From Variovorax sp. SG517 (GTDB lineage Bacteria; Pseudomonadota; Gammaproteobacteria; Burkholderiales; Burkholderiaceae_C): a stretch of DNA of 64,000 bases. Both the position numbers and the translations under genes were made by a program. The stretch covers positions 124,001 through 188,000 of the forward strand of contig NZ_JABMJG010000007.1 of the NCBI RefSeq assembly GCF_013376045.1, given 5' to 3'. The notes under the pieces are model-generated. The model did no database searches and had not been told where the DNA came from. It saw nothing but the letters and a program-made list of their open reading frames with translations. Shown piece after piece: positions 1 through 64,000 of this stretch. The number at the start of each line of letters is the position of its first letter. The first letter of the stretch is position 1.

Positions 1-1720
1 CCGACGCCTTCTCGCGCTCGGCGGTCTTGCGGTTGAAAGCCTCGTCGATGGGCGCGCGGAATGCGTCCCACAGCTTCTGTTCATGGCGGCGGTCGAGCGG
101 CACGCTCTGCGCCTCGGCCTGCCAGCGCTGCTGCAGCGCCTTGACGGCGTCGATGCGCAGCACCGGCTGGGCGCCGAGCTCGGTCGCCTCGGCGATCATG
201 GCCTGGCGACGTTCGACGCTTGCCTTCTGCGCCGTCTCGAACGGTGCGCGCGCGGCGCCGAAGGCTTCGTTCCACAACGGCTGCAGCTCGGCGAACACCT
301 TCTCGCCCACGTGGCCGGCATCGCGCCAGCGGTCGGCGAACTGGTGCAGCGCGCGGTTGTGCGCCTTCAGGTCGGTGGCACCGGCATGCTCGGCGGCCCA
401 GGCCTTGACCTCCTCGATCAGTGCAACGCGCAGCGCGCGGTGCTCTGCCGCATCGGCGCGGACCTTCTCGAGCCAGGCCTCGACAACCTTGTGGGCTTCG
501 TTGCAGGCTTCATCGAAACGCTTCCAGAGCGCATGGTTGGGCACGCCGCCCTGGTCGGCCTGCTTCCACTGGTCGCGCAGGGCGCGCAGCGTTTCCTGCA
601 TCTTGCGCCCGCCGAGGGCCTGGCCTTCGGGGCGCTTGAGCAGGCCTTCGGCCTTGGCGACGAGGTCTTCGCGCACCTTGTCGGCGCTCCAGCGCTGCCA
701 GCCTTCGAGTTCGCCGGCAGCCACCAGCGCGGCATGCACGCGGGCTTCGAGCGGCGCATCGACCAGCTTGCCGTGTTCCTTGAGCACGGCGCGCAGCGCG
801 GCAGCCGCGCCGGCGCTGGCCTTGCCGTGGCCTTCGGCGGTTTCCTGCTCGAGCTTGGCGAGCGCGGCCTGGACGGCGTCCTGAGCGGCGGCGCGCACGG
901 CCGGATCGACCTTGGGCGCGGCCGGGCGGGCGGGAGCAACGGGCTTGGGCGCCACGACCTCGCCGCGCGCGGCGCGCAGTTCGTCGGCCCACACGGGCAC
1001 GGGCGGCAGCGGTGCCGCTGCATCGGCGGCGGCGGCGACGGCCTGGGCCAGCGCGCTATGGAACGCGTCGGACACCACCAGCAATTGCGACTTCGACGAT
1101 TCGAGCTGCGGCGCGAACTTGGCGTCGAGGCTGCTCCAGTTGGCATCGCCGACGATCTCGGCGGCCTGCTGCTGCCAGTGCGCCACGTCGGCGCGCAGCG
1201 ACTCTTCGGCGACCTGGGCGTCCTGCCAGCCCTTGGTGGACAGCACCTCGAAGCGCTGCGCCAGCAGCACGGCGGCTTCGCGGTGCACCTGCGCGCGGTG
1301 CTGCAGGTCTTCGATGCCCTTGACGCGCTCCGACAGCTTGAGCTTCAGGCCCGCCAGCGGCTCGCGCGACAGCGGCGCACCGGCCTTGGCGGCGTCGCGC
1401 TGCCAGGCGAGCGCATCGGCAATGTTGAGCTTGGACTGGGCGAGCAGCGCTTCCGCCTTCTGCGCCCATTCGGCGGCGATCGCCTCCTGGCCCTTGGCGC
1501 GCTTGAGTTCGTCGAGCTTTTCGCGCAGCAGGCGTGCGGCGCCCTTGTCACGACCGCTCAGTTCCTTGAAGACTTCCTGCATCTGCTCGGGCGCCGGGTT
1601 GCCCGCGAGCCAGTCGCGGATGCGCGCGGCGCGCTCGCCGGAAGTCGGCGCGGTGAAGGCGCCGCCGGTGAGCGTATCGAGGGCCTGAATGTCGTGTGGC
1701 TTGGAAGAAGTAGAGGTCAC
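1..1720 (-). CDS. DUF349 domain-containing protein, 3' end beyond window
   Basis: A minus-strand frame is open from a GTG at 1720 to the left edge, about 573 codons, so the C-terminus is missing. It has no upstream ATG and begins VTSTSSKPHDIQALDTLTGG. The translation is rich in Ala, Glu, Lys, Arg and Trp and shows repeated helical segments of the DUF349 type, such as ALRDQWKQADQGGVPNHALW followed by KRFDEACNEAH, and LHQFADRWRDAGHVG. DUF349 proteins are helical cytoplasmic proteins of unsettled function in proteobacteria. The GTG start is inferred from the frame and the protein start; there is no strong Shine-Dalgarno sequence. The long plus-strand open frames over the same bases are compositional shadows. 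Confidence 0.8.
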   Translation of the reverse strand, partial: MTSTSSKPHDIQALDTLTGGAFTAPTSGERAARIRDWLAGNPAPEQMQEVFKELSGRDKGAARLLREKLDELKRAKGQEAIAAEWAQKAEALLAQSKLNIADALAWQRDAAKAGAPLSREPLAGLKLKLSERVKGIEDLQHRAQVHREAAVLLAQRFEVLSTKGWQDAQVAEESLRADVAHWQQQAAEIVGDANWSSLDAKFAPQLESSKSQLLVVSDAFHSALAQAVAAAADAAAPLPPVPVWADELRAARGEVVAPKPVAPARPAAPKVDPAVRAAAQDAVQAALAKLEQETAEGHGKASAGAAAALRAVLKEHGKLVDAPLEARVHAALVAAGELEGWQRWSADKVREDLVAKAEGLLKRPEGQALGGRKMQETLRALRDQWKQADQGGVPNHALWKRFDEACNEAHKVVEAWLEKVRADAAEHRALRVALIEEVKAWAAEHAGATDLKAHNRALHQFADRWRDAGHVGEKVFAELQPLWNEAFGAARAPFETAQKASVERRQAMIAEATELGAQPVLRIDAVKALQQRWQAEAQSVPLDRRHEQKLWDAFRAPIDEAFNRKTAEREKAS

Positions 1721-1755
1721 TGCGCGAAATCGTTGTCTTGGTAGAGAAAGCGAAG

Positions 1756-1775
1756 GCGCCGGCAAAGGCCGGCGC
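1756..1775. repeat. perfect 8-bp inverted repeat before the DUF349 gene
   Basis: GCGCCGGC and GCCGGCGC face each other around a 4-nt AAAG loop, 36 nt upstream of the DUF349 start. On the minus strand it is followed by a mildly T-rich stretch. It may act as a secondary terminator for the DUF748 gene or as part of the DUF349 leader. Confidence 0.5.
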
Positions 1776-1890
1776 ACATCGACATTTTCACCCACTTGCG
1801 GCCGGCCGCAGAAATCCATGCCGAAACGGCGCTGCGCGCGAAGGTAGTGGGTGGTGGAGCCGACGGACTACATATATAGCGAGCCGGAGG

Positions 1891-1928
1891 AAAAAACCAA
1901 GTGGGCGGGTGCGATCGCGCCCCACCCC
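1891..1928 (-). terminator. probable rho-independent terminator of the DUF748 gene
   Basis: Starting 13 nt past the DUF748 stop, the minus strand can form a stem of GGG/CCC, a T-G wobble and GGG/CCC around a GC-rich loop. After a short spacer there is a run of six T (A-run at 1891-1896 on the plus strand). The stem is short but the U-tract is good for this genome. Confidence 0.6.
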
Positions 1929-1941
1929 ATTTGGCGTCGGG

Positions 1942-4900
1942 TTACTTCATGGTCAGGCTGAGTTCGGCGCCCGGCTTCCAGTCGCTGCCGCTGGCACTGG
2001 TGCGCACCGCCCCCAGGAAGAGCCGCTCGCTCGGCAGCTTCTTCGAGAGCAGGTAGTCGCGCACCGCCGCGCCGCGCTCGACGGCAAGCTGGCGCATCGA
2101 CTCCTCGTCGACCGGCACGCTGGCGAACAGCAGCTTTTCCATGTCCTGCAGCGGCAGGTCCTTGGCGAGGCCGACCATGTTGCGCGGCTTGGTGATGTCG
2201 GCGCGCTTGTACACGGCGGTCAGCAGCTCGGGGTATTCGGCATCGGTGACGGGCGCAACGTCGGTGCCCGTCTGGCCGCCGCGCACCGCAACGCGGCGCT
2301 TCTCGGCATAGGCGAGCTGGCGCACGCGCTGGCGCTGGTAGGCGTCGCGCTCCTTCTCGAGGCTGGAGGTGCCGACCACCGTCATCTGCAGCGTGGGCCG
2401 GTCGGTCAGCGCCTTGGCGACCTTGTCCAGGCTTTCCTTGGCGGAAGCGCTGAGCTCCGAACTGCCGGCCTCGAAGGTGATGGCGCTCGATTCGCCGCTG
2501 CCGCCACCCAGGCCGCCAGTGAGCAGGCTGAACGGCGCCGTCACGGCCTTCACGACCAGATTGACCACCGCCTTCCAGATCAGCGGGCCGACGCTGAACT
2601 GCGGGTCGTTCAGCGAGCCGCTGAGAGGCAGGTCGACATCGATCACGCCGTTGCGGTCGGCCAGCAGCGCCACGGCCAGCTTTACCGGCAGGCTGTTGGT
2701 GGAGCCCGCCACCTCGTCGCCGAACTGCAGCTGGTTGAGCACCAGCTTGTTGGTGGCGGTGAGCTGGCCGTCGGGCGCGACCTTGTAGTTGACGTCCATG
2801 CTCATCTTGCCGCGCTCGATGCCGTGGCCGGCGTAGCGCACCGAGTACGGCGACAGCGGCGCCAGGTCGAGGTCTCGCATCTTGGCGGTGATGTCGAGCT
2901 CGAGCGGCTTGGCCAGCGGATTGAGCTTGCCCGTTATTTCCAGCGCCGCGGTCTGCTGCGCCTTGCCGCGCAACTCGAGGTCGGCCAGCGCGGGCCGGCC
3001 GCTCTCGCCCTTCGGCGGATTGGACGAGAAGGAACTGAGCTTGCCGGTCAGCTCGCTCAGGTCGGCCGAATAGTTGGGCTTGACGAACAGGTCGGTGAAA
3101 TCGATCTTGCCGTTGACCAGGCTCATCGGGCCGAAGTTGATGACCGGCGCCGGGCCCGCATCGGCCGCCGCGGGCGCGGGCGCCGCCGCGGCAACGGCCG
3201 CCGGCTTGGACGGTTCGCGCGCTCCGCCGACCATTTCCTCCGCCGACACCGCACGGCCGGCGGACCGCTGCGCCGGCGCCGCCGCCGTGGTGGTGGTCGT
3301 TCCGCCCGGCCCCTTGCGGGTGCTGGCCTCGCCGGCTGCCGCGGCGGCCGCATTCGCTTCGGCCTCGCCCTTCTTGGTCAGGCTCAGCAGGTTGAGCCTG
3401 CCGGTGGGGTCGACGATCACGCGGGCGAAGAAATCGGTCAGCGTGGTTTCGCGCACGTCCACGTTCGGCGGCGCGTTGGGCGCCATGGTCACCTGCAGGC
3501 CGCGCAGGCTCAGGGTCTTCCAGCTCAGCAGCTGGTTGTTGCTGCGGTCGAAGCCCGGCGACTGGGTCAGCGAGACACTGTTGGCGCGGAAGTCGTCGAG
3601 CGCGGTGTCCCCGGCCAGCTTGACGCTCATGCCCACCGGCGAAGTGGCGTAGCGCACCGTGCCGCGATAGCTCGCGAAGGCGCGGCGGATGTCGACGTTG
3701 AGCGCGTCGGCGTAATAGGCCTTGAAAGCGTGCGCCGGGAAGGACGCGATCTCCACCCTGCCCTCGGCCGCCAGCGGCTTGAGCACGATGTTGCCCTTGT
3801 AGTCGAAGCGGCCCGGATCGGAGCGTCCGGAACCGATGCGGCCCGAAACCTCCAGCGGCGAAGTCGTGCTGGTTTCGGGCGCGAGCTTCTGGGCGTGCAG
3901 CTTGAAGGCAGTTACTTCCACCGTTACCGGCGTTGCGCCGGCCTTGTCTGAATAAGAGAGCGCGCCGTTGTCGACCGCCAGCGTGCCGACGGTCAGCGCC
4001 CAGGGCTTGGTATTGGCGCCAGGCTGCGGCGTTTCGGCGGCGGCGGGCTTGGGCGCTGCGACCTTGGCCTCGGCCTCCTTCGTGCCGCCGCCGGCCGGCG
4101 TCTTGAGCCAGCGCTCGAACATCCAGCGCTTCTCGCTGTCGCGCTCCACGCGGATCTTCGGGTTGGTCGCGGTGAACGAGGCTACGTTCAGCGTGTGCTT
4201 CGTCATGTCGGCCTCGGCGTCGACCAGCTCGAAGCGTCCGACGCTTGCCAGCGCCGTCTTGCCCTGGGTCAGCGCCAGCCCGTCGGCGGACACCCGGCGC
4301 GCCTTGAACTTCAAGTCGGGCTGGGCCCAGGCGATGTCGATCTGGCCGCTGAGCTTGCCGTCGAGCGTGGGCTCCAGGCTCTGCGCCAGATAAGGAGCGG
4401 CCAGCGACAGCGGGAGCGCGGCGACCTCGGTCTGCACGTCGGCCACCTTGTCGGTTGCGTTGCCCTTGAACTTGAGCGAGGCGCCGGCAACGGCGGTGCT
4501 GCCGCTGAATTCGGCCGGCTTTTCCATCGGCCAGGTGACGCCCGAGACGTCGATGCCGAGGTCGGTCAGGTCGACTGCCGCCGCGGGATTGACGGTTTCG
4601 TCGCGCCAGCCGATGCGCCCGCCGTTCAGGGCCACCTTGTCCACCTGCACCTTCAGCGCCGGCTTCGGCGCGGGCTTGCCTGCCGCTGGCGCGCTCGCTG
4701 CCGCGGCGGGCGGCGGGGCCACCTTCTCTGCCGCACCAGTCGCCGGGTCGGTCGCGAGCAGGTTGAGCTTGCCGGCCGCGTCGCGAGCCACGGCAAGCTG
4801 CGGGTTGGCCAGCGCCACCTCGCTCAGATGGAATACCGACTCCAGCGGACGCACGTCGGCCAGCCCCAGCTTGAGCGACTCGAAGGCCAGCAGGTCGCGA

Positions 4901-5763
4901 CCGCGCGCGTCGGCCACCTTGGTGGTGTGGGCCTCGACCGTGCCGGTGATCTTCAGGCCGGTGGTGGCAGCCTGCTCGAAGCCGATCTTCAAATCGGCGT
5001 CGAGGCTGCCCGCCTGCAGCTTCACCGGCAGGCCGCCGGGGATGTAGCCGAGGTACGGCACGAGGTCGAGCCCCTTGAACTGCACGTGGGCGTCGGTTTT
5101 GCGGTTGTCGGCGAAAGGCGTGGTGAAGGCAGCCGAGTCGAACTTGCTGCCGTTGAGGGCGAAGGCGAGCTTGGGCTCCGTATTGATGTCGCGCTTGGAA
5201 TCGAGGTTGCTCAGGAAAGGCACCTTGAGCACGAAGTCGCGCAGCTCGTGCTTGCGCTTGACGGTCTGGTCGTCGAAGTCGACCGAGCCACCATTGATGG
5301 CGATGTTGTAGATGGCGAAACGCGCGGGCTTGGCGTTCGGATCGGGCGGCGGGCCGGCCGCGAGCCTGGCCAGGATGTCGTCGATGTCGTACTTGCCGTC
5401 CGCCAGGTGCGTGAGCAGGATGGCCGGGCCGTCGAGGGTGACCGCGTCGATCACCGGAGCGAGGCGGAAGATCGACTGCAGTTCGGCGTCGGCATAGATG
5501 CGGTTGATGGCCACCTGCGGCTTGCTGCCGTCGGCGGTGGCGATGCGCAGGTCGTTCAGCGCGAGTTCGAGCGTCCAGGGCTTGAAGTCGATCTTGCCGA
5601 CCGTCACCTGCCGGCCGAGCTTTTCACTGGCGATCTTCTGGATCTGGCTCTTGGCGATCGGCGGTACTGCCAGCCAGGCGATGACCCAGAAGGCCAACAG
5701 CGCCAGCAACGCGACGATCCCACGTCGCACCCATTTGTTCTGTTTGATCGAAGCTACGTCCAT
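1942..5763 (-). CDS. DUF748 / AsmA-like envelope protein
   Basis: A 1273-aa protein starting MDVASIKQNKWVRR. A single N-terminal membrane anchor (about residues 10-30, VALLALLAFWVIAWLAVPP) is followed by a long periplasmic part built of repeated beta-strand segments of the AsmA/DUF748 kind (VGKIDFKPWTLELALNDLRI near the start). Two low-complexity Ala/Pro linkers lie near the middle. A C-terminal OmpA-like segment (ITFEAGSSELSASAKESLDK) precedes a charged tail. AsmA-like proteins form bridge-like structures between the inner and outer membranes; a role in lipid or envelope homeostasis is inferred from that family. The open frame continues upstream to about 6165, but that part reads like non-coding DNA. 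The start at 5763 is chosen because the membrane anchor follows directly. Confidence 0.82.
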   Translation of the reverse strand: MDVASIKQNKWVRRGIVALLALLAFWVIAWLAVPPIAKSQIQKIASEKLGRQVTVGKIDFKPWTLELALNDLRIATADGSKPQVAINRIYADAELQSIFRLAPVIDAVTLDGPAILLTHLADGKYDIDDILARLAAGPPPDPNAKPARFAIYNIAINGGSVDFDDQTVKRKHELRDFVLKVPFLSNLDSKRDINTEPKLAFALNGSKFDSAAFTTPFADNRKTDAHVQFKGLDLVPYLGYIPGGLPVKLQAGSLDADLKIGFEQAATTGLKITGTVEAHTTKVADARGRDLLAFESLKLGLADVRPLESVFHLSEVALANPQLAVARDAAGKLNLLATDPATGAAEKVAPPPAAAASAPAAGKPAPKPALKVQVDKVALNGGRIGWRDETVNPAAAVDLTDLGIDVSGVTWPMEKPAEFSGSTAVAGASLKFKGNATDKVADVQTEVAALPLSLAAPYLAQSLEPTLDGKLSGQIDIAWAQPDLKFKARRVSADGLALTQGKTALASVGRFELVDAEADMTKHTLNVASFTATNPKIRVERDSEKRWMFERWLKTPAGGGTKEAEAKVAAPKPAAAETPQPGANTKPWALTVGTLAVDNGALSYSDKAGATPVTVEVTAFKLHAQKLAPETSTTSPLEVSGRIGSGRSDPGRFDYKGNIVLKPLAAEGRVEIASFPAHAFKAYYADALNVDIRRAFASYRGTVRYATSPVGMSVKLAGDTALDDFRANSVSLTQSPGFDRSNNQLLSWKTLSLRGLQVTMAPNAPPNVDVRETTLTDFFARVIVDPTGRLNLLSLTKKGEAEANAAAAAAGEASTRKGPGGTTTTTAAAPAQRSAGRAVSAEEMVGGAREPSKPAAVAAAAPAPAAADAGPAPVINFGPMSLVNGKIDFTDLFVKPNYSADLSELTGKLSSFSSNPPKGESGRPALADLELRGKAQQTAALEITGKLNPLAKPLELDITAKMRDLDLAPLSPYSVRYAGHGIERGKMSMDVNYKVAPDGQLTATNKLVLNQLQFGDEVAGSTNSLPVKLAVALLADRNGVIDVDLPLSGSLNDPQFSVGPLIWKAVVNLVVKAVTAPFSLLTGGLGGGSGESSAITFEAGSSELSASAKESLDKVAKALTDRPTLQMTVVGTSSLEKERDAYQRQRVRQLAYAEKRRVAVRGGQTGTDVAPVTDAEYPELLTAVYKRADITKPRNMVGLAKDLPLQDMEKLLFASVPVDEESMRQLAVERGAAVRDYLLSKKLPSERLFLGAVRTSASGSDWKPGAELSLTMK

Positions 5764-6206
5764 CGCTGGAGTGTGCCGCAAACATGCGTCGGCGCTAGGT
5801 ACGCAGAAAGGACGCAGGCCCCGTCCCGGAAGAATTACCGAAGAAAGGTCTTCATCGGGATCTCTCAGATGAAGAAAGCCCGGTGAGTCGACGGAATGTC
5901 TCGTCACCGGGCTTGATGGCGGGCACAAAACCCATGCCATCGATTCGCGCGACCGGAAGTCAATGGTTCCCGCCGTGCTGGCAGCAAGAGATTGCCACCG
6001 TTGCTCCTCGACCGCTGAACCCTCGGACTTGCACCTCGGGTTTCCCGGGCCTCGGAAGAACGCCTGAAAAGCCAGGCCCGTCCAGATTAGGCGTCGCCCC
6101 CTCCGATTGCAAACGTGTTTTACAAAGGGATTTCCCGTAAGCCGAAACACCTCTGTGGGAGCCAACTTTTAAACAATTATTAGCATAATAAAACAAGTTC
6201 TTATGC
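5764..6206. other. long intergenic region with an 11-bp inverted repeat
   Basis: No credible gene was found here. A perfect 11-bp inverted repeat, AAGCCCGGTGA (5876-5886) and TCACCGGGCTT (5904-5914), encloses a 17-nt loop. An AT-rich block at about 6165-6205 precedes the promoter of the lytic transglycosylase gene and may act as an UP element. I compared the region by eye with glycine, TPP and c-di-GMP riboswitches and saw no convincing match. Confidence 0.5.
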
Positions 6207-6234
6207 TTGACCGTGTATTTAGCCACGCTAGAAT
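6207..6234 (+). promoter_or_regulatory. sigma70-type promoter for the lytic transglycosylase gene
   Basis: TTGACC (6207-6212), a 16-nt spacer and TAGAAT (6229-6234) lie downstream of an AT-rich stretch. Transcription would start near 6241, giving a leader of about 190 nt before the gene at 6434, which is long for this genome. Confidence 0.6.
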
Positions 6235-6433
6235 CCGCGCTGCCCTGACCGCCCGACGCGGAGGGGCCACCTGAATCCGCTGCCGAACTCCCCCGGCTTG
6301 ATCAGGCCGCTGCGCTCCCACCAACCCTTCACTCCATGCGCGGAGCCTGATTCGTACCAATCCAAGCGCCGCTGCCCTCACCCATCGCCTTCCGTGGCGT
6401 TGCGACCCGGGTGCCGCACAGAAAGGAAGAGCG

Positions 6434-7273
6434 ATGAACAAGGCGTTTGATGCCACGGCCCGAGGGCTGAGGACCTTCGTGTCCGATGTGGCAGACGGCT
6501 TTTTTGAAATCACCCACAACGGGTTCGCACTGGTTGGCCTGGCCATCGTGTTCGCGGCACTCGCCCTGGTGGCGCGGCCCGACCTGCGCAAGACCGGCGA
6601 AGAGGAACTGATGGGCTGGCTGCAGTCGCGCAAGCCCGCGCCCGAGGCCACCGACCTCGAGCCGACCGCCATCGAGCGCACCACGGCCGCGAGCCCCGCC
6701 GACCTGCCCAAGCAGCAGGCCGCCGTGGCCTACTGGCTGAGCAAGAAGTACCGCGTGGCCGCCGAGCCGCTGAGCGTGCTGGTGGCCGAGGCCTACGGCA
6801 TCGGCAAGCGCACGAAGATCGACCCCACCCTGATCCTCGCGATCATGGCCGTCGAATCCAGCTTCAACCCCTTCGCCCAGAGCCAGGTCGGCGCGCAGGG
6901 CCTGATGCAGGTCATGACCCGCGTGCACGGCGACAAGTATGAAAGCGCGGGCGGCACGCTCACCGCGTTCGACCCGGTCACCAACATGCGCGTCGGCGTC
7001 AAGGTGCTGCAGGAATGCATCGCCCGCGCCGGCTCCCTCGAAGGCGGCCTGCGCTACTACGTGGGCGCCGCCAACCTCGAGGACGACGGCGGCTACGCCG
7101 CCAAGGTGATGGCCGAACACGAGCGCCTGCTGCAGGTGGCCAACGGCCGCGCGCCCTCGACGGTCACGCCGCCGACCGTGCGTCCGCAACCCATCCCCGT
7201 GGCGGTGCCCCCGGCCAAGCGCGAGGAAGGCTCCGAGCCGGCCAAGGTGGCCCTGCTTTCCTCCGTTTCCTGA
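6434..7273 (+). CDS. membrane-anchored lytic transglycosylase (SLT domain)
   Basis: A 279-aa protein with one N-terminal membrane segment (about residues 30-48, GFALVGLAIVFAALALVA), a linker, and an SLT/GEWL-like catalytic domain at about residues 110-235. The catalytic Glu lies in MAVESSFNPFAQS, followed by the family motif GAQGLMQVM and the later YYVGAANLEDDGGYAAKV, which matches the usual A-Y-N-AG block in position. The tail is Pro-rich. The enzyme would cleave peptidoglycan glycan strands to anhydromuropeptides from the periplasmic face of the inner membrane. The start is supported by AAGGAAG just upstream. It sits directly before the glyA riboswitch but has no functional link to glyA. 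Confidence 0.85.
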   Translation: MNKAFDATARGLRTFVSDVADGFFEITHNGFALVGLAIVFAALALVARPDLRKTGEEELMGWLQSRKPAPEATDLEPTAIERTTAASPADLPKQQAAVAYWLSKKYRVAAEPLSVLVAEAYGIGKRTKIDPTLILAIMAVESSFNPFAQSQVGAQGLMQVMTRVHGDKYESAGGTLTAFDPVTNMRVGVKVLQECIARAGSLEGGLRYYVGAANLEDDGGYAAKVMAEHERLLQVANGRAPSTVTPPTVRPQPIPVAVPPAKREEGSEPAKVALLSSVS

Positions 7274-7315
7274 AGAAGGAACATTGCGGTCCGGGTGGGG
7301 GCTACTGAGCTACAC

Positions 7316-7436
7316 TCGGCCGGTACGCGACTGGCGATAGGCGCAGCACCCGCACAAGGTGCCACGCGCTGACGTGGAATACCACTGGGAAGCGTACCGC
7401 CTGGTCACGCAGGCGTTCAGCCGTTCGCCTGGGCAG
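7316..7436 (+). promoter_or_regulatory. ZTP (pfl) riboswitch aptamer upstream of glyA
   Basis: The conserved pfl-motif blocks occur in order: GCGACTGGCGATAGG at about 7327-7341, CCACTGGGAAGCG at 7382-7394, and CCGTTCGCCTGGGCA at 7421-7435. A first stem pairs CGGTACGC (7321-7328) with GCGTACCG (7392-7399). ZTP/ZMP riboswitches sense the purine intermediate AICAR (ZMP/ZTP), which accumulates when 10-formyl-tetrahydrofolate is short, and they activate one-carbon genes. glyA is a recognised target class. The boundaries are approximate. Confidence 0.88.
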
Positions 7437-7481
7437 CCCTTGTTTGGTTGAAGAACAAGGACCTCGTCTTCAAAGGACTGC
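7433..7481 (+). promoter_or_regulatory. glyA expression platform with two alternative pairings
   Basis: GCAGCCCTT (7433-7441), at the 3' edge of the aptamer, can pair with AAGGACTGC (7473-7481), which contains the glyA Shine-Dalgarno (8 of 9 positions). The overlapping CCTTGTT (7438-7444) can instead pair with AACAAGG (7454-7460), a 7-bp hairpin with a 9-nt loop that would free the Shine-Dalgarno. No U-tract follows, so translational control is more likely than termination. The switch mechanism is inferred from complementarity alone. Confidence 0.6.
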
Positions 7482-7482
7482 C

Positions 7483-8727
<1,245 letters not shown>

Positions 8728-8757
8728 TTTCTTCCGGGTCGCAGAAGACGTGGCCGC

Positions 8758-9201
8758 ATGAAATGCCCCTTTTGCGGCCATCTTGAAACGCAGGTCGTCG
8801 AGACCCGCGTTTCGGAAGACGCCGACTTCGTCCGCAGGCGCCGCCAGTGCAGCGCCTGCGACAAGCGCTTCACCACCTACGAACGGCCCGACGTCAATTT
8901 TCCCGTGGTCGTGAAGAAGGACGGCAGCCGCGCCGACTTCGACTCGACCAAGGTACGCGCCTCCATGATGCTGGCGCTGCGCAAGCGCCCCGTGAGCATC
9001 GAACAGATCGACAACGCCCTGCTGCGCATCGAGCAGAAGCTGCTGGCCAGCGGCCTGCGCGAAATCGACTCGACCAAGGTCGGCGAGCTCGTCATGCGCG
9101 AACTCAAGAAGCTCGACAAGGTCGCCTACGTGCGCTTCGCCTCGGTGTACCGCAGCTTCGAGGACGTGGACGAGTTCAGGCAGCTGCTGCGCGACATCTG
9201 A
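8758..9201 (+). CDS. nrdR: transcriptional repressor NrdR
   Basis: A 147-aa repressor of ribonucleotide reductase genes. The N-terminal zinc ribbon has Cys at 3, 6, 31 and 34 (MKCPFC and QCSACDKRF). It is followed by an ATP-cone domain ([20 protein letters not shown] to about residue 140), which senses ATP and dATP and controls binding to NrdR boxes in nrd promoters. Length matches the family (about 150 aa). It is probably co-transcribed with glyA. Its target nrd genes are not in the window. It is convergent with the pilus operon, ending 28 bp from pilE. Confidence 0.96.
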
Positions 9202-9229
9202 GCCGCGCCGCCGTCGCCCTTTTCAGCCT

Positions 9230-9691
9230 TCAGCGGTCCCAGCAAAGCTGCACCAGCGCATCCGAGGCGCTGCCGCGGCCGGCGGCCAGCCTGGCACCCT
9301 GCTGGTTCACGGTGAGCGTTCCGCATTCATCGCGCCTCGACGCGCCCTGCGGCACGGCATGCAGGGTGAATGTGTTCGCGGTCCTCGTGCCGTAGCGGAT
9401 GACATAGCTGGCCGGCCCGGACGGCGGCGACTGGCTCAGCCCCGCCGGCAGCACGACGCCTTCCGGCGGATACCTGCCGTTCGCGGTCAGGTAGCGCTCG
9501 GACCACTGCGCCGCCTGCAGCAGTTGCTGCTTGGCATCGGCTCGCTTGGCCCACAGCACATAGCGCGTATAGCTCGGGTAGACGATGGAGGCCAGGATGC
9601 CGATCACCGCGATCGCGATCATGACCTCGATCAGCGTGAAGCCACGCGGGCGCGCCCGTTCGCCAGCCCTTGGCCTGGAGTGCCTTTTCAT
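9230..9691 (-). CDS. pilE: type IV pilin-like minor pilin, PilE type
   Basis: A 153-aa prepilin with a basic leader of 17 residues ending in Gly, then the class III signal FTLIEVMIAIAVIGILASIV with Glu at mature position 5. This is the hallmark of prepilin peptidase substrates that assemble through the type IV pilus machinery. The C-terminal half has paired Cys (DECGTLTV near residue 126 and a terminal LCWDR) suited to a disulfide D-loop. It is the last gene of the fimT-pilV-pilW-pilX-pilY1-pilE operon, 10 bp after pilY1. From its position it is more likely a minor pilin than the major pilin. Confidence 0.88.
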   Translation of the reverse strand: MKRHSRPRAGERARPRGFTLIEVMIAIAVIGILASIVYPSYTRYVLWAKRADAKQQLLQAAQWSERYLTANGRYPPEGVVLPAGLSQSPPSGPASYVIRYGTRTANTFTLHAVPQGASRRDECGTLTVNQQGARLAAGRGSASDALVQLCWDR

Positions 9692-9701
9692 GGTCCGTGC
9701 C

Positions 9702-11891
9702 TCAGTGGGTGGAAATCAAGTTGCGCCAGCCGAAGCGGCGCCCGATGACCGGCCGCTTCGTCGAACTGCAGTCGCCGGCGGCATTGCAGATCACGTCGCT
9801 GCCCCTCTCCCCGCTCTGCGGCTCGAAGAAGATGTCATCCCTGCCTGAGCTGTTCCGGAAGCCGGCATAGGCCCCCAGCGCATCGGACGTGCCATACGCG
9901 ATGCCTTCGGGAGCGGAGCCGCTGAAGAGGTCGATCACCATCGACCACCCGCCGTCTCCCCTGCCGGACGCACAGGCGCCCGGCTTGCCGCCGGCATCTC
10001 GAATGGTGGTCGAGAACAAACCCACGCCGCTTCCCAGCACGTCGCCGGGATAGACGATGCGCTCCCCCGCCGTCGGCAGCTTCAGATGCCAGCCACGCCT
10101 GGCATCGGAGCCGGAGAAGCTCACGCCGTGGCGCGAGACGGTGCGCAGCCCAATTTCGCCTTCCCGGGTGGAAGCGGCGCCGGCGGTCTGGGCCACGAGG
10201 TCGGCCGGTGTCGCGGTGTCCGCGCCGCCGTCGGCCGGGTCCCAGACGCCGTAGAGGTATTGCTCGGCGGTCGAGCCTTCGTCGCCGGAGGCAGGCGGCC
10301 TACCCGTGCCGAACACCACCATGTAGCCGCCGCGCGGATGCCCGACGACCACCGGCGCCGCCGTGATCGGCTGGCTGGCGCCGGCCGCGAAGAGCGGCTT
10401 GTCGTCGAGGCTGGATGCCATCGCCGCCCGAGCGTTCGGACCGACGGGCCCCAGGGCGGCCTTCCACCTGCTGCTGTCGCTGCCGCCCAGGTCGAACCTC
10501 CAGAGGTTGCCGTGCAGGTCTCCCGCATAGACGAGGTCGACATTGCCGTCGCCGTCGCGGTCCACCGGCCGCGGCGCGGACAAGCCGTTGCCGCTGCCGC
10601 TCGCCTGCGCGGCGGGCGCGGGAATCCTGAGGACCGACTTGTCGCCGTCCAGATACTGGATCCACAGCAGCGCCTTCTCGCTCCTGCTGCCGTAGCCGTT
10701 GCCCAGGATCACGGCCCTGCGCCCGTTGTTCAGCGTCGCCACTTGCAACGCGCGCTTCGAGTAGGCATCGAGCGCCGGCTGCTGGAACTGATGGCCCAGG
10801 TCATCGTCGTCGAGCGCGGTCGTGTCGATCAGCACCACGCCGGCTGCGCTGCTCTCGCCGATGCTTTCGGGCCTGGTCACGTCGAGCACGAAGTAGCCTT
10901 TGCCGCCCGCCCCCAGCGTCCCTACCAGCAGCGACTTCCAATAGGCCGCCTTCTGAACTTCGGTCATGCCGGCCGACTCCGCCGGTCCCATGTAGATGTC
11001 TGCCACGAATGCGCTGCCGTCGACGTAATACCTGTGGACGTAGCCGCCGTCGCTGAGCCGTTGAAGACCTGGCGCTGCCGCCGTACCGTAGAGGCCTTCG
11101 GGCACGTAGGCGAACTCCTCCTTGCCGGTTGTCGCGTTGAAAGCGTGCAGCATGCCGTCGTTGGCCCCTACATAGACCATCGGCGTGCGGATGGCGGAGG
11201 CGAAGGTCGCATAGCCTCCACGGGTGAAACTGCCGCGGGGCTGGCCGGCAAACCAGACGCTGGAGCCCTCGATGTCGCCGAGCACGTGGGCGCGCCTGCG
11301 CAACCCCGGTCCGGCGCCCTCGTTGCTGCGGTCACCACGCAGGAAGTCGAGCACCGCCTGGCCGCGCGCGGTGCTGCCGGCATCGGTGGCGGTGCTTGCC
11401 TTGAGAGCCGCCTTCTGCGCTTCGCTCAGATGGTTCCATCTGAACGGCACGCCCAAGCCGGCGGCCGCCGCGCGGGTGGCCGTGGCCGCCGCGGTGCCCG
11501 AGAAGCTCAGCACCTTGCGATCGCCGTCGTGCGCGCCGGCCTTTGCCATGCGGGCATCGAGCAGTTCGCTCGCAGACCACTCGGGCGCGCTCGCCAGCTT
11601 GCCGCCGGCGCCGAATTTCGTGGCGGTGAGCGTGCCCGACCCGCTCGACGGGTCGTAGCCCGCCTGGTAGACGAGCGTGCCGGTCGACAGCCTGGAGGTG
11701 CTTGCCGCGATCGAGGTCCGCCGAGGGCTGGTGTCCGCCAGGCTCCCCGCAAGGATCATCTTCGGCGACGCCGCCCCCGCCGCGGCGTTGCGCGGCATCC
11801 GCGCCTGCTGGCATTGCCCCGCATGCGCCGCGACCTGCGCCAATGACAGGCCGCACGCGACGGCGCCTCCCAGGAACTGCTTGATGTTCAT
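9702..11891 (-). CDS. pilY1: PilY1-family type IV pilus tip protein (short form)
   Basis: A 729-aa secreted protein with a signal peptide (MNIKQFLGGAVACGLSLAQV, then AHA). The C-terminal two thirds match the PilY1 beta-propeller: TPMVYVGANDGMLHAFNATT, GKGYFVLDVTRPE, and a calcium-binding loop DRDGDGNVDLVYAGD followed by LHGNLWRFDL. PilY1 acts at the pilus tip in pilus extension, adhesion and calcium-dependent control of retraction. Typical PilY1 proteins exceed 1000 aa because of an N-terminal von Willebrand A-like part. Here only about 180 residues precede the propeller and no vWA metal site (DxSxS) is seen. The minor-pilin context supports the call. Confidence 0.88.
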   Translation of the reverse strand: MNIKQFLGGAVACGLSLAQVAAHAGQCQQARMPRNAAAGAASPKMILAGSLADTSPRRTSIAASTSRLSTGTLVYQAGYDPSSGSGTLTATKFGAGGKLASAPEWSASELLDARMAKAGAHDGDRKVLSFSGTAAATATRAAAAGLGVPFRWNHLSEAQKAALKASTATDAGSTARGQAVLDFLRGDRSNEGAGPGLRRRAHVLGDIEGSSVWFAGQPRGSFTRGGYATFASAIRTPMVYVGANDGMLHAFNATTGKEEFAYVPEGLYGTAAAPGLQRLSDGGYVHRYYVDGSAFVADIYMGPAESAGMTEVQKAAYWKSLLVGTLGAGGKGYFVLDVTRPESIGESSAAGVVLIDTTALDDDDLGHQFQQPALDAYSKRALQVATLNNGRRAVILGNGYGSRSEKALLWIQYLDGDKSVLRIPAPAAQASGSGNGLSAPRPVDRDGDGNVDLVYAGDLHGNLWRFDLGGSDSSRWKAALGPVGPNARAAMASSLDDKPLFAAGASQPITAAPVVVGHPRGGYMVVFGTGRPPASGDEGSTAEQYLYGVWDPADGGADTATPADLVAQTAGAASTREGEIGLRTVSRHGVSFSGSDARRGWHLKLPTAGERIVYPGDVLGSGVGLFSTTIRDAGGKPGACASGRGDGGWSMVIDLFSGSAPEGIAYGTSDALGAYAGFRNSSGRDDIFFEPQSGERGSDVICNAAGDCSSTKRPVIGRRFGWRNLISTH

Positions 11892-11909
11892 ATCCCCCTC
11901 TCGCGATGC

Positions 11910-12599
11910 TCAATTGATCTTGTTGACCGGGTCCGGATCGAAGGAAACCTGCAGTTCGACCTTCGTGCCACCCGCCCCACCCGTGCTGCCGCGCGCTCCC
12001 GTGGCGACCGCGGTGATCCGGTACAGCGGGTATCGGCTGTTCTCGCGGTCGATGACCTCGATCCAGTACTTCGCGCCAGCCAGCGCCGGATTGCCCGCGT
12101 CCGGCGCGCCGGTGAATTGCCCGAAGGATGCGTGCTTGTTCTTGTATGCATCGCGCCCCCAGAACCGGAAGGCCTCGCTGCCGGATGCGGCAGCCACCGA
12201 ATCGCGCCCGGAGAAATAACAGATGCCCTGCGCGCAACTGTTGGCGCCGTCGTTCAGGTAGGCGCCCACCCAGCCGGTGTCCCGATTGGGGAAGACGCGG
12301 TCGTATTCGGCCCTGCGGCAGGGGTGCTCTGCGAGCGCCGAACATGCGACATAGGCCTGGCTCGCAGGATCGAACGCCAGTTGCCGGATGTCACGCTCAG
12401 CGTCCAGCAGAGCGGCTTCGGCGGCCTCGAAGGCGCGCTGGTGCTCGCGCTGGTTGCCCGCCACGGATTCGAGCAGCAGCGCCGTGTGCGCGCCTGCGAC
12501 AACGAGCAGCGCCGAGAGCAGCAGCATGGTCATCACGATGAAGAGCGAAAAGCCCTGCTGCGCCGGGCGTGCGCCAGGAAGCCCACGTGGAAACCTCAT
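11910..12599 (-). CDS. pilX: minor pilin assembly protein PilX
   Basis: A 229-aa protein starting MRFPRGLPGARPAQQGFSLF. It has a short basic leader, a hydrophobic N-terminal helix (FIVMTMLLLSALLVVAG), and the PilX-type sequence ESVAGNQREHQRAFEAAEAA right after it. The A-x-x-AE-A pattern after a membrane helix is typical of PilX/PilX_N. With PilV, PilW and PilY1 it forms the minor-pilin priming complex in the inner membrane. Its start overlaps the pilW stop as ATGA (12596-12599), indicating translational coupling. The same frame stays open far upstream, but that extension lies inside pilW and reads as low-complexity Arg/Ala. Confidence 0.86.
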   Translation of the reverse strand: MRFPRGLPGARPAQQGFSLFIVMTMLLLSALLVVAGAHTALLLESVAGNQREHQRAFEAAEAALLDAERDIRQLAFDPASQAYVACSALAEHPCRRAEYDRVFPNRDTGWVGAYLNDGANSCAQGICYFSGRDSVAAASGSEAFRFWGRDAYKNKHASFGQFTGAPDAGNPALAGAKYWIEVIDRENSRYPLYRITAVATGARGSTGGAGGTKVELQVSFDPDPVNKIN

Positions 12600-13420
12600 G
12601 GCGCCCCCAGGTCGTTGCGCAGCGAGAACACCGCGGTATAGACGCGGCGCAGCCTGCCGTCGCTGCTGGCTCGCGGTTTCCCGTCGCAGTCGACATGGCT
12701 GCCGCCCGGGTTGTTCCTGGAGGTGCCCGCGAGCTGCAGGCAGACGCGCACCGTGCGCACGCTGGCGAACTCCGCCACCTGGTCGGCCCTCACGTAGCGC
12801 ACCACCTGCCGGCTCCCGACCCCGGCGCTGACGCCGTACATGACGTCGAAGCGCTCCACACCGTCGATGACCGGCTGCGGCTTCGTGTTGCCACTGCCCT
12901 GACACCGGAGCGCACCGTCCGCGACCGAGAACTCGCTGGTGATCAGCCGGGCACTGCCAGGCGCCGCGGGATCGGCTGCATCGTATTTGCCGCCCGAGTT
13001 CCGCCCGGGTTCCTGCCCCAGGCAGTCCTTGAAGTGATCGGGATTCGGCGCGTAGCCGATTTTCAGCCGGTCGTTCGCCGAACCGCCCGGCGACTCCACG
13101 CCCTTGATCGCGAAGAACGCCGGCTCGCCCGTGAGATTGGTGCTCCTGCCAGGGTCTACATCGAAGTGGTACAGCGGCCCGGTGGCATCGATGGGGGTAT
13201 AGCCGGCCTGGCGGATCTGCTGTCCCAGCAGCCTGAACGCCAGCGCCGACGACTGGTTGAGCGCGTTGACGTCGTCGCCCGCCATGGCGACGCTGCGCAC
13301 GCCGAGCATGGTTGCGACGGACGCCAGCACGACCAGCATGCCGATGACCAGCGCGACCAGGAACTCGACCAGCGTGAGGCCGGCCTGCCGCAGCCCTTGA
13401 GTGATCACCTGGCGGGTCAT
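12596..13420 (-). CDS. pilW: minor pilin PilW
   Basis: A 274-aa prepilin starting MTRQVITQGLRQAGLTLVEF. The processing site is G/LTLVEF with Glu at mature position 5, followed by LVALVIGMLVVLASVATML. The large C-terminal domain contains QQIRQAGYTPID, characteristic of PilW-like minor pilins with their LR-L-x-QQLR-AG segment. PilW and PilX initiate pilus assembly and help place PilY1 at the tip. The start is fixed by an ATGA overlap with the pilV stop. A longer upstream frame is an artefact of the GC bias. Confidence 0.87.
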   Translation of the reverse strand: MTRQVITQGLRQAGLTLVEFLVALVIGMLVVLASVATMLGVRSVAMAGDDVNALNQSSALAFRLLGQQIRQAGYTPIDATGPLYHFDVDPGRSTNLTGEPAFFAIKGVESPGGSANDRLKIGYAPNPDHFKDCLGQEPGRNSGGKYDAADPAAPGSARLITSEFSVADGALRCQGSGNTKPQPVIDGVERFDVMYGVSAGVGSRQVVRYVRADQVAEFASVRTVRVCLQLAGTSRNNPGGSHVDCDGKPRASSDGRLRRVYTAVFSLRNDLGAP

Positions 13421-13965
13421 GGCTGCAGCACCGCGACGGCGAGTTCCATGCATGCCTTGCCCGCGGGGCAGTTCCAGGCAGGGTCCGGCGTGATCGCGTT
13501 GACGGCCGACGGTTCGCTCCATGCAATGTGAATGAACAGCAGCGCGCCCGCCGTCGGCCTGCCCTGCACGTCGGCGACTCCGCCGGGGAGCGCGTCCGCC
13601 ACCGCGCGCTTCCAGTGCCGCAGATCGTGCGCGGCAAGCTCGGCCGCGCCGCAGTTGGCAGCGGCGCCCACGCATGACGGACCGGATTCGCCCTCGTCCG
13701 CCGGCGACCAGTCCGCCACATAGGGGCTGGCCGTTGCCGCGCCCGCCGCAGGATTGGCGCGGATGCGGTCGGCCATGTCGCCAGCCAGGCGCGCGGCGAC
13801 GTTCTGGTTGCTCGCGCCGACGCTGGCGGCCAGCACGCGGATCTGCACGCCTGCGAGCGCCAGCAGTCCCAGCGAGAGCACCAGGAGCGCCACCAGCGCT
13901 TCGATCATCGAAACGCCTGCCTCGCGAACGTGCAGGCCGCGAACGGGCGGGGCTGGCATCAGCAT
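13417..13965 (-). CDS. pilV: minor pilin PilV
   Basis: A 182-aa prepilin beginning MLMPAPPVRGLHVREAG. The cleavage site is G/VSMIEALVALLVLSLGLLAL with Glu at mature position 5, and the classic PilV follow-on ALAGVQIRVLAASVGASNQN. A later segment, DMADRIRANPAAG, is typical of PilV (A-x-x-L-A-x-x-M-x-x-RIR-N). GGGAGG lies 6 nt before the ATG at 13965. A second ATG at 13959 overlaps the fimT stop as ATGA and is the alternative start. It is coupled to pilW downstream by a further ATGA overlap. Confidence 0.87.
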   Translation of the reverse strand: MLMPAPPVRGLHVREAGVSMIEALVALLVLSLGLLALAGVQIRVLAASVGASNQNVAARLAGDMADRIRANPAAGAATASPYVADWSPADEGESGPSCVGAAANCGAAELAAHDLRHWKRAVADALPGGVADVQGRPTAGALLFIHIAWSEPSAVNAITPDPAWNCPAGKACMELAVAVLQP

Positions 13966-14459
13966 GCGTCGCCTCCCTTCGCCAGACGAACGCGCCCGCC
14001 GAGTGCCAGGCACACGGCAACGGCGTTGGACGGGCCGCTGCTGCCCGACGGACGCAGGCGGAAGCTGGCCACGCCCATCGAATGCCCCATGGCGTCGAAC
14101 GACACGGCGCCGTTCGCGCTCTTTTCGACCACAACCCGGCCGTCCGGGTCTTGCCGCTTCAGGATTTCAGCGGCGTTTCCGCTACCGGCAAGCGTGTCCC
14201 AGCCGCAACTCCAGTTCCGCCCCTCGCACCCCTCGCGCTGCCGGATGGTCACGGTTTTTCCGCGCCGGACTGCCTCGGCGCGTGCATGGCTCACGCTGGC
14301 CATCAGCACCTTGGCCATGCCTTCGACCCGATACCGTTCGGCGAGCCCGTTGAAAGCGGGCAGCGCCAATCCCAGCATCACGGCCATCAGTACGATGACG
14401 GCCATCATTTCGACGAGCGTGAAGCCCCGCTCGAACGCGCAGAATCCGTGTTGGTTCAT
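13959..14459 (-). CDS. fimT: GspH/FimT-type minor pseudopilin
   Basis: A 166-aa prepilin. The leader MNQHGFCAFERG is followed by FTLVEMMAVIVLMAVMLGLA with Glu at mature position 5. The C-terminal domain matches the GspH/FimT fold (about residues 45-160, RYRVEGMAKVLMASVSHARA). Some FimT proteins bind DNA at the pilus tip and support natural transformation; whether this one does is not visible. It is the first gene of the minor-pilin operon, divergent from ribD. A GTG at 14483 in frame is an alternative start; neither has a strong Shine-Dalgarno. Confidence 0.84.
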   Translation of the reverse strand: MNQHGFCAFERGFTLVEMMAVIVLMAVMLGLALPAFNGLAERYRVEGMAKVLMASVSHARAEAVRRGKTVTIRQREGCEGRNWSCGWDTLAGSGNAAEILKRQDPDGRVVVEKSANGAVSFDAMGHSMGVASFRLRPSGSSGPSNAVAVCLALGGRVRLAKGGDAC

Positions 14460-14664
14460 GCCATGCCGCTCGTCGCCTTGCACACCGTGCCGGACAAGCG
14501 TTTCCCCCTGATCTCAATAGGCGCGAATCTTATTTTTCTGGTTCTGTACCAATCGGAATATTCCCGGAATAGCGCGACAAACGGTCAAGACAAATAGATC
14601 GGCGGAGAATTGTTTTCGACTGATTTCGAATTGACATTTGCAACGCATTTGAATTGACAAAAGA
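14460..14664. promoter_or_regulatory. AT-rich divergent promoter region between fimT and ribD
   Basis: About 205 bp, clearly richer in A/T than its surroundings, separates the pilus and riboflavin operons. A TTGACA (14631-14636) points toward ribD. A direct repeat of TGACAAAAGAA sits at the ribD start, its second copy running into the coding sequence. No FMN-riboswitch (RFN) consensus blocks are visible, so the rib operon does not appear to be controlled by that element here. Confidence 0.5.
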
Positions 14665-15786
14665 ATGACAAAAGAAAATCCGAATTTCATGATCCAGGCG
14701 CTGAATCTGGCGCGCCAGGCCGGCGCGGAAACCGATCCGAATCCTCGAGTGGGCTGCGTGCTGGTGGCACCCGACGGCACGGTGATCGGCCAGGGCCACA
14801 CCCAGCAGGTCGGCGGGCCGCACGCCGAGGTCATGGCGCTGCGCGATGCAGCGGCGCGGGGCAATTCGGTTGCCGGGGCAACTGCCTGGGTCACGCTGGA
14901 GCCCTGCTCCCACCACGGCCGCACCGGCCCGTGCTGCGATGCGCTGGTGGCGGCCGGCGTGGGCCGGGTGGTGGCGGCCATGGCCGACCCCAATCCGCTG
15001 GTCGCCGGCCAGGGCTTCGAGCGGCTGCGCGCCGCCGGGGTCGAAGTCGAGGTCGGGCCCGGCGCGGATGAAGCGCGGGAGCTCAACCTCGGCTTCTTCA
15101 GTCGCATGATCCGCAAGACGCCGTGGGTGCGGCTCAAGGTCGCGGCCTCGCTCGACGGCAAGACCGGCCTGCGCAACGGCGTGAGCCAGTGGATCACGTC
15201 CGAGCTCGCACGCGCGGACGGCCACGCCTGGCGGGCGCGCGCGAGCGCGGTGCTGACCGGCGTGGGCACCGTGATGGAGGACGACCCCAGGCTCGACGTT
15301 CGCCTCGTGCAGACCACACGGCAGCCGCGCGTGGTGGTGGTCGACAGCCAGCTCCAGACCCCCCCGGGCGCGAAGCTCTTCATGCCCGGCCGCGCAGTCT
15401 GGATCTACGCGGCGGTGCAGGATGAACGGAAAGCCGCCGCCCTCGAGGCGCGCGGCGCCACGGTCACCTGCCTGCCCAATGCGCAGGGCAAGGTCGACCT
15501 GGCGGCGATGCTGAAGGATCTTGCCCGCCGCGAGGTCAATGAATTGCACGTCGAGTCCGGCCACAAGCTCAATGGCTCGCTGCTTCGCGAAGGCCTGGTC
15601 GATGAATTGCTGGTCTATCTGGCGCCGAAATTGATCGGCGACGGGCTCGATATCGCCTCCGGTATTCACGCCAGCGGCCCGCTGACCGAATTGGCGGGCG
15701 CCCTGCCCCTCGAATTCCGAGGTCTCGAGCAGATCGGCCCCGACCTGCGCATCGTCGCCAGGATTGCCGGAAGGGATGCCTTCTAG
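14665..15786 (+). CDS. ribD: bifunctional riboflavin deaminase/reductase RibD
   Basis: A 373-aa enzyme for steps two and three of riboflavin synthesis. The N-terminal deaminase (about residues 7-125) has the zinc site GPHAEVMAL and PCSHHGRTGPC. The C-terminal reductase (about 150-365) shows RLKVAASLDGKTGLRNG, VLTGVGTVMEDDPRL and LHVESGHKLNGSLLREGLVD. The start MTKENPNFMIQALNLA is used; an internal Met at residue 9 (14689) would also give a complete deaminase. First gene of ribD-ribE-ribBA-ribH-nusB. No RFN element precedes it. Confidence 0.96.
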   Translation: MTKENPNFMIQALNLARQAGAETDPNPRVGCVLVAPDGTVIGQGHTQQVGGPHAEVMALRDAAARGNSVAGATAWVTLEPCSHHGRTGPCCDALVAAGVGRVVAAMADPNPLVAGQGFERLRAAGVEVEVGPGADEARELNLGFFSRMIRKTPWVRLKVAASLDGKTGLRNGVSQWITSELARADGHAWRARASAVLTGVGTVMEDDPRLDVRLVQTTRQPRVVVVDSQLQTPPGAKLFMPGRAVWIYAAVQDERKAAALEARGATVTCLPNAQGKVDLAAMLKDLARREVNELHVESGHKLNGSLLREGLVDELLVYLAPKLIGDGLDIASGIHASGPLTELAGALPLEFRGLEQIGPDLRIVARIAGRDAF

Positions 15787-15830
15787 CCCGCCCGCCGCGT
15801 AGCCCCTTCGTTCTCTGCGAAAATGCCGGG

Positions 15831-16487
15831 ATGTTCACCGGAATCATCACCGGCGTGGGGCGCATCGCCGCCATCCACGACCTCGGCACCACCTCCTCCT
15901 ACGGCAAAAGACTCAGCATCGAGGTGCCTGACGGCTATCTCGACGACGTCGGTCTCGGCGACAGCATCGCGCTCAACGGCGCGTGCATGACAGTCACCAC
16001 GCTCGCTCCCGAGCGCCAGCAGTTCACCATCGACATCTCGGCCGAATCGCTCGACAAGACCGCGGGCCTGACCGACGAAGGCAGCCGCATCAACCTCGAG
16101 AAGGCCCTGCGCGCGAGCGACCGCCTCGGCGGCCACATCGTCTCGGGCCACGTCGACGGCATCGGCAGCGTCAGCAAGTTCGAGCCGGTCGGCGAAAGCT
16201 GGGAACTGCGCGTAGTCGCTCCGCCCGAGCTGGCCCGCTTCCTCGCCTACAAGGGTTCGATCACCGTCAACGGCGTGAGCCTCACGGTCAACAGCGTCGA
16301 GGACATCGTCGGCGGCGCGGAGATCAGCATCAACCTGATCCCGCACACCGTCGAGAACACTTCGCTGGGCGGCCTGAAGGCCGGCTCGAAGGTCAACCTC
16401 GAAATCGACACCGTGGCGCGCTACGTGGAGCGCATGCTCCAGGCGGGCGTGCTCGCACCGACTCCATCCAAGGACATCTCCAAATGA
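15831..16487 (+). CDS. ribE: riboflavin synthase, alpha chain
   Basis: A 218-aa enzyme that dismutates two 6,7-dimethyl-8-ribityllumazines to riboflavin. It has the usual two tandem lumazine-binding repeats: [12 protein letters not shown] with NGACMTV in the first half, and [14 protein letters not shown] with [10 protein letters not shown] in the second. Length is normal. TGCGAAAAT, an extended -10 look-alike, ends 6 nt before the ATG and there is no Shine-Dalgarno, so an internal leaderless promoter is possible. The stop overlaps the ribBA start as ATGA. Confidence 0.96.
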
Positions 16488-17641
16488 ACGCCTCCGTCAC
16501 GCCGATCGGCGCCGCTTCCCGCGCCGCGCGCGCACCAGCCCCGATCTCCTCGGTCGAAGAGATCGTGGCCGAGCTCGCAGCCGGCCGCATGGTGATCCTG
16601 GTCGACGAGGAAGACCGCGAGAACGAAGGCGACATCGTCATCGCGGCCGACCACATCACGCCCGAGGCGATCAACTTCATGGCCCGCCATGCGCGCGGCC
16701 TGATCTGCCTGACGCTCTCGCGCGAGATGTGCGAGCGGCTGCAACTGCCGCCGATGGTCCAGCGCAACGGCGCCAAGCACTCCACCGCCTTTACCGTGTC
16801 CATCGAGGCGGCCGAGGGCGTGACCACCGGCATCTCCGCTGCCGACCGCGCGCGCACGGTGCAGGCTGCCGTGGCGCCCAACGCCGTGGCCGCCGACCTG
16901 GTGCAGCCCGGCCACATCTTCCCGCTGCAGGCGGTGGACGGCGGCGTGCTGATGCGCGCCGGCCATACCGAAGCCGGCTGCGACCTTGCCGCCATGGCCG
17001 GCTGCTCGCCCGCCTCGGTGATCTGCGAGGTGATGAACGAAGACGGCACCATGGCCCGCCTGCCCGACCTGCAGGTCTTCGCGGCCGAGCACGGCCTGAA
17101 GATCGGCACCATCGCCGCGCTCATCGAGCACCGCAGCCGCGTCGAATCGCTGGTCGAGAAGGTCGGCTGCCGCGAGATCCAGACCGCCTGGGGCAGCTTC
17201 ACCGCCCACGCCTTCCTCGACAAGCCCAGCCACGGTGTGCACCTCGCGCTGGTGCGCGGCAAGTGGGCGCCCGAAGAGACGGTGTCGGTGCGCGTGCACG
17301 AGCCGCTGTCGGTGCTCGACGCGCTCGAGATCAACCGCTCGCTGCACTCCTGGAGCCTGGACGCCAGCCTCTCGCACATCGCGAACGAGGGCAAGGGCGT
17401 GGCCGTGCTGCTGAACTGCGGCGAGACCGCCGGCGAGCTGCTCGCGCAGTTCGACGGCACCGCCCGCCCCGCGCAGGCACCCGAGCGCGGCCGCATGGAC
17501 CTGCGCAGCTACGGCATCGGCGCGCAGATCCTGCGCGAATGCGGCGTGCACAAGATGAACCTGCTGGGCACGCCGCGGCGCATGCCCAGCATGGCAGCGG
17601 GCTACGGCCTCGAGATCGCCGGCTACCTCACGAAAGACTGA
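16484..17641 (+). CDS. ribBA: bifunctional DHBP synthase / GTP cyclohydrolase II-like RibBA
   Basis: A 385-aa protein starting [16 protein letters not shown], with an ATGA overlap to ribE. The N-terminal DHBP synthase (about residues 25-220) has [20 protein letters not shown] and [14 protein letters not shown], converting ribulose 5-phosphate to dihydroxybutanone phosphate. The C-terminal part (about 225-385) resembles GTP cyclohydrolase II, but I do not see the zinc Cys triad (C-x10-C-x-C) or the usual GE-x-H-R start. GTP cyclohydrolase activity may therefore be lost, as in some other proteobacterial RibBA proteins, with a separate RibA elsewhere. The terminal motif [13 protein letters not shown] is retained. 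Confidence 0.93.
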
Positions 17642-17646
17642 AGACC

Positions 17647-18114
17647 ATGCAAGGTGCAAACAAGGGAGCGGACGCGAAGCCGCTGAACGGAAAGGGCCTG
17701 CGCATCGGCATCGTGCAGGCGCGCTTCAACGCCGATATCACCGACGCGCTGGCCTCGGCCTGCCTCTCGGAGCTAGAGGCGCTGGGCGTGGCCGCCAGCG
17801 ACATCCACCACCTGCAGGTGCCTGGCGCGCTCGAAGTGCCCGTGGCGCTGCAGGCGCTCGCCGAGCGCGGCGGCTATCACGCGCTGGTGGCGCTGGGCTG
17901 CATCATCCGCGGCGAGACCTACCACTTCGAGCTCGTGGCCAACGAGTCGGGCTCCAGCGTGAGCCGCGTTGCCCTCGACTACCGCCTGCCCATCGCCAAC
18001 GCGATCCTCACCACCGAAAACCTCGAACAGGCCGTCGCCCGCCAGACCGACAAGGGCCGCGACGCTGCCCGCGTGGCTGTCGAAATGGCGCAACTGCTGG
18101 CCACCCTTTCATGA
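17647..18114 (+). CDS. ribH: 6,7-dimethyl-8-ribityllumazine synthase
   Basis: A 155-aa enzyme condensing the pyrimidine intermediate with dihydroxybutanone phosphate, the penultimate riboflavin step. Motifs are [24 protein letters not shown] and [20 protein letters not shown], the last containing the catalytic His. The start lies 5 nt after the ribBA stop. The end overlaps nusB by ATGA, the ribH-nusB coupling common in proteobacteria. A longer open frame upstream in the same phase overlaps ribBA and is rejected. Confidence 0.96.
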
Positions 18115-18665
18115 CCGAAGACCGCTCCAAGTCCCTCAAGGCCCTGAAGGCCGCCGGCGAAAAGCCCAAGCAGTCCCGCGTGGGCCTCACCAGCACCGGC
18201 GTGCGCAAGGCCGCGGCCAAGTCGAACCGCACCCGTGCGCGCGAATTCGCGCTGCAGGCGCTCTACCAGCACCTGGTGGGCCGCAACGACCCGACCGACA
18301 TCGACCACTTCACGCGCGACCTCGCCGGCTTCCACAAGGCCGACGCGCTGCATTACGACGCGCTACTGCACGGCTCCATCGAAGGTGCCGAGCAGCTCGA
18401 CGCACTGATCCGCCCGCTGCTCGACCGCAAGTTCGAGGAAATCTCGCCCATCGAGCACGCCGTGATGTGGATCGGCGTCTACGAATTCCAGAACTGCCCC
18501 GACGTGCCCTGGCGCGTGGTGCTCAACGAGTGCATCGAGCTCGCCAAGGAATTCGGCGGCACCGACGGCCACAAGTACGTGAATGCCGTGCTCAACGGCC
18601 TGGCGCCGCAGCTTCGCCCGCTCGAAGTGGAAGCCGACCGGGCTTCCGGAAAAGCAAGGGCATGA
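18111..18665 (+). CDS. nusB: transcription antitermination factor NusB
   Basis: A 184-aa all-helical RNA-binding protein that with NusE binds boxA in rRNA antitermination complexes. The N-terminal basic tail of about 40 residues precedes the NusB fold, which starts [18 protein letters not shown]. The family C-terminal signature [20 protein letters not shown] and [10 protein letters not shown] is present. It is translationally coupled to ribH by ATGA and followed by a further ATGA that opens a 19-codon minicistron before the aminotransferase gene. Confidence 0.95.
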
Positions 18666-18721
18666 GCGGCACCGCTCGGCCGACCGAGGGCGCACGGCGC
18701 CGCAGCCTGGGGGTGCGATGA
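18662..18721 (+). CDS. possible 19-codon minicistron linking nusB and the aminotransferase
   Basis: The nusB stop overlaps an ATG (ATGA, 18662-18665) that opens a 19-codon frame, [19 protein letters not shown]. That frame ends in a TGA overlapping the aminotransferase ATG (18718-18721). The two exact stop-start overlaps suggest that ribosomes could travel through and couple the two genes. It could also be accidental spacer; there is no evidence that the peptide is functional. Confidence 0.35.
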
Positions 18722-19914
18722 GAATTTCCACGCGCGCGCAGCGCATCGAGCCCTTCTACGTGATGGAAGTGGCCAAGGCGGCCGGCGTGCTCGCCCGCGA
18801 GGTCGCCCACACCGACCGGCCGATGATCTTCCTGAACATCGGCGAGCCCGACTTCACCGCCCCGCCGCTGGTCCAGGAAGCCGCCGCCCGCGCGGTGCGT
18901 GCCGGCGCCACGCAGTACACGCAGGCCACCGGCCTCGACCATCTTCGCGAACGCATCAGCGCCTGGTACCGCCAGCGCTTCAACGTGGACGTGCCGGCGC
19001 GCCGCATCGTCGTCACGGCCGGTGCCTCGGCCGCGCTGCAACTGGCCTGCCTGGCGCTGATCGAATCGGGTGACGAGATCCTGATGCCCGACCCGAGCTA
19101 TCCGTGCAACCGCCACTTCGTGAGCGCTGCCGAAGGCAAGGCAGTGCTGCTGCCGACCACAGCCGAGGAGCGTTTCCAGCTCACGGCCGCCAAGGTCGAG
19201 GCCGCCTGGACCGACAAGACGCGCGGCGTGCTGCTCGCGTCGCCCTCGAATCCGACCGGCACTTCGATCGCGCCCGACGAGCTTCGCCGCATCCACGAGG
19301 TGGTGTCGAAGCGCGGCGGCATCACGCTGATCGACGAGATCTACCTGGGCCTCTCCTACGACGATGCCTTCGGGCAGACGGCGCTGGCCATCGACGAGAA
19401 CGTCATCAGCATCAACAGCTTCAGCAAGTACTTCAACATGACCGGCTGGCGCCTGGGCTGGCTGGTGGTGCCCGAAGTGCTGGTGCCGGTGGTCGAGCGG
19501 CTGGCGCAGAACCTGTTCATCTGCGCGAGCACCGTGTCGCAGTACGCGGCGCTCGCCTGCTTCGAGGACGAGAGCATCGCCGAGTACGAACGCCGCCGCG
19601 CCGAGTTCAAGGCGCGCCGCGACTGGTTCATTCCGCAGCTCAATGCGCTGGGCCTGAACGTGCCCGTGGTGCCCGACGGCGCCTTCTACGCCTGGGCCGA
19701 CTGCACCGCCTTCGCCGGGAAGCTCGGCATCTCGGGCAGCTGGGACTTCGCCTTCGAGACCATGAAGCGCGCGCACGTCGCCGTCACGCCGGGGCGCGAC
19801 TTCGGCACTGCCGAGACGGCGAAGTTCGTCCGCTTCTCCACCGCCAGCTCGATGGCGCACCTGCAGGAGTCCATCGAGCGCCTGCGGGCGATGGCAGAGA
19901 ACCGGGACCGATGA
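18718..19914 (+). CDS. class I/II PLP-dependent aminotransferase
   Basis: A 398-aa fold-type I aminotransferase starting [16 protein letters not shown]. It has GEPDFTAPPLVQEAA near residue 43, the Asn-Pro motif SPSNPTGTSIAPDE, the Asp/Tyr pair LIDEIYLGLSYDD, and the PLP-lysine motif INSFSKYFNMTGWRLGW. The C-terminal substrate Arg is in KFVRFSTAS. It is related to the AspC/MalY/AlaA group, and the amino acid substrate cannot be read from the sequence. Coupled downstream to ybgC by ATGA. A methionine- or aspartate-type transaminase is a plausible guess only. Confidence 0.9.
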   Translation: MRISTRAQRIEPFYVMEVAKAAGVLAREVAHTDRPMIFLNIGEPDFTAPPLVQEAAARAVRAGATQYTQATGLDHLRERISAWYRQRFNVDVPARRIVVTAGASAALQLACLALIESGDEILMPDPSYPCNRHFVSAAEGKAVLLPTTAEERFQLTAAKVEAAWTDKTRGVLLASPSNPTGTSIAPDELRRIHEVVSKRGGITLIDEIYLGLSYDDAFGQTALAIDENVISINSFSKYFNMTGWRLGWLVVPEVLVPVVERLAQNLFICASTVSQYAALACFEDESIAEYERRRAEFKARRDWFIPQLNALGLNVPVVPDGAFYAWADCTAFAGKLGISGSWDFAFETMKRAHVAVTPGRDFGTAETAKFVRFSTASSMAHLQESIERLRAMAENRDR

Positions 19915-20365
19915 GCTACGCGTTTCCGATCCGCGTCTACTGGGAAGACACCGACGCCGGCGGCATCGTGTTCTACGCCAACTACCTGAAATTCATGGAA
20001 CGCGGCCGCACCGAATGGCTGCGCTCGCTGGGCGTGGAACAGCGCAAGCTGCGCGACGAAACCGGCGGCCAGTTCGTGGTGAGCGAGACGCAGCTCAAAT
20101 ACCATCGGCCCTCGCGGCTGGACGACGAGCTGCTCGTGACTGCCGATCTCAAACAATTGGGCACCGCGTCATTGATAATCGGACAGCGCGTGCTATCGAA
20201 AACAGAGCAGGAACGAACGGGGGCCTCCGAACCAGTCTTGCTGTGCGAAGGCACGATCCGCATCGGATGGGTGGACGCGGCCACGTTGCGGCCCGCACGC
20301 ATTCCGAAACAGGTGACGGGAACCCTAGAGCGCTACAGCGGCTCCATGACTCAAACTTTCAAGCC

Positions 20366-20369
<4 letters not shown>
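19911..20369 (+). CDS. ybgC: tol-pal system-associated acyl-CoA thioesterase YbgC
   Basis: A 152-aa hotdog-fold thioesterase. The motif RVYWEDTDAGGIVFYANYLK carries the catalytic Asp of the 4-hydroxybenzoyl-CoA thioesterase family, followed by FMERGRTEWLRSLG. YbgC hydrolyses acyl-CoA or acyl-ACP and interacts with phospholipid synthesis enzymes at the membrane; it is the usual first gene of tol-pal operons. It starts on an ATGA overlap with the aminotransferase and ends in an ATGA overlap with tolQ, so translation runs on through the group. Confidence 0.94.
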
Positions 20370-21091
<722 letters not shown>

Positions 21092-21106
21092 ACGGAGGCG
21101 CAGCGC

Positions 21107-21544
<438 letters not shown>

Positions 21545-21547
21545 GGC

Positions 21548-22465
21548 ATGTCGCTCGCACTGGATCGCCCCGAGTTCGCACCGCCGCCGCAGCGCGGCAC
21601 CGGGCGTGCACTGGTACTGGCGCTCATTGCCCACGGCCTGCTGATCGCGGCGCTGACCTGGGGCGTGCGCTGGCGCAGCGACGCCGACGAGGGCGCCGTG
21701 GACGCGGAGCTGTGGTCGTCCACGGTGCAGCAGGCAGCGCCTCGCCTGCAGGCGCCGCCGGCACCCACCCCGGTTCCCGCGCCGCCGCCGCCCGCTCCTG
21801 CGCCGCCGCCTCCTCCGGCTGCGAAGGCGCCCGAGCCCGCCCCTGCGCCCAAGGCCCCCGACATCGCCCTCGAGCGTGAGAAGAAGCTCAAGGAGCAGAA
21901 GGAACAGCAGGAGCGCGAGCTCGAACGCCAGCAACAGCAGAAGAAGAAAGAGCTGGAAGCCAGGCAGCGCGCAGAGGACGAGGCCGAGCGCAAAAAGGAA
22001 CAGCAGAAGAAGCTGGCCGAGCAGAAGAAGCAGCAGGAAGCCGAAGCCAAGCAAGCCGAGCAGAAGAAGGCCGAGGCTGCTGCGAAGCAGGCGGCCGCGG
22101 ACCGCGCCGCCGCGCTCAAGCGGATGCAGGGTCTCGCGGGCGCCAGCGGCGCCGACGATTCGAAGGGCACGGCGCTGCGCTCCTCGGGCCCGTCGAGCGG
22201 TTATGCCGGCCGCATCGCCGCAGCGGTGCGGCCGAACATCACCTTCCCCGATGCCGACACAGTGAACGGCAATCCGGCCGCCGAGTTCGAGGTGAGCCTT
22301 GCGCCCGACGGCACCATCGTCGGCGTGAAGCTCAGCAAGTCGAGCGGCCTGCCGGGTTGGGACGACGCTGCCGAACGCGGCCTGCGCAAGACCGACAAGC
22401 TGCCGCGCGACACCGACGGGCGCATCTTCCCGTCGCTGATCGTCACGCTGCGGCCCAAGCGCTGA
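21548..22465 (+). CDS. tolA: Tol-Pal system protein TolA
   Basis: A 305-aa protein with an N-terminal inner-membrane helix (LVLALIAHGLLIAALTWGVR), a Pro/Ala-rich stretch, a long Lys/Glu/Gln coiled coil of about 100 residues that spans the periplasm, and a C-terminal TonB-like domain (about 220-305, GYAGRIAAAVRPNITFPDAD). TolA couples the TolQR motor to TolB/Pal at the outer membrane. It is shorter than E. coli TolA (421 aa), mostly in the helical spacer. No tolB or pal follows; the next gene is a transpeptidase. Confidence 0.94.
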   Translation: MSLALDRPEFAPPPQRGTGRALVLALIAHGLLIAALTWGVRWRSDADEGAVDAELWSSTVQQAAPRLQAPPAPTPVPAPPPPAPAPPPPPAAKAPEPAPAPKAPDIALEREKKLKEQKEQQERELERQQQQKKKELEARQRAEDEAERKKEQQKKLAEQKKQQEAEAKQAEQKKAEAAAKQAAADRAAALKRMQGLAGASGADDSKGTALRSSGPSSGYAGRIAAAVRPNITFPDADTVNGNPAAEFEVSLAPDGTIVGVKLSKSSGLPGWDDAAERGLRKTDKLPRDTDGRIFPSLIVTLRPKR

Positions 22466-22510
22466 TTTCCTTCCTCGCGCGCCTAACGCGCAGCTAAGAA
22501 AACGGGGCCC

Positions 22511-22538
22511 TTCCGGGTGACTTTCACGTCACCCGGAA
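22511..22538. terminator. strong hairpin after tolA
   Basis: TTCCGGGTGAC (22511-22521) and GTCACCCGGAA (22528-22538) form a perfect 11-bp stem with a 6-nt TTTCAC loop, 45 nt after the tolA stop and 17 nt before the next gene. There is no U-tract, so it may stabilise the tol mRNA end or need Rho. A GATAAT -10 box for the next gene follows at once. Confidence 0.6.
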
Positions 22539-22555
22539 CTCGATAATCAGGGCTC

Positions 22556-24286
22556 ATGACCCCCAACGGCCGCATCCGCTATGGCAGCAGTCCCCTGCTC
22601 GCCAGCCCCACTCCCGTGTGGCGCAGCAAGTTCATCGTGGCCAGCGTCGCCTTCGGCTTCCTGCTGCTGGCCGGACGCGCCGCCTACGTCCAGATCTTCG
22701 CCAACGACTTCTTCCAGCACCAGGGCGAGGTCCGCTACCAGCGTACGCTGGAGCTGCCGGCCAACCGCGGCCGCATCCTCGACCGCAACGGGCTGATCCT
22801 GGCATCTGACATTCCGGCTCCCAGCATCTGGGCCATTCCGGAAGACATCGAGCGCGACGATCCGGCCACGCAGGAAAAGCTCAGGCAGGCCGCGAAGCTT
22901 CTCGGCATGCCGCAGAAGGACTTCGACAAGAAGCTGGAGGACGAGGACAAGAGCTTCGTCTGGATCAAGCGCCAGGTCGACGAGCCCATCGCCAGGCAGG
23001 TTGCCGCGTTGAACATCAAGGGCGTCTACCTGCGCCGCGACTACCGCCGCCAGTACCCCGAGGGCGAAGCGGCGGCGCATCTGGCGGGCTTCACCAACGT
23101 GGAAGACGTGGGCCAGGAAGGCATCGAGCTGGCCTTCGACCACGACCTGGCCGGCAAGGCCGGCTCGCGCCACGTGCTGAAGGACCGGCTGGGCCACATC
23201 ATCGAGGACACGGAAGACCAGGTGCCGCCCACGCCGGGACACGACATCCAGCTGAGCATCGACGACCAGGTGCAGTTCGTGGCCTACGAGAAGATCCGCG
23301 ATGCCGTGGTCGCCAACAAGGCGCGCGCCGGCAGCGTGGTGGTGGTCGACGCGCAGACCGGCGAACTGCTGGCCATGGCCAACTATCCGAGCTACGACCC
23401 GAACGACCGCCGCAGCCTCACCGGCGAGCAGTTGCGCAACCGCGCCATGACCGACGTGTTCGAGCCCGGCTCGACGATGAAGCCCATCACCGTCGCCACC
23501 GCGCTGCAGCTGGGCCGCGTCACGCCCAAGACCATCATCGACACCAACCCCGGGCGCATCACCGTCTCGGGCGCGACCATCCACGACGACGAGAACTTCG
23601 GCGTGCTCACAGTCGAGGGCGTGATCCAGAAGTCGAGCAATGTCGGAGCCACCAAGATCTCGCAGCGCATGTCGGCGCAGGAGATGTGGAACTCGCTCAC
23701 CGCCGTGGGCCTCGGCCAGAAGCCGCAGACGCCCTTCCCCGGCGCGGTCACCGGCAGGCTGCGGCCGTGGAAGTCGTGGCGGCCCATCGAGCAGGCGACC
23801 ATGTCGTACGGATACGGGCTGTCGGCCTCGCTCTTCCAGATCGCGCACGCGTACACGGCCTTCGCGCACGACGGAGAGGTGATCCCCATCAGCCTGCTGA
23901 AGAACCGAGGGGAGGAGCCCGCCGGCGTGCAGGTGTTCTCGCCGCTGGTAGCCAGCGAGGTACGCCAGATGATGCACATGGCCGCCGCGCCCGGCGGCAC
24001 CGCGCCGCTGGCCCAGACGGTGGGCTACTCGGTGGGCGGCAAGACCGGCACTGCGCACAAGCAGGTGGGCAAGGGCTACGCGAGCAACAAGTACCGCGCC
24101 TGGTACACGGGCATGTCGCCCATCGACAAGCCGCGCATCATCGTCGCGGTGATGGTCGACGAGCCCAGCGCCGGCAAGTACTTCGGTGGCCTCGTGGCCG
24201 CGCCGGTGTTCAGCCAGGTGGTGCAGCAGACGCTGCGCATCATGAACGTGGTGCCCGACCTCGCCGTGGCGTCGATGGCGCACTGA
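22556..24286 (+). CDS. class B penicillin-binding protein (FtsI/PBP3-like transpeptidase)
   Basis: A 576-aa peptidoglycan DD-transpeptidase with an N-terminal membrane anchor (FIVASVAFGFLLLAGRAAYV), the class B dimerisation domain (ELPANRGRILDRNGLILASD) and a penicillin-binding domain. The acylated Ser is S306 in GSTMKP, the SxN motif is SSN in VIQKSSNVGATK, and the KTG motif is K496 in GGKTGTAHK. It resembles FtsI, which makes septal peptidoglycan. It lies outside a dcw cluster, so it is probably a second FtsI paralogue. GATAAT (22542-22547) lies 8 nt before the ATG with no Shine-Dalgarno, suggesting a leaderless transcript. Confidence 0.93.
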   Translation: MTPNGRIRYGSSPLLASPTPVWRSKFIVASVAFGFLLLAGRAAYVQIFANDFFQHQGEVRYQRTLELPANRGRILDRNGLILASDIPAPSIWAIPEDIERDDPATQEKLRQAAKLLGMPQKDFDKKLEDEDKSFVWIKRQVDEPIARQVAALNIKGVYLRRDYRRQYPEGEAAAHLAGFTNVEDVGQEGIELAFDHDLAGKAGSRHVLKDRLGHIIEDTEDQVPPTPGHDIQLSIDDQVQFVAYEKIRDAVVANKARAGSVVVVDAQTGELLAMANYPSYDPNDRRSLTGEQLRNRAMTDVFEPGSTMKPITVATALQLGRVTPKTIIDTNPGRITVSGATIHDDENFGVLTVEGVIQKSSNVGATKISQRMSAQEMWNSLTAVGLGQKPQTPFPGAVTGRLRPWKSWRPIEQATMSYGYGLSASLFQIAHAYTAFAHDGEVIPISLLKNRGEEPAGVQVFSPLVASEVRQMMHMAAAPGGTAPLAQTVGYSVGGKTGTAHKQVGKGYASNKYRAWYTGMSPIDKPRIIVAVMVDEPSAGKYFGGLVAAPVFSQVVQQTLRIMNVVPDLAVASMAH

Positions 24287-24308
24287 GGCCGCCAGGCCGG
24301 CCCGGGGC

Positions 24309-24728
24309 TCAGCGCAGCACGGCGAGGCGCTTCACGTCGAGCTCGACCTTGCTGCCGATCAGGTCCTTGTCGAACTCGCCCGTGAGCTCGACGCGCACCT
24401 TGTCGTCGATCTTCACGCCCGGCGGGAAATGCTTGGCGTCGATCTCCACCTTGATGCGGCCGGTTTCGTCGGCGAAGGTGTAGTGCTCTCCGCCGTCGTG
24501 CGACACGATGAAGCCGCGCAGCGTGGCGTACTGGTCGTCCTTGCCGGTGTCGATCAGCTGCTTGACGCTCATCGCCGGCACGGTGCTCGGGCCGGCGTAC
24601 GGCGTGCCCGACGCGCCGGCTCCGGCGGCCGGCTGGGTGTTCGGGCCGGTGTACTGGGCCGATGCGGCAAGCGGCAATGCCAGGGGCAACGCCAGTGCCA
24701 ATGCGATGACGAGAGACTGTTTCTTCAT
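24309..24728 (-). CDS. YgiW/YdeI (BOF) family periplasmic stress protein
   Basis: A 139-aa secreted protein with a signal peptide (MKKQSLVIALALALPLALPL, then AASA). The C-terminal OB-fold (about residues 53-139) includes VKQLIDTGKDDQYATLRGFI, YTFADETGRIKVEID and a final TGEFDKDLIGSKVELDVKRL. This is the bacterial OB-fold family that includes E. coli YgiW and YdeI, implicated in stress tolerance; the ligand is unknown. AAGGAGG lies 8 nt upstream of the start. A single gene, convergent with the transpeptidase and followed by dnaE on neither operon axis. Confidence 0.85.
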   Translation of the reverse strand: MKKQSLVIALALALPLALPLAASAQYTGPNTQPAAGAGASGTPYAGPSTVPAMSVKQLIDTGKDDQYATLRGFIVSHDGGEHYTFADETGRIKVEIDAKHFPPGVKIDDKVRVELTGEFDKDLIGSKVELDVKRLAVLR

Positions 24729-24832
24729 GACGGGATCCTCCTTGTGCCTCTCGACTGAAAGGCTGGAGGCATCGTAGCGAGGGCCTCAAAGAGCCCACGC
24801 CCGCCGGGCACTTGTCACCGCGCCGGCAGAAA

Positions 24833-27800
24833 TCAGTCGTAGACGATCAGCGCCTTGCCCGCCTCGGCCTGCGCGGTCCAGCTGGCCAGCGCCGCGTCGG
24901 TCGGGAAGAACTTCGCGCGGTCGCCCAGCTGCAGCTCGACCTGCGCACCCGAGCGCGCCATCGAAAGCCGCACCGGCAGCCCCTGGATCAGGTCGCCCAC
25001 CTCGGTCTGCTCGGTGCGCGGCGGAAAGTCTTTCAAGAGGCGCGCGATGTCGGGCGCCTTGCCGTTGACCGCCACGCGCAGGAACTTGCCGAAGCGGCAG
25101 CGCGCCGAGGCCAGGTCCCACACCTGCTGCACCTGGAAGCGCGCCTCGAAGCCGCCGCGCGCGGGCTGCAGCCGGCCGCTGACGATGACGAGCTCGTCGT
25201 CCTTCAGCGTGTTGCGGTTGGCGTTGATCAGCGCCTCGTCGGCCGTGGCCTCGATGGAATCGGACTTGTCGTCGAGCTTGAAGATCGCCAGCCGGCCGCG
25301 CTGGCCGTTGATGACGCGGAAGTCGCTCACGATGCCGGCAATGACCTGCTGGTCGCGGCTGTCGAGCAGGTCGGCGATCTCGCGCTTGCAGAAGCGCCGC
25401 ACCTCGTGCGAAACCTCGTCGAACAGGTGGCCCGAGAGATAGAAGCCGATGGCCGTCTTCTCCAGCGTCAGGCGCTCCTTCACGCCCCAGGGCGTGGCGT
25501 CGACCAGGTCGGGCTCGGCAGTGGCGGAACCGTGCTCGGAGTCGCCGAAGATGTCGACCTGCGAGGCGTTGGCCGCCGTGGCGTTGGCGAATTCGAAGGC
25601 GCGGTCGAGCGAGGCGACCAGCGCCGCGCGGTTCTGCTGGATGGCGTCGAAGGCGCCGGCCTTGATCAGCGCTTCCACCGTGCGCTTGTTGATGCGCTGG
25701 CGGTCGATGCGCACGCAGAAGTCGTACAGGCTCTTGAACGGCCCGCCCTCCTCCCGTGCGCGCACCACGGCCTCGACCGCGAGCTGGCCGGTGCCCTTGA
25801 CGGCGCCCAGGCCGTAGCGGATCACCTTGTTGGTGACCGGCTCGAAGCGGTAGTTGCCGCGGTTCACGTCCGGCGGCTCGAAGGTGATGCCGAAGTTCTT
25901 CTGGGCGTCCTCGAACAGCAGCTTGAGCTTGTCCGTGTCGTCCATTTCCACGGTCATGTTGGCGCAGAAGAACTCGGCCGTGTAGTGAACCTTGAGCCAG
26001 CCCGTGTGGTACGCCAGCAGCGAGTAGGCGGCGGCGTGCGACTTGTTGAAGCCGTAGCCCGCGAACTTCTCCATCAAGTCGAAGATCTCGTCGGCCTTGT
26101 CCTGCTCGATGCCGTGCGTCTTGAGGGCGCCCGCGCGGAATTTCTCGCGGTGCTCGGCCATCTCCTCGAGCTTCTTCTTGCCCATCGCGCGGCGCAGCAG
26201 GTCGGCGCCGCCGAGCGAGTAGCCGCCCAGAATCTGCGCCGTCTGCATCACCTGCTCCTGGTAGACCATGATCCCGTAGGTCTCGGAGAGCATCTCGGCC
26301 ACCGCCGGGTGCGGGTACTCCACCTCTTCGCGGCCGTGCTTTCGCGCCACGAAGCTGGGAATCAGGTCCATCGGGCCCGGGCGGTACAGCGCGTTCAGCG
26401 CGATCAGGTCTTCCAGGCGCGTGGGACGCGCGTCCTTCAGCATGCCCTGCATGCCGCGGCTTTCAAACTGGAACACGGCCTCGGTCTTGCCGTCGGAGAA
26501 GAGCCGGTAGGTGGCCGCGTCGTTCAGCGGGATGTTCTCGAACGCGAAGTTCTCCTGGCCCTTGTGGCGCTTCATGATGAACTCGCGCGCGATCTCCAGG
26601 ATTGTGAGCGTCGCCAGGCCCAGGAAGTCGAACTTCACGAGGCCGATGGCCTCCACGTCGTCCTTGTCGTACTGGCTCACGGCCGATTCGCTGCCGGGCT
26701 GCTGGTAGAGCGGGCAGAAGTCGGTGAGCTTGCCCGGCGCGATGAGCACGCCGCCGGCGTGCATGCCGATGTTGCGGGTCATGCCTTCGAGCTTCTGCGC
26801 GAGCTCGACCAGCATCCTGACTTCTTCTTCCTTCTCGATGCGCTCCGCGAGCTGCGGCTCCATCTCGATGGCGTAGTTGTTCTTGTCGCCCTCGATCTTC
26901 TTCTCCGGCGGGTACTGCAGCGTGACCGACATGCCGGGCTTGTTCGGGATCAGCTTGCTGATGCCGTCGCAGAACATGTAGCTCATGTCGAGCACGCGGC
27001 CCACGTCGCGGATGGCCGCGCGCGCGGCCATGGTGCCGAAGGTGGCGATCTGGCTCACGGCGTTGCGGCCGTACTTGTCCTTCACGTAGTCGATGACGCG
27101 GTCGCGGTTGCCCTGGCAGAAGTCGATGTCGAAGTCGGGCATCGAGACGCGCTCGGGGTTCAGAAAGCGTTCGAACAGCAGCTTGTATTCGAGCGGGTCG
27201 AGGTCGGTGATCTTCAGCGCGTAGGCCACGAGCGAGCCGGCGCCCGAGCCCCGGCCCGGGCCCACCGGGCAGCCGTTGTTCTTGGCCCACTGGATGAAGT
27301 CGCCCACGATCAGGAAGTAGCCGGGGAACCCCATGTTCAGGATCGTCTTGATCTCGAACTCGAGCCGCTCGACGTATCGCGGGCGCTCGGCGTCGCGCCT
27401 GGCTTCGTCGGGGTAGAGGTGCTTCAGGCGCAGCTCCAGGCCCTCGAACGATTCCTGGCGGAAGAAGTCGTCGATGGGCATGCGCACGCCTTCGGCGATG
27501 AAGGGCGTCGGGAAGTCCGGCAGCTGCGGCTTGCCCAGCACCAGCGTGAGGTTGCAGCGCTTGGCGATCTCGACCGTGTTGGCCAGCGCGCTGGGCACGT
27601 CGGCGAAGAGCGCCTCCATCTCGGCGGTCGACTTGAAATACTGCTCCTCGGTGAAGCGGCGCACCCGACGCGGATTGCCGAGGATCTCGCCTTCGGAGAT
27701 GCACACGCGCGCCTCGTGCGCCTCGTAGTCCTCGCGGGCGGCGAACTGCACCGGGTGCGTGGCGACCACCGGCAGGTGCAGCCGGGCCGCGAGTTGCACG

Positions 27801-28351
27801 GCGGCAACCACGTGCGGCTCGTCCTCGGGACGGCCCGCGCGCTGCAGCTCGATGTAGAAGCGGTGCGGGAAGATGCCCGCCAGCTGCAGCGCCAGCTCGG
27901 CCGCCCGTTCGCCCTGCCCCTGCAGCAGCGGCTGCCCCAGCGGGCCCGCCTGCGCGCCCGACAGCGCGATCAGCCCGCCCGAAAGCTCCTGCAGCCATTC
28001 GAGCTTGCAGGCCGCCTGCGACTGGCCGCGGCCCACGTTCTGCGTCCATGCCCGCGCCAGCAGCTCGGACAGGTTGAGGTAGCCCTCCATGTTCTGCACC
28101 AGCAGCACGATGCGGGTGAGCGCGCCGGGCTCCTTGCCCAGTCCGTCCACGAAGGCCTCGGCGCCGATGACGGGCTTGACGCCCTTGCCCCGGCCCTGCT
28201 TGTAGAACTTGACGGCCCCGAACAGGTTGTTCAGGTCGGTGATGGCCAGTGCGGGCTGCTTGTCGGCAGCGGCGGCCTTGACGACATCGTCGATTCGATT
28301 GGTGCCGTCGACGACGGAAAACTCGGTGTGCAGGCGCAGGTGAACAAACAT
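24833..28351 (-). CDS. dnaE: DNA polymerase III alpha subunit
   Basis: A 1172-aa replicative polymerase. The N-terminal PHP domain begins [20 protein letters not shown]. The palm carries the catalytic Asp pair in [13 protein letters not shown] and the nearby [17 protein letters not shown] helix-hairpin-helix region and an OB-fold ([20 protein letters not shown]) lie toward the C-terminus. Length is close to E. coli DnaE (1160 aa). The start follows TACAAT (28358-28363 on the opposite strand) by exactly 6 nt, so the mRNA probably begins at the ATG itself. The 1196-codon frame antisense to it is a shadow. Confidence 0.97.
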
Positions 28352-28357
28352 GCTTCC

Positions 28358-28363
28358 ATTGTA
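28358..28363 (-). promoter_or_regulatory. -10 box of a probable leaderless dnaE promoter
   Basis: TACAAT on the minus strand is separated from the dnaE ATG by the 6-nt GGAAGC, which puts the expected transcription start on the A of the ATG. The -35 region (around CACATC, near 28381-28386) is weak. Confidence 0.5.
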
Positions 28364-28464
28364 GAAAGCAGCCCCTCCACGATGTGGGTTGGCAATCCCT
28401 GAAATTGCCCCGGCAGAGGCCCCGCACCCGGGCGATATTCCGCCGGCACCTAAAATCCCGCCCC

Positions 28465-29250
28465 GTGCAAGAGATTTTGAATATCGCGGCCTACAAGTTC
28501 GTGGCCATCGACGACAGCCCCGCGCTGCGTGAAGACCTGCGTGCCAGCACCCAGGCCCTGGGGCTCATGGGCACCATCCTGGTGGCACCCGAAGGTATCA
28601 ACATGTTCCTGGCCGGAGCGGCCGACAACGTGCGGGCCTTCCTGGCCCACCTGCGCGCCGACGCCCGCTTCGCCGACCTGGAGGCCAAGGAAAGCTGGTC
28701 CGCCACGCAGCCCTTCCGCCGCATGCTGGTGAAGCTCAAGCGCGAGATCATCCGCATGGACCACCCCGCCATCCGCCCCGCCGCCGGCCGCGCGCCCGGC
28801 GTGGACGCCGCCACGCTCAAGCGTTGGCTCGACCAGGGCCATGACGACGGGGGCCGCGAGATCGCCCTGCTGGACACCCGCAACGCCTTCGAGGTCGACT
28901 ACGGCAGCTTCGAGGGCGCCATCGACTGGCGCATCGGCAAGTTCACCGAATTCCCGCCCGCCCTGCGCGCGCACCGCGACGAGTTCAAGGGCAAGACGGT
29001 GGTGAGCTTCTGCACCGGCGGCATCCGCTGCGAGAAGGCGGCCATCCTGATGCACGAGGAAGGCGTCGAGAACGTGCTGCAGCTCGAAGGCGGCATCCTC
29101 AAGTACTTCGAGGAAGTCGGCGGCGCACACTACAAGGGCGACTGCTTCGTCTTCGACGGCCGCGAGGCCCTGGCGCCCGACCTGAGCGCGCGCTCGGCAC
29201 GCGCCAGCGCCCGCGCGTCCGAAGACCCCGACCTCGCCATCAAGCAGTAA
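28465..29250 (+). CDS. trhO: tRNA uridine(34) hydroxylase, rhodanese family
   Basis: A 261-aa protein of the TrhO/YceA family, which hydroxylates U34 of certain tRNAs in an oxygen-dependent reaction as a step toward (m)cmo5U. An N-terminal ferredoxin-like domain ([28 protein letters not shown]) is followed by a rhodanese domain with the active-site Cys183 in [14 protein letters not shown]. The start is a GTG at 28465 reading [18 protein letters not shown] (28451-28456) lies 8 nt before it and there is no Shine-Dalgarno, so the mRNA may be leaderless. The frame upstream of the GTG runs into the dnaE promoter and is rejected. Confidence 0.92.
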
Positions 29251-29285
29251 AGCCTGCAACAACAACGCAGCACGCGACAGGCCCC

Positions 29286-30002
29286 ATGCGCATCCTCCTG
29301 GTGGAAGACGAACTGGACATGGCCTCGTGGCTGGTCCGGGCGCTCACGCAGAGCGGCTTCGTGCCCGACCACGCGCCCGACGCGCGCACGGCCGAGGCCT
29401 TTATGGCCGGCACCGAATACGACGCCATCGTTCTCGACCTGCGCCTGCCAGACAAGCACGGCCTGAGCGTGCTGGCCGACATGCGGGCCGCCGACGACCG
29501 CACGCCGGTGCTGATCCTCACCGCGCAGGGCGCGCTGCAGGACCGGGTGCGCGGCCTGAACCTCGGAGCCGACGACTTCCTCACCAAGCCCTTCGAGCTG
29601 GAAGAGCTCGAGGCACGGCTCGCGGCGCTGGTGCGGCGCAGCCGCGGCAAGCAGCACCCGCGCCTGCAGTGCGCCTCTCTCTCCTACGACAGCCAGAGCC
29701 GCGCCTTCACGCTGCGCGGCACGCTGCTGTCGCTCACCCCGCGCGAGCAGGCCGCGCTCACCGCCCTGCTGCTGCGCAGCGGCTCGCCGGTGGGCAAGTC
29801 GCAGCTCTTCGCCAAGGTGTTCACCAACGACAGCACCGCCGGCCCCGACGCCATCGAGGTGGTGCTGCACCGGCTGCGGCGCAAGCTCGCCGACAGCGAC
29901 GTGCGCATCGTCACCGTGCGCGGCCTGGGCTACATGCTGGAGAGCATCGCCGATGGATCCACAGCCCCGGCCAGCACCCCACTCCCCGGCGAAGGCGACT
30001 GA
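29286..30002 (+). CDS. tctD: OmpR-family response regulator (TctD-like)
   Basis: A 238-aa regulator. The receiver domain has the acidic pair near residues 7-8 (LLVEDE), the phosphoacceptor D51 in AIVLDLRLPD, a Thr at the switch site (ILTAQG) and Lys in LTKPF. The C-terminal winged helix (about 130-222) contains LSLTPREQAALTALLLRSG and VVLHRLRRKL. The gene overlaps the kinase gene by 50 bp and both lie just upstream of tctBA. Control of tricarboxylate uptake is inferred from this arrangement, as in the Salmonella TctDE system. Confidence 0.9.
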   Translation: MRILLVEDELDMASWLVRALTQSGFVPDHAPDARTAEAFMAGTEYDAIVLDLRLPDKHGLSVLADMRAADDRTPVLILTAQGALQDRVRGLNLGADDFLTKPFELEELEARLAALVRRSRGKQHPRLQCASLSYDSQSRAFTLRGTLLSLTPREQAALTALLLRSGSPVGKSQLFAKVFTNDSTAGPDAIEVVLHRLRRKLADSDVRIVTVRGLGYMLESIADGSTAPASTPLPGEGD

Positions 30003-31518
30003 GGCACAGCAGCCGCGGCGCTTCGGCATCCGCGCGCGCCTGCTCGCGCTGCTGCTGCCCGGCATCGTCGCGCTGCTCGCACTCGACAGCTGGAACGATT
30101 ACCGCGCGCTGACGGACTCGCTCGTAGTCGCCTACGACCAGAGCCTGCTGGAGCCGGTGCAGGCGCTGGCCAACGGCATCGTGGTGGCCAGCGACGGCAG
30201 CGTGCGCGTGCAGGAGCCCTTCTCGATCCAGGCGATGTTCGAGTCCACGCGGCTGCGCTACAAGTACCTGCACGTCGGCGTGCAGCGCATTCCCAAGGGC
30301 GAGACGCTCGACGTGAACTCGCCCGAGACCACCCTCATGGGCGTGCCCGCCCTGCCGCGCCCGGCGCAGCGCCCGCCCGACGGCACGCCGGTGTTCTACG
30401 ACGCGCAGCACGAGGGCCATCCGGTACGCGTGGCCGCGCTGCGGCAGACGGTGTACGACAACGCCCATCCCGGCATCGCCTACAGCGTGCTGATCCAGGC
30501 GGCCGAGGGCACCGGCCCGCGCGCCCGGGCACAGGCCGAGACGCTGCGCCAGGAGGTGCTGCGCGACACGCGCATGGTGCTGGTGACCGCGCTGCTGGTG
30601 TGGCTGGGCGTGGCGTGGACGCTGCGCCCGCTGGAGCGCCTGCGCCGCTCGCTGCGCGAGCGCCAGCGCGACGACCTCACGCCACTGGACGCCAGCGGCG
30701 TGCCGCGCGAGGTGGCGCCGCTGGTGGACGCGGTCAACCACCACATCTCGGGCCACCGGCGCATGGTGGCCGAGCAGTCGCAGTTCCTCGCCGACGCCTC
30801 GCACCAGCTGCGCACGCCACTGAGCATCCTGTCGATCCAGGCCGGCTACGCGGTGCGCGAGACCGACCCGGCGCGCATGCGCGAATCGCTGCACGCCATC
30901 GTCGCCCAACTCGCGCGCACGCGCCGCCTGAGCGAGCAGTTGCTGGCGCTGGCCCATGCCACCGCCGGAGACGAAGCCGCGCCGGCCGGCGCCGCGGTGG
31001 CAGACCTCAACGCCGTCGCGCGCGACGTGGTGCTGCAGTACCTGCCGCTCGCGCGCGAGAACGACCAGGACCTCGGCTGGGTCGATGCGCGCGGCGACAT
31101 CGGCACGGACGAATCGGCCGACGACGAAGGCGACCCGCCCGTGCTGCCCGTGGCAGCCGACGCGGCCGAGCTGCACGAGGTGCTTTCCAACCTCGTGCAC
31201 AACGCCATCAAGTACACGCCGCGCGGGGGCAACATCACCGTGACCGTGCGGCGCGACGCCACGCATGCGCTGGCCGAGGTGTGCGACAGCGGACCCGGCA
31301 TCGCGCCCGAGCGGCGCGAGAGCGTGTTCGAGCGCTTCCATCGCGACAGCTCCACCACCACCGGTCCGGCGCAAGGCGCGGGCCTGGGCCTCGCCATCGC
31401 GCGCGGCTACGCGCGGCGCAACGGCGGCGAGATCGAACTCTCGAATGCCGACACGCCCGAGCGTCCCAACGGTGGCGGATTGCGCGCGACGCTGAGGTTG
31501 CCGCTGCACGCTTCCTGA
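29953..31518 (+). CDS. tctE: sensor histidine kinase (TctE-like)
   Basis: A 521-aa inner-membrane kinase. The first membrane segment is at about residues 28-46 (LLALLLPGIVALLALDSW). A periplasmic sensor domain of about 150 residues of the TctE/2CSK type follows, then a second membrane segment near 205-220 (MVLVTALLVWLGVAWTL). The dimerisation helix has H284 in FLADASHQLRTPL, and the ATPase domain has the N box (LVHNAIKYTP) and G boxes (CDSGPGIAP and GAGLGLAIA). An acidic insert (DESADDEGD) between H and N boxes is unusual. GGAGAG lies about 8 nt before its ATG inside tctD. Confidence 0.9.
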   Translation: MDPQPRPAPHSPAKATEAQQPRRFGIRARLLALLLPGIVALLALDSWNDYRALTDSLVVAYDQSLLEPVQALANGIVVASDGSVRVQEPFSIQAMFESTRLRYKYLHVGVQRIPKGETLDVNSPETTLMGVPALPRPAQRPPDGTPVFYDAQHEGHPVRVAALRQTVYDNAHPGIAYSVLIQAAEGTGPRARAQAETLRQEVLRDTRMVLVTALLVWLGVAWTLRPLERLRRSLRERQRDDLTPLDASGVPREVAPLVDAVNHHISGHRRMVAEQSQFLADASHQLRTPLSILSIQAGYAVRETDPARMRESLHAIVAQLARTRRLSEQLLALAHATAGDEAAPAGAAVADLNAVARDVVLQYLPLARENDQDLGWVDARGDIGTDESADDEGDPPVLPVAADAAELHEVLSNLVHNAIKYTPRGGNITVTVRRDATHALAEVCDSGPGIAPERRESVFERFHRDSSTTTGPAQGAGLGLAIARGYARRNGGEIELSNADTPERPNGGGLRATLRLPLHAS

Positions 31519-31686
31519 ACATCGCGCGAGCCCCGCATCGGGATCCGCTTTTTGCAAGGGTTTCACCGGATGGGCCGGTACGTGATTACACGTATTTTGA
31601 GGCGCGCAGGGCTGCAAGAGCCTCTCCCGAAAGGGGACTGAAAGCCCCGATTCCTAGACTGCCCTCCTTCAAGACGAAGGAGATTT

Positions 31687-32217
31687 ATGCAGCACCAGCT
31701 CGGTGAAGATCCGGCCTCGCACGCGCCCCGGCCCGCTTCGAAATTCAAGAAAGACTACTACGGCGGCGCACTGCTGATCGTCGTCGGGCTGGCAGCCGTG
31801 TATGCCGGCGTCGGCTACCGCGTGGGCGAGCTCGCGCACATGGGGCCGGGCTTCTTCCCCGTCGCGCTCGGCGCGCTGCTGGCACTCACCGGCCTGCTCA
31901 TCGCGGTCTCCGCGCGCGGCGACAAATCCACCGAAGTCGCAAGCGAGGAAGCGGCCTCGCACGGCCACCCGGGCGGCATGCCCGACCTGCGCGGCGGCGT
32001 CTGCATCATCCTCGGCATCCTCGCCTTCCTGCTCTTCGGCGAATACGGCGGGCTGCTGCCCGCGACCTTCGCGATCGTGTTCATCTCGGCGCTGGGCGAC
32101 CGCGACAACACGCTGACCGAGGCGCTGCTGCTCTCGCTCGCGATGTGCTTCATCGCGGTAGTGGTCTTCTGGTGGGCGCTGAAGCTGCAGCTGCCCCTGT
32201 TCCAGTGGGGAGGCTGA
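31687..32217 (+). CDS. tctB: tripartite tricarboxylate transporter small subunit TctB
   Basis: A 176-aa integral membrane protein with four predicted helices: about residues 25-45 (GGALLIVVGLAAVYAGVGYR), 55-75 (GFFPVALGALLALTGLLIAV), 105-120 and 125-170. The segment HMGPGFFPVALG after the first helix is the TctB signature. With TctA it forms the membrane part of a sodium-dependent, binding-protein-linked carboxylate transporter. AAGGAG lies just upstream. The gene for the binding protein TctC, which normally precedes it, is absent; a 168-bp gap separates tctB from tctE. Confidence 0.9.
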   Translation: MQHQLGEDPASHAPRPASKFKKDYYGGALLIVVGLAAVYAGVGYRVGELAHMGPGFFPVALGALLALTGLLIAVSARGDKSTEVASEEAASHGHPGGMPDLRGGVCIILGILAFLLFGEYGGLLPATFAIVFISALGDRDNTLTEALLLSLAMCFIAVVVFWWALKLQLPLFQWGG

Positions 32218-32221
32218 AGCC

Positions 32222-33790
32222 ATGATCGGTCAATCGCTCCACGACCTCTGGTACGGCTTCGGCGTGGCCTTCCAGGGCTCGAACCTGATGTGGTCCTTCT
32301 TCGGCGTGCTGGTGGGCAACCTGATCGGCGTGCTGCCGGGCATGGGCGCGCTGCAGGCCATCTCGATCCTGCTGCCGCTCACCTACGTGATGCATCCGGT
32401 GCCTGCCATCCTGATGCTGGCCGGCATCTTCTACGGCTCGCAGTACGGCGGCGCCATCGGCGCCATCCTGATGAACATGCCCTCGCACCCGCCGCATGCG
32501 GTGACCTGTCTCGACGGGTACCCGATGACCAAGCAGGGCAAGGGCGGGGTCGCGCTCGGGGTGACGATGATCGCCTCGTTCCTCGCGGCCTCGGTCGGCA
32601 TCATCGTGATGATCTTCGCCTCGCCGCTCTTGGTGCAGATCGCGTTCAAGTTCGGCCCGACCGAGATCTTCTCGATCATGCTGCTGGGCCTGCTGGCCGG
32701 CTCCACCATGTCGCGCGGCTCGCCGCTCAAGGGCGTGGCGATGACGCTCTTCGGCCTGCTGTGCGGCGTGGTCGGCACCGACGTGAACAGTGGCAGCTTC
32801 CGCTTCGCCTTCGGGCTGCCCGAGCTGAGCGACGGCCTCGAACTCGTGGCGATCTCGATGGGCCTGTTCGGCGTGGCCGACTTCCTGCTCAACGTGAACC
32901 GCATGAAAGCCATCGGCGACACCGGCACCCTCAAGCTCAGCGACATGCGCCCGAGCAAGGAAGAGCTCAAGCGCGCCTTCCCCGCGATGATCCGCGGCAC
33001 CATCGTCGGCACGGTGTTCGGTGCTATGCCCGGCACGGGCCCGACCATCACCACGTTCATCGCCTACGCGCTGGAGCGAAAGGTGTCGAAGACGCCCAAC
33101 AGGTTCGGCACCGGCATGATCGAAGGCGTGGCCGGCCCCGAGGCTTCGGCTCACTCGAAGACGCAGGTCGACTTCATTCCGACGATGAGCCTGGGCATTC
33201 CCGGCGACGCAGTCATGGCGCTGATCCTCGGTGCGCTGCTGATCCAGGGCATCCAGCCCGGTCCGCAGCTCATCACCGAGCACCCGGACATCTTCTGGGG
33301 CCTGATCGCCTCGTTCTGGATCGGCAACGTGATCCTCGTGATCCTGAACGTCCCGATGATCGGCGTGTGGGTGAAGCTCCTGAAGGTGCCCTACAAGTAT
33401 CTGTTCCCGGCCGCGATGTTCTTCATTGCGACCGGCGTGTACAGCACGCAGAACAGCCTGTTCCAGATCTGGGAGGTGCTGGTGTTCGGCATCGTCGGCG
33501 CAGTGCTGATGACGCTGGAGTTCTCGGTCGCGCCGATCCTGCTGGGCTTCGTGCTCGGGCCGATGGTGGAGGAGAACTTCCGCCGCGCCCTGCTGCTGTC
33601 GCGCGGCGACATGTCGGTGTTCGTGACGCGGCCGATCAGCGCCACCTTCATCGGCCTGTGCGCGCTGCTGCTGCTGGGCGTTAGCTACTCCGCATGGCGC
33701 GGCCGCGGCAGCCGCAAGGCCATGCTCGACCTGCCGAAGGCGCCCGAGGGCGCACCGCCTGCCGAGAGCGTGTCGATCGGCGGCAAGTAA
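32222..33790 (+). CDS. tctA: tripartite tricarboxylate transporter large permease TctA
   Basis: A 522-aa permease with about 11-12 hydrophobic segments. Family signatures are GVLPGMGALQAISILLPLTY near residue 35, GSQYGGAIGAILMNMPSHPP near 75, and the second-half motif GEV-like PGTGPTITTFIAYALERKVS with EASAHSKTQVDFIPTMSLGI. The two half-repeats with Pro-Gly loops form the transport core. The start is 4 nt after the tctB stop and GGGAGG lies 8 nt upstream. The substrate is a tri- or dicarboxylate, likely citrate or a relative, and must be delivered by a TctC-type protein encoded elsewhere. Confidence 0.93.
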   Translation: MIGQSLHDLWYGFGVAFQGSNLMWSFFGVLVGNLIGVLPGMGALQAISILLPLTYVMHPVPAILMLAGIFYGSQYGGAIGAILMNMPSHPPHAVTCLDGYPMTKQGKGGVALGVTMIASFLAASVGIIVMIFASPLLVQIAFKFGPTEIFSIMLLGLLAGSTMSRGSPLKGVAMTLFGLLCGVVGTDVNSGSFRFAFGLPELSDGLELVAISMGLFGVADFLLNVNRMKAIGDTGTLKLSDMRPSKEELKRAFPAMIRGTIVGTVFGAMPGTGPTITTFIAYALERKVSKTPNRFGTGMIEGVAGPEASAHSKTQVDFIPTMSLGIPGDAVMALILGALLIQGIQPGPQLITEHPDIFWGLIASFWIGNVILVILNVPMIGVWVKLLKVPYKYLFPAAMFFIATGVYSTQNSLFQIWEVLVFGIVGAVLMTLEFSVAPILLGFVLGPMVEENFRRALLLSRGDMSVFVTRPISATFIGLCALLLLGVSYSAWRGRGSRKAMLDLPKAPEGAPPAESVSIGGK

Positions 33791-33819
33791 CCGGCGCGCC
33801 GCCGGGCGGCACAGACGGC

Positions 33820-34743
33820 TCAGACCGGCGTGGTGCCCGTATCGGGCTCGCGCACGCCGAAGGGCTTGCCGGGCAGCGGGATGAACTCGGTCTCGCCCGG
33901 CACATGGCCCATGCGTTGTGCTGCCCAGTCGGCGCCGGCTTCGAGGATGCGCTCGCGGCTGCTGGAGACGAAGTTCCAGGTGATGTAGCGCGGGCCGTCC
34001 AGCGGCTCGCCGCCGATCACCACGAGGCGCACGGCGGCGTCGGCCGTAATGGTGCCACCCTGCCCGAGCGGCAGCACGGCCATGGTGTGGACCTCGACCG
34101 GCTCGCCGTTCACCGCGAGGTCGGCATCGACCGCGTAGACGGCCAGCTCGGGCGCCAGCGCGGGCAGCTCGAAGCGCCCGCCTGCCGGCAGCGCGATGTC
34201 GAGGTACACGGTCTGCGAAAGCGTCTTCACCGGCGAGCGGGCGCCGAAGGCCTCGCCCACCAGAACGCGCACCGCAGCGCCCTGCTCCGTCAGTTCGGGA
34301 ATCGCGTCAGCAGGGGTGTGCTCGAAGCTGGGCTCGACCTCTTCGTGCGCCTGCGGCAGCGCGGCCCACAGCTGCAGGCCGTGGTTCACGTAGGTGTCGG
34401 CCTTCAGGCGCTCGGGCTTGCGTTCGGAGTGCACGATGCCGCGGCCGGCGGTCATCCAGTTGATGGCGCCGGGCAGGATCTCCTGCACGCTGCCGAGGCT
34501 GTCGCGATGCATCATCGCGCCCTTGAAGAGATAGGTGACGGTCGAAAGCCCGATGTGCGGATGCGGGCGCACGTCGTGCTCGGTGCCCGGCTGCTCGGTG
34601 GCCGGGCCGAAATGGTCGAAGAACACGAAGGGGCCGACCGAGCGCTGCTGCGCCGCGGGCAGCAGGCGCCTGACCTTGAAGCCGCCTCCGAGGTCCTTGT
34701 CGTGCGGCTTGAGCAGTCGGGTTTCGGGGGTGGCGTCGGTCAT
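33820..34743 (-). CDS. pirin family protein
   Basis: A 307-aa bicupin. The N-terminal cupin has the metal-binding block RPHPHIGLSTVTYLFKGAMM followed by HRDSLG, and GAINWMTAGRGIVHSE supplies the remaining ligands. The second cupin (about 170-290) is the degenerate pirin C-terminal domain. Pirins bind iron; some act as quercetin dioxygenases and some as redox sensors. GGAGA lies 8 nt before the ATG. It is the last of four minus-strand genes (pirin-2, doxX, flavodoxin, pirin-1) divergent from a LysR gene. A hairpin repeat lies between it and the flavodoxin gene. Confidence 0.9.
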   Translation of the reverse strand: MTDATPETRLLKPHDKDLGGGFKVRRLLPAAQQRSVGPFVFFDHFGPATEQPGTEHDVRPHPHIGLSTVTYLFKGAMMHRDSLGSVQEILPGAINWMTAGRGIVHSERKPERLKADTYVNHGLQLWAALPQAHEEVEPSFEHTPADAIPELTEQGAAVRVLVGEAFGARSPVKTLSQTVYLDIALPAGGRFELPALAPELAVYAVDADLAVNGEPVEVHTMAVLPLGQGGTITADAAVRLVVIGGEPLDGPRYITWNFVSSSRERILEAGADWAAQRMGHVPGETEFIPLPGKPFGVREPDTGTTPV

Positions 34744-34831
34744 CGTGTTTCTCCGTGGGTTATGGATCGGCTTCGCTCATGACGGCCCGTTCGCGGGACA
34801 CCGCAGGACCGGCGGGGTCGGGCCGCAGGTG

Positions 34832-34875
34832 TCGCCCCCGGCGAAGGGGGCGGGCTGCGCGAAGCCTGGGGGCGA
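34832..34875. repeat. REP-like element with two alternative hairpins
   Basis: TCGCCCCC (34832-34839) can pair with the near GGGGGC (34846-34851, 6 bp, 6-nt loop) or with the distal GGGGGCGA (34868-34875, 8 bp). It lies 3 bp after the flavodoxin stop and 90 bp before pirin-1. Similar GC-rich palindromes are common between genes in this bacterial family as I know it. It may end or attenuate the transcript; no other copy was noticed in the window. Confidence 0.6.
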
Positions 34876-34878
34876 GCT

Positions 34879-35430
34879 CTAGCCCCGCGATCTTGCCACC
34901 GTGGCGATGCGCTCGCCGAAGGCGCGGGCGGTGTCGAAATCGCCCTTGAACATCTCCGCCGGGCTGGCGTCCGAAGGCGACTGCGTCAGCAGGCCGCCGT
35001 AGCCGCCCACGTAGTTCAGCGCATCGCGCGTGGCTGCCTTGTTGTTGCTCGGCAGGATGCCCATGCTGACCCAGATGCCGCTGTGCTGCATCGCCAGCGT
35101 CCAGAGGTAGTTCAGCGTCGTGACCTTGTCGCCGTTCATGGTGGCGCTGTTGGTGAAGCCGGCGAAGAGCTTGTCCTTCCAGCCCTGCGTGAACCAGACC
35201 TTCGACGAGGCGTCGGCGAACTTCTTGAACTGCCAGCTCACGCCGCCCATGTAGGTCGGCGAACCGAAGACGATCGCGTCGGCCGCGGCCAGCAGCTCCC
35301 AGCCGCCTTCGGGCAGGTTGCCGTCCGCGTCGATGGCGAGCAGCTGCGCACCCGCGCCATCGGCGACGGCCTGCGCCACGCGTTGGGTGTGGCCGTAGCC
35401 GGAATGGAAGACGACGACGATGTTTGCCAT
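34879..35430 (-). CDS. flavodoxin/WrbA-like NAD(P)H:quinone oxidoreductase
   Basis: A 183-aa flavodoxin-fold protein. The FMN phosphate loop is VVFHSGYGHTQRVAQAV, the second loop is AIVFGSPTYMGGVSWQFKKF, and the third, near residue 95, is FTNSATMNGDK. It resembles WrbA and other FMN-dependent quinone reductases, which carry out two-electron reduction and avoid semiquinones. AGGAG lies 11 nt upstream. Its neighbours, DoxX and two pirins, suggest a role in handling quinones, electrophiles or thiol stress. Confidence 0.88.
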   Translation of the reverse strand: MANIVVVFHSGYGHTQRVAQAVADGAGAQLLAIDADGNLPEGGWELLAAADAIVFGSPTYMGGVSWQFKKFADASSKVWFTQGWKDKLFAGFTNSATMNGDKVTTLNYLWTLAMQHSGIWVSMGILPSNNKAATRDALNYVGGYGGLLTQSPSDASPAEMFKGDFDTARAFGERIATVARSRG

Positions 35431-35482
35431 TTTTTCTATGCTCCTGAGCAGGTTGATGATGTGTGACAGAAAGGGTGCCGGA

Positions 35483-35902
35483 TCAGCGCTTGTCGATGCT
35501 GAAGCGGCCGGGGCCGAAGGCGGCGAGTGCGAGCAGACCGCCGGCGATCGCGATGTTCTTGTTGAAGTTGATCTGCTGCATCATCTTCATCGCATCGGGG
35601 GCCGACCAGTACTTGTGGAAGAACAGCGCGGCAGCGACGGTGAAGATCGCCATCGCGATCGCCGTCCAGCGGGTCTTGAAGCCCAGCAGCAGCGCGATGC
35701 CCAGGCCCAGTTCCACGACGATCGCGATGACCGCGCCCACTTCGGGCAGCGGCAGGCCGACGGACGTGATGTAGCCGACGGTGCCGCCGAAGCCCATCAG
35801 CTTGCCGATGCCGGCCGGGATGAACAGGTAGGCGATCAGGATGCGGCCGATGAGGGCCAGGGTGTCCTGTGCGGGGTTCGGTGCGGTGTTTGCGGTTGCC
35901 AT
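35483..35902 (-). CDS. DoxX family membrane protein
   Basis: A 139-aa protein with four hydrophobic helices: TLALIGRILIAYLFIPAGIG, VGAVIAIVVELGLGIALLLG, WTAIAMAIFTVAAALFF and IAIAGGLLALAAFGPG. DoxX family signatures are the early RILIAYLF-IPAGIGKLMGF and the HKYW segment. Related proteins act with thiosulfate or thiol oxidation or in membrane redox complexes; the function here is unknown. Start MATANTAPNPAQ is supported by GAGGAG 9 nt upstream, so the 25 codons of open frame before it are not used. Confidence 0.88.
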   Translation of the reverse strand: MATANTAPNPAQDTLALIGRILIAYLFIPAGIGKLMGFGGTVGYITSVGLPLPEVGAVIAIVVELGLGIALLLGFKTRWTAIAMAIFTVAAALFFHKYWSAPDAMKMMQQINFNKNIAIAGGLLALAAFGPGRFSIDKR

Positions 35903-35987
35903 GGTTGAAAACTCCTCGGTTGTTGCTTGGATTGAAAAGACACGGGTGAAAAAAGCCGGGCGGCAAGCGCCCGGCAAGGGGAAAAGA

Positions 35988-36689
35988 TCAGGCGGCCAGG
36001 TCGAACACCAGCACTTCGGCGTCCTTGCCGCCGGCCAGCGTCACCTGCGATTCGCCTTCGAGCATCGCGGCGTCGCCGCCCACGAGCTTCTGGCCGTTCA
36101 CTTCGAGCTCGCCGCGCACCAGGTGCACGTAGCTCTTGCGCTTCGGGTCGAGCGAGAGGCTGGCCTTCTCGTCGCCGTCGAAGAGGCCGGCGTACAGGCT
36201 TGCGTCGGCATTCACCTGCACCGAGCCTTCGCTGCCTTCGGGCGAGGCCACCAGGCGCAGCTTGCCGCGCTTCTCGTCGTCGCTGAACTTCTTCTGCTCG
36301 TAGCCGGGCTCGATGCCTCGCACCTTCGGCAGGATCCAGATCTGCAGGAAGTGCGTGGTCTGGTCGGCCTTGTGGTTGAACTCGCTGTGCATCACGCCGC
36401 GGCCCGCGCTCATGCGCTGGACGTCGCCCGGAGGAATGCTCTCCACGTTGCCCATGCTGTCCTTGTGCGCCAGTTCGCCCGAGAGCACGTAGCTGATGAT
36501 CTCCATGTCCTTGTGGCCGTGGGTGCCGAAGCCGGCGCCCGCCGCCACGCGGTCTTCGTTGATCACGCGCAGGTTGCCGAAGCCCATGTGGGCCGGGTCG
36601 TAATAGTTGGCGAAGGAAAAGCTGTGGAAGGAGCGCAGCCAGCCATGGTCGGCATAACCGCGTTCCTGTGATTTACGGACTTGCAACAT
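35988..36689 (-). CDS. pirin family protein (YhhW-like)
   Basis: A 233-aa pirin. It starts MLQVRKSQERGYADHGWLRS, with metal-binding cupin blocks FGTHGHKDMEIISYVLSGEL and VQRMSAGRGVMHSEFNHKAD. The close relative YhhW has quercetin 2,3-dioxygenase activity. AGGAG lies 7 nt before the ATG. First gene of the pirin-doxX-flavodoxin-pirin run. A divergent LysR gene starts 160 bp away with a T-N11-A box between, so induction by that LysR is likely. The longer open frame upstream would overlap the LysR promoter. Confidence 0.9.
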   Translation of the reverse strand: MLQVRKSQERGYADHGWLRSFHSFSFANYYDPAHMGFGNLRVINEDRVAAGAGFGTHGHKDMEIISYVLSGELAHKDSMGNVESIPPGDVQRMSAGRGVMHSEFNHKADQTTHFLQIWILPKVRGIEPGYEQKKFSDDEKRGKLRLVASPEGSEGSVQVNADASLYAGLFDGDEKASLSLDPKRKSYVHLVRGELEVNGQKLVGGDAAMLEGESQVTLAGGKDAEVLVFDLAA

Positions 36690-36822
36690 CGTCTGACTCC
36701 TTCTGCCCTGCCCCTGTGGGGTGTGCGGGCCTTCTTCGTATGCCGCGCCGGATGCGCAGCGGATGTGAAGAATTTTGGGACGCGGCCCCCGTCCGAAAGA
36801 CGCCGCGGTTTGATGGCACCAT

Positions 36823-36835
36823 TCAAATATTTTGA
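36823..36835. promoter_or_regulatory. LysR-type T-N11-A box
   Basis: TCAAATATTTTGA is a dyad of two 5-bp arms (TCAAA/TTTGA) around TAT and fits the T-N11-A LysR consensus. It lies 14 bp upstream of the LysR gene start and 133 bp upstream of the divergent pirin gene, in an AT-rich pocket. Autoregulation plus control of the pirin operon is inferred. Confidence 0.6.
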
Positions 36836-36849
36836 TCAATGGAGCCGCC

Positions 36850-37803
36850 ATGCCCAGCCCCAGAGACGTGCTGACCCCCGACGCCCTCGCCATGCTCCAG
36901 GCGGTGGCCGCCACCGGCAGCTTCGCCGCCGCCGCCCGCGCCCTGAACCTGGTGCCCAGCGCGCTGAGCTACCGGGTGCGCCAGATCGAGGACGCGCTCG
37001 ACGTGCTGCTGTTCGACCGCAGCACCCGCCAGGCCCGCATGACCGAGGCCGGCGCCGAGCTGCTGCGCGAAGCCGAGCGGCTGCTGGGCGAGATAGACGC
37101 GGTGGCCAACCGCGTGAAGCGCGTGGCCACCGGCTGGGAGGCGATGCTGACCATCTCGGTCGACAGCGTGATCGCGCGCGACCCGCTTCTCGACCTGGCC
37201 ACCGCCTTCTTCGCGCTGGAACCGCCCACGCGGCTGAAGCTGCGCGACGAAACCCTGCTGGGCACCATCGAGGCACTGACCACCGGCGAGGCCGACCTCG
37301 CCATCGGCGCGGTGCTCGATGCCGCGAGCCTGGCCTTCAGCGCCACCGGCATCCGCAGCCGGCTGATCGGCGAGCTGTGCTTCGTCTACGCTGTGGCGCC
37401 GCACCACCCGCTGGCGCGCGAAACCCAGCCGTTGACCGACGCCGTGATGCGCCGGTACCGCGCGGTGGCGGCGGCCGATTCGGCGCGCCACGGGCCGAGC
37501 ATGACGGTGAACCTCGTCGGTGGGCAGGACGTGCTCACCGTGCCGAGCATGCAGGCCAAGATCGCCGCGCAGCTGCACGGCCTGGGAGGCGGCTTCCTGC
37601 CGGAGCCGATGGCGCGGCCGTACATCGAGGCCGGGCACCTGGTCGAGCTGCAGACGGAGCGCAAGCCGCCGATGGGATCGATGCACTGCGCCTGGCGCGT
37701 GCCAAGCGCCGGCAAGCCGGGACGCGCGCTCGAATGGTGGCTCGCGCAGTTCGAGCACGAAGGCACGCGGCGCGCGCTGCTCGAACGGCATCGAGGCCGC
37801 TAG
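36850..37803 (+). CDS. LysR-family transcriptional regulator
   Basis: A 317-aa regulator starting MPSPRDVLTPDALAMLQAV. The N-terminal winged helix (about residues 8-70) has GSFAAAARALNLVPSALSYR, and the recognition and linker region follows. The C-terminal periplasmic-binding-like inducer domain spans about 95-300. GGAG sits 6 nt before the ATG; a TTG 18 nt upstream is less likely. It is divergent from the pirin-doxX-flavodoxin genes, the usual LysR arrangement. The inducer is not predictable; an aromatic or quinone-like compound would fit the neighbours. Confidence 0.92.
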   Translation: MPSPRDVLTPDALAMLQAVAATGSFAAAARALNLVPSALSYRVRQIEDALDVLLFDRSTRQARMTEAGAELLREAERLLGEIDAVANRVKRVATGWEAMLTISVDSVIARDPLLDLATAFFALEPPTRLKLRDETLLGTIEALTTGEADLAIGAVLDAASLAFSATGIRSRLIGELCFVYAVAPHHPLARETQPLTDAVMRRYRAVAAADSARHGPSMTVNLVGGQDVLTVPSMQAKIAAQLHGLGGGFLPEPMARPYIEAGHLVELQTERKPPMGSMHCAWRVPSAGKPGRALEWWLAQFEHEGTRRALLERHRGR

Positions 37804-37943
37804 AAAACCGGCGTGGGGCCGACGAGTATTGCCGAGGATCGCGCCGCGCCGCTAAGGGTGTGCCCTCAGGCGGAGCGGCTGCCGGACCGATGTAGAGTGC
37901 AGACACATCCATCCGCATTCCATCCAGAAGAAAAGAGCCGTTC

Positions 37944-39059
37944 ATGAGCACTCGCGCAACTGCAAAGAAGCCGGCCAAGGCCGCCGCCGACCGCCACCGA
38001 ACCCCAGCCGGCCCTGGCCAGCCGCGCCCCTCCCGCCACTTCGCCGTCGTCGGCGCCGGCATCGCCGGGGTGGCCTGTGCGCGAACGCTGGTCCAGGCCG
38101 GCCACAAGGTCACGCTGTTCGAGCGCAACGACGCCGCCGGCGGACGCATGGCGAGCGTGGACACCGCCTTCGGCCGCTTCGACAGCGGCGCCCAATATTT
38201 CACCGTGCGTGATCCGCGCTTTGCCCTGGCGCTGGAGAACGCCCCTGGCGTGTGCAAGCGCTGGAGCGCCAACCTCGTGCGCGTGCTCGATGCGCACGGC
38301 CGCGTGGCCGAGGCTGCGCTGCCTTCCCTCGAGCCGCACTGGGTGGCCCAGCCGGGCATGGATTCGCTGGTAGCCCGCTGGGCGGCGCCGCTGGGCAACA
38401 GCCTGGTCACCGGCACGCGCGTCACGAATATCGAGCCCGATGCGCTCGACGCGAAGCGCTGGCAGCTGCGCACCGCCGGTGCCGACGATTCGCAGCATGT
38501 GTATTCGGGCTTCGACGCCGTGCTGCTCGCGGTGCCGCCGGCCGGCGCCCGTGCGCTGCTGGGCGAGGGCAAGCTCTCGGCCACACTGGCCCGCAAGATC
38601 GAACCCGTGCGCATCGCGCCCTGCTGGACGCTGATGATCGCCTTCCCCCAGGCCAACCAGCCCAATATGTCGCACCTCGGCCCGCAGTGGAACGCGGCGC
38701 GCAGCACGCACCATCGCGTGGCCTGGCTGGCGCGCGAGTCGTCCAAGCCCGGGCGCGAGCCCGTCGAGCGCTGGACGCTGCAGGCCAGCGCCACCTGGTC
38801 GCAAGAGCATCTGCGCGACGCGCCCTCGCGCGTGGAAGCCAAGCTGCTGCGCGCCTTCGCCGAGATCACCGGCATCCACGCCACGCCGGCCCACGCCCAG
38901 GCCATCTGCTGGAACGAAGCCCAGACCCAGGTGCCCGTGGGCACCACCCATCTGTGGGACGCCAAGGCCCGCATCGGCATTGCGGGCGATTGGTGCACCG
39001 GCCATCGCGTGGAAGACGCCTTCCTCTCGGGCCTGTCGCTCGCGCTCGACGTGATCTGA
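37944..39059 (+). CDS. FAD-dependent amine oxidase-like (renalase-like) oxidoreductase
   Basis: A 371-aa flavoprotein. After a basic, Ala/Pro-rich N-terminal tail of about 30 residues comes the dinucleotide-binding motif [20 protein letters not shown] followed by [16 protein letters not shown], then [12 protein letters not shown]. The C-terminal [19 protein letters not shown] is the second FAD contact. It belongs to the NAD(P)-binding Rossmann/renalase-like group, and the substrate cannot be deduced. It lies 17 bp before gluQRS, probably in the same transcript, without an obvious functional link. Confidence 0.87.
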
Positions 39060-39076
39060 GGCAGTCCATCCGGGAG

Positions 39077-40039
39077 ATGAGAGAGACCGGCCGCTTCGCG
39101 CCCTCGCCCACCGGCCCGCTTCACGCGGGCTCGCTGGTGGCCGCGCTTGCGAGCTGGCTCGACGTGCGCGCGCGCGGCCCGCAGGCGCGCTGGCTGGTGC
39201 GCATCGAGGACGCCGACACCGAGCGCTGCCTGCCCGGCATGGGCGAGCACATCCTCCGGCAGCTGGCCGACTGCGCCCTGCTGCCCGACGAGCCCCCCGT
39301 ATGGCAGACCCGCCGCACCGACCGCTACGAGGCCGCGCTGGATCGGCTCAAGGCGCGCGGCCTGGCCTACCCCTGCGGCTGCTCGCGCAAGGACATCAAC
39401 GAAGCGCTCGCGCGGCTCGGCCATCGGCACGAGCGCCACGGCGAACGCGTCTACCCCGGCACCTGCCGCGACGGGCTGCACGGCAAGCCCGCGCGCGCCT
39501 GGCGCTTTGCCACCGAGAAATTCGAGACCGACCTGCCACCCACGCCCGGCGTGCCGTGGGAGGAAGACGCCGGCGATGCGGCCGCCAGCGGCGAGCTCTG
39601 CTTCATCGACCGCCGCCTCGGCCGCCAGTGCCAGAACGTGAGCCGCGAGGTCGGCGACTTCGTGCTGCGCCGTGCCGACGGCCCCTGGGCCTACCAGCTC
39701 GCGGTGGTGGTCGACGATGCGGAACAGGGCGTGACCGACGTGGTGCGCGGCGAGGACCTCACCGACAACACCGCGCGCCAGATCCTGCTGCAGCGCGCGC
39801 TGGGCTTTCCCACGCCCAGCTACCTGCACACGCCGCTGGTGCGCGGCGCCGACGGCGACAAGCTCTCGAAGCAGAACGGCGCGACCTCCATCGATACCGG
39901 CTCCCCGGCCGCCGCCCTGGCGGCGCTCGACGCGGCCGCGCGGGCGCTGGGCCTGCAGCCCGCCACGGCCCCGGACTGCCCCGCGGCGCTGGCCGGCTGG
40001 GTGCCTCAATGGCGCGCTCTCTACAATTCGCGCCCGTGA
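39077..40039 (+). CDS. gluQRS: glutamyl-Q tRNA(Asp) synthetase
   Basis: A 320-aa paralogue of glutamyl-tRNA synthetase lacking the anticodon-binding domain. It attaches glutamate to queuosine in tRNA-Asp. The HIGH-like motif is [18 protein letters not shown] and the KMSKS-like motif is DKLSKQNG. The zinc-binding insertion with Cys residues ([11 protein letters not shown] and GTCRDGL) is present. The start is the ATG at 39077 just after CGGGAG. The stop overlaps the trmB start (TGATG). A different protein frame of equal length here has no family resemblance. Confidence 0.94.
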
Positions 40040-40794
40040 TGAATCTTTCCGATACCGTGTCCAACGACCTCCCACCGGGCCATGACGAGGGTGCCGACGA
40101 AGGCGCCGACAAGCCCCATCCGCTGCACCGCCGCCTCAAGAGCTTCGTCAAGCGCGGCGGCCGCACCACCGAGGGCCAGGCGCGCGCCTTCTCCGAACTG
40201 GGGCCGCTGTACCTCGTGCCCTACAAGCCCGAGCCGATCGACCTGACCGCCACCTTCGGCGGCCGCGCCGGGCCGACGGTGCTGGAAATCGGCTTCGGCA
40301 TGGGCGAGGCCACCGCACACATCGCGACGGTGCTGCCCGACACCAACTTCTTCTGCTGCGAAGTGCACGAGCCCGGCGTGGGCGCGCTGCTCAAGCGCAT
40401 CGGCGAGCAGCAGCTGTCGAACATCCGCATCTGCGCGCACGACGCGGTCGACGTGCTCGACCACATGCTGCAGCCCGGCACGCTGGCCGGCGTGCATGTG
40501 TTCTTTCCCGACCCGTGGCACAAGAAGCGCCACAACAAGCGCCGCCTGATCCAGCCCGGGTTCGTGACCAAGCTCGCGCAGCACCTGCGCCCCGGCGGCT
40601 ACATCCACTGCGCCACCGACTGGCAGCCCTACGCCGAGCAGATGCTCGAGGTGCTTTCAGGCGAGCCGCTGCTGCGCAACACCGCCGAAGGCTACGCGCC
40701 CAAGCCCGACTACCGGCCGCTGACCAAGTTCGAGAACCGCGGCATCAAGCTGGGCCACGGCGTGTGGGACCTGGTGTTCGAGCGCAAGGCCTGA
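40039..40794 (+). CDS. trmB: tRNA (guanine-N7-)-methyltransferase
   Basis: A 251-aa SAM-dependent enzyme making m7G46 in the tRNA variable loop. SAM motif I is [16 protein letters not shown], and the family signature is [17 protein letters not shown]. The C-terminal [16 protein letters not shown] is typical. The N-terminal 30 residues are acidic and variable. Its ATG overlaps the gluQRS stop. A TACAAT (40022-40027), 11 nt before this ATG, could also drive an almost leaderless transcript from within gluQRS. Confidence 0.95.
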
Positions 40795-40864
40795 CGCTTT
40801 CGCATCGGCCCACGCGGGCCATGCCGGGTTGAGCCTGCCGCCGCGACATGGCACGATCCCGCGG

Positions 40865-41320
40865 ATGACCAGCAACAAGACCGACGCAGAGCAGCTCCAT
40901 CTGCGCGACCTCGCCCGGCTGCGCCGGGTTCGCGACCGCATCGACCGCGAATACGCACAGCCCCTGGACGTCGAGGCCCTCGCCTTCGGCGTGCACATGT
41001 CGGCCGGCCACCTGAGCCGCCAGTTCAAGCTCGCGTACGGCGAAGCGCCCTATTCCTACCTGATGACCCGGCGCATCGAGCGCGCGATGGCGCTCCTGCG
41101 CCGGGGCGACCTGAGCGTCACCGAGGTCTGCTTCGAGGTCGGGTGCTCCTCGCTGGGCACCTTCAGCACGCGCTTCACCGAGCTGGTGGGCATGTCGCCC
41201 AGCGCCTACCGGCGCGAGGCCGCGCAGCAGACCGAGGGAATGCCCTCGTGCGTGGCGAAGCAGGTCACGCGACCGATCAGGAATCGAGAAGCGCCGGTGG
41301 GGGAGCCGCATCTAGACTGA
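40865..41320 (+). CDS. AraC-family transcriptional regulator (DNA-binding domain only)
   Basis: A 151-aa protein consisting almost only of the AraC double helix-turn-helix (about residues 10-115): LDVEALAFGVHMSAGHLSRQ, then ERAMALLRRGDLSVTEVCFE and the signature GCSSLGTFSTRFTELVGMSP with SAYR. There is no cupin or other sensor domain. It lies 35 bp before a VOC protein and a UvrA-like ATPase gene on the same strand, and I have seen this trio in related bacteria. It may therefore control them or respond with them. The start MTSNKTDAEQL is preceded by only weak Shine-Dalgarno bases. Confidence 0.88.
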   Translation: MTSNKTDAEQLHLRDLARLRRVRDRIDREYAQPLDVEALAFGVHMSAGHLSRQFKLAYGEAPYSYLMTRRIERAMALLRRGDLSVTEVCFEVGCSSLGTFSTRFTELVGMSPSAYRREAAQQTEGMPSCVAKQVTRPIRNREAPVGEPHLD

Positions 41321-41355
41321 GCGCTCCTCTACAACAACAGACCGGAGCGATCACG

Positions 41356-41766
41356 ATGAACATCAGCATCCACGCGAGTTTTCTTCCGCACAACGACCCC
41401 GAGGCCTCGCTCGCCTTCTACCGCGACCTGCTCGGCTTCGAGGTCCGCAAGGACGTGGGATACGGCGGCATGCGCTGGATCACCGTCGGGCCCAAGGGCC
41501 AGCCCGATGTTTCCATCGTGCTCTCGCCGCCGGCCGCCTACCCCGGCATCACCGACGACGAGCGCCGCACCATTGCCGAGATGATGGCCAAGGGCACCTA
41601 TGCCGCCATCCTGCTGGCCACGCCCGACCTCGAAGGCACCTTCGCGAAGCTGCAGGCCAGCGACACCGAGATCGTCCAGGAGCCGACCGACCAGCCCTAC
41701 GGCGTTCGCGACTGCGCGGTGCGCGACCCCGCGGGCAGCCTGATCCGCATCCAGCAGCTGGGCTGA
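41356..41766 (+). CDS. VOC family (glyoxalase/bleomycin resistance-like) protein
   Basis: A 136-aa protein with two beta-alpha-beta-beta-beta modules. It begins MNISIHASFLPHNDPEASLA, with FYRDLLGFEVRKDVGYGGMR in the first module and DPAGSLIRIQQLG closing the second. Metal ligands of the family are plausible (His6 and late Glu/Asp) but not certain. VOC proteins include glyoxalases, ring-cleaving dioxygenases and drug-binding resistance proteins. Its place between an AraC regulator and a UvrA2-like ATPase hints at a role in resistance to a DNA-damaging or reactive compound. That role is inferred. Confidence 0.87.
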   Translation: MNISIHASFLPHNDPEASLAFYRDLLGFEVRKDVGYGGMRWITVGPKGQPDVSIVLSPPAAYPGITDDERRTIAEMMAKGTYAAILLATPDLEGTFAKLQASDTEIVQEPTDQPYGVRDCAVRDPAGSLIRIQQLG

Positions 41767-41783
41767 GGCGCAGAGGCGAACCG

Positions 41784-44201
<2,418 letters not shown>

Positions 44202-44287
44202 TCGAAGCCCCTTCACCTGGTAAGCCCGCCTTTCACCCTGGCCCCGATATTGCTACACTTTTTTACTAATGTGAAAGAAGGTGTCCA

Positions 44288-45460
44288 ATGAACACGTCAC
44301 GCAGGGAATGGTTGGGCAAGGCAGGCGCCCTGGTGCTCGGAAGCGGCATCGGCATGGCCCACCCCGTCATGGCGCAGACCGCGCGGACGGCGGCCGCGGC
44401 CGGCGGGGCGCGCGTCGTGCTGCTGGGGCAATCGGTGCCGCTGACCGGCGGCGCCTCCGAGATCGGCACCGCCTTCGCGGCCGGCAGCCGACTCGCGGTG
44501 ACCGCGTTCAACGAACGCAATGCGGCCAGCGGCCTGCAGCTGAAGCTGCTGCAGCTCGACGACGGCTATGACGCGGCCCGCGCCACCGCCAATGCGCGCA
44601 CCCTGCTCACCACCGACAAGGCCGACATGCTCTTCGGCTTCGTCGGCACGGCCAGCAGCGAGGCCGGCGCGAACGTCGCCACGCAGCAGGGCAGCCTGCT
44701 GTTCGCGCCCTTCGCGGCCTCCGACACGCTGCGCGGCGCCGAGCATCCCAATGTGTTCCACGTGCGCCCCGGCATGATCGACGAGGCCCTGAAGATCGTG
44801 AGGCAGTGCGCCACGGTGGGCCAGACGCGCGTGGCGCTGGTGGGCGACGACGACGCCATGGGCCGCGCCGGGCTCGCGGCCGTGGAGCAGGCCATCACCG
44901 AGCTCAGGCTCACGCCGCTGGTCGCGACCGCGCTGGTGCCGGCCAACGGCGACAAGCTCGACGCGGCGCTGAAGGAAGTGCAGAAGCAGTCCCCCCAGGC
45001 CATCGTGCTGGTGTCGCTCTCGGGCACAACGGCCAACGCCATCCGCAAGCTGCGCAAGAGCGGCTACGCGGGCAGCTTCATGGCCTTCTCCATCGTGGGC
45101 ATCGACCCGCTGTACGCCACGCTCGGCAAGGACATCGGCGGCATCGTGATCTCGCAGGTGGTGCCTTCGCCGCGCCCCTCGGCCATTCCGATCGTCAAGG
45201 AGTACCTCGCGGCCGTCGACAACTCCGACCAGACCGCGTCGTACGAAGGCCTCGAAGGCTTCATCGCGGCCAAGGCCGCCGGCGAGGCGGTGCGCCGCGC
45301 GGGCCGCGGCTTCAACACGGCGAGCCTGCTGCGCGTGATGTCGGGCATGACCGACTACGACGTGGGCGGCTTCCGCATCAACCTGCGCCCGGGCCTGCGC
45401 GACAGCGTGCGCAACATCGACCTGATCAGCATCTCGGCCGACGGGCGCGTGCTGCGATAG
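44288..45460 (+). CDS. ABC transporter substrate-binding protein (branched-chain amino acid type, Tat-exported)
   Basis: A 390-aa periplasmic binding protein of the LivK/Peripla_BP_6 class. The N-terminus has a twin-arginine motif, SRREWLGKAGALVLGSG, ending in VMAQ, so export in folded form by Tat is likely. The mature protein begins RVVLLGQSVPLTGGASEIG and contains VGTASSEAGANVATQQG and YEGLEGFIAAKAAGEAVRRA. No permease or ATPase genes are next to it. It is either an orphan that shares a transporter or a sensor partner. AGAAGG lies 7 nt before the ATG. Confidence 0.88.
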   Translation: MNTSRREWLGKAGALVLGSGIGMAHPVMAQTARTAAAAGGARVVLLGQSVPLTGGASEIGTAFAAGSRLAVTAFNERNAASGLQLKLLQLDDGYDAARATANARTLLTTDKADMLFGFVGTASSEAGANVATQQGSLLFAPFAASDTLRGAEHPNVFHVRPGMIDEALKIVRQCATVGQTRVALVGDDDAMGRAGLAAVEQAITELRLTPLVATALVPANGDKLDAALKEVQKQSPQAIVLVSLSGTTANAIRKLRKSGYAGSFMAFSIVGIDPLYATLGKDIGGIVISQVVPSPRPSAIPIVKEYLAAVDNSDQTASYEGLEGFIAAKAAGEAVRRAGRGFNTASLLRVMSGMTDYDVGGFRINLRPGLRDSVRNIDLISISADGRVLR

Positions 45461-45475
45461 TTCTCGGCGCGCCAC

Positions 45476-46198
45476 CTAACCGGTGCTCACCAGCGCCCGC
45501 AGCGCATCGAGCGAGCGCAGCTCGATGCGCCCGTAGCCCAGCGAAAGCACGCCCTCCGCCGCCAGCGCATTGAGCTCCTTCGACAGCGTCTGGCGCGTCA
45601 CGCCGAGCATCATCGCCAGCGCCTCCTGCGGCAGCTGCAGTTCGTGCCGCAGTTGCACCGACTGCGTGGCGTCGCCGCGCGCCAGCACCAGCAGACGGTG
45701 CGCCACGCGCGCGCGCAGGCTGCGCAGGGTGGCGTCCTCCGCGAGGCCGTAGAGCATGCGCACGCGCGACGCCAGCATCGCGGCGATGGCGTTGGAGAAC
45801 ACCACGTCGCGCATCAGCTGCACGAAAGCCGCGGGCGGCACCACCAGCAGGTCGAGCGCCTCCAGCGCGGTGGCGTCGTGCGTGCGCGGCGAGCCGTCGA
45901 TCAGGGTGATCTCTCCGAACCAGTTGCCCGGCTCCAGCACGGCGAGGATGGCCTCGCGCCCGTCCTGGCGCAGCGACGAGACCTTGATGGTGCCCGCCAC
46001 CAGCCCGTAGAAGCCGCCGTCCGTAGCGTGGATGGGGTCGCCCTGGCGGAACACCATCGCGCCGCGGCGCACGTGATGCAGCTCGGCCGCGCCCACCAGC
46101 GCCTCGCGCTGCGCACGCGGCATGCTCATGAACCACGGGTTGCCTTCCAGCGCGGCGCGGTGCGCGGCGGAAAGGCGCGGCTTCGAAGAGGCGGCCAT
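45476..46198 (-). CDS. Crp/Fnr-family transcriptional regulator
   Basis: A 240-aa regulator starting [20 protein letters not shown] cyclic-nucleotide-type beta-roll (about residues 25-140; VRRGAMVFRQGDPIHATDGG, LEPGNWFGEITLIDGSPRTH) is followed by a C-terminal winged helix (ELQLPQEALAMMLGVTRQTL). No Fnr-type Cys cluster is seen. The Arg/Thr or Ser of cAMP binding is not obvious (DGSPRTHD is in the right place). The start is uncertain: an ATG at 46258 in frame would overlap the palindrome at 46259-46274. Divergent from the HD-domain gene. Confidence 0.9.
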   Translation of the reverse strand: MAASSKPRLSAAHRAALEGNPWFMSMPRAQREALVGAAELHHVRRGAMVFRQGDPIHATDGGFYGLVAGTIKVSSLRQDGREAILAVLEPGNWFGEITLIDGSPRTHDATALEALDLLVVPPAAFVQLMRDVVFSNAIAAMLASRVRMLYGLAEDATLRSLRARVAHRLLVLARGDATQSVQLRHELQLPQEALAMMLGVTRQTLSKELNALAAEGVLSLGYGRIELRSLDALRALVSTG

Positions 46199-46258
46199 CA
46201 AGAAAGAGGAAATGACAGGGGAATGACGAGGGAACGGGGGTTTACCAGAACCCCGCAT

Positions 46259-46274
46259 TGTCAAATTCTTGACA
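46259..46274. promoter_or_regulatory. 16-bp palindrome, candidate Crp/Fnr-type operator
   Basis: TGTCAA-ATTC-TTGACA is a perfect dyad in the divergent region between a Crp/Fnr-family gene and the HD-domain gene. It is 60 bp upstream of the regulator start and 70 bp upstream of the HD gene. Its arm spacing resembles Fnr/Crp sites. TTGACA within it could also serve as a -35 element in each direction. Confidence 0.6.
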
Positions 46275-46344
46275 GTTCATGGTCAAGCGCAGGCATACAG
46301 TGGCCAGCTCCCCCACAGGACACAAAAGAACGGAGACTCCGGCG

Positions 46345-46935
46345 ATGAACGCACGCGCAAGTTTCAAGAGCATGCAGGAAAGCACGCGCGAAGACTGGCA
46401 GCTGATCGGTGGCGAGTTCATGCAGTTCGCGGGCGGCCTGCCCGCCCGCGTGATCAAGCACCTGCAGATCCTCGAAGGCGACTACGGCGGCTTCCCGGTC
46501 GACCGCTACACCCACTCGCTGCAGACCGCCACCCGCGCGCTGCGCGACGGCCGCGACGAGGAATACGTGGTGTGCGCCCTGCTGCACGACATCGGCGACA
46601 CCCTTGGCAGCTTCAACCACCCCGACATCGCCGCGGCCATCCTCAAGCCCTTCGTGAGCGAAGCCAACCACTGGATGGTGCAGAACCACGGCATCTTCCA
46701 GGGCCACTACTTCTTCCACCACATCGGGCTGGACCGCGACATGCGCGACAACTTCAAGGGCCATCCGCATTACGAGCGCACGGCCGAGTTCTGCGCGCTC
46801 TACGACAACCCCGCCTTCGACCCCAAGGCCGAGACCCTGCCCATCAGCGAGTTCGAACCCATGCTGCGCCGCGTGATGGCACAGCCGAAGCAGAGCATCT
46901 ACAAGGCCGCGCTGACCGAGCCCGCGGCCGCCTGA
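46345..46935 (+). CDS. HD-domain protein, PhnZ/MIOX-like oxygenase candidate
   Basis: A 196-aa HD-fold protein. Possible metal ligands appear in order: H57 (RYTHSLQTA), H81-D82 (LLHDIGD), H92 (FNHPD), H115 (QNHGIF) and D154 (LYDNPAFDP). Six ligands in this order, with the conserved YTHSLQTATRA segment, resemble the mixed-valent diiron oxygenases PhnZ and myo-inositol oxygenase more than simple phosphohydrolases. The substrate is unknown. It starts 20 bp before a class II aldolase gene and is divergent from a Crp/Fnr-type gene. The plain annotation would be HD phosphohydrolase. Confidence 0.8.
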   Translation: MNARASFKSMQESTREDWQLIGGEFMQFAGGLPARVIKHLQILEGDYGGFPVDRYTHSLQTATRALRDGRDEEYVVCALLHDIGDTLGSFNHPDIAAAILKPFVSEANHWMVQNHGIFQGHYFFHHIGLDRDMRDNFKGHPHYERTAEFCALYDNPAFDPKAETLPISEFEPMLRRVMAQPKQSIYKAALTEPAAA

Positions 46936-46955
46936 ACCAGCCTTAGGAAACACCC

Positions 46956-47723
46956 ATGAACGCCTTCGCACAACCCGAAATCCAGAAGCTCGTCTCCGCC
47001 GAGGAGTGGCAGCTGCGCGTCGACCTCGCCGCGTGCTACCGCCTGGTAGCGCTGCACGGCTGGAGCGACCTGGTCTTCACGCACATCAGTGCGCGGATTC
47101 CGGGCCCCGAGCATCACTTCCTGATCAACCCCTACGGCCTGATGTTCGACGAGATCACCGCGTCGAGCCTGGTGAAGGTCGACCAGCAGTGCAACAAGGT
47201 CATCGACTCGCCCTACCCCGTGAACCCCGCTGGCTTCGTGATTCACAGCGCGGTGCATGCGGCGCGGGAAGACATCCAGTGCGTGCTGCACACCCACACC
47301 CGCGCCGGCATTGCCGTGAGCGCGCAGAAGAACGGCGTGCTGCCCATCAGCCAGCAGTCGACCTTCGTGCTGGCCTCGCTGGCGTACCACGACTACGAGG
47401 GCGTGGCCTTCCGCGACGACGAGAAGCCGCGCCTGCAGGCCGACATGGGCAACGCCAACTTCCTCATGCTGCGCAACCACGGCCTGCTGACCTGCGGCAA
47501 GACCATTGCGGACGCCTTCCTCTCGATGTACACCTTCGAGGCCACCTGCCAGATCCAGATCGCGGCGCAGTCGGGCGGAAGTGAACTCACGCACGTGAAT
47601 CCGCGCATCGTGGAGGGCGTGGGCCAGGCCATGAAGGTGCAGACCGGCGGCCTGGGCGGGCAGTTCGTCTGGCCGTCGCTCATCCGCAAGCTCGACCGCA
47701 TCGACGACAGCTACAAGCAGTAA
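46956..47723 (+). CDS. class II aldolase/adducin family protein
   Basis: A 255-aa zinc-dependent aldolase-fold protein. Ligand regions are VLHTHTRAGIAVS (two His) and LMLRNHGLLTCG (third His), and the N-terminal LVFTHISARIPGPEHHFLIN matches the family. Members cleave sugar phosphates or decarboxylate small acids; the substrate here is unknown. AGGAAA lies 6 nt before the ATG. It is co-directional with the HD-domain gene, so the two may act in sequence on an oxidised small molecule. That is an inference from position only. Confidence 0.88.
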   Translation: MNAFAQPEIQKLVSAEEWQLRVDLAACYRLVALHGWSDLVFTHISARIPGPEHHFLINPYGLMFDEITASSLVKVDQQCNKVIDSPYPVNPAGFVIHSAVHAAREDIQCVLHTHTRAGIAVSAQKNGVLPISQQSTFVLASLAYHDYEGVAFRDDEKPRLQADMGNANFLMLRNHGLLTCGKTIADAFLSMYTFEATCQIQIAAQSGGSELTHVNPRIVEGVGQAMKVQTGGLGGQFVWPSLIRKLDRIDDSYKQ

Positions 47724-47854
47724 GACCGACCTTCGCCGGTCACGGTTTCCACGGCTGCCAGCGCCTGCGCGACGGGTGTTGGCGGCCATTTTTTTGCCTG
47801 GCCGCTGCTGTGAGTGCCGAGTGCGGCACTCCTTGCCGGTGCGATGATCGCCCG

Positions 47855-48781
47855 ATGGAACTCAGGCAACTGCGCTACTTCGTCAAGGTCTGCGAGCTTC
47901 GCAGCATGGGCCGCGCCGCGGTCGAACTGGGTGTCGTCACCTCGGCGCTGAGCCAGCAGATCAGCCGGCTCGAAGGCGAGCTCTCCACCCGGCTGCTCAA
48001 GCGCAGCGCCAGCGGCGTGGTGCCCACTGATGCCGGCGTGGCCTTCCTGCACCAGGCCCAGCTCGTTCTGCGCCATGCCGACGACGCGGTGCTCGCGGCG
48101 CAGCAGGCGCGGCTCTCTGGCCACGTGAGCGTGGGCCTCGCGCCCACCACCGCCACGGTGCTCGGCGTGCCGCTGATGCGCGCCATGCGCGAGCGCTACC
48201 CCGATGTGCGGCTGCACCTGATCGAGGCGCTCTCGGGCCATCTCACGACCATGCTGCAGGCGCGGCAGCTCGACCTGGCCGTGCTGTTCCATACCGACAC
48301 GCCGCGGCGCTGGAGCGTGACGCCACTGTTGGCCGAGAAGCTCTTCGTGATCGCATCCCCCACGCTGGCCCATCGCCCCACCGGTGCGCGCGTGCGGCTC
48401 GCGCAACTGGCCGAGCTGCCTCTCATCCTGCCCACCGGCAGCCACGGCCTGCGCGCCACGCTGACGGCCGCCTTCACGCGGGCACGCATCTCGCCACGCA
48501 TCGTGGCCGAGGTCGACGGCCTCGCACTGCTGATGGACGCGGTGCGCGCCGGCCATGGCGCGACCATCCAGCCCGGCGCCGCCACCGCGCGGCACGAGCG
48601 CGACGATCTGCAGCTCACCCAGATCGCCGACGCGCACGTGGGCCGGCGCAACCTGCTCGTGAGCCTGTCGGACGACGAGCTCTCCCCCGCCGCGCTGGCC
48701 ACCCGCGTGGTGGTGGCCGACACGGCGCGCACCCTGGTGCGCGAGGGCCGCTGGGCAGGCGCCAGTCTTCTCGAAACGTGA
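47855..48781 (+). CDS. tcuR: LysR-family regulator of tricarballylate use (TcuR-like)
   Basis: A 308-aa LysR regulator beginning MELRQLRYFVKVCELRSMGR. The helix-turn-helix is at about residues 18-40 (AAVELGVVTSALSQQISRLE), and the effector domain spans about 90-300 with SGHVSVGLAPTTATVLGVPL at its start. Its position 76 bp upstream of tcuA, same strand, matches the Salmonella tcuR-tcuABC order and supports control of tricarballylate genes. It is close to the Nac/Cbl type. A GATGAT six nt before the ATG and the lack of a Shine-Dalgarno suggest a leaderless start. Confidence 0.85.
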   Translation: MELRQLRYFVKVCELRSMGRAAVELGVVTSALSQQISRLEGELSTRLLKRSASGVVPTDAGVAFLHQAQLVLRHADDAVLAAQQARLSGHVSVGLAPTTATVLGVPLMRAMRERYPDVRLHLIEALSGHLTTMLQARQLDLAVLFHTDTPRRWSVTPLLAEKLFVIASPTLAHRPTGARVRLAQLAELPLILPTGSHGLRATLTAAFTRARISPRIVAEVDGLALLMDAVRAGHGATIQPGAATARHERDDLQLTQIADAHVGRRNLLVSLSDDELSPAALATRVVVADTARTLVREGRWAGASLLET

Positions 48782-48857
48782 ACACCCGTTGCCCGAACCG
48801 GCCTTTCGCCTGAAGGCCTGCCTGCCTACAGTCTCCTCATCCCAAGGAGACCCACGA

Positions 48858-50291
48858 GTGAGAGTGATGGACGTACTGGTGGTCGGAGGCGGCAATGCCG
48901 CCCTCTGCGCCGCCCTGATGGCGCGCGAGGCAGGCGCCTCGGTGCTGCTGCTCGAAGCCTCGCCCAGAGCATGGCGCGGCGGCAACTCGCAGCACACGCG
49001 CAACCTGCGCTGCATGCACGACGCGCCGCAGGACGTGCTGGTCGATGCCTACCCCGAAGAGGAGTACTGGCAGGACCTTCTGAAGGTGACCGGCGGCCTC
49101 ACCGACGAGCGACTCGCGCGCCTTGTGATCCGCGCCTCGTCGAGCTGCCGCGACTGGATGCGCAGCCACGGCGTGCACTTCCAGCCGCCGCTGTCGGGCG
49201 CATTGCACGTCGCGCGCACCAACGCCTTCTTCATGGGCGGCGGCAAGGCGCTGGTGAACGCCTATTTCCGCAGCGCCGAAAGGCTCGGCGTGCAGATCCG
49301 CTACGACACGCCCGTGGCCTCGGTCGAGCTCGACGGCGAGCGCTTCGTGGCCGTGCGCACCGAAGCCGGCGAGCGCATCGAAGCGAAGAGCTGCGTGCTG
49401 GCCGCCGGCGGCTTCGAGTCGAACCGCGAATGGCTGCGCGAGGCATGGGGACGGAACGAGCGCGGCGAATGGCCTGCCGACAACTTCCTGATCCGCGGCA
49501 CGCGTTTCAACCAGGGCGTGCTCCTGAAGCACATGATCGAGTCGGGCGCCGACAGCATCGGCGATCCGTCGCAGGGTCACATGGTGGCCATCGACGCGCG
49601 CGCGCCGCTGTACGACGGCGGCATCTGCACGCGCATCGACTGCGTGTCGCTGGGCGTGGTGGTCAACCGCGAGGCGAAGCGCTTCTACGACGAGGGCGAG
49701 GACTTCTGGCCCAAGCGCTACGCCATCTGGGGCCGGCTGGTGGCACAGCAGCCGGGGCAGATCGCATGGTCGGTCATCGACCAGAAGGCGGTCGGGCGCT
49801 TCATGCCGCCGGTGTTTCCCGGCACGCAGGCCGACACGCTCGGCGAGCTCGCGCGCAAGATCGGCCTGGACGAAGCCACCTTCGTGCGCACCGTGGAGGA
49901 CTACAACGCCGCATGCCGCGTCGGCCGCTTCGACCACACCGCGCTGGACGACTGCCACACCGAGGGCCTCGCGCCCGCCAAGACGCACTGGGCGCGCCCC
50001 ATCGATACAGCGCCCTTCCATGCCTATCCGCTGCGGCCCGGCATCACCTTCACCTACCTGGGCCTGAAGGTGGACGAGACGGCGGCCGTGCGATTCAGCG
50101 GCCGCCCCAGCCCCAACCTGTTCGTGGCCGGCGAAATGATGGCCGGCAACGTGCTCGGCAAGGGCTACACGGCGGGCGTGGGCATGAGCATCGGCACGGC
50201 CTTCGGCCGCATCGCAGGCACGCAGGCGGCAAAAGCCGCGCGGGCCTCCACGAAGAACGACAAGGAGGCCGCGCTTGCAGCAGCTCACTGA
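48858..50291 (+). CDS. tcuA: FAD-dependent tricarballylate dehydrogenase
   Basis: A 477-aa flavoprotein of the fumarate reductase/succinate dehydrogenase flavoprotein family. The FAD motif is [20 protein letters not shown], with [18 protein letters not shown] next and [20 protein letters not shown] near the C-terminus. It oxidises tricarballylate to cis-aconitate and passes electrons to TcuB. A GTG at 48858 is taken as the start because AGGAG lies 8 nt before it; the ATG at 48867 would be 17 nt away. The 3' end overlaps tcuB by 17 bp. Confidence 0.93.
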
Positions 50292-51501
50292 TCTCGTCGC
50301 GCGCGCACGGGCGGATGCCGAGGGCACGCCCGCGCAGCGCGTGATTCCCATCGCCCCCGCGCTGCCCCTGACCGCCGGTGAAGGCGAAGTCGCGCGCATC
50401 CTGCAGATCTGCAACGCCTGCCGCTACTGCGAGGGCTTCTGCGCCGTGTTCCCGGCCATGACGCGCCGGCTCGACTTCGGCAACAAGGCCGACACGCACT
50501 ACCTCGCCAACCTCTGCCACAACTGCGGCGCCTGCCTGCACGCCTGCCAGTACGCGCCGCCGCACGAGTTCGCGGTGAATGTGCCGCAGGCCATGGCCCG
50601 GGTTCGCATGCAGACCTATCACGACTACGCCTGGCCGCCCGCCATGGGCGCGCTCTACCGCAGAGCCGGCCTCACGGTCGCACTGGCCCTGGCGGGCGGA
50701 CTCGCCCTCTTCCTGGTGCTGGCCGTGGCGATGTCGGGCTCGCTGCTGCACGGGCCGATGGCGGGCAACTTCTATGCGATCTTTCCGCACAACCTGCTCG
50801 CGCTGGTTTTCGGCGCGGTGTTCCTCTTCGTGATGCTCGCGCTCGCGATGGGCGTGCGCCGCTTCTGGCGCGAGGTTTCGCCGGCGAACGATCCTCAGAA
50901 CGCGCCCGACCTGCCGGGCGTGCGCGGCCCCGCCGGCGCCGAGGCGGCACGCGATGCGCTGCGCCTGAAGTACCTCGACGGCGGTCACGGCGAAGGCTGC
51001 AACAACGAGGACGACCGCTTCACCCTGTGGCGCAGGCGCTTCCATCACTTCACCTTCTACGGCTTCATGCTGTGCTTCGCATCGACCTGCGTGGCGACGC
51101 TCTATCACTACCTGCTCGGCCTGCACGCCCCCTATGCGTTGACCAGCCTGCCGGTGCTGCTGGGCACCGCCGGCGGCATCGGGCTGCTGATTGGCCCCGC
51201 AGGCCTGCTGTGGCTGAACCTGCGGCGCGACCCGGCTCATGGCGACACCGCACAGCGCCCGATGGACCGGGGCTTCATCGCACTGCTGCTGCTCACCAGC
51301 CTCACCGGCCTCGCGCTGCTGGCGTGGCGCGACACCCGCTTCATGGCGCTGCTGCTGGCGGTGCACCTGGGCGTGGTGATGGCGCTCTTTCTCACGCTGC
51401 CCTATGGCAAGTTCGCGCACGGCATCTTCCGTTCGGCGGCGCTTCTGAAGTTCGCGATCGAGAAGAGGCTGCCGAGCCGATTGCAGCTGGGCGCCGACTG
51501 A
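50275..51501 (+). CDS. tcuB: tricarballylate utilisation 4Fe-4S membrane protein
   Basis: A 408-aa protein with a TTG start at 50275; AAGGAGG is 6 nt upstream and lies within tcuA. The N-terminal ferredoxin-like part has two cluster motifs, [11 protein letters not shown] and [11 protein letters not shown]. About six membrane helices follow (for example [20 protein letters not shown] and [20 protein letters not shown]) with His residues able to hold haem. TcuB reoxidises the flavin of TcuA and delivers electrons to the membrane quinone pool. No tcuC transporter follows; tctBA at 31.7-33.8 kb might serve, but that is a guess. Confidence 0.93.
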
Positions 51502-51623
51502 ACGGCGCAGCGAAGGCCGCGGCGCCGATGCGCGCTCGCCTTCGCCGAGCGTCACATCCGGCAACAACCTGCGCGAAGGCCTATCGAAAGGTGCGGCTCC
51601 CGATGTCTGCAGAATAGGAGCCC

Positions 51624-53939
51624 ATGCACGTCCGACTCCCGCGCCTTCCGGCGCGCTCTCTCGCCCCCGCCTGCGCCCTCCTCTCCCTCGCGCTCCTCCT
51701 GCCCTCCGCATCGGCCGCCGCCGATGCAACGACCGCTGCACCCCAGCAGCAGCCGCAGCAACAGGACGCCGAGGCCCGCATCGAAGCCCTGATCTCCCGC
51801 ATGACGGTGCAGGAGAAAGCCGGCCAGCTCAGCCTGTACGGCCCTGCCGACATCGACACGCCCAACAACCCGCAGGCCGGCTGGCGCAACGCCCAGCAGG
51901 AGACGGCCGACGTTCGCGCCGGCCGGCTCACGGGCCTTTTCAACAACGCAGGCCTCGAAGGCAAGCGCAGGCTGCAGCAGATTGCGATCAAGGAATCGCG
52001 CCTGGGCATTCCGCTGATCTTCGGCGCCGACGTGATCCATGGCTTTCGCACGATGTTCCCGATGCCGCTGGCCGAGGCTTCGAGCTGGGAACCCGCGCTG
52101 GCCGAGCGCACCGCACGCGCCGCAGCAGTGGAGGCCACGGCCGACGGTTTCCGCTGGACCTTCGCGCCGATGGTCGACATCGCACGCGACGCGCGCTGGG
52201 GCCGGGGCCTCGAAGGCGTGGGCGAAGACGTCTTCCTCGCGAAGCAGTTCGCGGCCGCGCGCGTTCGCGGTTTCCAGGGCGCCGACCTGTCGCGGCCCGA
52301 CTCGATGCTGGCCACGCCCAAGCACTTCGCGGCCTATGGTGCTGCCGAGGGCGGCCTCGACTACAACGTGAGCGACATCTCCGAGCGCACGCTGCGCGAG
52401 GTGTACCTGCCGCCCTTCCGCGCGGCGCTGGACGCGGGCGCGCTGTCGGTGATGAGCGCCTTCAACGAGATCGGCGGCGTGCCCTCCACCGCCAACCCCG
52501 CGCTGCTGACAGGCGTGCTGCGCGACGAATGGAAGTTCCGCGGCTTCGTGGTCTCCGATTACACGGCCGACGAGGAACTCGTGGAGCACGGCTACGCCGC
52601 CAACCCTCGCGAGGCGGCCAAGCAGGCCTTCATGGCGGGCACCGACGTGAGCATGCAGAGCGGCCTGTACATGCGCTACCTGCCCGATCTCGTCGCCTCG
52701 GGCGAGGTGCCGATGTCTCGGCTCGACGAGGCCGTGCGCCGCGTGCTGCGCGTAAAGCAGAAGCTGGGCCTGTTCGACGACCCCATGCGCGGCCTCGACG
52801 GCCTGCCTGCCGCCCAGCGCGCCGAGAACCCCGAATTCATCTCACTGGCGCGCGAAAGCGCGCGCCGCTCCATCGTGATGCTGAAGAACGACCGCATGCT
52901 GCTGCCACTGCCCAAGGCAGGCACGAAGATCGCGCTGATCGGCCCCTTCGCCGAGGGCACCATCGACCTGATGGGCGCCTGGAGCCTGTTCCCGGGGCAG
53001 TCGGCGCCGGTGGGCATCGACCAGGGCCTGCGCAACGCGCTGGGGCCCAACTCGTCGGTGAACGTGGTGCGCGGATCCGGCATCGAATCGGCGCTGCCCG
53101 GCGGCATCGACGCCGCGGTGGCCGCCGCGCGCGATGCCGACGTGGTGCTGCTGGCCATCGGCGAAAGCCAGAAGATGTCGGGCGAAGCACGCTCGCGCAG
53201 CGACATCGGCCTGCCGCAGGCGCAGCAGGACCTGGCCGAGGCGGTGGCCGCCACCGGCAAGCCCGTGGTCATGCTGCTGAGCAACGGCCGCGCGATGGCG
53301 CTCAAGGGCGCGGTGCGCAATGCGCGCGCCATCCTCGTGACCTGGTTCCTCGGCGTGCAGACCGGCAACGCGATCGCCGACGTGGTGTTCGGCGACTTCA
53401 ATCCCTCGGGCCGGCTGCCCGTGAGCTTTCCGCAGACGGCCGGTCAGGTGCCCTACTACTACGGCCACAAGCGCACCGGGCGCCCCTCGCCGGAGAACGC
53501 GCCCGACATGGCCTTCAAGACCCGCTATGTCGACGCGACGAACGAGGCGCTCTATCCCTTCGGCTTCGGCCTCGGCTATGCGCCCGTGCGCTACGACAAC
53601 GTGGAACTGAGCAGCGAGCGCATGCCGCTGTCGGGCACGCTGCGCGTGCGCGCCACCGTCACCAACACCGGCACGCGCGAGGCGGAGGAAGTGGTGCAGC
53701 TCTACGTCGCCGAGCGCGCCGCGAGCGTGACGAGGCCGGTGCGCGAGCTCAAGGGATTCCGCAAGCTGTCCATTGCGCCGGGCGCATCGGAAATCGTCGA
53801 GTTCACGCTCACGGCCGATGACCTGTCATTCATCGGCCGCGACATGAAGCCCACCGTGGAGCCCGGCGAGTTCGACCTGTGGGTGGCGCCCTCGGCCGCG
53901 AGCGGCATCCGCAAGCGCTTCGTGCTCACGCGGGATTGA
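51624..53939 (+). CDS. bglX: periplasmic beta-glucosidase, glycoside hydrolase family 3
   Basis: A 771-aa enzyme with a signal peptide (about 32 residues, ending SASAAAD), a GH3 N-terminal barrel, a C-terminal GH3 domain and a fibronectin III-like domain (about 680-770). The catalytic nucleophile is D312 in GFVVSDYTADEEL. Substrate-binding blocks include FGADVIHGFRTMFPMPLAEA and MLATPKHFAAYGAAEGGLDY. It hydrolyses terminal beta-glucosyl residues from oligosaccharides in the periplasm. AGGAG is only 3 nt before the ATG. Stand-alone gene with no sugar transporter nearby. Confidence 0.94.
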   Translation: MHVRLPRLPARSLAPACALLSLALLLPSASAAADATTAAPQQQPQQQDAEARIEALISRMTVQEKAGQLSLYGPADIDTPNNPQAGWRNAQQETADVRAGRLTGLFNNAGLEGKRRLQQIAIKESRLGIPLIFGADVIHGFRTMFPMPLAEASSWEPALAERTARAAAVEATADGFRWTFAPMVDIARDARWGRGLEGVGEDVFLAKQFAAARVRGFQGADLSRPDSMLATPKHFAAYGAAEGGLDYNVSDISERTLREVYLPPFRAALDAGALSVMSAFNEIGGVPSTANPALLTGVLRDEWKFRGFVVSDYTADEELVEHGYAANPREAAKQAFMAGTDVSMQSGLYMRYLPDLVASGEVPMSRLDEAVRRVLRVKQKLGLFDDPMRGLDGLPAAQRAENPEFISLARESARRSIVMLKNDRMLLPLPKAGTKIALIGPFAEGTIDLMGAWSLFPGQSAPVGIDQGLRNALGPNSSVNVVRGSGIESALPGGIDAAVAAARDADVVLLAIGESQKMSGEARSRSDIGLPQAQQDLAEAVAATGKPVVMLLSNGRAMALKGAVRNARAILVTWFLGVQTGNAIADVVFGDFNPSGRLPVSFPQTAGQVPYYYGHKRTGRPSPENAPDMAFKTRYVDATNEALYPFGFGLGYAPVRYDNVELSSERMPLSGTLRVRATVTNTGTREAEEVVQLYVAERAASVTRPVRELKGFRKLSIAPGASEIVEFTLTADDLSFIGRDMKPTVEPGEFDLWVAPSAASGIRKRFVLTRD

Positions 53940-53984
53940 GGCCCGCCGGCACCGAGCCCCCTATTCGTTCATCTGTTCGTCCGT

Positions 53985-54344
53985 CTATTCGCCCATCGCG
54001 TGCGCGACCGGCGAACCCGACGGATTCGCCGACGCCACGGGCGGCGCCACCTGCGACTCCATCACCTCGGTCGGATGGATGCCGTTGTTCGCGCGAATCG
54101 CTTCGGCCTGCACCTGCGCGCGATCGGCCCCCGACACGCTCGGCGCCGGCTGCGACTCGGCGACCTCGGTCGCATGGACGCCGTTGTTCGCGCGCATGGC
54201 CTCGTCAGCCACCGCATCGCGCGACTGCGTCGAGTGCGAGATCTGCGGATAGTCCGGCTCCGCACGTCCGCCCGCGTGCGCAAGCGATGCCAGCACCAGC
54301 GTGGGCGCGGCGACGATGCACAGGGCAATGGTTCGAACTCTCAT
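53985..54344 (-). CDS. small secreted protein with internal repeat, DUF4148-like
   Basis: A 119-aa exported protein with signal peptide MRVRTIALCIVAAPTLVLAS ending AHA. Two copies of a segment of about 32 residues follow: MRANNGVHATEVAESQPAP and IRANNGIHPTEVMESQVAP, the copies linked by SVSGADRAQVQAEA. The repeat resembles the R-x-V-x-E segment of DUF4148 proteins, which are short periplasmic proteins of unknown function common in Burkholderiales. AAGGAG lies 8 nt before the ATG. Convergent with bglX. The function is unknown. Confidence 0.75.
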   Translation of the reverse strand: MRVRTIALCIVAAPTLVLASLAHAGGRAEPDYPQISHSTQSRDAVADEAMRANNGVHATEVAESQPAPSVSGADRAQVQAEAIRANNGIHPTEVMESQVAPPVASANPSGSPVAHAMGE

Positions 54345-54538
54345 GGCTGTCTCCTTGTGAGTGATGACTATGGATTCACTCTAGGACGCGGTACTTATCG
54401 GCCGCTGAGGGACTGCTTAGGTTGGGGTGAGGGTTCGCTTAGGTGTAGATGAGCACGCCTGCCAGCACGATTCGGCGCGATGATCCGAACGCCCGGCCAT
54501 CCTGCGCATAGAGACAAGAAAGACGTCTTCCAAAGCCC

Positions 54539-54832
54539 ATGTCCAACCACCGCCTGCCCATCGGCCACCAACTGAACCTCGTATCCGACACCCTCGTCGG
54601 CAGCTACAGCTTCCACCCCGCCGGCCACGTGAGCGCAACCATCGGCGCGAAGAACGGCCCGCTGGCTGCGCCGGTGTTCAGCTACCGCGTGACCTCCGAA
54701 GACTCGGTAGAGATCATTGACTCGAACGGCCGCATCGAGCGATGGGACGGCATCCGCGTCGAAGACGATCTGCTGCATGTCGAGTGCAACGGCCAGCCCC
54801 AGACATTCATCATCGGGAAACCCACGCCATGA
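54539..54832 (+). CDS. hypothetical protein, 97 aa
   Basis: A 97-residue cytoplasmic protein, starting MSNHRLPIGHQLNLVSDTLV, with no signal peptide or membrane segment. It appears beta-rich (VFSYRVTSEDSVEIIDSNG, IRVEDDLLHVECNGQPQTF). I do not recognise the family. Its stop overlaps the start of the following VOC gene as ATGA, so both are probably translated together, which supports its being real. The surrounding codon use is normal for the genome. Confidence 0.65.
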   Translation: MSNHRLPIGHQLNLVSDTLVGSYSFHPAGHVSATIGAKNGPLAAPVFSYRVTSEDSVEIIDSNGRIERWDGIRVEDDLLHVECNGQPQTFIIGKPTP

Positions 54833-55179
54833 AAGTCAAACGCCTAGTCGCCAACTTCGCCACGCCCGATCCCACGCGCGCCGCCATCTTCTACAAGGAC
54901 ATCCTCGGCCTCGACCTGCTCATGGACCACGGCTGGATCCAGACCTACGGCTCGCAGGCCGGCATGACGGTGCAGCTGAGCTTCGCATCCGAAGGCGGCT
55001 CCGGTACGCCGGTGCCCGAGCTCTCCGTCGAGGTGGACGACGTGAACGAAGCTTTCGAACGCATGAAGGCCGCGGGCTTCGCCATCGAATACGGCCCGGT
55101 CGACGAGCCCTGGGGCGTGCGGCGCTTCTACGTGCGCGATCCGTTCGGCAAGCTGGTCAACATCCTCGCCCACAGCTGA
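54829..55179 (+). CDS. VOC family protein
   Basis: A 116-aa protein of the vicinal-oxygen-chelate fold, starting MKVKRLVANFATPDPTRAAI. The first module contains FYKDILGLDLLMDHGWIQTY and the second GFAIEYGPVDEPWGVRRFYV, ending DPFGKLVNILAHS. The DPFG-x-x-N-I-L ending is common to glyoxalase-like and bleomycin-resistance-like members; the activity cannot be assigned. It is translationally coupled to the small upstream gene and convergent with the carbamoyltransferase gene. Confidence 0.88.
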   Translation: MKVKRLVANFATPDPTRAAIFYKDILGLDLLMDHGWIQTYGSQAGMTVQLSFASEGGSGTPVPELSVEVDDVNEAFERMKAAGFAIEYGPVDEPWGVRRFYVRDPFGKLVNILAHS

Positions 55180-55200
55180 CGCCACTGAAGGTCCTGGGCG

Positions 55201-56496
55201 TCAGTCGAGCCCGTGGAAGATGCTGTCGTCCGGCCCGATGTGCGAAGGCGGCGTCCAGGCAGCGTCGCGCATCGAGCGGCTCACCAGCTTGTCCACGCCC
55301 AGCAGCGTGGCGAAGATGGCCATGCGCACCGGGATGCCGTTGTCGGTCTGGCGGAAGATGGCCAGGCGGGGATCGTTGTTCAGGTCGACGCTCAGGTCGT
55401 GCGAGCCGGAGCGGCTGTCGCGCGGCAGCGGGTGCATCACCACCACGTCTGGCTTGCAGGCCGATTCGACGAGCGCGCGGTTGATCTCGAAGGCGTTGTC
55501 GAAGCCTTCCAGCACTTCGTCGTGCGCGAAGCGCTCCTTCTGGATGCGCGTGGCGTAGATGATGTCGGCGCCGGCCAGGCCCTGCGCGGGCGTGGCAGCC
55601 GTCTCGACCACGTGGCCGTTGCGGCTGACCGCATCGACGATCTCCGGCGGCATGGCCAGCGAAGGCGGAGAGATCAGCGTGAACTTCAGGCCCTTGTACA
55701 GCGCCAGCAGCTTGATGAGCGAATGCACGGTGCGGCCGTACTTCAGGTCGCCGACCATCGCGATGTGCGCGCCGTCGACCAGCTTGCCCAGCCGCGAGAA
55801 CTCGCGCTGGATGGTGTAGAGGTCGAGCAGCGCCTGGCTCGGGTGCTCGCCCGGGCCATCGCCGCCGTTGATGACGGGCACGTTGGTGGCGCGCGCGAAT
55901 TCCGCCACCGAGCCCTGCTCGGGGTGCCGCACGACGATGGCGTCGACGTAGCCGCTGATCACGCGGCTGGTGTCGTAGATCGACTCGCCCTTGGCCATCG
56001 ACGAAAAAGTGAAGCCGGTGGTGTCGCACACCGAGCCGCCCAGCCGGCAGAACGCGGCACCGAAGCTCACGCGGGTGCGCGTGCTGGCCTCGAAGAACAG
56101 GTTGGCGAGCACCGCCCCCTCGAGCACGCGGCTCACCTTGCGGCGGCGCGCGATGGGCTGCATCACGTCGGCCAGCTGGAACAGCTCGTCGATGGCGTCG
56201 CGGTTGAACTGGCTGACCGACAGCAGGTGATGCGAGCCCCCGACCGCCATCGACTGGCGCAACGCACCGCCATGTGCGCTTTGCGTATATTCATCACGCC
56301 GACCGTCGGACGCGAGGATCTCACTCACGAAGCGCCGCGCGACCTCGGGCATGGCCCTGAATTCATTGGACTCGTCGGGCAGCAGCCAGGCGTCGAGTGC
56401 CCTTCTTCGGCTGCCGATGCGCTCGGCGAAGGCGTCGCGCGTCATGTTGAGTTGACGCATTGCGTCGCGTAGGAGCACCTGTTGGGGCGTGTTCAT
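55201..56496 (-). CDS. aspartate carbamoyltransferase-like protein with N-terminal helix-turn-helix
   Basis: A 431-aa protein. Residues 1-60 (MNTPQQVLLRDAMRQLNMTR, then DAFAERIGSRRRALDAWLLP) look like a compact XRE-type helix-turn-helix. Residues about 90-430 are a full carbamoyltransferase: carbamoyl-phosphate loop FFEASTRTRVSF (STRTR 138-142), GEHPSQALLDLYTI and MHPLPRDS. Ordinary PyrB is about 310-330 aa, so this carries an extra domain of about 100 residues. The start at 56496 follows a TATATT -10 box by 8 nt. Whether it is the housekeeping pyrimidine enzyme or a paralogue with a regulatory role cannot be decided here. The long open frame upstream is rejected. Confidence 0.88.
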   Translation of the reverse strand: MNTPQQVLLRDAMRQLNMTRDAFAERIGSRRRALDAWLLPDESNEFRAMPEVARRFVSEILASDGRRDEYTQSAHGGALRQSMAVGGSHHLLSVSQFNRDAIDELFQLADVMQPIARRRKVSRVLEGAVLANLFFEASTRTRVSFGAAFCRLGGSVCDTTGFTFSSMAKGESIYDTSRVISGYVDAIVVRHPEQGSVAEFARATNVPVINGGDGPGEHPSQALLDLYTIQREFSRLGKLVDGAHIAMVGDLKYGRTVHSLIKLLALYKGLKFTLISPPSLAMPPEIVDAVSRNGHVVETAATPAQGLAGADIIYATRIQKERFAHDEVLEGFDNAFEINRALVESACKPDVVVMHPLPRDSRSGSHDLSVDLNNDPRLAIFRQTDNGIPVRMAIFATLLGVDKLVSRSMRDAAWTPPSHIGPDDSIFHGLD

Positions 56497-56504
56497 GGGC
56501 CTCG

Positions 56505-56532
56505 AATATATACTCAATGCGTATATTTTCAA
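56505..56532 (-). promoter_or_regulatory. promoter of the HTH-carbamoyltransferase gene with overlapping dyad
   Basis: On the minus strand TTGAAA (56532-56527), a 16-nt spacer and TATATT (56510-56505) form a good promoter, with the ATG 8 nt further on. A dyad ATATAC-N7-GTATAT (56508-56526) covers the spacer and part of the -10. A related TGCGTATATT (56518-56527) recurs inside the gene at 56282-56291. Autoregulation by the protein's own HTH is a hypothesis. Confidence 0.55.
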
Positions 56533-56682
56533 AGCAAGCGCGACAATAACGAGCCCTAGCCATTCCAACCGGCGAGCGGTGCCGCTTCGCAATGGGAACA
56601 ATGAACCTTGCTGCTCGTTAATTCGACAGTGCCCACAGGCTTGCTATCCAATCTTTTAATCCTTGCCGATATTTATACAGCC

Positions 56683-56698
56683 GGCTACATTTCAGCTA
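56683..56698 (+). promoter_or_regulatory. candidate MarR operator before the marR gene
   Basis: GGCTACATTTCAGCTA ends 12 nt before the MarR gene start. Fourteen of 15 bases from its GCT onward match the site in front of the MFS gene at 57261-57277. It is an imperfect dyad around the N7 spacer. Confidence 0.55.
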
Positions 56699-56710
56699 AG
56701 GATCAATCTA

Positions 56711-57214
56711 ATGTTTGAACTCAAGGACCTGCCCAGTTACGAAACGCTTTCCGCCTTCGGGGAGGCCTATGGCAACCCGGACGTGGGCGGCCTGTACACA
56801 TGGCTGGTCTGGGCCTCCGCCACCAATGAGATGCTCTCCGAATTTGAAGGCAATCTGGCCCGGCACGGCGGCCTGTCGCAGTCGCAGTTCTTCGTTCTGC
56901 TGCTACTCAAACGCAATCCCAGCGGCTTGAGCGTGGGGGCTCTGGCGCAAGGAGTGGCCGTAACCTCCCAAACGATGACTCGCATCATCGACCGCATGGA
57001 GGGCGCGGGACTGTGCCAGCGGGCCCCCGATCCGCAAGACCGCCGGGCTTGGCTGATCCGCCTTTCGCCACCGGGCGATAAGTTGCTGGATCAGGCCCTA
57101 CCCGCGCACTACGCTTGGGTAGCAAATCTAATGCGTCACTTTGATGCTGAGGAACGCCAGATGCTCAACCAACTCATGCACAAGCTCCACGCCGCGGGCC
57201 TCGCATCCAAGTAA
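56711..57214 (+). CDS. MarR-family transcriptional regulator
   Basis: A 167-aa winged-helix regulator starting MFELKDLPSYETLSAFGEAY. The central DNA-binding part (about residues 55-120) shows LSQSQFFVLLLLKRNPSGLS, VTSQTMTRIIDRMEGAGLCQ and the wing DPQDRRAWLIRLS, the MarR D-x-R-D/S-x-R pattern. AAGGAT lies 9 nt before the ATG. Codon choice (CTA, TTG, GTA, GCA) is visibly less GC-biased than in the flanking genes. Upstream of an MFS transporter gene with a near-identical candidate operator in front of each, suggesting a repressor released by the transporter's substrate. Confidence 0.88.
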   Translation: MFELKDLPSYETLSAFGEAYGNPDVGGLYTWLVWASATNEMLSEFEGNLARHGGLSQSQFFVLLLLKRNPSGLSVGALAQGVAVTSQTMTRIIDRMEGAGLCQRAPDPQDRRAWLIRLSPPGDKLLDQALPAHYAWVANLMRHFDAEERQMLNQLMHKLHAAGLASK

Positions 57215-57260
57215 ACAGGCCATCTTCGGTGCATGGCCTTTTTCCTAATCTATATGTAGT

Positions 57261-57277
57261 TAGCTTCATTTCAGCTA
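57261..57277 (+). promoter_or_regulatory. candidate MarR operator at the MFS gene start
   Basis: TAGCT-TCATTTC-AGCTA is a perfect dyad of 5-bp arms with a 7-nt spacer. Its last A is the first base of the MFS start codon. It matches the site before marR at 14 of 15 positions. Binding there would block transcription or translation initiation. Confidence 0.6.
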
Positions 57278-58482
57278 TGAACCAAAATAAATTTACTCGC
57301 CACGAGCCTTCGACCGGATTGCGGCTGATGTTGACCCTGTGTGCGCTGGCCGTGGTGTCCCAACTCTATGTCCCCTTGCCCATCCTGAGGCAACTGGCCC
57401 AGACGCTTCACATGACGCCCGGAATGGCGGCAGCGGTAATGAGCGCGTTCGGCTTCGCCTATGCCGTGGGCTTCATCGTGTTCGGCCCACTGTCGGACCG
57501 CCTTGGTCGACGCCATGTGATGGCGTGGGGACTTTTTGCACTAGCCCTGGTTTCCGCAGTGATCGGCTGGTCAGACTCCGCATCTCTGCTGGTTGCCGGG
57601 CGCGCACTGCAAGGCTTTGCCGCAGCTGCCTTCCCCCCGGTCGTCATCGCATACTTAGCCGAGCGCGGTACGCCGCGCCAGCGTACCTGGGGCGTGGCCT
57701 GGATCAGCACAGCTTTTTTGTCCGCTGGCCTGCTGGGGCAGATCTATGGCGGCACAGTGGCGGGCCGCTGGGGTTTTGGCGCCGCCATGCTGCCGCTGGC
57801 GCTGGTGTATGCCTGCACTGCAGGAGCCTTGCTCCTGACGGACGCTGATGCAGGCCAAGCCCCCAGCCACCCGTCCTTGCTGGCCGCTTACCGCCCGGTG
57901 GGTCGCCTGCTAGCCGATGCGAGCTTGCGGCGTGTCTATGGTCCGGCCTCACTGCTGCTCATGTGCTTCGTGACGTTCTACCTGACACTGGATGCTCATG
58001 CCGGCGCCGCGCTGCTCAACCAAGGCATCACCCCCTTGCTATTGCGAGCAGTGGCGCTGCCAGCCTTCCTCGCGCCACTGGCTATCGCCGCGGTAATACC
58101 TCGCGTCGGCGCACAGCGCATGGTCATCGCCGGCCTAGGCATGGCCGCGGCGGGGCTGGCCCTGTGCGCTTGGGCCGGCTCTACACATTTGCATGGCCTG
58201 CTAGCGGCGAGTGTGCTGTTTGTCGCTGGCGTCGGCATCAGCGTGCCCAGCCTGATTGCGCGTGTGGCCGGGCTGGCTGATCCACCCCTGCGCGGCCTAG
58301 CGGTAGCGCTTTACACCTTCGTGCTGTTTGTAGGTGCAAGCCTTGGCCCATGGCTCGCGCAAAGCATCTCGCACTGGCCTTTGGCACGCACGTTGTCGCT
58401 GTTGGCGGTACTGCTCACCGTGGCGGCTCTGTACGTCTTCACCGGCCGCAACGCCAGTACACCCTCCATGAGGGCTACGTAA
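57277..58482 (+). CDS. MFS transporter (drug/proton antiporter-like)
   Basis: A 401-aa protein with about 12 membrane helices, starting MNQNKFTRHEPSTGLRLMLT. The MFS signature after the second helix is GPLSDRLGRRHVMAWG. Helix 4 is followed by LAERGTPRQRTWGVAWI, and the second half has VIPRVGAQRMVIAGLG. It resembles proton-driven efflux or arabinose-efflux-type transporters (Bcr/YnfM group). Codon use is atypical for the genome. It is probably controlled by the adjacent MarR protein. A TTG/other upstream frame start is rejected because the operator dyad abuts this ATG. Confidence 0.9.
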   Translation: MNQNKFTRHEPSTGLRLMLTLCALAVVSQLYVPLPILRQLAQTLHMTPGMAAAVMSAFGFAYAVGFIVFGPLSDRLGRRHVMAWGLFALALVSAVIGWSDSASLLVAGRALQGFAAAAFPPVVIAYLAERGTPRQRTWGVAWISTAFLSAGLLGQIYGGTVAGRWGFGAAMLPLALVYACTAGALLLTDADAGQAPSHPSLLAAYRPVGRLLADASLRRVYGPASLLLMCFVTFYLTLDAHAGAALLNQGITPLLLRAVALPAFLAPLAIAAVIPRVGAQRMVIAGLGMAAAGLALCAWAGSTHLHGLLAASVLFVAGVGISVPSLIARVAGLADPPLRGLAVALYTFVLFVGASLGPWLAQSISHWPLARTLSLLAVLLTVAALYVFTGRNASTPSMRAT

Positions 58483-58540
58483 CGGGCAACGGCGCCGTAC
58501 TCCTATTGGAGTTCTCAACCACCTCAACGAGAGATTCCGC

Positions 58541-59242
58541 ATGAAAAGTACTCGTCAATCAGCCACGACACTGATTCTTGCTGCGTGCGTCGCAGGGGCA
58601 TTGATCGCCAATGCACAAACCCAGCATTCGCCCACACCCTCAGCCGCTTTCCAGAAAGGAACGTCCATGCTCCCGCAGAATGCAGCCTTGTTGTCCGCAT
58701 TGATTCCCGCCTCCCATCAACTAGCCGGGCACCGTAGCGTAGTCGTAGACGGGGAATCAGCGAGGTTGACACGCTACGAACGCAAGGATGGCCGTAACGC
58801 CGGCCTGCAAGGGGAGCACTTCAGCACAGTGGTTGCAGCAGACGGAACGCTCAAGGGTTTCGTCAACATATCAGCGGACCTGGCTGACGGGCCGCTGCCG
58901 TCGCGGGAACGAACCGAAGCCATTGCACGGGCCTTTTTGCAAAACCACGCACCGGAGTTGCTGTCGCACATGCAAATCAGTTGGATCGAGCCGCACGACG
59001 AAGCCCTACGCGTTCAGCGCAATGACCGCAGTGACACCGTGAAGGTGACGGGCATGAAGGTCAAAGCGGTCAATCTTGCCGATGGCCGCTGGTTCTGGGT
59101 CATTGTGGGTCGCGACGAACGTCCGATGGTCTTCGAGCGGGACGTAGTGTGGGTTACCTTCCCCGGACATCGGAAGACGGAGAAATGGCTACACGACAAC
59201 TGGATCAAGGAGCAGTCGGCAAAGACGGTCAAGCAGCCGTGA
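58541..59242 (+). CDS. secreted protein of unknown function, possibly PepSY-like
   Basis: A 233-aa protein with a signal peptide (MKSTRQSATTLILAACVAGA ending ANAQ). The mature part, AALLSALIPASHQLAGHRSV to the end, has a segment SRERTEAIARAFLQNHAPEL followed by a beta-rich region (KVTGMKVKAVNLADGRWFWV), a pattern loosely like PepSY domains. I do not recognise a specific family. It starts 58 bp after the MFS gene, on the same strand, and shares its less GC-biased codon use, so it belongs to the same transferred unit. A 16-bp hairpin follows it. Confidence 0.75.
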   Translation: MKSTRQSATTLILAACVAGALIANAQTQHSPTPSAAFQKGTSMLPQNAALLSALIPASHQLAGHRSVVVDGESARLTRYERKDGRNAGLQGEHFSTVVAADGTLKGFVNISADLADGPLPSRERTEAIARAFLQNHAPELLSHMQISWIEPHDEALRVQRNDRSDTVKVTGMKVKAVNLADGRWFWVIVGRDERPMVFERDVVWVTFPGHRKTEKWLHDNWIKEQSAKTVKQP

Positions 59243-59296
59243 GCGAAGCAGCGCGAGACAAGCCCATGCGAAACCCCATCGACTGGGGCATTCATA

Positions 59297-59335
59297 GAAA
59301 TATGCCCTTCAGACAAAGCCTGAAGGGCATATTTC
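59297..59335. terminator. perfect 16-bp hairpin closing the MarR-MFS island
   Basis: GAAATATGCCCTTCAG (59297-59312) and CTGAAGGGCATATTTC (59320-59335) pair perfectly around a 7-nt loop. The stem begins with AAATAT and ends ATATTT, giving A- and T-rich flanks on both strands, so it can terminate in both directions. It lies 54 nt past the secreted-protein gene and 82 nt past the end of the opposite-strand gene. Confidence 0.8.
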
Positions 59336-59417
59336 AAGCGCTCAATGCAGCCTGTTTACACAGACAGCGGAAGGCCCGTCCTTTTCTGCAACACCCAAAC
59401 GTGTCGCGTCCGGTTCC

Positions 59418-59768
59418 TTACAGGCCAGCCTGGCGCGTGAACGACACGCTGGGCTTCTTGTACGCGGCCGGCACTTCGTCGCGGTAGAACGCGCGGCGGT
59501 CGAGGCTGGCGAGCGGGTCATGGGCCTTGGCGACGGCTTCGGCCTGGACGGTGGCGCGGTTGGCGGTCGACGTGAAGGTCTGTGCGCCGGCGGCGGAGGC
59601 TTCGCTGTATTCGTTGCCGGCGCGAGCGGCGGCAGCGGCTTGCGGGGCGACTTCTGCGCGGCTCACCGAGGAATTCACGACGTGCACGCCGTCATAGGTT
59701 TCTGCTTGAGCGCCGGCAGCAGCCAGGAGCGAGAGGGCAGCAGCGGCGAGGATCTTCGAGGCATTCAT
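59418..59768 (-). CDS. small secreted protein of unknown function, DUF4148-like
   Basis: A 116-aa exported protein with signal peptide MNASKILAAAALSLLAAAGA ending QA. The mature part is Ala-rich with two similar segments (VSRAEVAPQAAAAARAGNEY and ANRATVQAEAVAKAHDP) reminiscent of the DUF4148 R-x-x-V-x-A-E unit, then LDRRAFYRDEVPAAYKKPSV. AAGGAG lies 7 nt before the ATG; an ATG further upstream in frame is not used. Single gene, ending close to the 16-bp hairpin that may terminate it as well. The function is unknown. Confidence 0.78.
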   Translation of the reverse strand: MNASKILAAAALSLLAAAGAQAETYDGVHVVNSSVSRAEVAPQAAAAARAGNEYSEASAAGAQTFTSTANRATVQAEAVAKAHDPLASLDRRAFYRDEVPAAYKKPSVSFTRQAGL

Positions 59769-59886
59769 TTCAATCTCCTTCAGGGCAAACGGTTGGTTGG
59801 TGAGGAGAAGTTTGATCCTGAATGACCTCGAAAAACGCTCGCAAAACGAACCGCGGCGTTCACGGGATTGAAACAATCAGGGCCTT

Positions 59887-59911
59887 GAAAAGATGCCCGC
59901 CAATGGGGGCA
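59887..59911 (-). terminator. possible terminator of the urt-fmd operon
   Basis: On the minus strand TGCCC (59911-59907), an 8-nt loop and GGGCA (59898-59894) are followed by TCTTTTC, 17 nt past the fmdB stop. The stem is only 5 bp. Confidence 0.4.
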
Positions 59912-59927
59912 GCCCCAGCAGGCAGCC

Positions 59928-60269
59928 TCAGTGGCTGATCATCCAGGGGCGCCTCGACGGGGCAGCCTTCGCGCCGTTGGGCGCGGTCACCGTCGCCCCG
60001 CGCTTGCCCGAGCCGCAGCACCCGCAGCCCGCCGGATGCCGCAGCCGCGCGTAGTCGCGAGAACTCACTGGCTCGTGCCGCGCGCGCTCGTTGGTCTCGA
60101 TGGCGCGGCGCGTGCCCGAGGCCATCAGCGCAAGACGCGGCGCGGCAGACAGCACGCGCGGCGATGCGCTGCCGCAGTCGGGGCATGCGGCCGGCTCGTC
60201 GCGCAGGCCCGAAGGCCGCAGCGCCTCGAAGCCGCCGCAATGCCCGCAGGCGTAGTCGTAGGTGGGCAT
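59928..60269 (-). CDS. fmdB: FmdB-type zinc ribbon protein
   Basis: A 113-aa protein starting MPTYDYACGHCGGFEALRPS with the paired motifs CGHC and CPDC of the FmdB/CxxC_CxxC_SSSS regulatory zinc ribbon. A later CGCCGSG may hold a second metal or be structural. FmdB is named after a gene next to formamidase in Methylophilus, where it was proposed as a regulator. It lies 14 bp after fmdA, which agrees with that context. The basic C-terminus (KRGATVTAPNGAKAAPSRRP) could bind nucleic acid. The true function is uncertain. Confidence 0.87.
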   Translation of the reverse strand: MPTYDYACGHCGGFEALRPSGLRDEPAACPDCGSASPRVLSAAPRLALMASGTRRAIETNERARHEPVSSRDYARLRHPAGCGCCGSGKRGATVTAPNGAKAAPSRRPWMISH

Positions 60270-60283
60270 GGGCGGGCCTTTCC

Positions 60284-61516
60284 TCAACGCAGGTCGGGCG
60301 ACAGCGGCATGCTCACGCTGCCGTCGATGAACTTCACAGGGCCCGATGCATTCGGGTTGATGTCGAAGTCGAAGATGCCCGTGGGCAGCCACAGCGTGGC
60401 GCACGAGTTCGGCACGTCGACCACGCCGCTGATGTGGCCCTGCACCGGAGCCGTGCCCAGGATCGAATAGGCCTGCGCGCCCGAGTAGCCGAACTTCTTC
60501 AGGTACTCGATCGCGTTCAGGCAGGCCTGGCGGTAGGCCACGTTCACGTCGAGGTAGTGCTGCTTGCCGCTCTCGTCGACCGAAATGCCTTCGAAGATCA
60601 GGTAGTCGTTGTACTGCGGCGTGATGGGGCTGGGCTTGAAGATCGGGTTCTTGATGCCGTACTTGGCCATGCCGCCCTTGATGAGCGTGACCTTCATGTG
60701 CACCCAGCCGGCCATCTCGATGGCGCCGCAGAAGGTGATCTCGCCGTCGCCCTGGCTGAAGTGCAGGTCGCCCACGCTCAGGCCCGCGCCGTCGACGTAC
60801 ACCGGGAAGAACACCTTCGAGCCGCGCGACAGGTCCTTGATGTCGCAGTTGCCGCCGTGCTCGCGCGGCGGCACGGTGCGTGCGCCTTCCGCAGCGGCCT
60901 TCGCCCTCGCCTCGCCGGTCATCTTGCCCATGTGGGCGGTGCCGGCGAAGGGCGGATTGGCCAGGCCAGGCACGCGCTCAGGGTCGGTGGCGATGAGCGC
61001 CTTCTCGCGCTCGTTCCACATGTCGAGCATGGGTTTGTCGGGCAGGCAGCCGATGAGGCCGGGGTGGATCAGGCCCGCGAAGTTCACGCCCGGCACGTGC
61101 CGCGAGCTGGTGAACATGCCCTTGAAGTCCCAGATCGATTTCTGCGCCTCGGGGAAATGGTCAGTGAGGAAGCCGCCGCCGTTCTTCTTCGAGAAGAAGC
61201 CGTTGAAGCCCCAGAGGCTGTCCTGCTTGGCGCCGATGTCCAGCAGGTCGACCACCAGCAGGTCGCCGGGCTCGGCGCCCTTCACGCCCACGGGGCCGGA
61301 GAGGTAGTGCACCGTGCTCAGGTCGATGTCGCGCACGTCGTCCGCGCTGTCGTTGTTCTTGATGAAGCCGCCGGTCCAGTCGAAGGTCTCCAGGATGAAG
61401 TCGTCGCCCGGGTTGACCCAGCAGGCCATCGGGATGTCCGGATGCCAGCGGTTGTGGATCATCTCGTTCTCGGTGGGCGGCTTGGTCAGGTCGACCTTGA
61501 TCAGCGTGTCCGTCAT
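60284..61516 (-). CDS. fmdA: formamidase
   Basis: A 410-aa acetamidase/formamidase family enzyme, releasing ammonia from formamide. Blocks include HNRWHPDIPMACWVNPGDDF near the start, FDWTGGFIKNNDSADDVRDI, GLIGCLPDKPMLDMWNERE, and the late DVNVAYRQACLNAIEYLKKF. Length matches FmdA of Methylophilus (about 407 aa). AGGAG lies 8 nt upstream. It follows urtE by 39 bp on the same strand, so the upstream ABC transporter likely imports urea or short-chain amides that this enzyme hydrolyses. Confidence 0.94.
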   Translation of the reverse strand: MTDTLIKVDLTKPPTENEMIHNRWHPDIPMACWVNPGDDFILETFDWTGGFIKNNDSADDVRDIDLSTVHYLSGPVGVKGAEPGDLLVVDLLDIGAKQDSLWGFNGFFSKKNGGGFLTDHFPEAQKSIWDFKGMFTSSRHVPGVNFAGLIHPGLIGCLPDKPMLDMWNEREKALIATDPERVPGLANPPFAGTAHMGKMTGEARAKAAAEGARTVPPREHGGNCDIKDLSRGSKVFFPVYVDGAGLSVGDLHFSQGDGEITFCGAIEMAGWVHMKVTLIKGGMAKYGIKNPIFKPSPITPQYNDYLIFEGISVDESGKQHYLDVNVAYRQACLNAIEYLKKFGYSGAQAYSILGTAPVQGHISGVVDVPNSCATLWLPTGIFDFDINPNASGPVKFIDGSVSMPLSPDLR

Positions 61517-61555
61517 TTGCAGTGGCTCCTGGTTGGGTTGTGTTGAACGGAAGAA

Positions 61556-62257
61556 TCAAACGGAGAGATAGGCCTTGATGTGGTCCACGTCGGTCTTGTC
61601 GCGCGCCGTCTCGTGCACGAGGCGCCCGCCCTCGATCACGAAGAGCCGGTCGGCCACGTCCATCGCGAAGCTCAGCACCTGCTCTGACACGACGATGGTG
61701 ATGCCGCGCAGCTTGCGGATCTCGTTGAGCGCCTTGGCGATGTCCTTGATGATCGAAGGCTGGATACCCTCGGTGGGCTCGTCGAGCAGCAGTACCTTGG
61801 GGTCGGTGACGAGGGCTCGCGCAATGGCGAGCTGCTGTTGCTGGCCGCCCGAGAGGTTGCCGCCCTTGCGGCTCTTCATGTCCCACAGCACGGGGAACAG
61901 CGCATAGATTTCTTCGGGGATGCGGCGGGTCTTAGAGTTCTCCAGGCCCGTCTGGATGTTCTCTTCCACCGTCAGCGTCGGAAAGATCATCCGGCCCTGC
62001 GGTACGTAAGCGATGCCCTTGGCGACACGGCGGAAGCTCTCGTCGCGCGACACGTCCTGGCCTGCCACCTCGATGCGCCCGCTCTTCAGCGGCAGCACGC
62101 CCATGAGGCTCTTGAACAGCGTGGTCTTGCCCATGCCGTTGCGGCCCATGATGGCGATGGTTTCGTTGGCATGGCCCTCGAAGGAGATGCCGTGCAGGGC
62201 CTCGCTCTGGCCGTAGGCTACGTGCAGGTCTTCGACCTTCAGCATGATGTTGCTCAT
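61556..62257 (-). CDS. urtE: urea/short-amide ABC transporter ATP-binding protein UrtE
   Basis: A 233-aa ABC ATPase of the LivF/UrtE group. Walker A is GRNGMGKTTL, the signature is LSGGQQQQLAIARAL, and Walker B is VLLLDEPTEGIQPSIIKDIA. It starts MSNIMLKVEDLHVAYGQSEA. With UrtD it powers uptake by the UrtBC permease. It is separated from urtD by 296 bp that contain two long structured elements, whereas the other genes of the cluster are spaced by 14-39 bp. Confidence 0.94.
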   Translation of the reverse strand: MSNIMLKVEDLHVAYGQSEALHGISFEGHANETIAIMGRNGMGKTTLFKSLMGVLPLKSGRIEVAGQDVSRDESFRRVAKGIAYVPQGRMIFPTLTVEENIQTGLENSKTRRIPEEIYALFPVLWDMKSRKGGNLSGGQQQQLAIARALVTDPKVLLLDEPTEGIQPSIIKDIAKALNEIRKLRGITIVVSEQVLSFAMDVADRLFVIEGGRLVHETARDKTDVDHIKAYLSV

Positions 62258-62290
62258 CTCGTTGGACTCTCTTGGGTTGTGTTCGGGGTG

Positions 62291-62388
62291 CTTGCACAGG
62301 CCATCGGGTACTCCCCTCCGCGAATGTCCCCCGGGCTTTGCCCTCCTCCTTTATTTCGCTGCGGGGAGCACCCGACGCCCTGTGCAAG
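62291..62388. repeat. structured element A between urtD and urtE
   Basis: A 26-nt arm, CTTGCACAGGCCATCGGGTA then CTCCCC (62291-62316), pairs with 62363-62388 at 23 of 26 positions. It encloses a 46-nt core (62317-62362) starting TCCGCGAATGTCCCCC and ending CTCCTCCTTTATTTCGCTGC, with a central 4-bp hairpin GGGC-TTT-GCCC. The core is shared, in inverse orientation, with element B; the outer stem is different in sequence. Confidence 0.85.
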
Positions 62389-62435
62389 AGGACACGCCGC
62401 TGGTGCACGACTGATCAATGACTGCCCCGTCCAAC

Positions 62436-62529
62436 GCTCACGCCGATGGGGTGCCTTGCGCAGCGAAATAAAGGAGGAGGCCGAAGGCCGGGGGACATTC
62501 GCGGAGCAAGGTACCCCGTCGGCGTGAGC
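62436..62529. repeat. structured element B between urtD and urtE (inverse of A)
   Basis: A 24-nt arm starting GCTCACGCCGATGGGGTGCC (62436-62459) pairs with 62506-62529 at every position if two G-U wobbles are allowed. The 46-nt core (62460-62505) read on the minus strand differs from element A only in its centre, where GGCC-TTC-GGCC replaces GGGC-TTT-GCCC, so the apical stem is kept by compensating changes. Both elements lie within the urtD-urtE transcript. Confidence 0.85.
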
Positions 62530-62553
62530 TCGCCCTGAAAAACGGCAAGCCAT

Positions 62554-63297
62554 CTAGTGCCCCAGATAAACGTCGATGACCTTGGGATCGGCCTGCACCT
62601 TCTCCATCGGCCCTTCGGCGAGGATCTTTCCCTGGTGCATCACCGTGACCTTGTGCGCGATCTGCTTCACGAAGGCCATGTCGTGCTCGATGACGATCAC
62701 CGCACGGTTCTGGCAGATGCGCTTGAGCAGTTCGGCCGTGAGCTCGCGTTCGCGCGCACTCATGCCGGCGATGGGCTCGTCGAGCATCAGGAGCTCGGGC
62801 TCCTGCATCAGCAACATGCCGATTTCCAGCCACTGCTTCTGGCCGTGGCTCAGCAGGCCGGCCTCGGTGTCGAGGCGGTCGGCCAGGCCGATCTCCTCGG
62901 CGACCGACTGCACCCTGGACTTGACCTCGTCGTCGCACTTGAAGGCCAGCGCGCCGAACACCGAGCGGCCTTTCGGGAACGAAACCTCCAGGTTCTGGAA
63001 GACGGAAAGGTTCTCGTAGATCGAGGGCGTCTGGAACTTGCGGCCGATGCCCAGGCGCACGCGCTTGTGCTCGGCCATCTTCGTGAGTTCGGTGTTCCTG
63101 AACTTGATGCTGCCGGCGCTGGCGCGCGTCTTGCCGCAGATCAGGTCGAGCAGCGTGGTCTTGCCCGCGCCGTTGGGGCCGATGATCACGCGCAGCTCAT
63201 TGCGGTCGATGTACAGCGTCAAATCGTCGATGGCCTTGAAGCCGTCGAAGGAGACGGTGAGGTCTTCCACGGCGAGCGCGAAGTCTGTGTTGCTCAT
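62554..63297 (-). CDS. urtD: urea/short-amide ABC transporter ATP-binding protein UrtD
   Basis: A 247-aa ABC ATPase of the LivG/UrtD group, starting MSNTDFALAVEDLTVSFDGF. Walker A is GPNGAGKTTLLDLICGKTRA, the signature region is LSHGQKQWLEIGMLLMQEPE, and Walker B is LLMLDEPIAGM. The UrtD-typical LSHGQKQWLE replaces the LSGGQ of LivG. GGAG lies 7 nt before the ATG and the gene starts 19 nt after urtC. A longer open frame upstream overlaps urtC and is rejected. Confidence 0.95.
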   Translation of the reverse strand: MSNTDFALAVEDLTVSFDGFKAIDDLTLYIDRNELRVIIGPNGAGKTTLLDLICGKTRASAGSIKFRNTELTKMAEHKRVRLGIGRKFQTPSIYENLSVFQNLEVSFPKGRSVFGALAFKCDDEVKSRVQSVAEEIGLADRLDTEAGLLSHGQKQWLEIGMLLMQEPELLMLDEPIAGMSARERELTAELLKRICQNRAVIVIEHDMAFVKQIAHKVTVMHQGKILAEGPMEKVQADPKVIDVYLGH

Positions 63298-63316
63298 GAG
63301 GTGGCTCCGCGTGTGT

Positions 63317-64000
63317 TCAGGCGCGCTGGCTGCCGATGCCTTCGGGCAGCGCAGGCTCGGTCTCTGCTGCAATTGGTGCTGCTGCAGGGGCGGACGCGGC
63401 GGGGGCAACCGGCGGCTTCGCCGCCGCGTCGCGCAGCGCCTGGCGACGCGACTTCCACCACGGGCGGATCTTTTCTTCCCACACGCCGGCAAGCCCCATC
63501 GGGAAGGCCATGGTCACGCCGATGAACAGGCCCGCCATCAGGAACAGCCACAGGTCCGGGAAGCTCTCCGAGAACAGCGTCTTGCCCGCATTCACCAGCA
63601 GCGCGCCGTACACCGCGCCCACCAGGCTCATGCGGCCGCCCACGGCGCAGAAGATCACCATCTCGATGGAGGGCACGATGCCCACGAAGCTCGGCGACAT
63701 GAAGCCCACCTGCAGCGCGAACATGGCGCCGCCGATGCCCGAGAGCCCCGCGGCCAGGCAGAAGATGAAGACCTTGAAGTTCGACACGTCGTAGCCGGAG
63801 AAACGCACGCGATCTTCCTTGTCGCGCATCGCCAGCAGCAGCGTGCCGAGCTTGCTGGTCTGGATCCAGCGGCACAGCACGATGCTGCCCACCAGCAGGC
63901 CCACGCAGACGTAGTAGAGGATGTACTTGGCGCTGTCGGTGCGCGTGTCCCAGCCCAGCAGGGTCTTGAGGTCGGTCATGCCGTTCACGCCGCCCGTGTA
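63317..64000 (-). CDS. urtC: urea/short-amide ABC transporter permease UrtC, 5' end beyond window
   Basis: The C-terminal 227 residues of a LivM/UrtC-type permease. The frame is open to the right edge, where it reads YTGGVNGMTDLKTLLGWDTR, so the Met at 63988 is internal and the gene begins outside the window. It has about five membrane segments (ILYYVCVGLLVGSIVLCRWI, VFIFCLAAGLSGIGGAMFAL and so on), the permease coupling loop region LAMRDKEDRVRFSGYDVSNF, and an Ala/Pro-rich tail of about 40 residues. The tail is longer than in typical UrtC. Confidence 0.93.
   Translation of the reverse strand, partial: YTGGVNGMTDLKTLLGWDTRTDSAKYILYYVCVGLLVGSIVLCRWIQTSKLGTLLLAMRDKEDRVRFSGYDVSNFKVFIFCLAAGLSGIGGAMFALQVGFMSPSFVGIVPSIEMVIFCAVGGRMSLVGAVYGALLVNAGKTLFSESFPDLWLFLMAGLFIGVTMAFPMGLAGVWEEKIRPWWKSRRQALRDAAAKPPVAPAASAPAAAPIAAETEPALPEGIGSQRA

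What the first reader, a model, noticed from the sequence alone, without database searches (positions are those of the whole stretch)
62291..62529. Twin structured elements with conserved core and rewritten stems between urtD and urtE
Two elements of 98 and 94 nt lie head to head in a 296-bp gap of an otherwise tightly packed operon. Their 46-nt cores are the same length and nearly identical when one is reverse-complemented. The only differences fall in the apical hairpin and preserve pairing (GGGC/GCCC versus GGCC/GGCC). The outer arms (26 and 24 nt) differ largely between the two copies, yet each pairs with itself almost fully, B with two G-U wobbles. Stems that change while pairing is kept, around a fixed internal loop containing CTCCTCCTTTATTTCG, suggest selection on RNA or DNA structure: either a mobile palindromic element or a structured RNA family. 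I know no named family that fits. Being in opposite orientations, both could also pair with each other and remodel the urtD-urtE mRNA.
Basis: partly seen in the sequence, partly recalled or inferred. Interest (0 to 1): 0.75.

Follow-up and report, generated by a model that had tools for sequence, protein, structure and literature searches.

The report
Twin-hairpin mobile element bracketing defence genes
A pair of large DNA hairpins between two urea-transport genes belongs to a widely scattered, apparently undescribed family of mobile-looking elements in Variovorax and related bacteria, whose stems keep changing while a fixed core and the fold are preserved, and whose two ends also bracket swappable anti-virus gene sets.

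Summary
The two hairpins are the two ends (A and B) of one ~260-bp unit. The own genome has 36 matches: 14 twins, 3 long versions carrying genes between A and B, one B with a truncated A, one deletion remnant. The core occurs in 26 of 37 same-genus genomes, with a looser pattern in 15 of 141 family genera, and in some Gammaproteobacteria such as Lysobacter. Stems are rewritten between genera with pairing kept: 27 of 31 outer pairs show double-sided change. In the outer stem G·T wobbles lie on the purine-rich strand 347:27, at both ends alike, so that strand appears to fold. At urtD-urtE 11 species keep the twin, fixed core 97-99% identical, spacer 64%. In typed tandem contexts B faces the upstream stop codon in 38 of 41 twins, orthologous sites included. 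Long versions are hotspots: the same flanks hold different defence systems in different species. No Rfam family, paper or encoded transposase was found. Best reading: a non-autonomous element recognised as folded single-stranded DNA; the enzyme is unknown.

The parts
62281..62292 (+). left terminal inverted repeat (GTTCGGGGTGCT; family consensus GTTCGGGGYGCG)
   Evidence: alignment of 14 own-genome twins and 20 twins of a relative
62291..62388 (-). hairpin A; the purine-rich strand (minus here) is the better folding strand
62320..62359 (+). A core GCGAATGTCCCCC-[apical hairpin]-CTCCTCCTTTATTTCGC (pyrimidine strand as written)
62389..62435 (.). spacer between the hairpins; sequence diverges, length nearly constant
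62436..62529 (+). hairpin B; the purine-rich strand (plus here) is the better folding strand
62463..62502 (-). B core, inverted with respect to the A core
62529..62540 (-). right terminal inverted repeat (degenerate: CTCGCCCTGAAA on the plus strand; family consensus CGCGCCCCGAAC)
62554..63297 (-). urtD, ATP-binding protein of a urea transporter; its stop codon faces the B end (start taken as the ATG of MSNTDFALAVEDL)
   Evidence: gene name by reading and from the finding
61556..62257 (-). urtE, downstream gene of the same operon; its start faces the A end
   Evidence: gene name by reading and from the finding

Best explanation
The pair is one copy of a dispersed, non-autonomous twin-hairpin DNA element. 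Shown: each end holds a conserved purine internal loop (about RTMAAGGRGGAG opposite GGRGGACAT) between an inner and an outer stem whose sequence varies widely while pairing is kept; wobbles, G·A mismatches and fold energy mark the purine strand of the outer stem, which at both ends is the strand running outward to a 3' end; copies differ in presence between relatives, sit mostly at gene 3' ends with B towards the upstream stop codon, and in Variovorax also bound cargo cassettes at fixed hotspots. Inferred: an enzyme acting in trans recognises each end as folded single-stranded DNA by the internal loop, as TnpA_REP and integron integrases read folded strands, and so spread the twin; cargo between A and B is later exchanged by recombination in the conserved ends and flanks. 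The enzyme is not identified.
For: Copies: 36 matches in the own genome, up to 109 core matches in one relative. Covariation on 38 non-redundant halves: 85.1% of cells paired versus 61.2% shuffled and 36-45% slid, 27 of 31 pairs with double-sided change. Arms pair with their own partner at -44.2 versus -25.6 kcal/mol with swapped partners, 157 halves. Strand bias of the outer stem: G·T 347 on the purine strand versus 27 on the other, 157 halves; A 213:21, B 222:10, 242 halves; ssDNA fold better on the purine strand in 156 of 157 halves. Coordinated non-Watson-Crick change in the loop: C/T 297, T/C 17, T/T 4, C/G 3 of 321 halves, seen in Variovorax, a second genus and a second family. No target duplication seen, as in single-strand transposition. 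Presence/absence of a twin at the L066 site and of cassettes.
Against: No enzyme was linked: none of the cargo families shown is a transposase or recombinase (25 of 39 Pfam families shown), and no core lies within about 1.5 kb of 59 Y1-transposase loci examined. Movement was never observed. The inner hairpin shows no strand bias (16 on the purine strand, 19 on the other, simple ungapped pairing). Gene-end position and direction are not predicted by a mobility function alone. Intact twins kept at one site in 11 species suggest a host role or gene conversion after insertion. In the B orthologues the number of further pair types does not exceed shuffles (196 of 500), and related sequences can beat shuffles without structure. 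Core conservation is partly built in, because most copies were found by patterns that fix core letters. Empty-site junctions were too diverged to prove the exact ends.
Confidence: 0.52

Rival explanations
1. An intercistronic RNA element. The transcript folds both hairpins, or the two inverted cores pair into a long duplex, and this sets mRNA processing, stability or differential expression of upstream and downstream genes; dispersal is secondary.
For: Twins lie at gene 3' ends (14 of 14 own copies next to at least one 3' end) and in a preferred direction relative to transcription (17 of 19; 12 of 12; 38 of 41 after pooling and removal of identical twins). The urtD-urtE copy keeps fold and core while spacer and flanks diverge. 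The purine strand holds an SD-like AAGGAGG.
Against: In that direction the mRNA carries B as its poorer-folding pyrimidine strand, yet B has the same purine-strand bias as A (222:10 versus 213:21). The copy is degraded in 6 and absent in 11 of 29 readable urtD-urtE sites. No Rfam match in the element.
Confidence: 0.27
2. REPIN mobilised by the genome's single REP-associated tyrosine transposase (RAYT/TnpA_REP).
For: Paired inverted hairpins, extragenic, no target duplication seen, strand-specific fold with fixed mismatches; 58 of 61 genus genomes have a Y1_Tnp match, 57 of them exactly one.
Against: 7 of 32 core-bearing genomes outside the window's genus have no Y1_Tnp match, one with 13 core matches, one a single-contig genome with 5. 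No core near 59 Y1_Tnp loci examined (30 of 59 matches, 29 of 29). No GTAG-type foot seen; each hairpin is 94-98 nt rather than 20-40.
Confidence: 0.12
3. No selection: a dead palindromic repeat kept symmetrical by template-switch correction during replication and by gene conversion between copies.
For: Inner hairpins are replaced whole between orthologous copies and show no strand bias; three copies in different genomes share one deletion junction at a CCCCG repeat and a fourth is nearly the same, so the hairpins do affect replication.
Against: Correction should give Watson-Crick pairs on both strands, not a 13:1 wobble bias, wobbles concentrated at positions 10 and 16 of unrelated stems or a coordinated G·A to A·G change. 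It also does not keep a 30-nt core 97-99% identical beside a spacer at 64%, though gene conversion might.
Confidence: 0.09

Closest known systems
REPIN / BIME with TnpA_REP (RAYT)
   Same: two inverted palindromes per unit, extragenic, no target duplication (recalled), strand-specific hairpins with conserved mismatches (PMC8266576, passages read)
   Different: hairpins about three times longer, conserved internal loop with free stems on both sides, no GTAG tag seen, RAYT not linked and absent from 7 of 32 carriers outside the genus; cargo-bearing forms
MITE (miniature inverted-repeat transposable element)
   Same: short, non-autonomous, terminal inverted repeats, transcripts that would form stable stem-loops (PMC10969869, passages read)
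   Different: no target duplication seen, no parent IS found, ends conserved as structure rather than sequence, near-constant spacing of the two hairpins
Integron attC sites and gene cassettes
   Same: cargo bounded by imperfect hairpins whose sequence varies while fold and unpaired bases are kept; one strand folds (recalled)
   Different: two inverted hairpins per unit, no R/L box consensus noticed (consensus recalled), no array, no integrase among the families shown; cargo often multi-gene at fixed chromosomal hotspots
IS200/IS605 subterminal hairpins
   Same: ends recognised as folded single strands (PMC8266576, passages read); no target duplication (recalled)
   Different: terminal inverted repeats present, hairpins inverted, no TnpA or TnpB recognised inside the long versions
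Polaromonas JS666 MITE (Mattes 2008, seen only as a citation in PMC10969869)
   Same: a MITE reported in a genus of the same bacterial family (family recalled)
   Different: paper not held; identity with this family could not be tested

Membership tests
MITE | multiple dispersed short copies with terminal inverted repeats and no transposase gene | tested here: met
MITE | target-site duplication | tested here: inconclusive
   none visible by eye in 14 own or 20 relative copies; clean empty sites were not available
MITE | ends shared with an autonomous transposon | tested here: inconclusive
   long versions carry no recognised transposase; whole genomes were not searched for the terminal repeat
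REPIN/RAYT | REP 20-40 nt with GTAG-type foot | tested here: not met
   hairpins 94-98 nt; no fixed tetranucleotide at the foot in the alignments
REPIN/RAYT | RAYT gene flanked by the same palindrome, and present in carriers | tested here: not met
   0 of 59 loci examined; no match in 7 of 32 carriers outside the genus
integron cassette (attC) | R box GTTRRRY / RYYYAAC and integrase | not tested
   consensus recalled; not noticed by eye in the alignments; no integrase search was run
Rfam RNA families | covariance-model match | tested here: not met
   4227 families on window 61000-64000, E up to 1: only a weak P10 match at 63221-63271, outside the element and below its gathering score
defence island / hotspot | same conserved flanks, different defence cargo between species | tested here: met
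   for the long versions; not the window copy itself

The most novel reading that the evidence does not exclude
A new class of mobile element whose ends are defined by a conserved purine internal loop inside freely evolving stems, read as folded single-stranded DNA by a still unknown enzyme, and which acts as a carrier or docking frame for exchangeable anti-phage gene sets at fixed chromosomal sites.
Probability: 0.33. Interest if true: 0.9.

Novelty: new variant of a known kind. Interest (0 to 1): 0.74.

Why it matters
It would add a recognition principle to mobile DNA: the signal is an unpaired purine loop and a strand choice, with the stems free to change, so sequence-based annotation can miss it between genera. 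The same ends bracket defence hotspots, which offers a concrete route to how anti-phage systems are swapped in Variovorax, a common soil and root genus. The family gives a ready covariance model and testable folded substrates for finding the enzyme. It also puts a structured element of preferred direction between genes of operons, so its effect on downstream expression can be measured directly.

Tried and rejected
RAYT as mobiliser: searched PF01797 in 61 genus genomes and 32 core-bearing genomes outside the genus, looked for cores near 59 such loci; one fuzzy match (L279) proved spurious. Rfam: nothing in the element. Phage records: no match; plasmid records: three Variovorax megaplasmids, without annotation there. 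Target duplications and exact ends from empty sites: flanks too diverged. An autonomous copy: 10 long versions of the genus and 1 of Xylophilus with both ends recognised, no transposase among the families shown. The small ORF beside one end of long versions has no Pfam or NCBIfam match. Class-wide covariance search found only 4 of 369 genomes, but it scored only the best 10 candidates per genome. Intrinsic terminators: none inside the element. Set aside by reasoning only: IS110 bridge RNA, group IIC introns, known ribozymes, CsrA/RsmA GGA sites.

Rows dropped: A1 used 38 of 157 unique halves, chosen at under 80% arm identity, broken hybrids kept. Loci were fetched for 30 of the 42 strong urtE matches listed; orthologue alignments used the 11 intact of 29 readable sites; L223 could not be read. 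Direction counts use only twins with both halves typed and both neighbours on one strand: 19 of 32, 12 of 42, and 41 of 107 with enough flank after pooling and removal of identical twins; orthologous sites, the urtD-urtE site among them, are counted separately. Gene calls there are my own ORF rule, not annotation; disagree on a neighbour for 3 of 14 own twins (L071, L073, L076). The first loop table counted some halves twice through alignment files; one search is the recount. Several source patterns fixed one of the two positions, and one C/C case in the listing (G173) was not fetched.

Full report
Observation. Hairpins A (62291-62388) and B (62436-62529) lie head to head in the 296-bp gap between urtE (61556-62257) and urtD (stop at 62554), both on the minus strand. 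Both fold well, and the only core difference is the apical hairpin.

One unit, many copies. In the own genome (7.42 Mb, 31 contigs) a 21-base core word gave 33 matches with up to 3 mismatches and 0 for the reversed control; a 76-nt query gave 36. They resolve into 14 twins, 3 pairs about 3.3-5.5 kb apart, one B with a truncated A, and one deletion remnant. Aligning the 14 twins shows a left end of type A, a right end of type B, short terminal inverted repeats (GTTCGGGGYGCG ... CGCGCCCCGAAC), and nothing conserved outside. In 20 fetched twins of one relative the distance between cores is 103 nt in 20 of 20; over 134 non-identical twins from the fetched loci it is 97-107 nt in 118.

Spread. The core pattern is in 26 of 37 genomes of the genus and 0 of 24 from other families of the order. 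A looser pattern hit 37 of 399 family genomes, 15 of 141 genera. A class-wide covariance search found 4 of 369 genomes, two of them in another family of the class.

Rewritten stems. Across genera both stems are replaced by unrelated sequence while pairing stays; in two lineages even the short GCGAA/TTCGC helix next to the loop is replaced. In 38 non-redundant halves 85.1% of cells pair (shuffled 61.2%, slid 36-45%), 27 of 31 pairs change on both sides, covariation 0.557 versus 0.147. Arms pair far better with their own partners than with swapped ones. What stays is the internal loop; part of that is built in, since most copies were found by patterns that fix core letters. Within the loop one position pair changes in concert: C/T 297, T/C 17, T/T 4, C/G 3 of 321 halves (first count), read on the purine strand as G·A to A·G. 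The change occurs in Variovorax, in a second genus (L483, L491) and in a second family (L493).

Which strand folds. In the outer stem of 157 halves there are 347 G·T wobbles on the purine-rich strand and 27 on the other. The bias holds for A (213:21), B (222:10) and untyped halves (118:14), with the commonest wobbles at the same arm positions, 10 and 16, in unrelated stems. The inner hairpin shows no such bias (16:19). The purine strand folds better in 156 of 157 halves with DNA parameters and 154 of 157 with RNA parameters. At both ends this is the strand that runs outward to a 3' end. In the favoured orientation the mRNA carries only A in that form, so mRNA selection alone does not explain B.

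One site followed through species. At urtD-urtE, loci were fetched for 30 of 42 strong matches and 29 were readable: 11 intact twins in the same orientation, 6 remnants, 11 without any element, 1 with another palindrome. Among the 11, fixed-core identity is 0.97 (B) and 0.99 (A), arms 0.80-0.91, spacer 0.64, flanks 0.35 and 0.50. Double-sided changes exceed all 500 shuffles in both halves (7 of 30 pairs in B, 6 of 30 in A), while the count of further pair types does not in B (196 of 500 reach it). Half-way states are mostly purine-strand wobbles: 27 against 3 in B and 25 against 0 in A, with 9 and 14 other mismatches. So the fold is kept after insertion, by selection or by conversion from other copies.

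Position and direction. All 14 own twins adjoin at least one gene 3' end and none was called between divergent genes. In typed tandem contexts the B end faces the upstream stop codon in 17 of 19, 12 of 12, and 38 of 41 when all fetched loci are pooled and identical twins removed (orthologous sites are counted separately). Divergent contexts were 0 of 27, 6 of 33 and 8 of 86. Gene calls are by my ORF rule, which gave different neighbours for 3 of 14 own twins.

Long versions are hotspots. Of 23 long loci examined (20 fetched, 3 own), 10 had both ends recognised with the strict search; one more was found in Xylophilus. In those 10 a small ORF without a Pfam or NCBIfam match lies close to one end, B where typed. 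Joined flanks of the three own cassettes, searched in 12 relatives, show the same sites with other content. Site 2 holds a caspase and a STAND NTPase (own), an OLD-like ATPase (G016), PD-Lambda-5 proteins (G480), Drt8 with LmuA/LmuB (G460), and other genes in G274 and G468. In G009 a PDC-S26 protein sits by the same right flank, but the contig ends. Site 3 has no element in G017, G468, G274, G460 and G031, and G031 holds a deletion remnant at site 1. No transposase or recombinase is among the 25 of 39 Pfam families shown for 38 proteins.

What it works like and what it is. It works most like a REPIN or attC: folded single-strand ends with fixed unpaired features. It is not filed as REPIN: tag and size fail, no core was found near 59 Y1_Tnp loci, and 7 of 32 carriers outside the genus have no Y1_Tnp match. 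It fits MITE in copy number and terminal repeats, with no target duplication seen. Papers: passages of PMC2817692, PMC8266576 and PMC10969869 were read; term searches in PMC3733652 and PMC6006769 found no mention of the genera asked for; all others were seen only as listings. Nothing in the held library was found to describe this family by these searches, and that library lacks most subscription journals.

Limits. The enzyme, actual movement, and any effect on urtE expression are not shown. The single-stranded DNA reading rests on strand bias and on analogy.

Noticed in passing
L067 ~1815-1890 (own genome, C10); L244, L260 and, nearly the same, L452 in relatives: Three copies share the same internal deletion, joining the 5' arm of A to the distal arm of B at a CCCCG repeat, and a fourth is very similar, as if the hairpins bring the two repeats together during replication.
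   Followed up: partly
L225 (G468), urtD-urtE gap: A different inverted repeat (CCCTCTCCCGCTTGCGGGAGAGGG) sits in the same gap of another species, so this gap has taken up more than one kind of palindrome.
   Followed up: no
L309-L328, flanks of twins in G344: Imperfect tandem bits of the terminal repeat (GTTCAGGGCGCTGC) lie outside several copies, as if insertions or excisions recurred at the ends.
   Followed up: no
L061 5894-6160, L062 7806-8060, L063 3218-3484 and 20 genomes of the genus: A small protein (MATKTIARP...) without Pfam or NCBIfam match has relatives in 20 of 61 genus genomes, up to 13 matches per genome, and lies close to one end of the cassettes.
   Followed up: partly
L177 1471-2166 (own genome C11:46653): A Y1 transposase-like gene lies upstream of a glutamate-synthase-like gene (by reading) and is single-copy in 57 of 61 genus genomes, which looks like a domesticated RAYT not linked to this element.
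   Followed up: partly
L214 2237-7410 (G460): A Drt8 reverse transcriptase and a Lamassu LmuA/LmuB pair lie together at hotspot site 2.
   Followed up: no
window 62463-62479: The purine strand of each core contains AAGGAGG, a Shine-Dalgarno-like word, inside the conserved loop.
   Followed up: no
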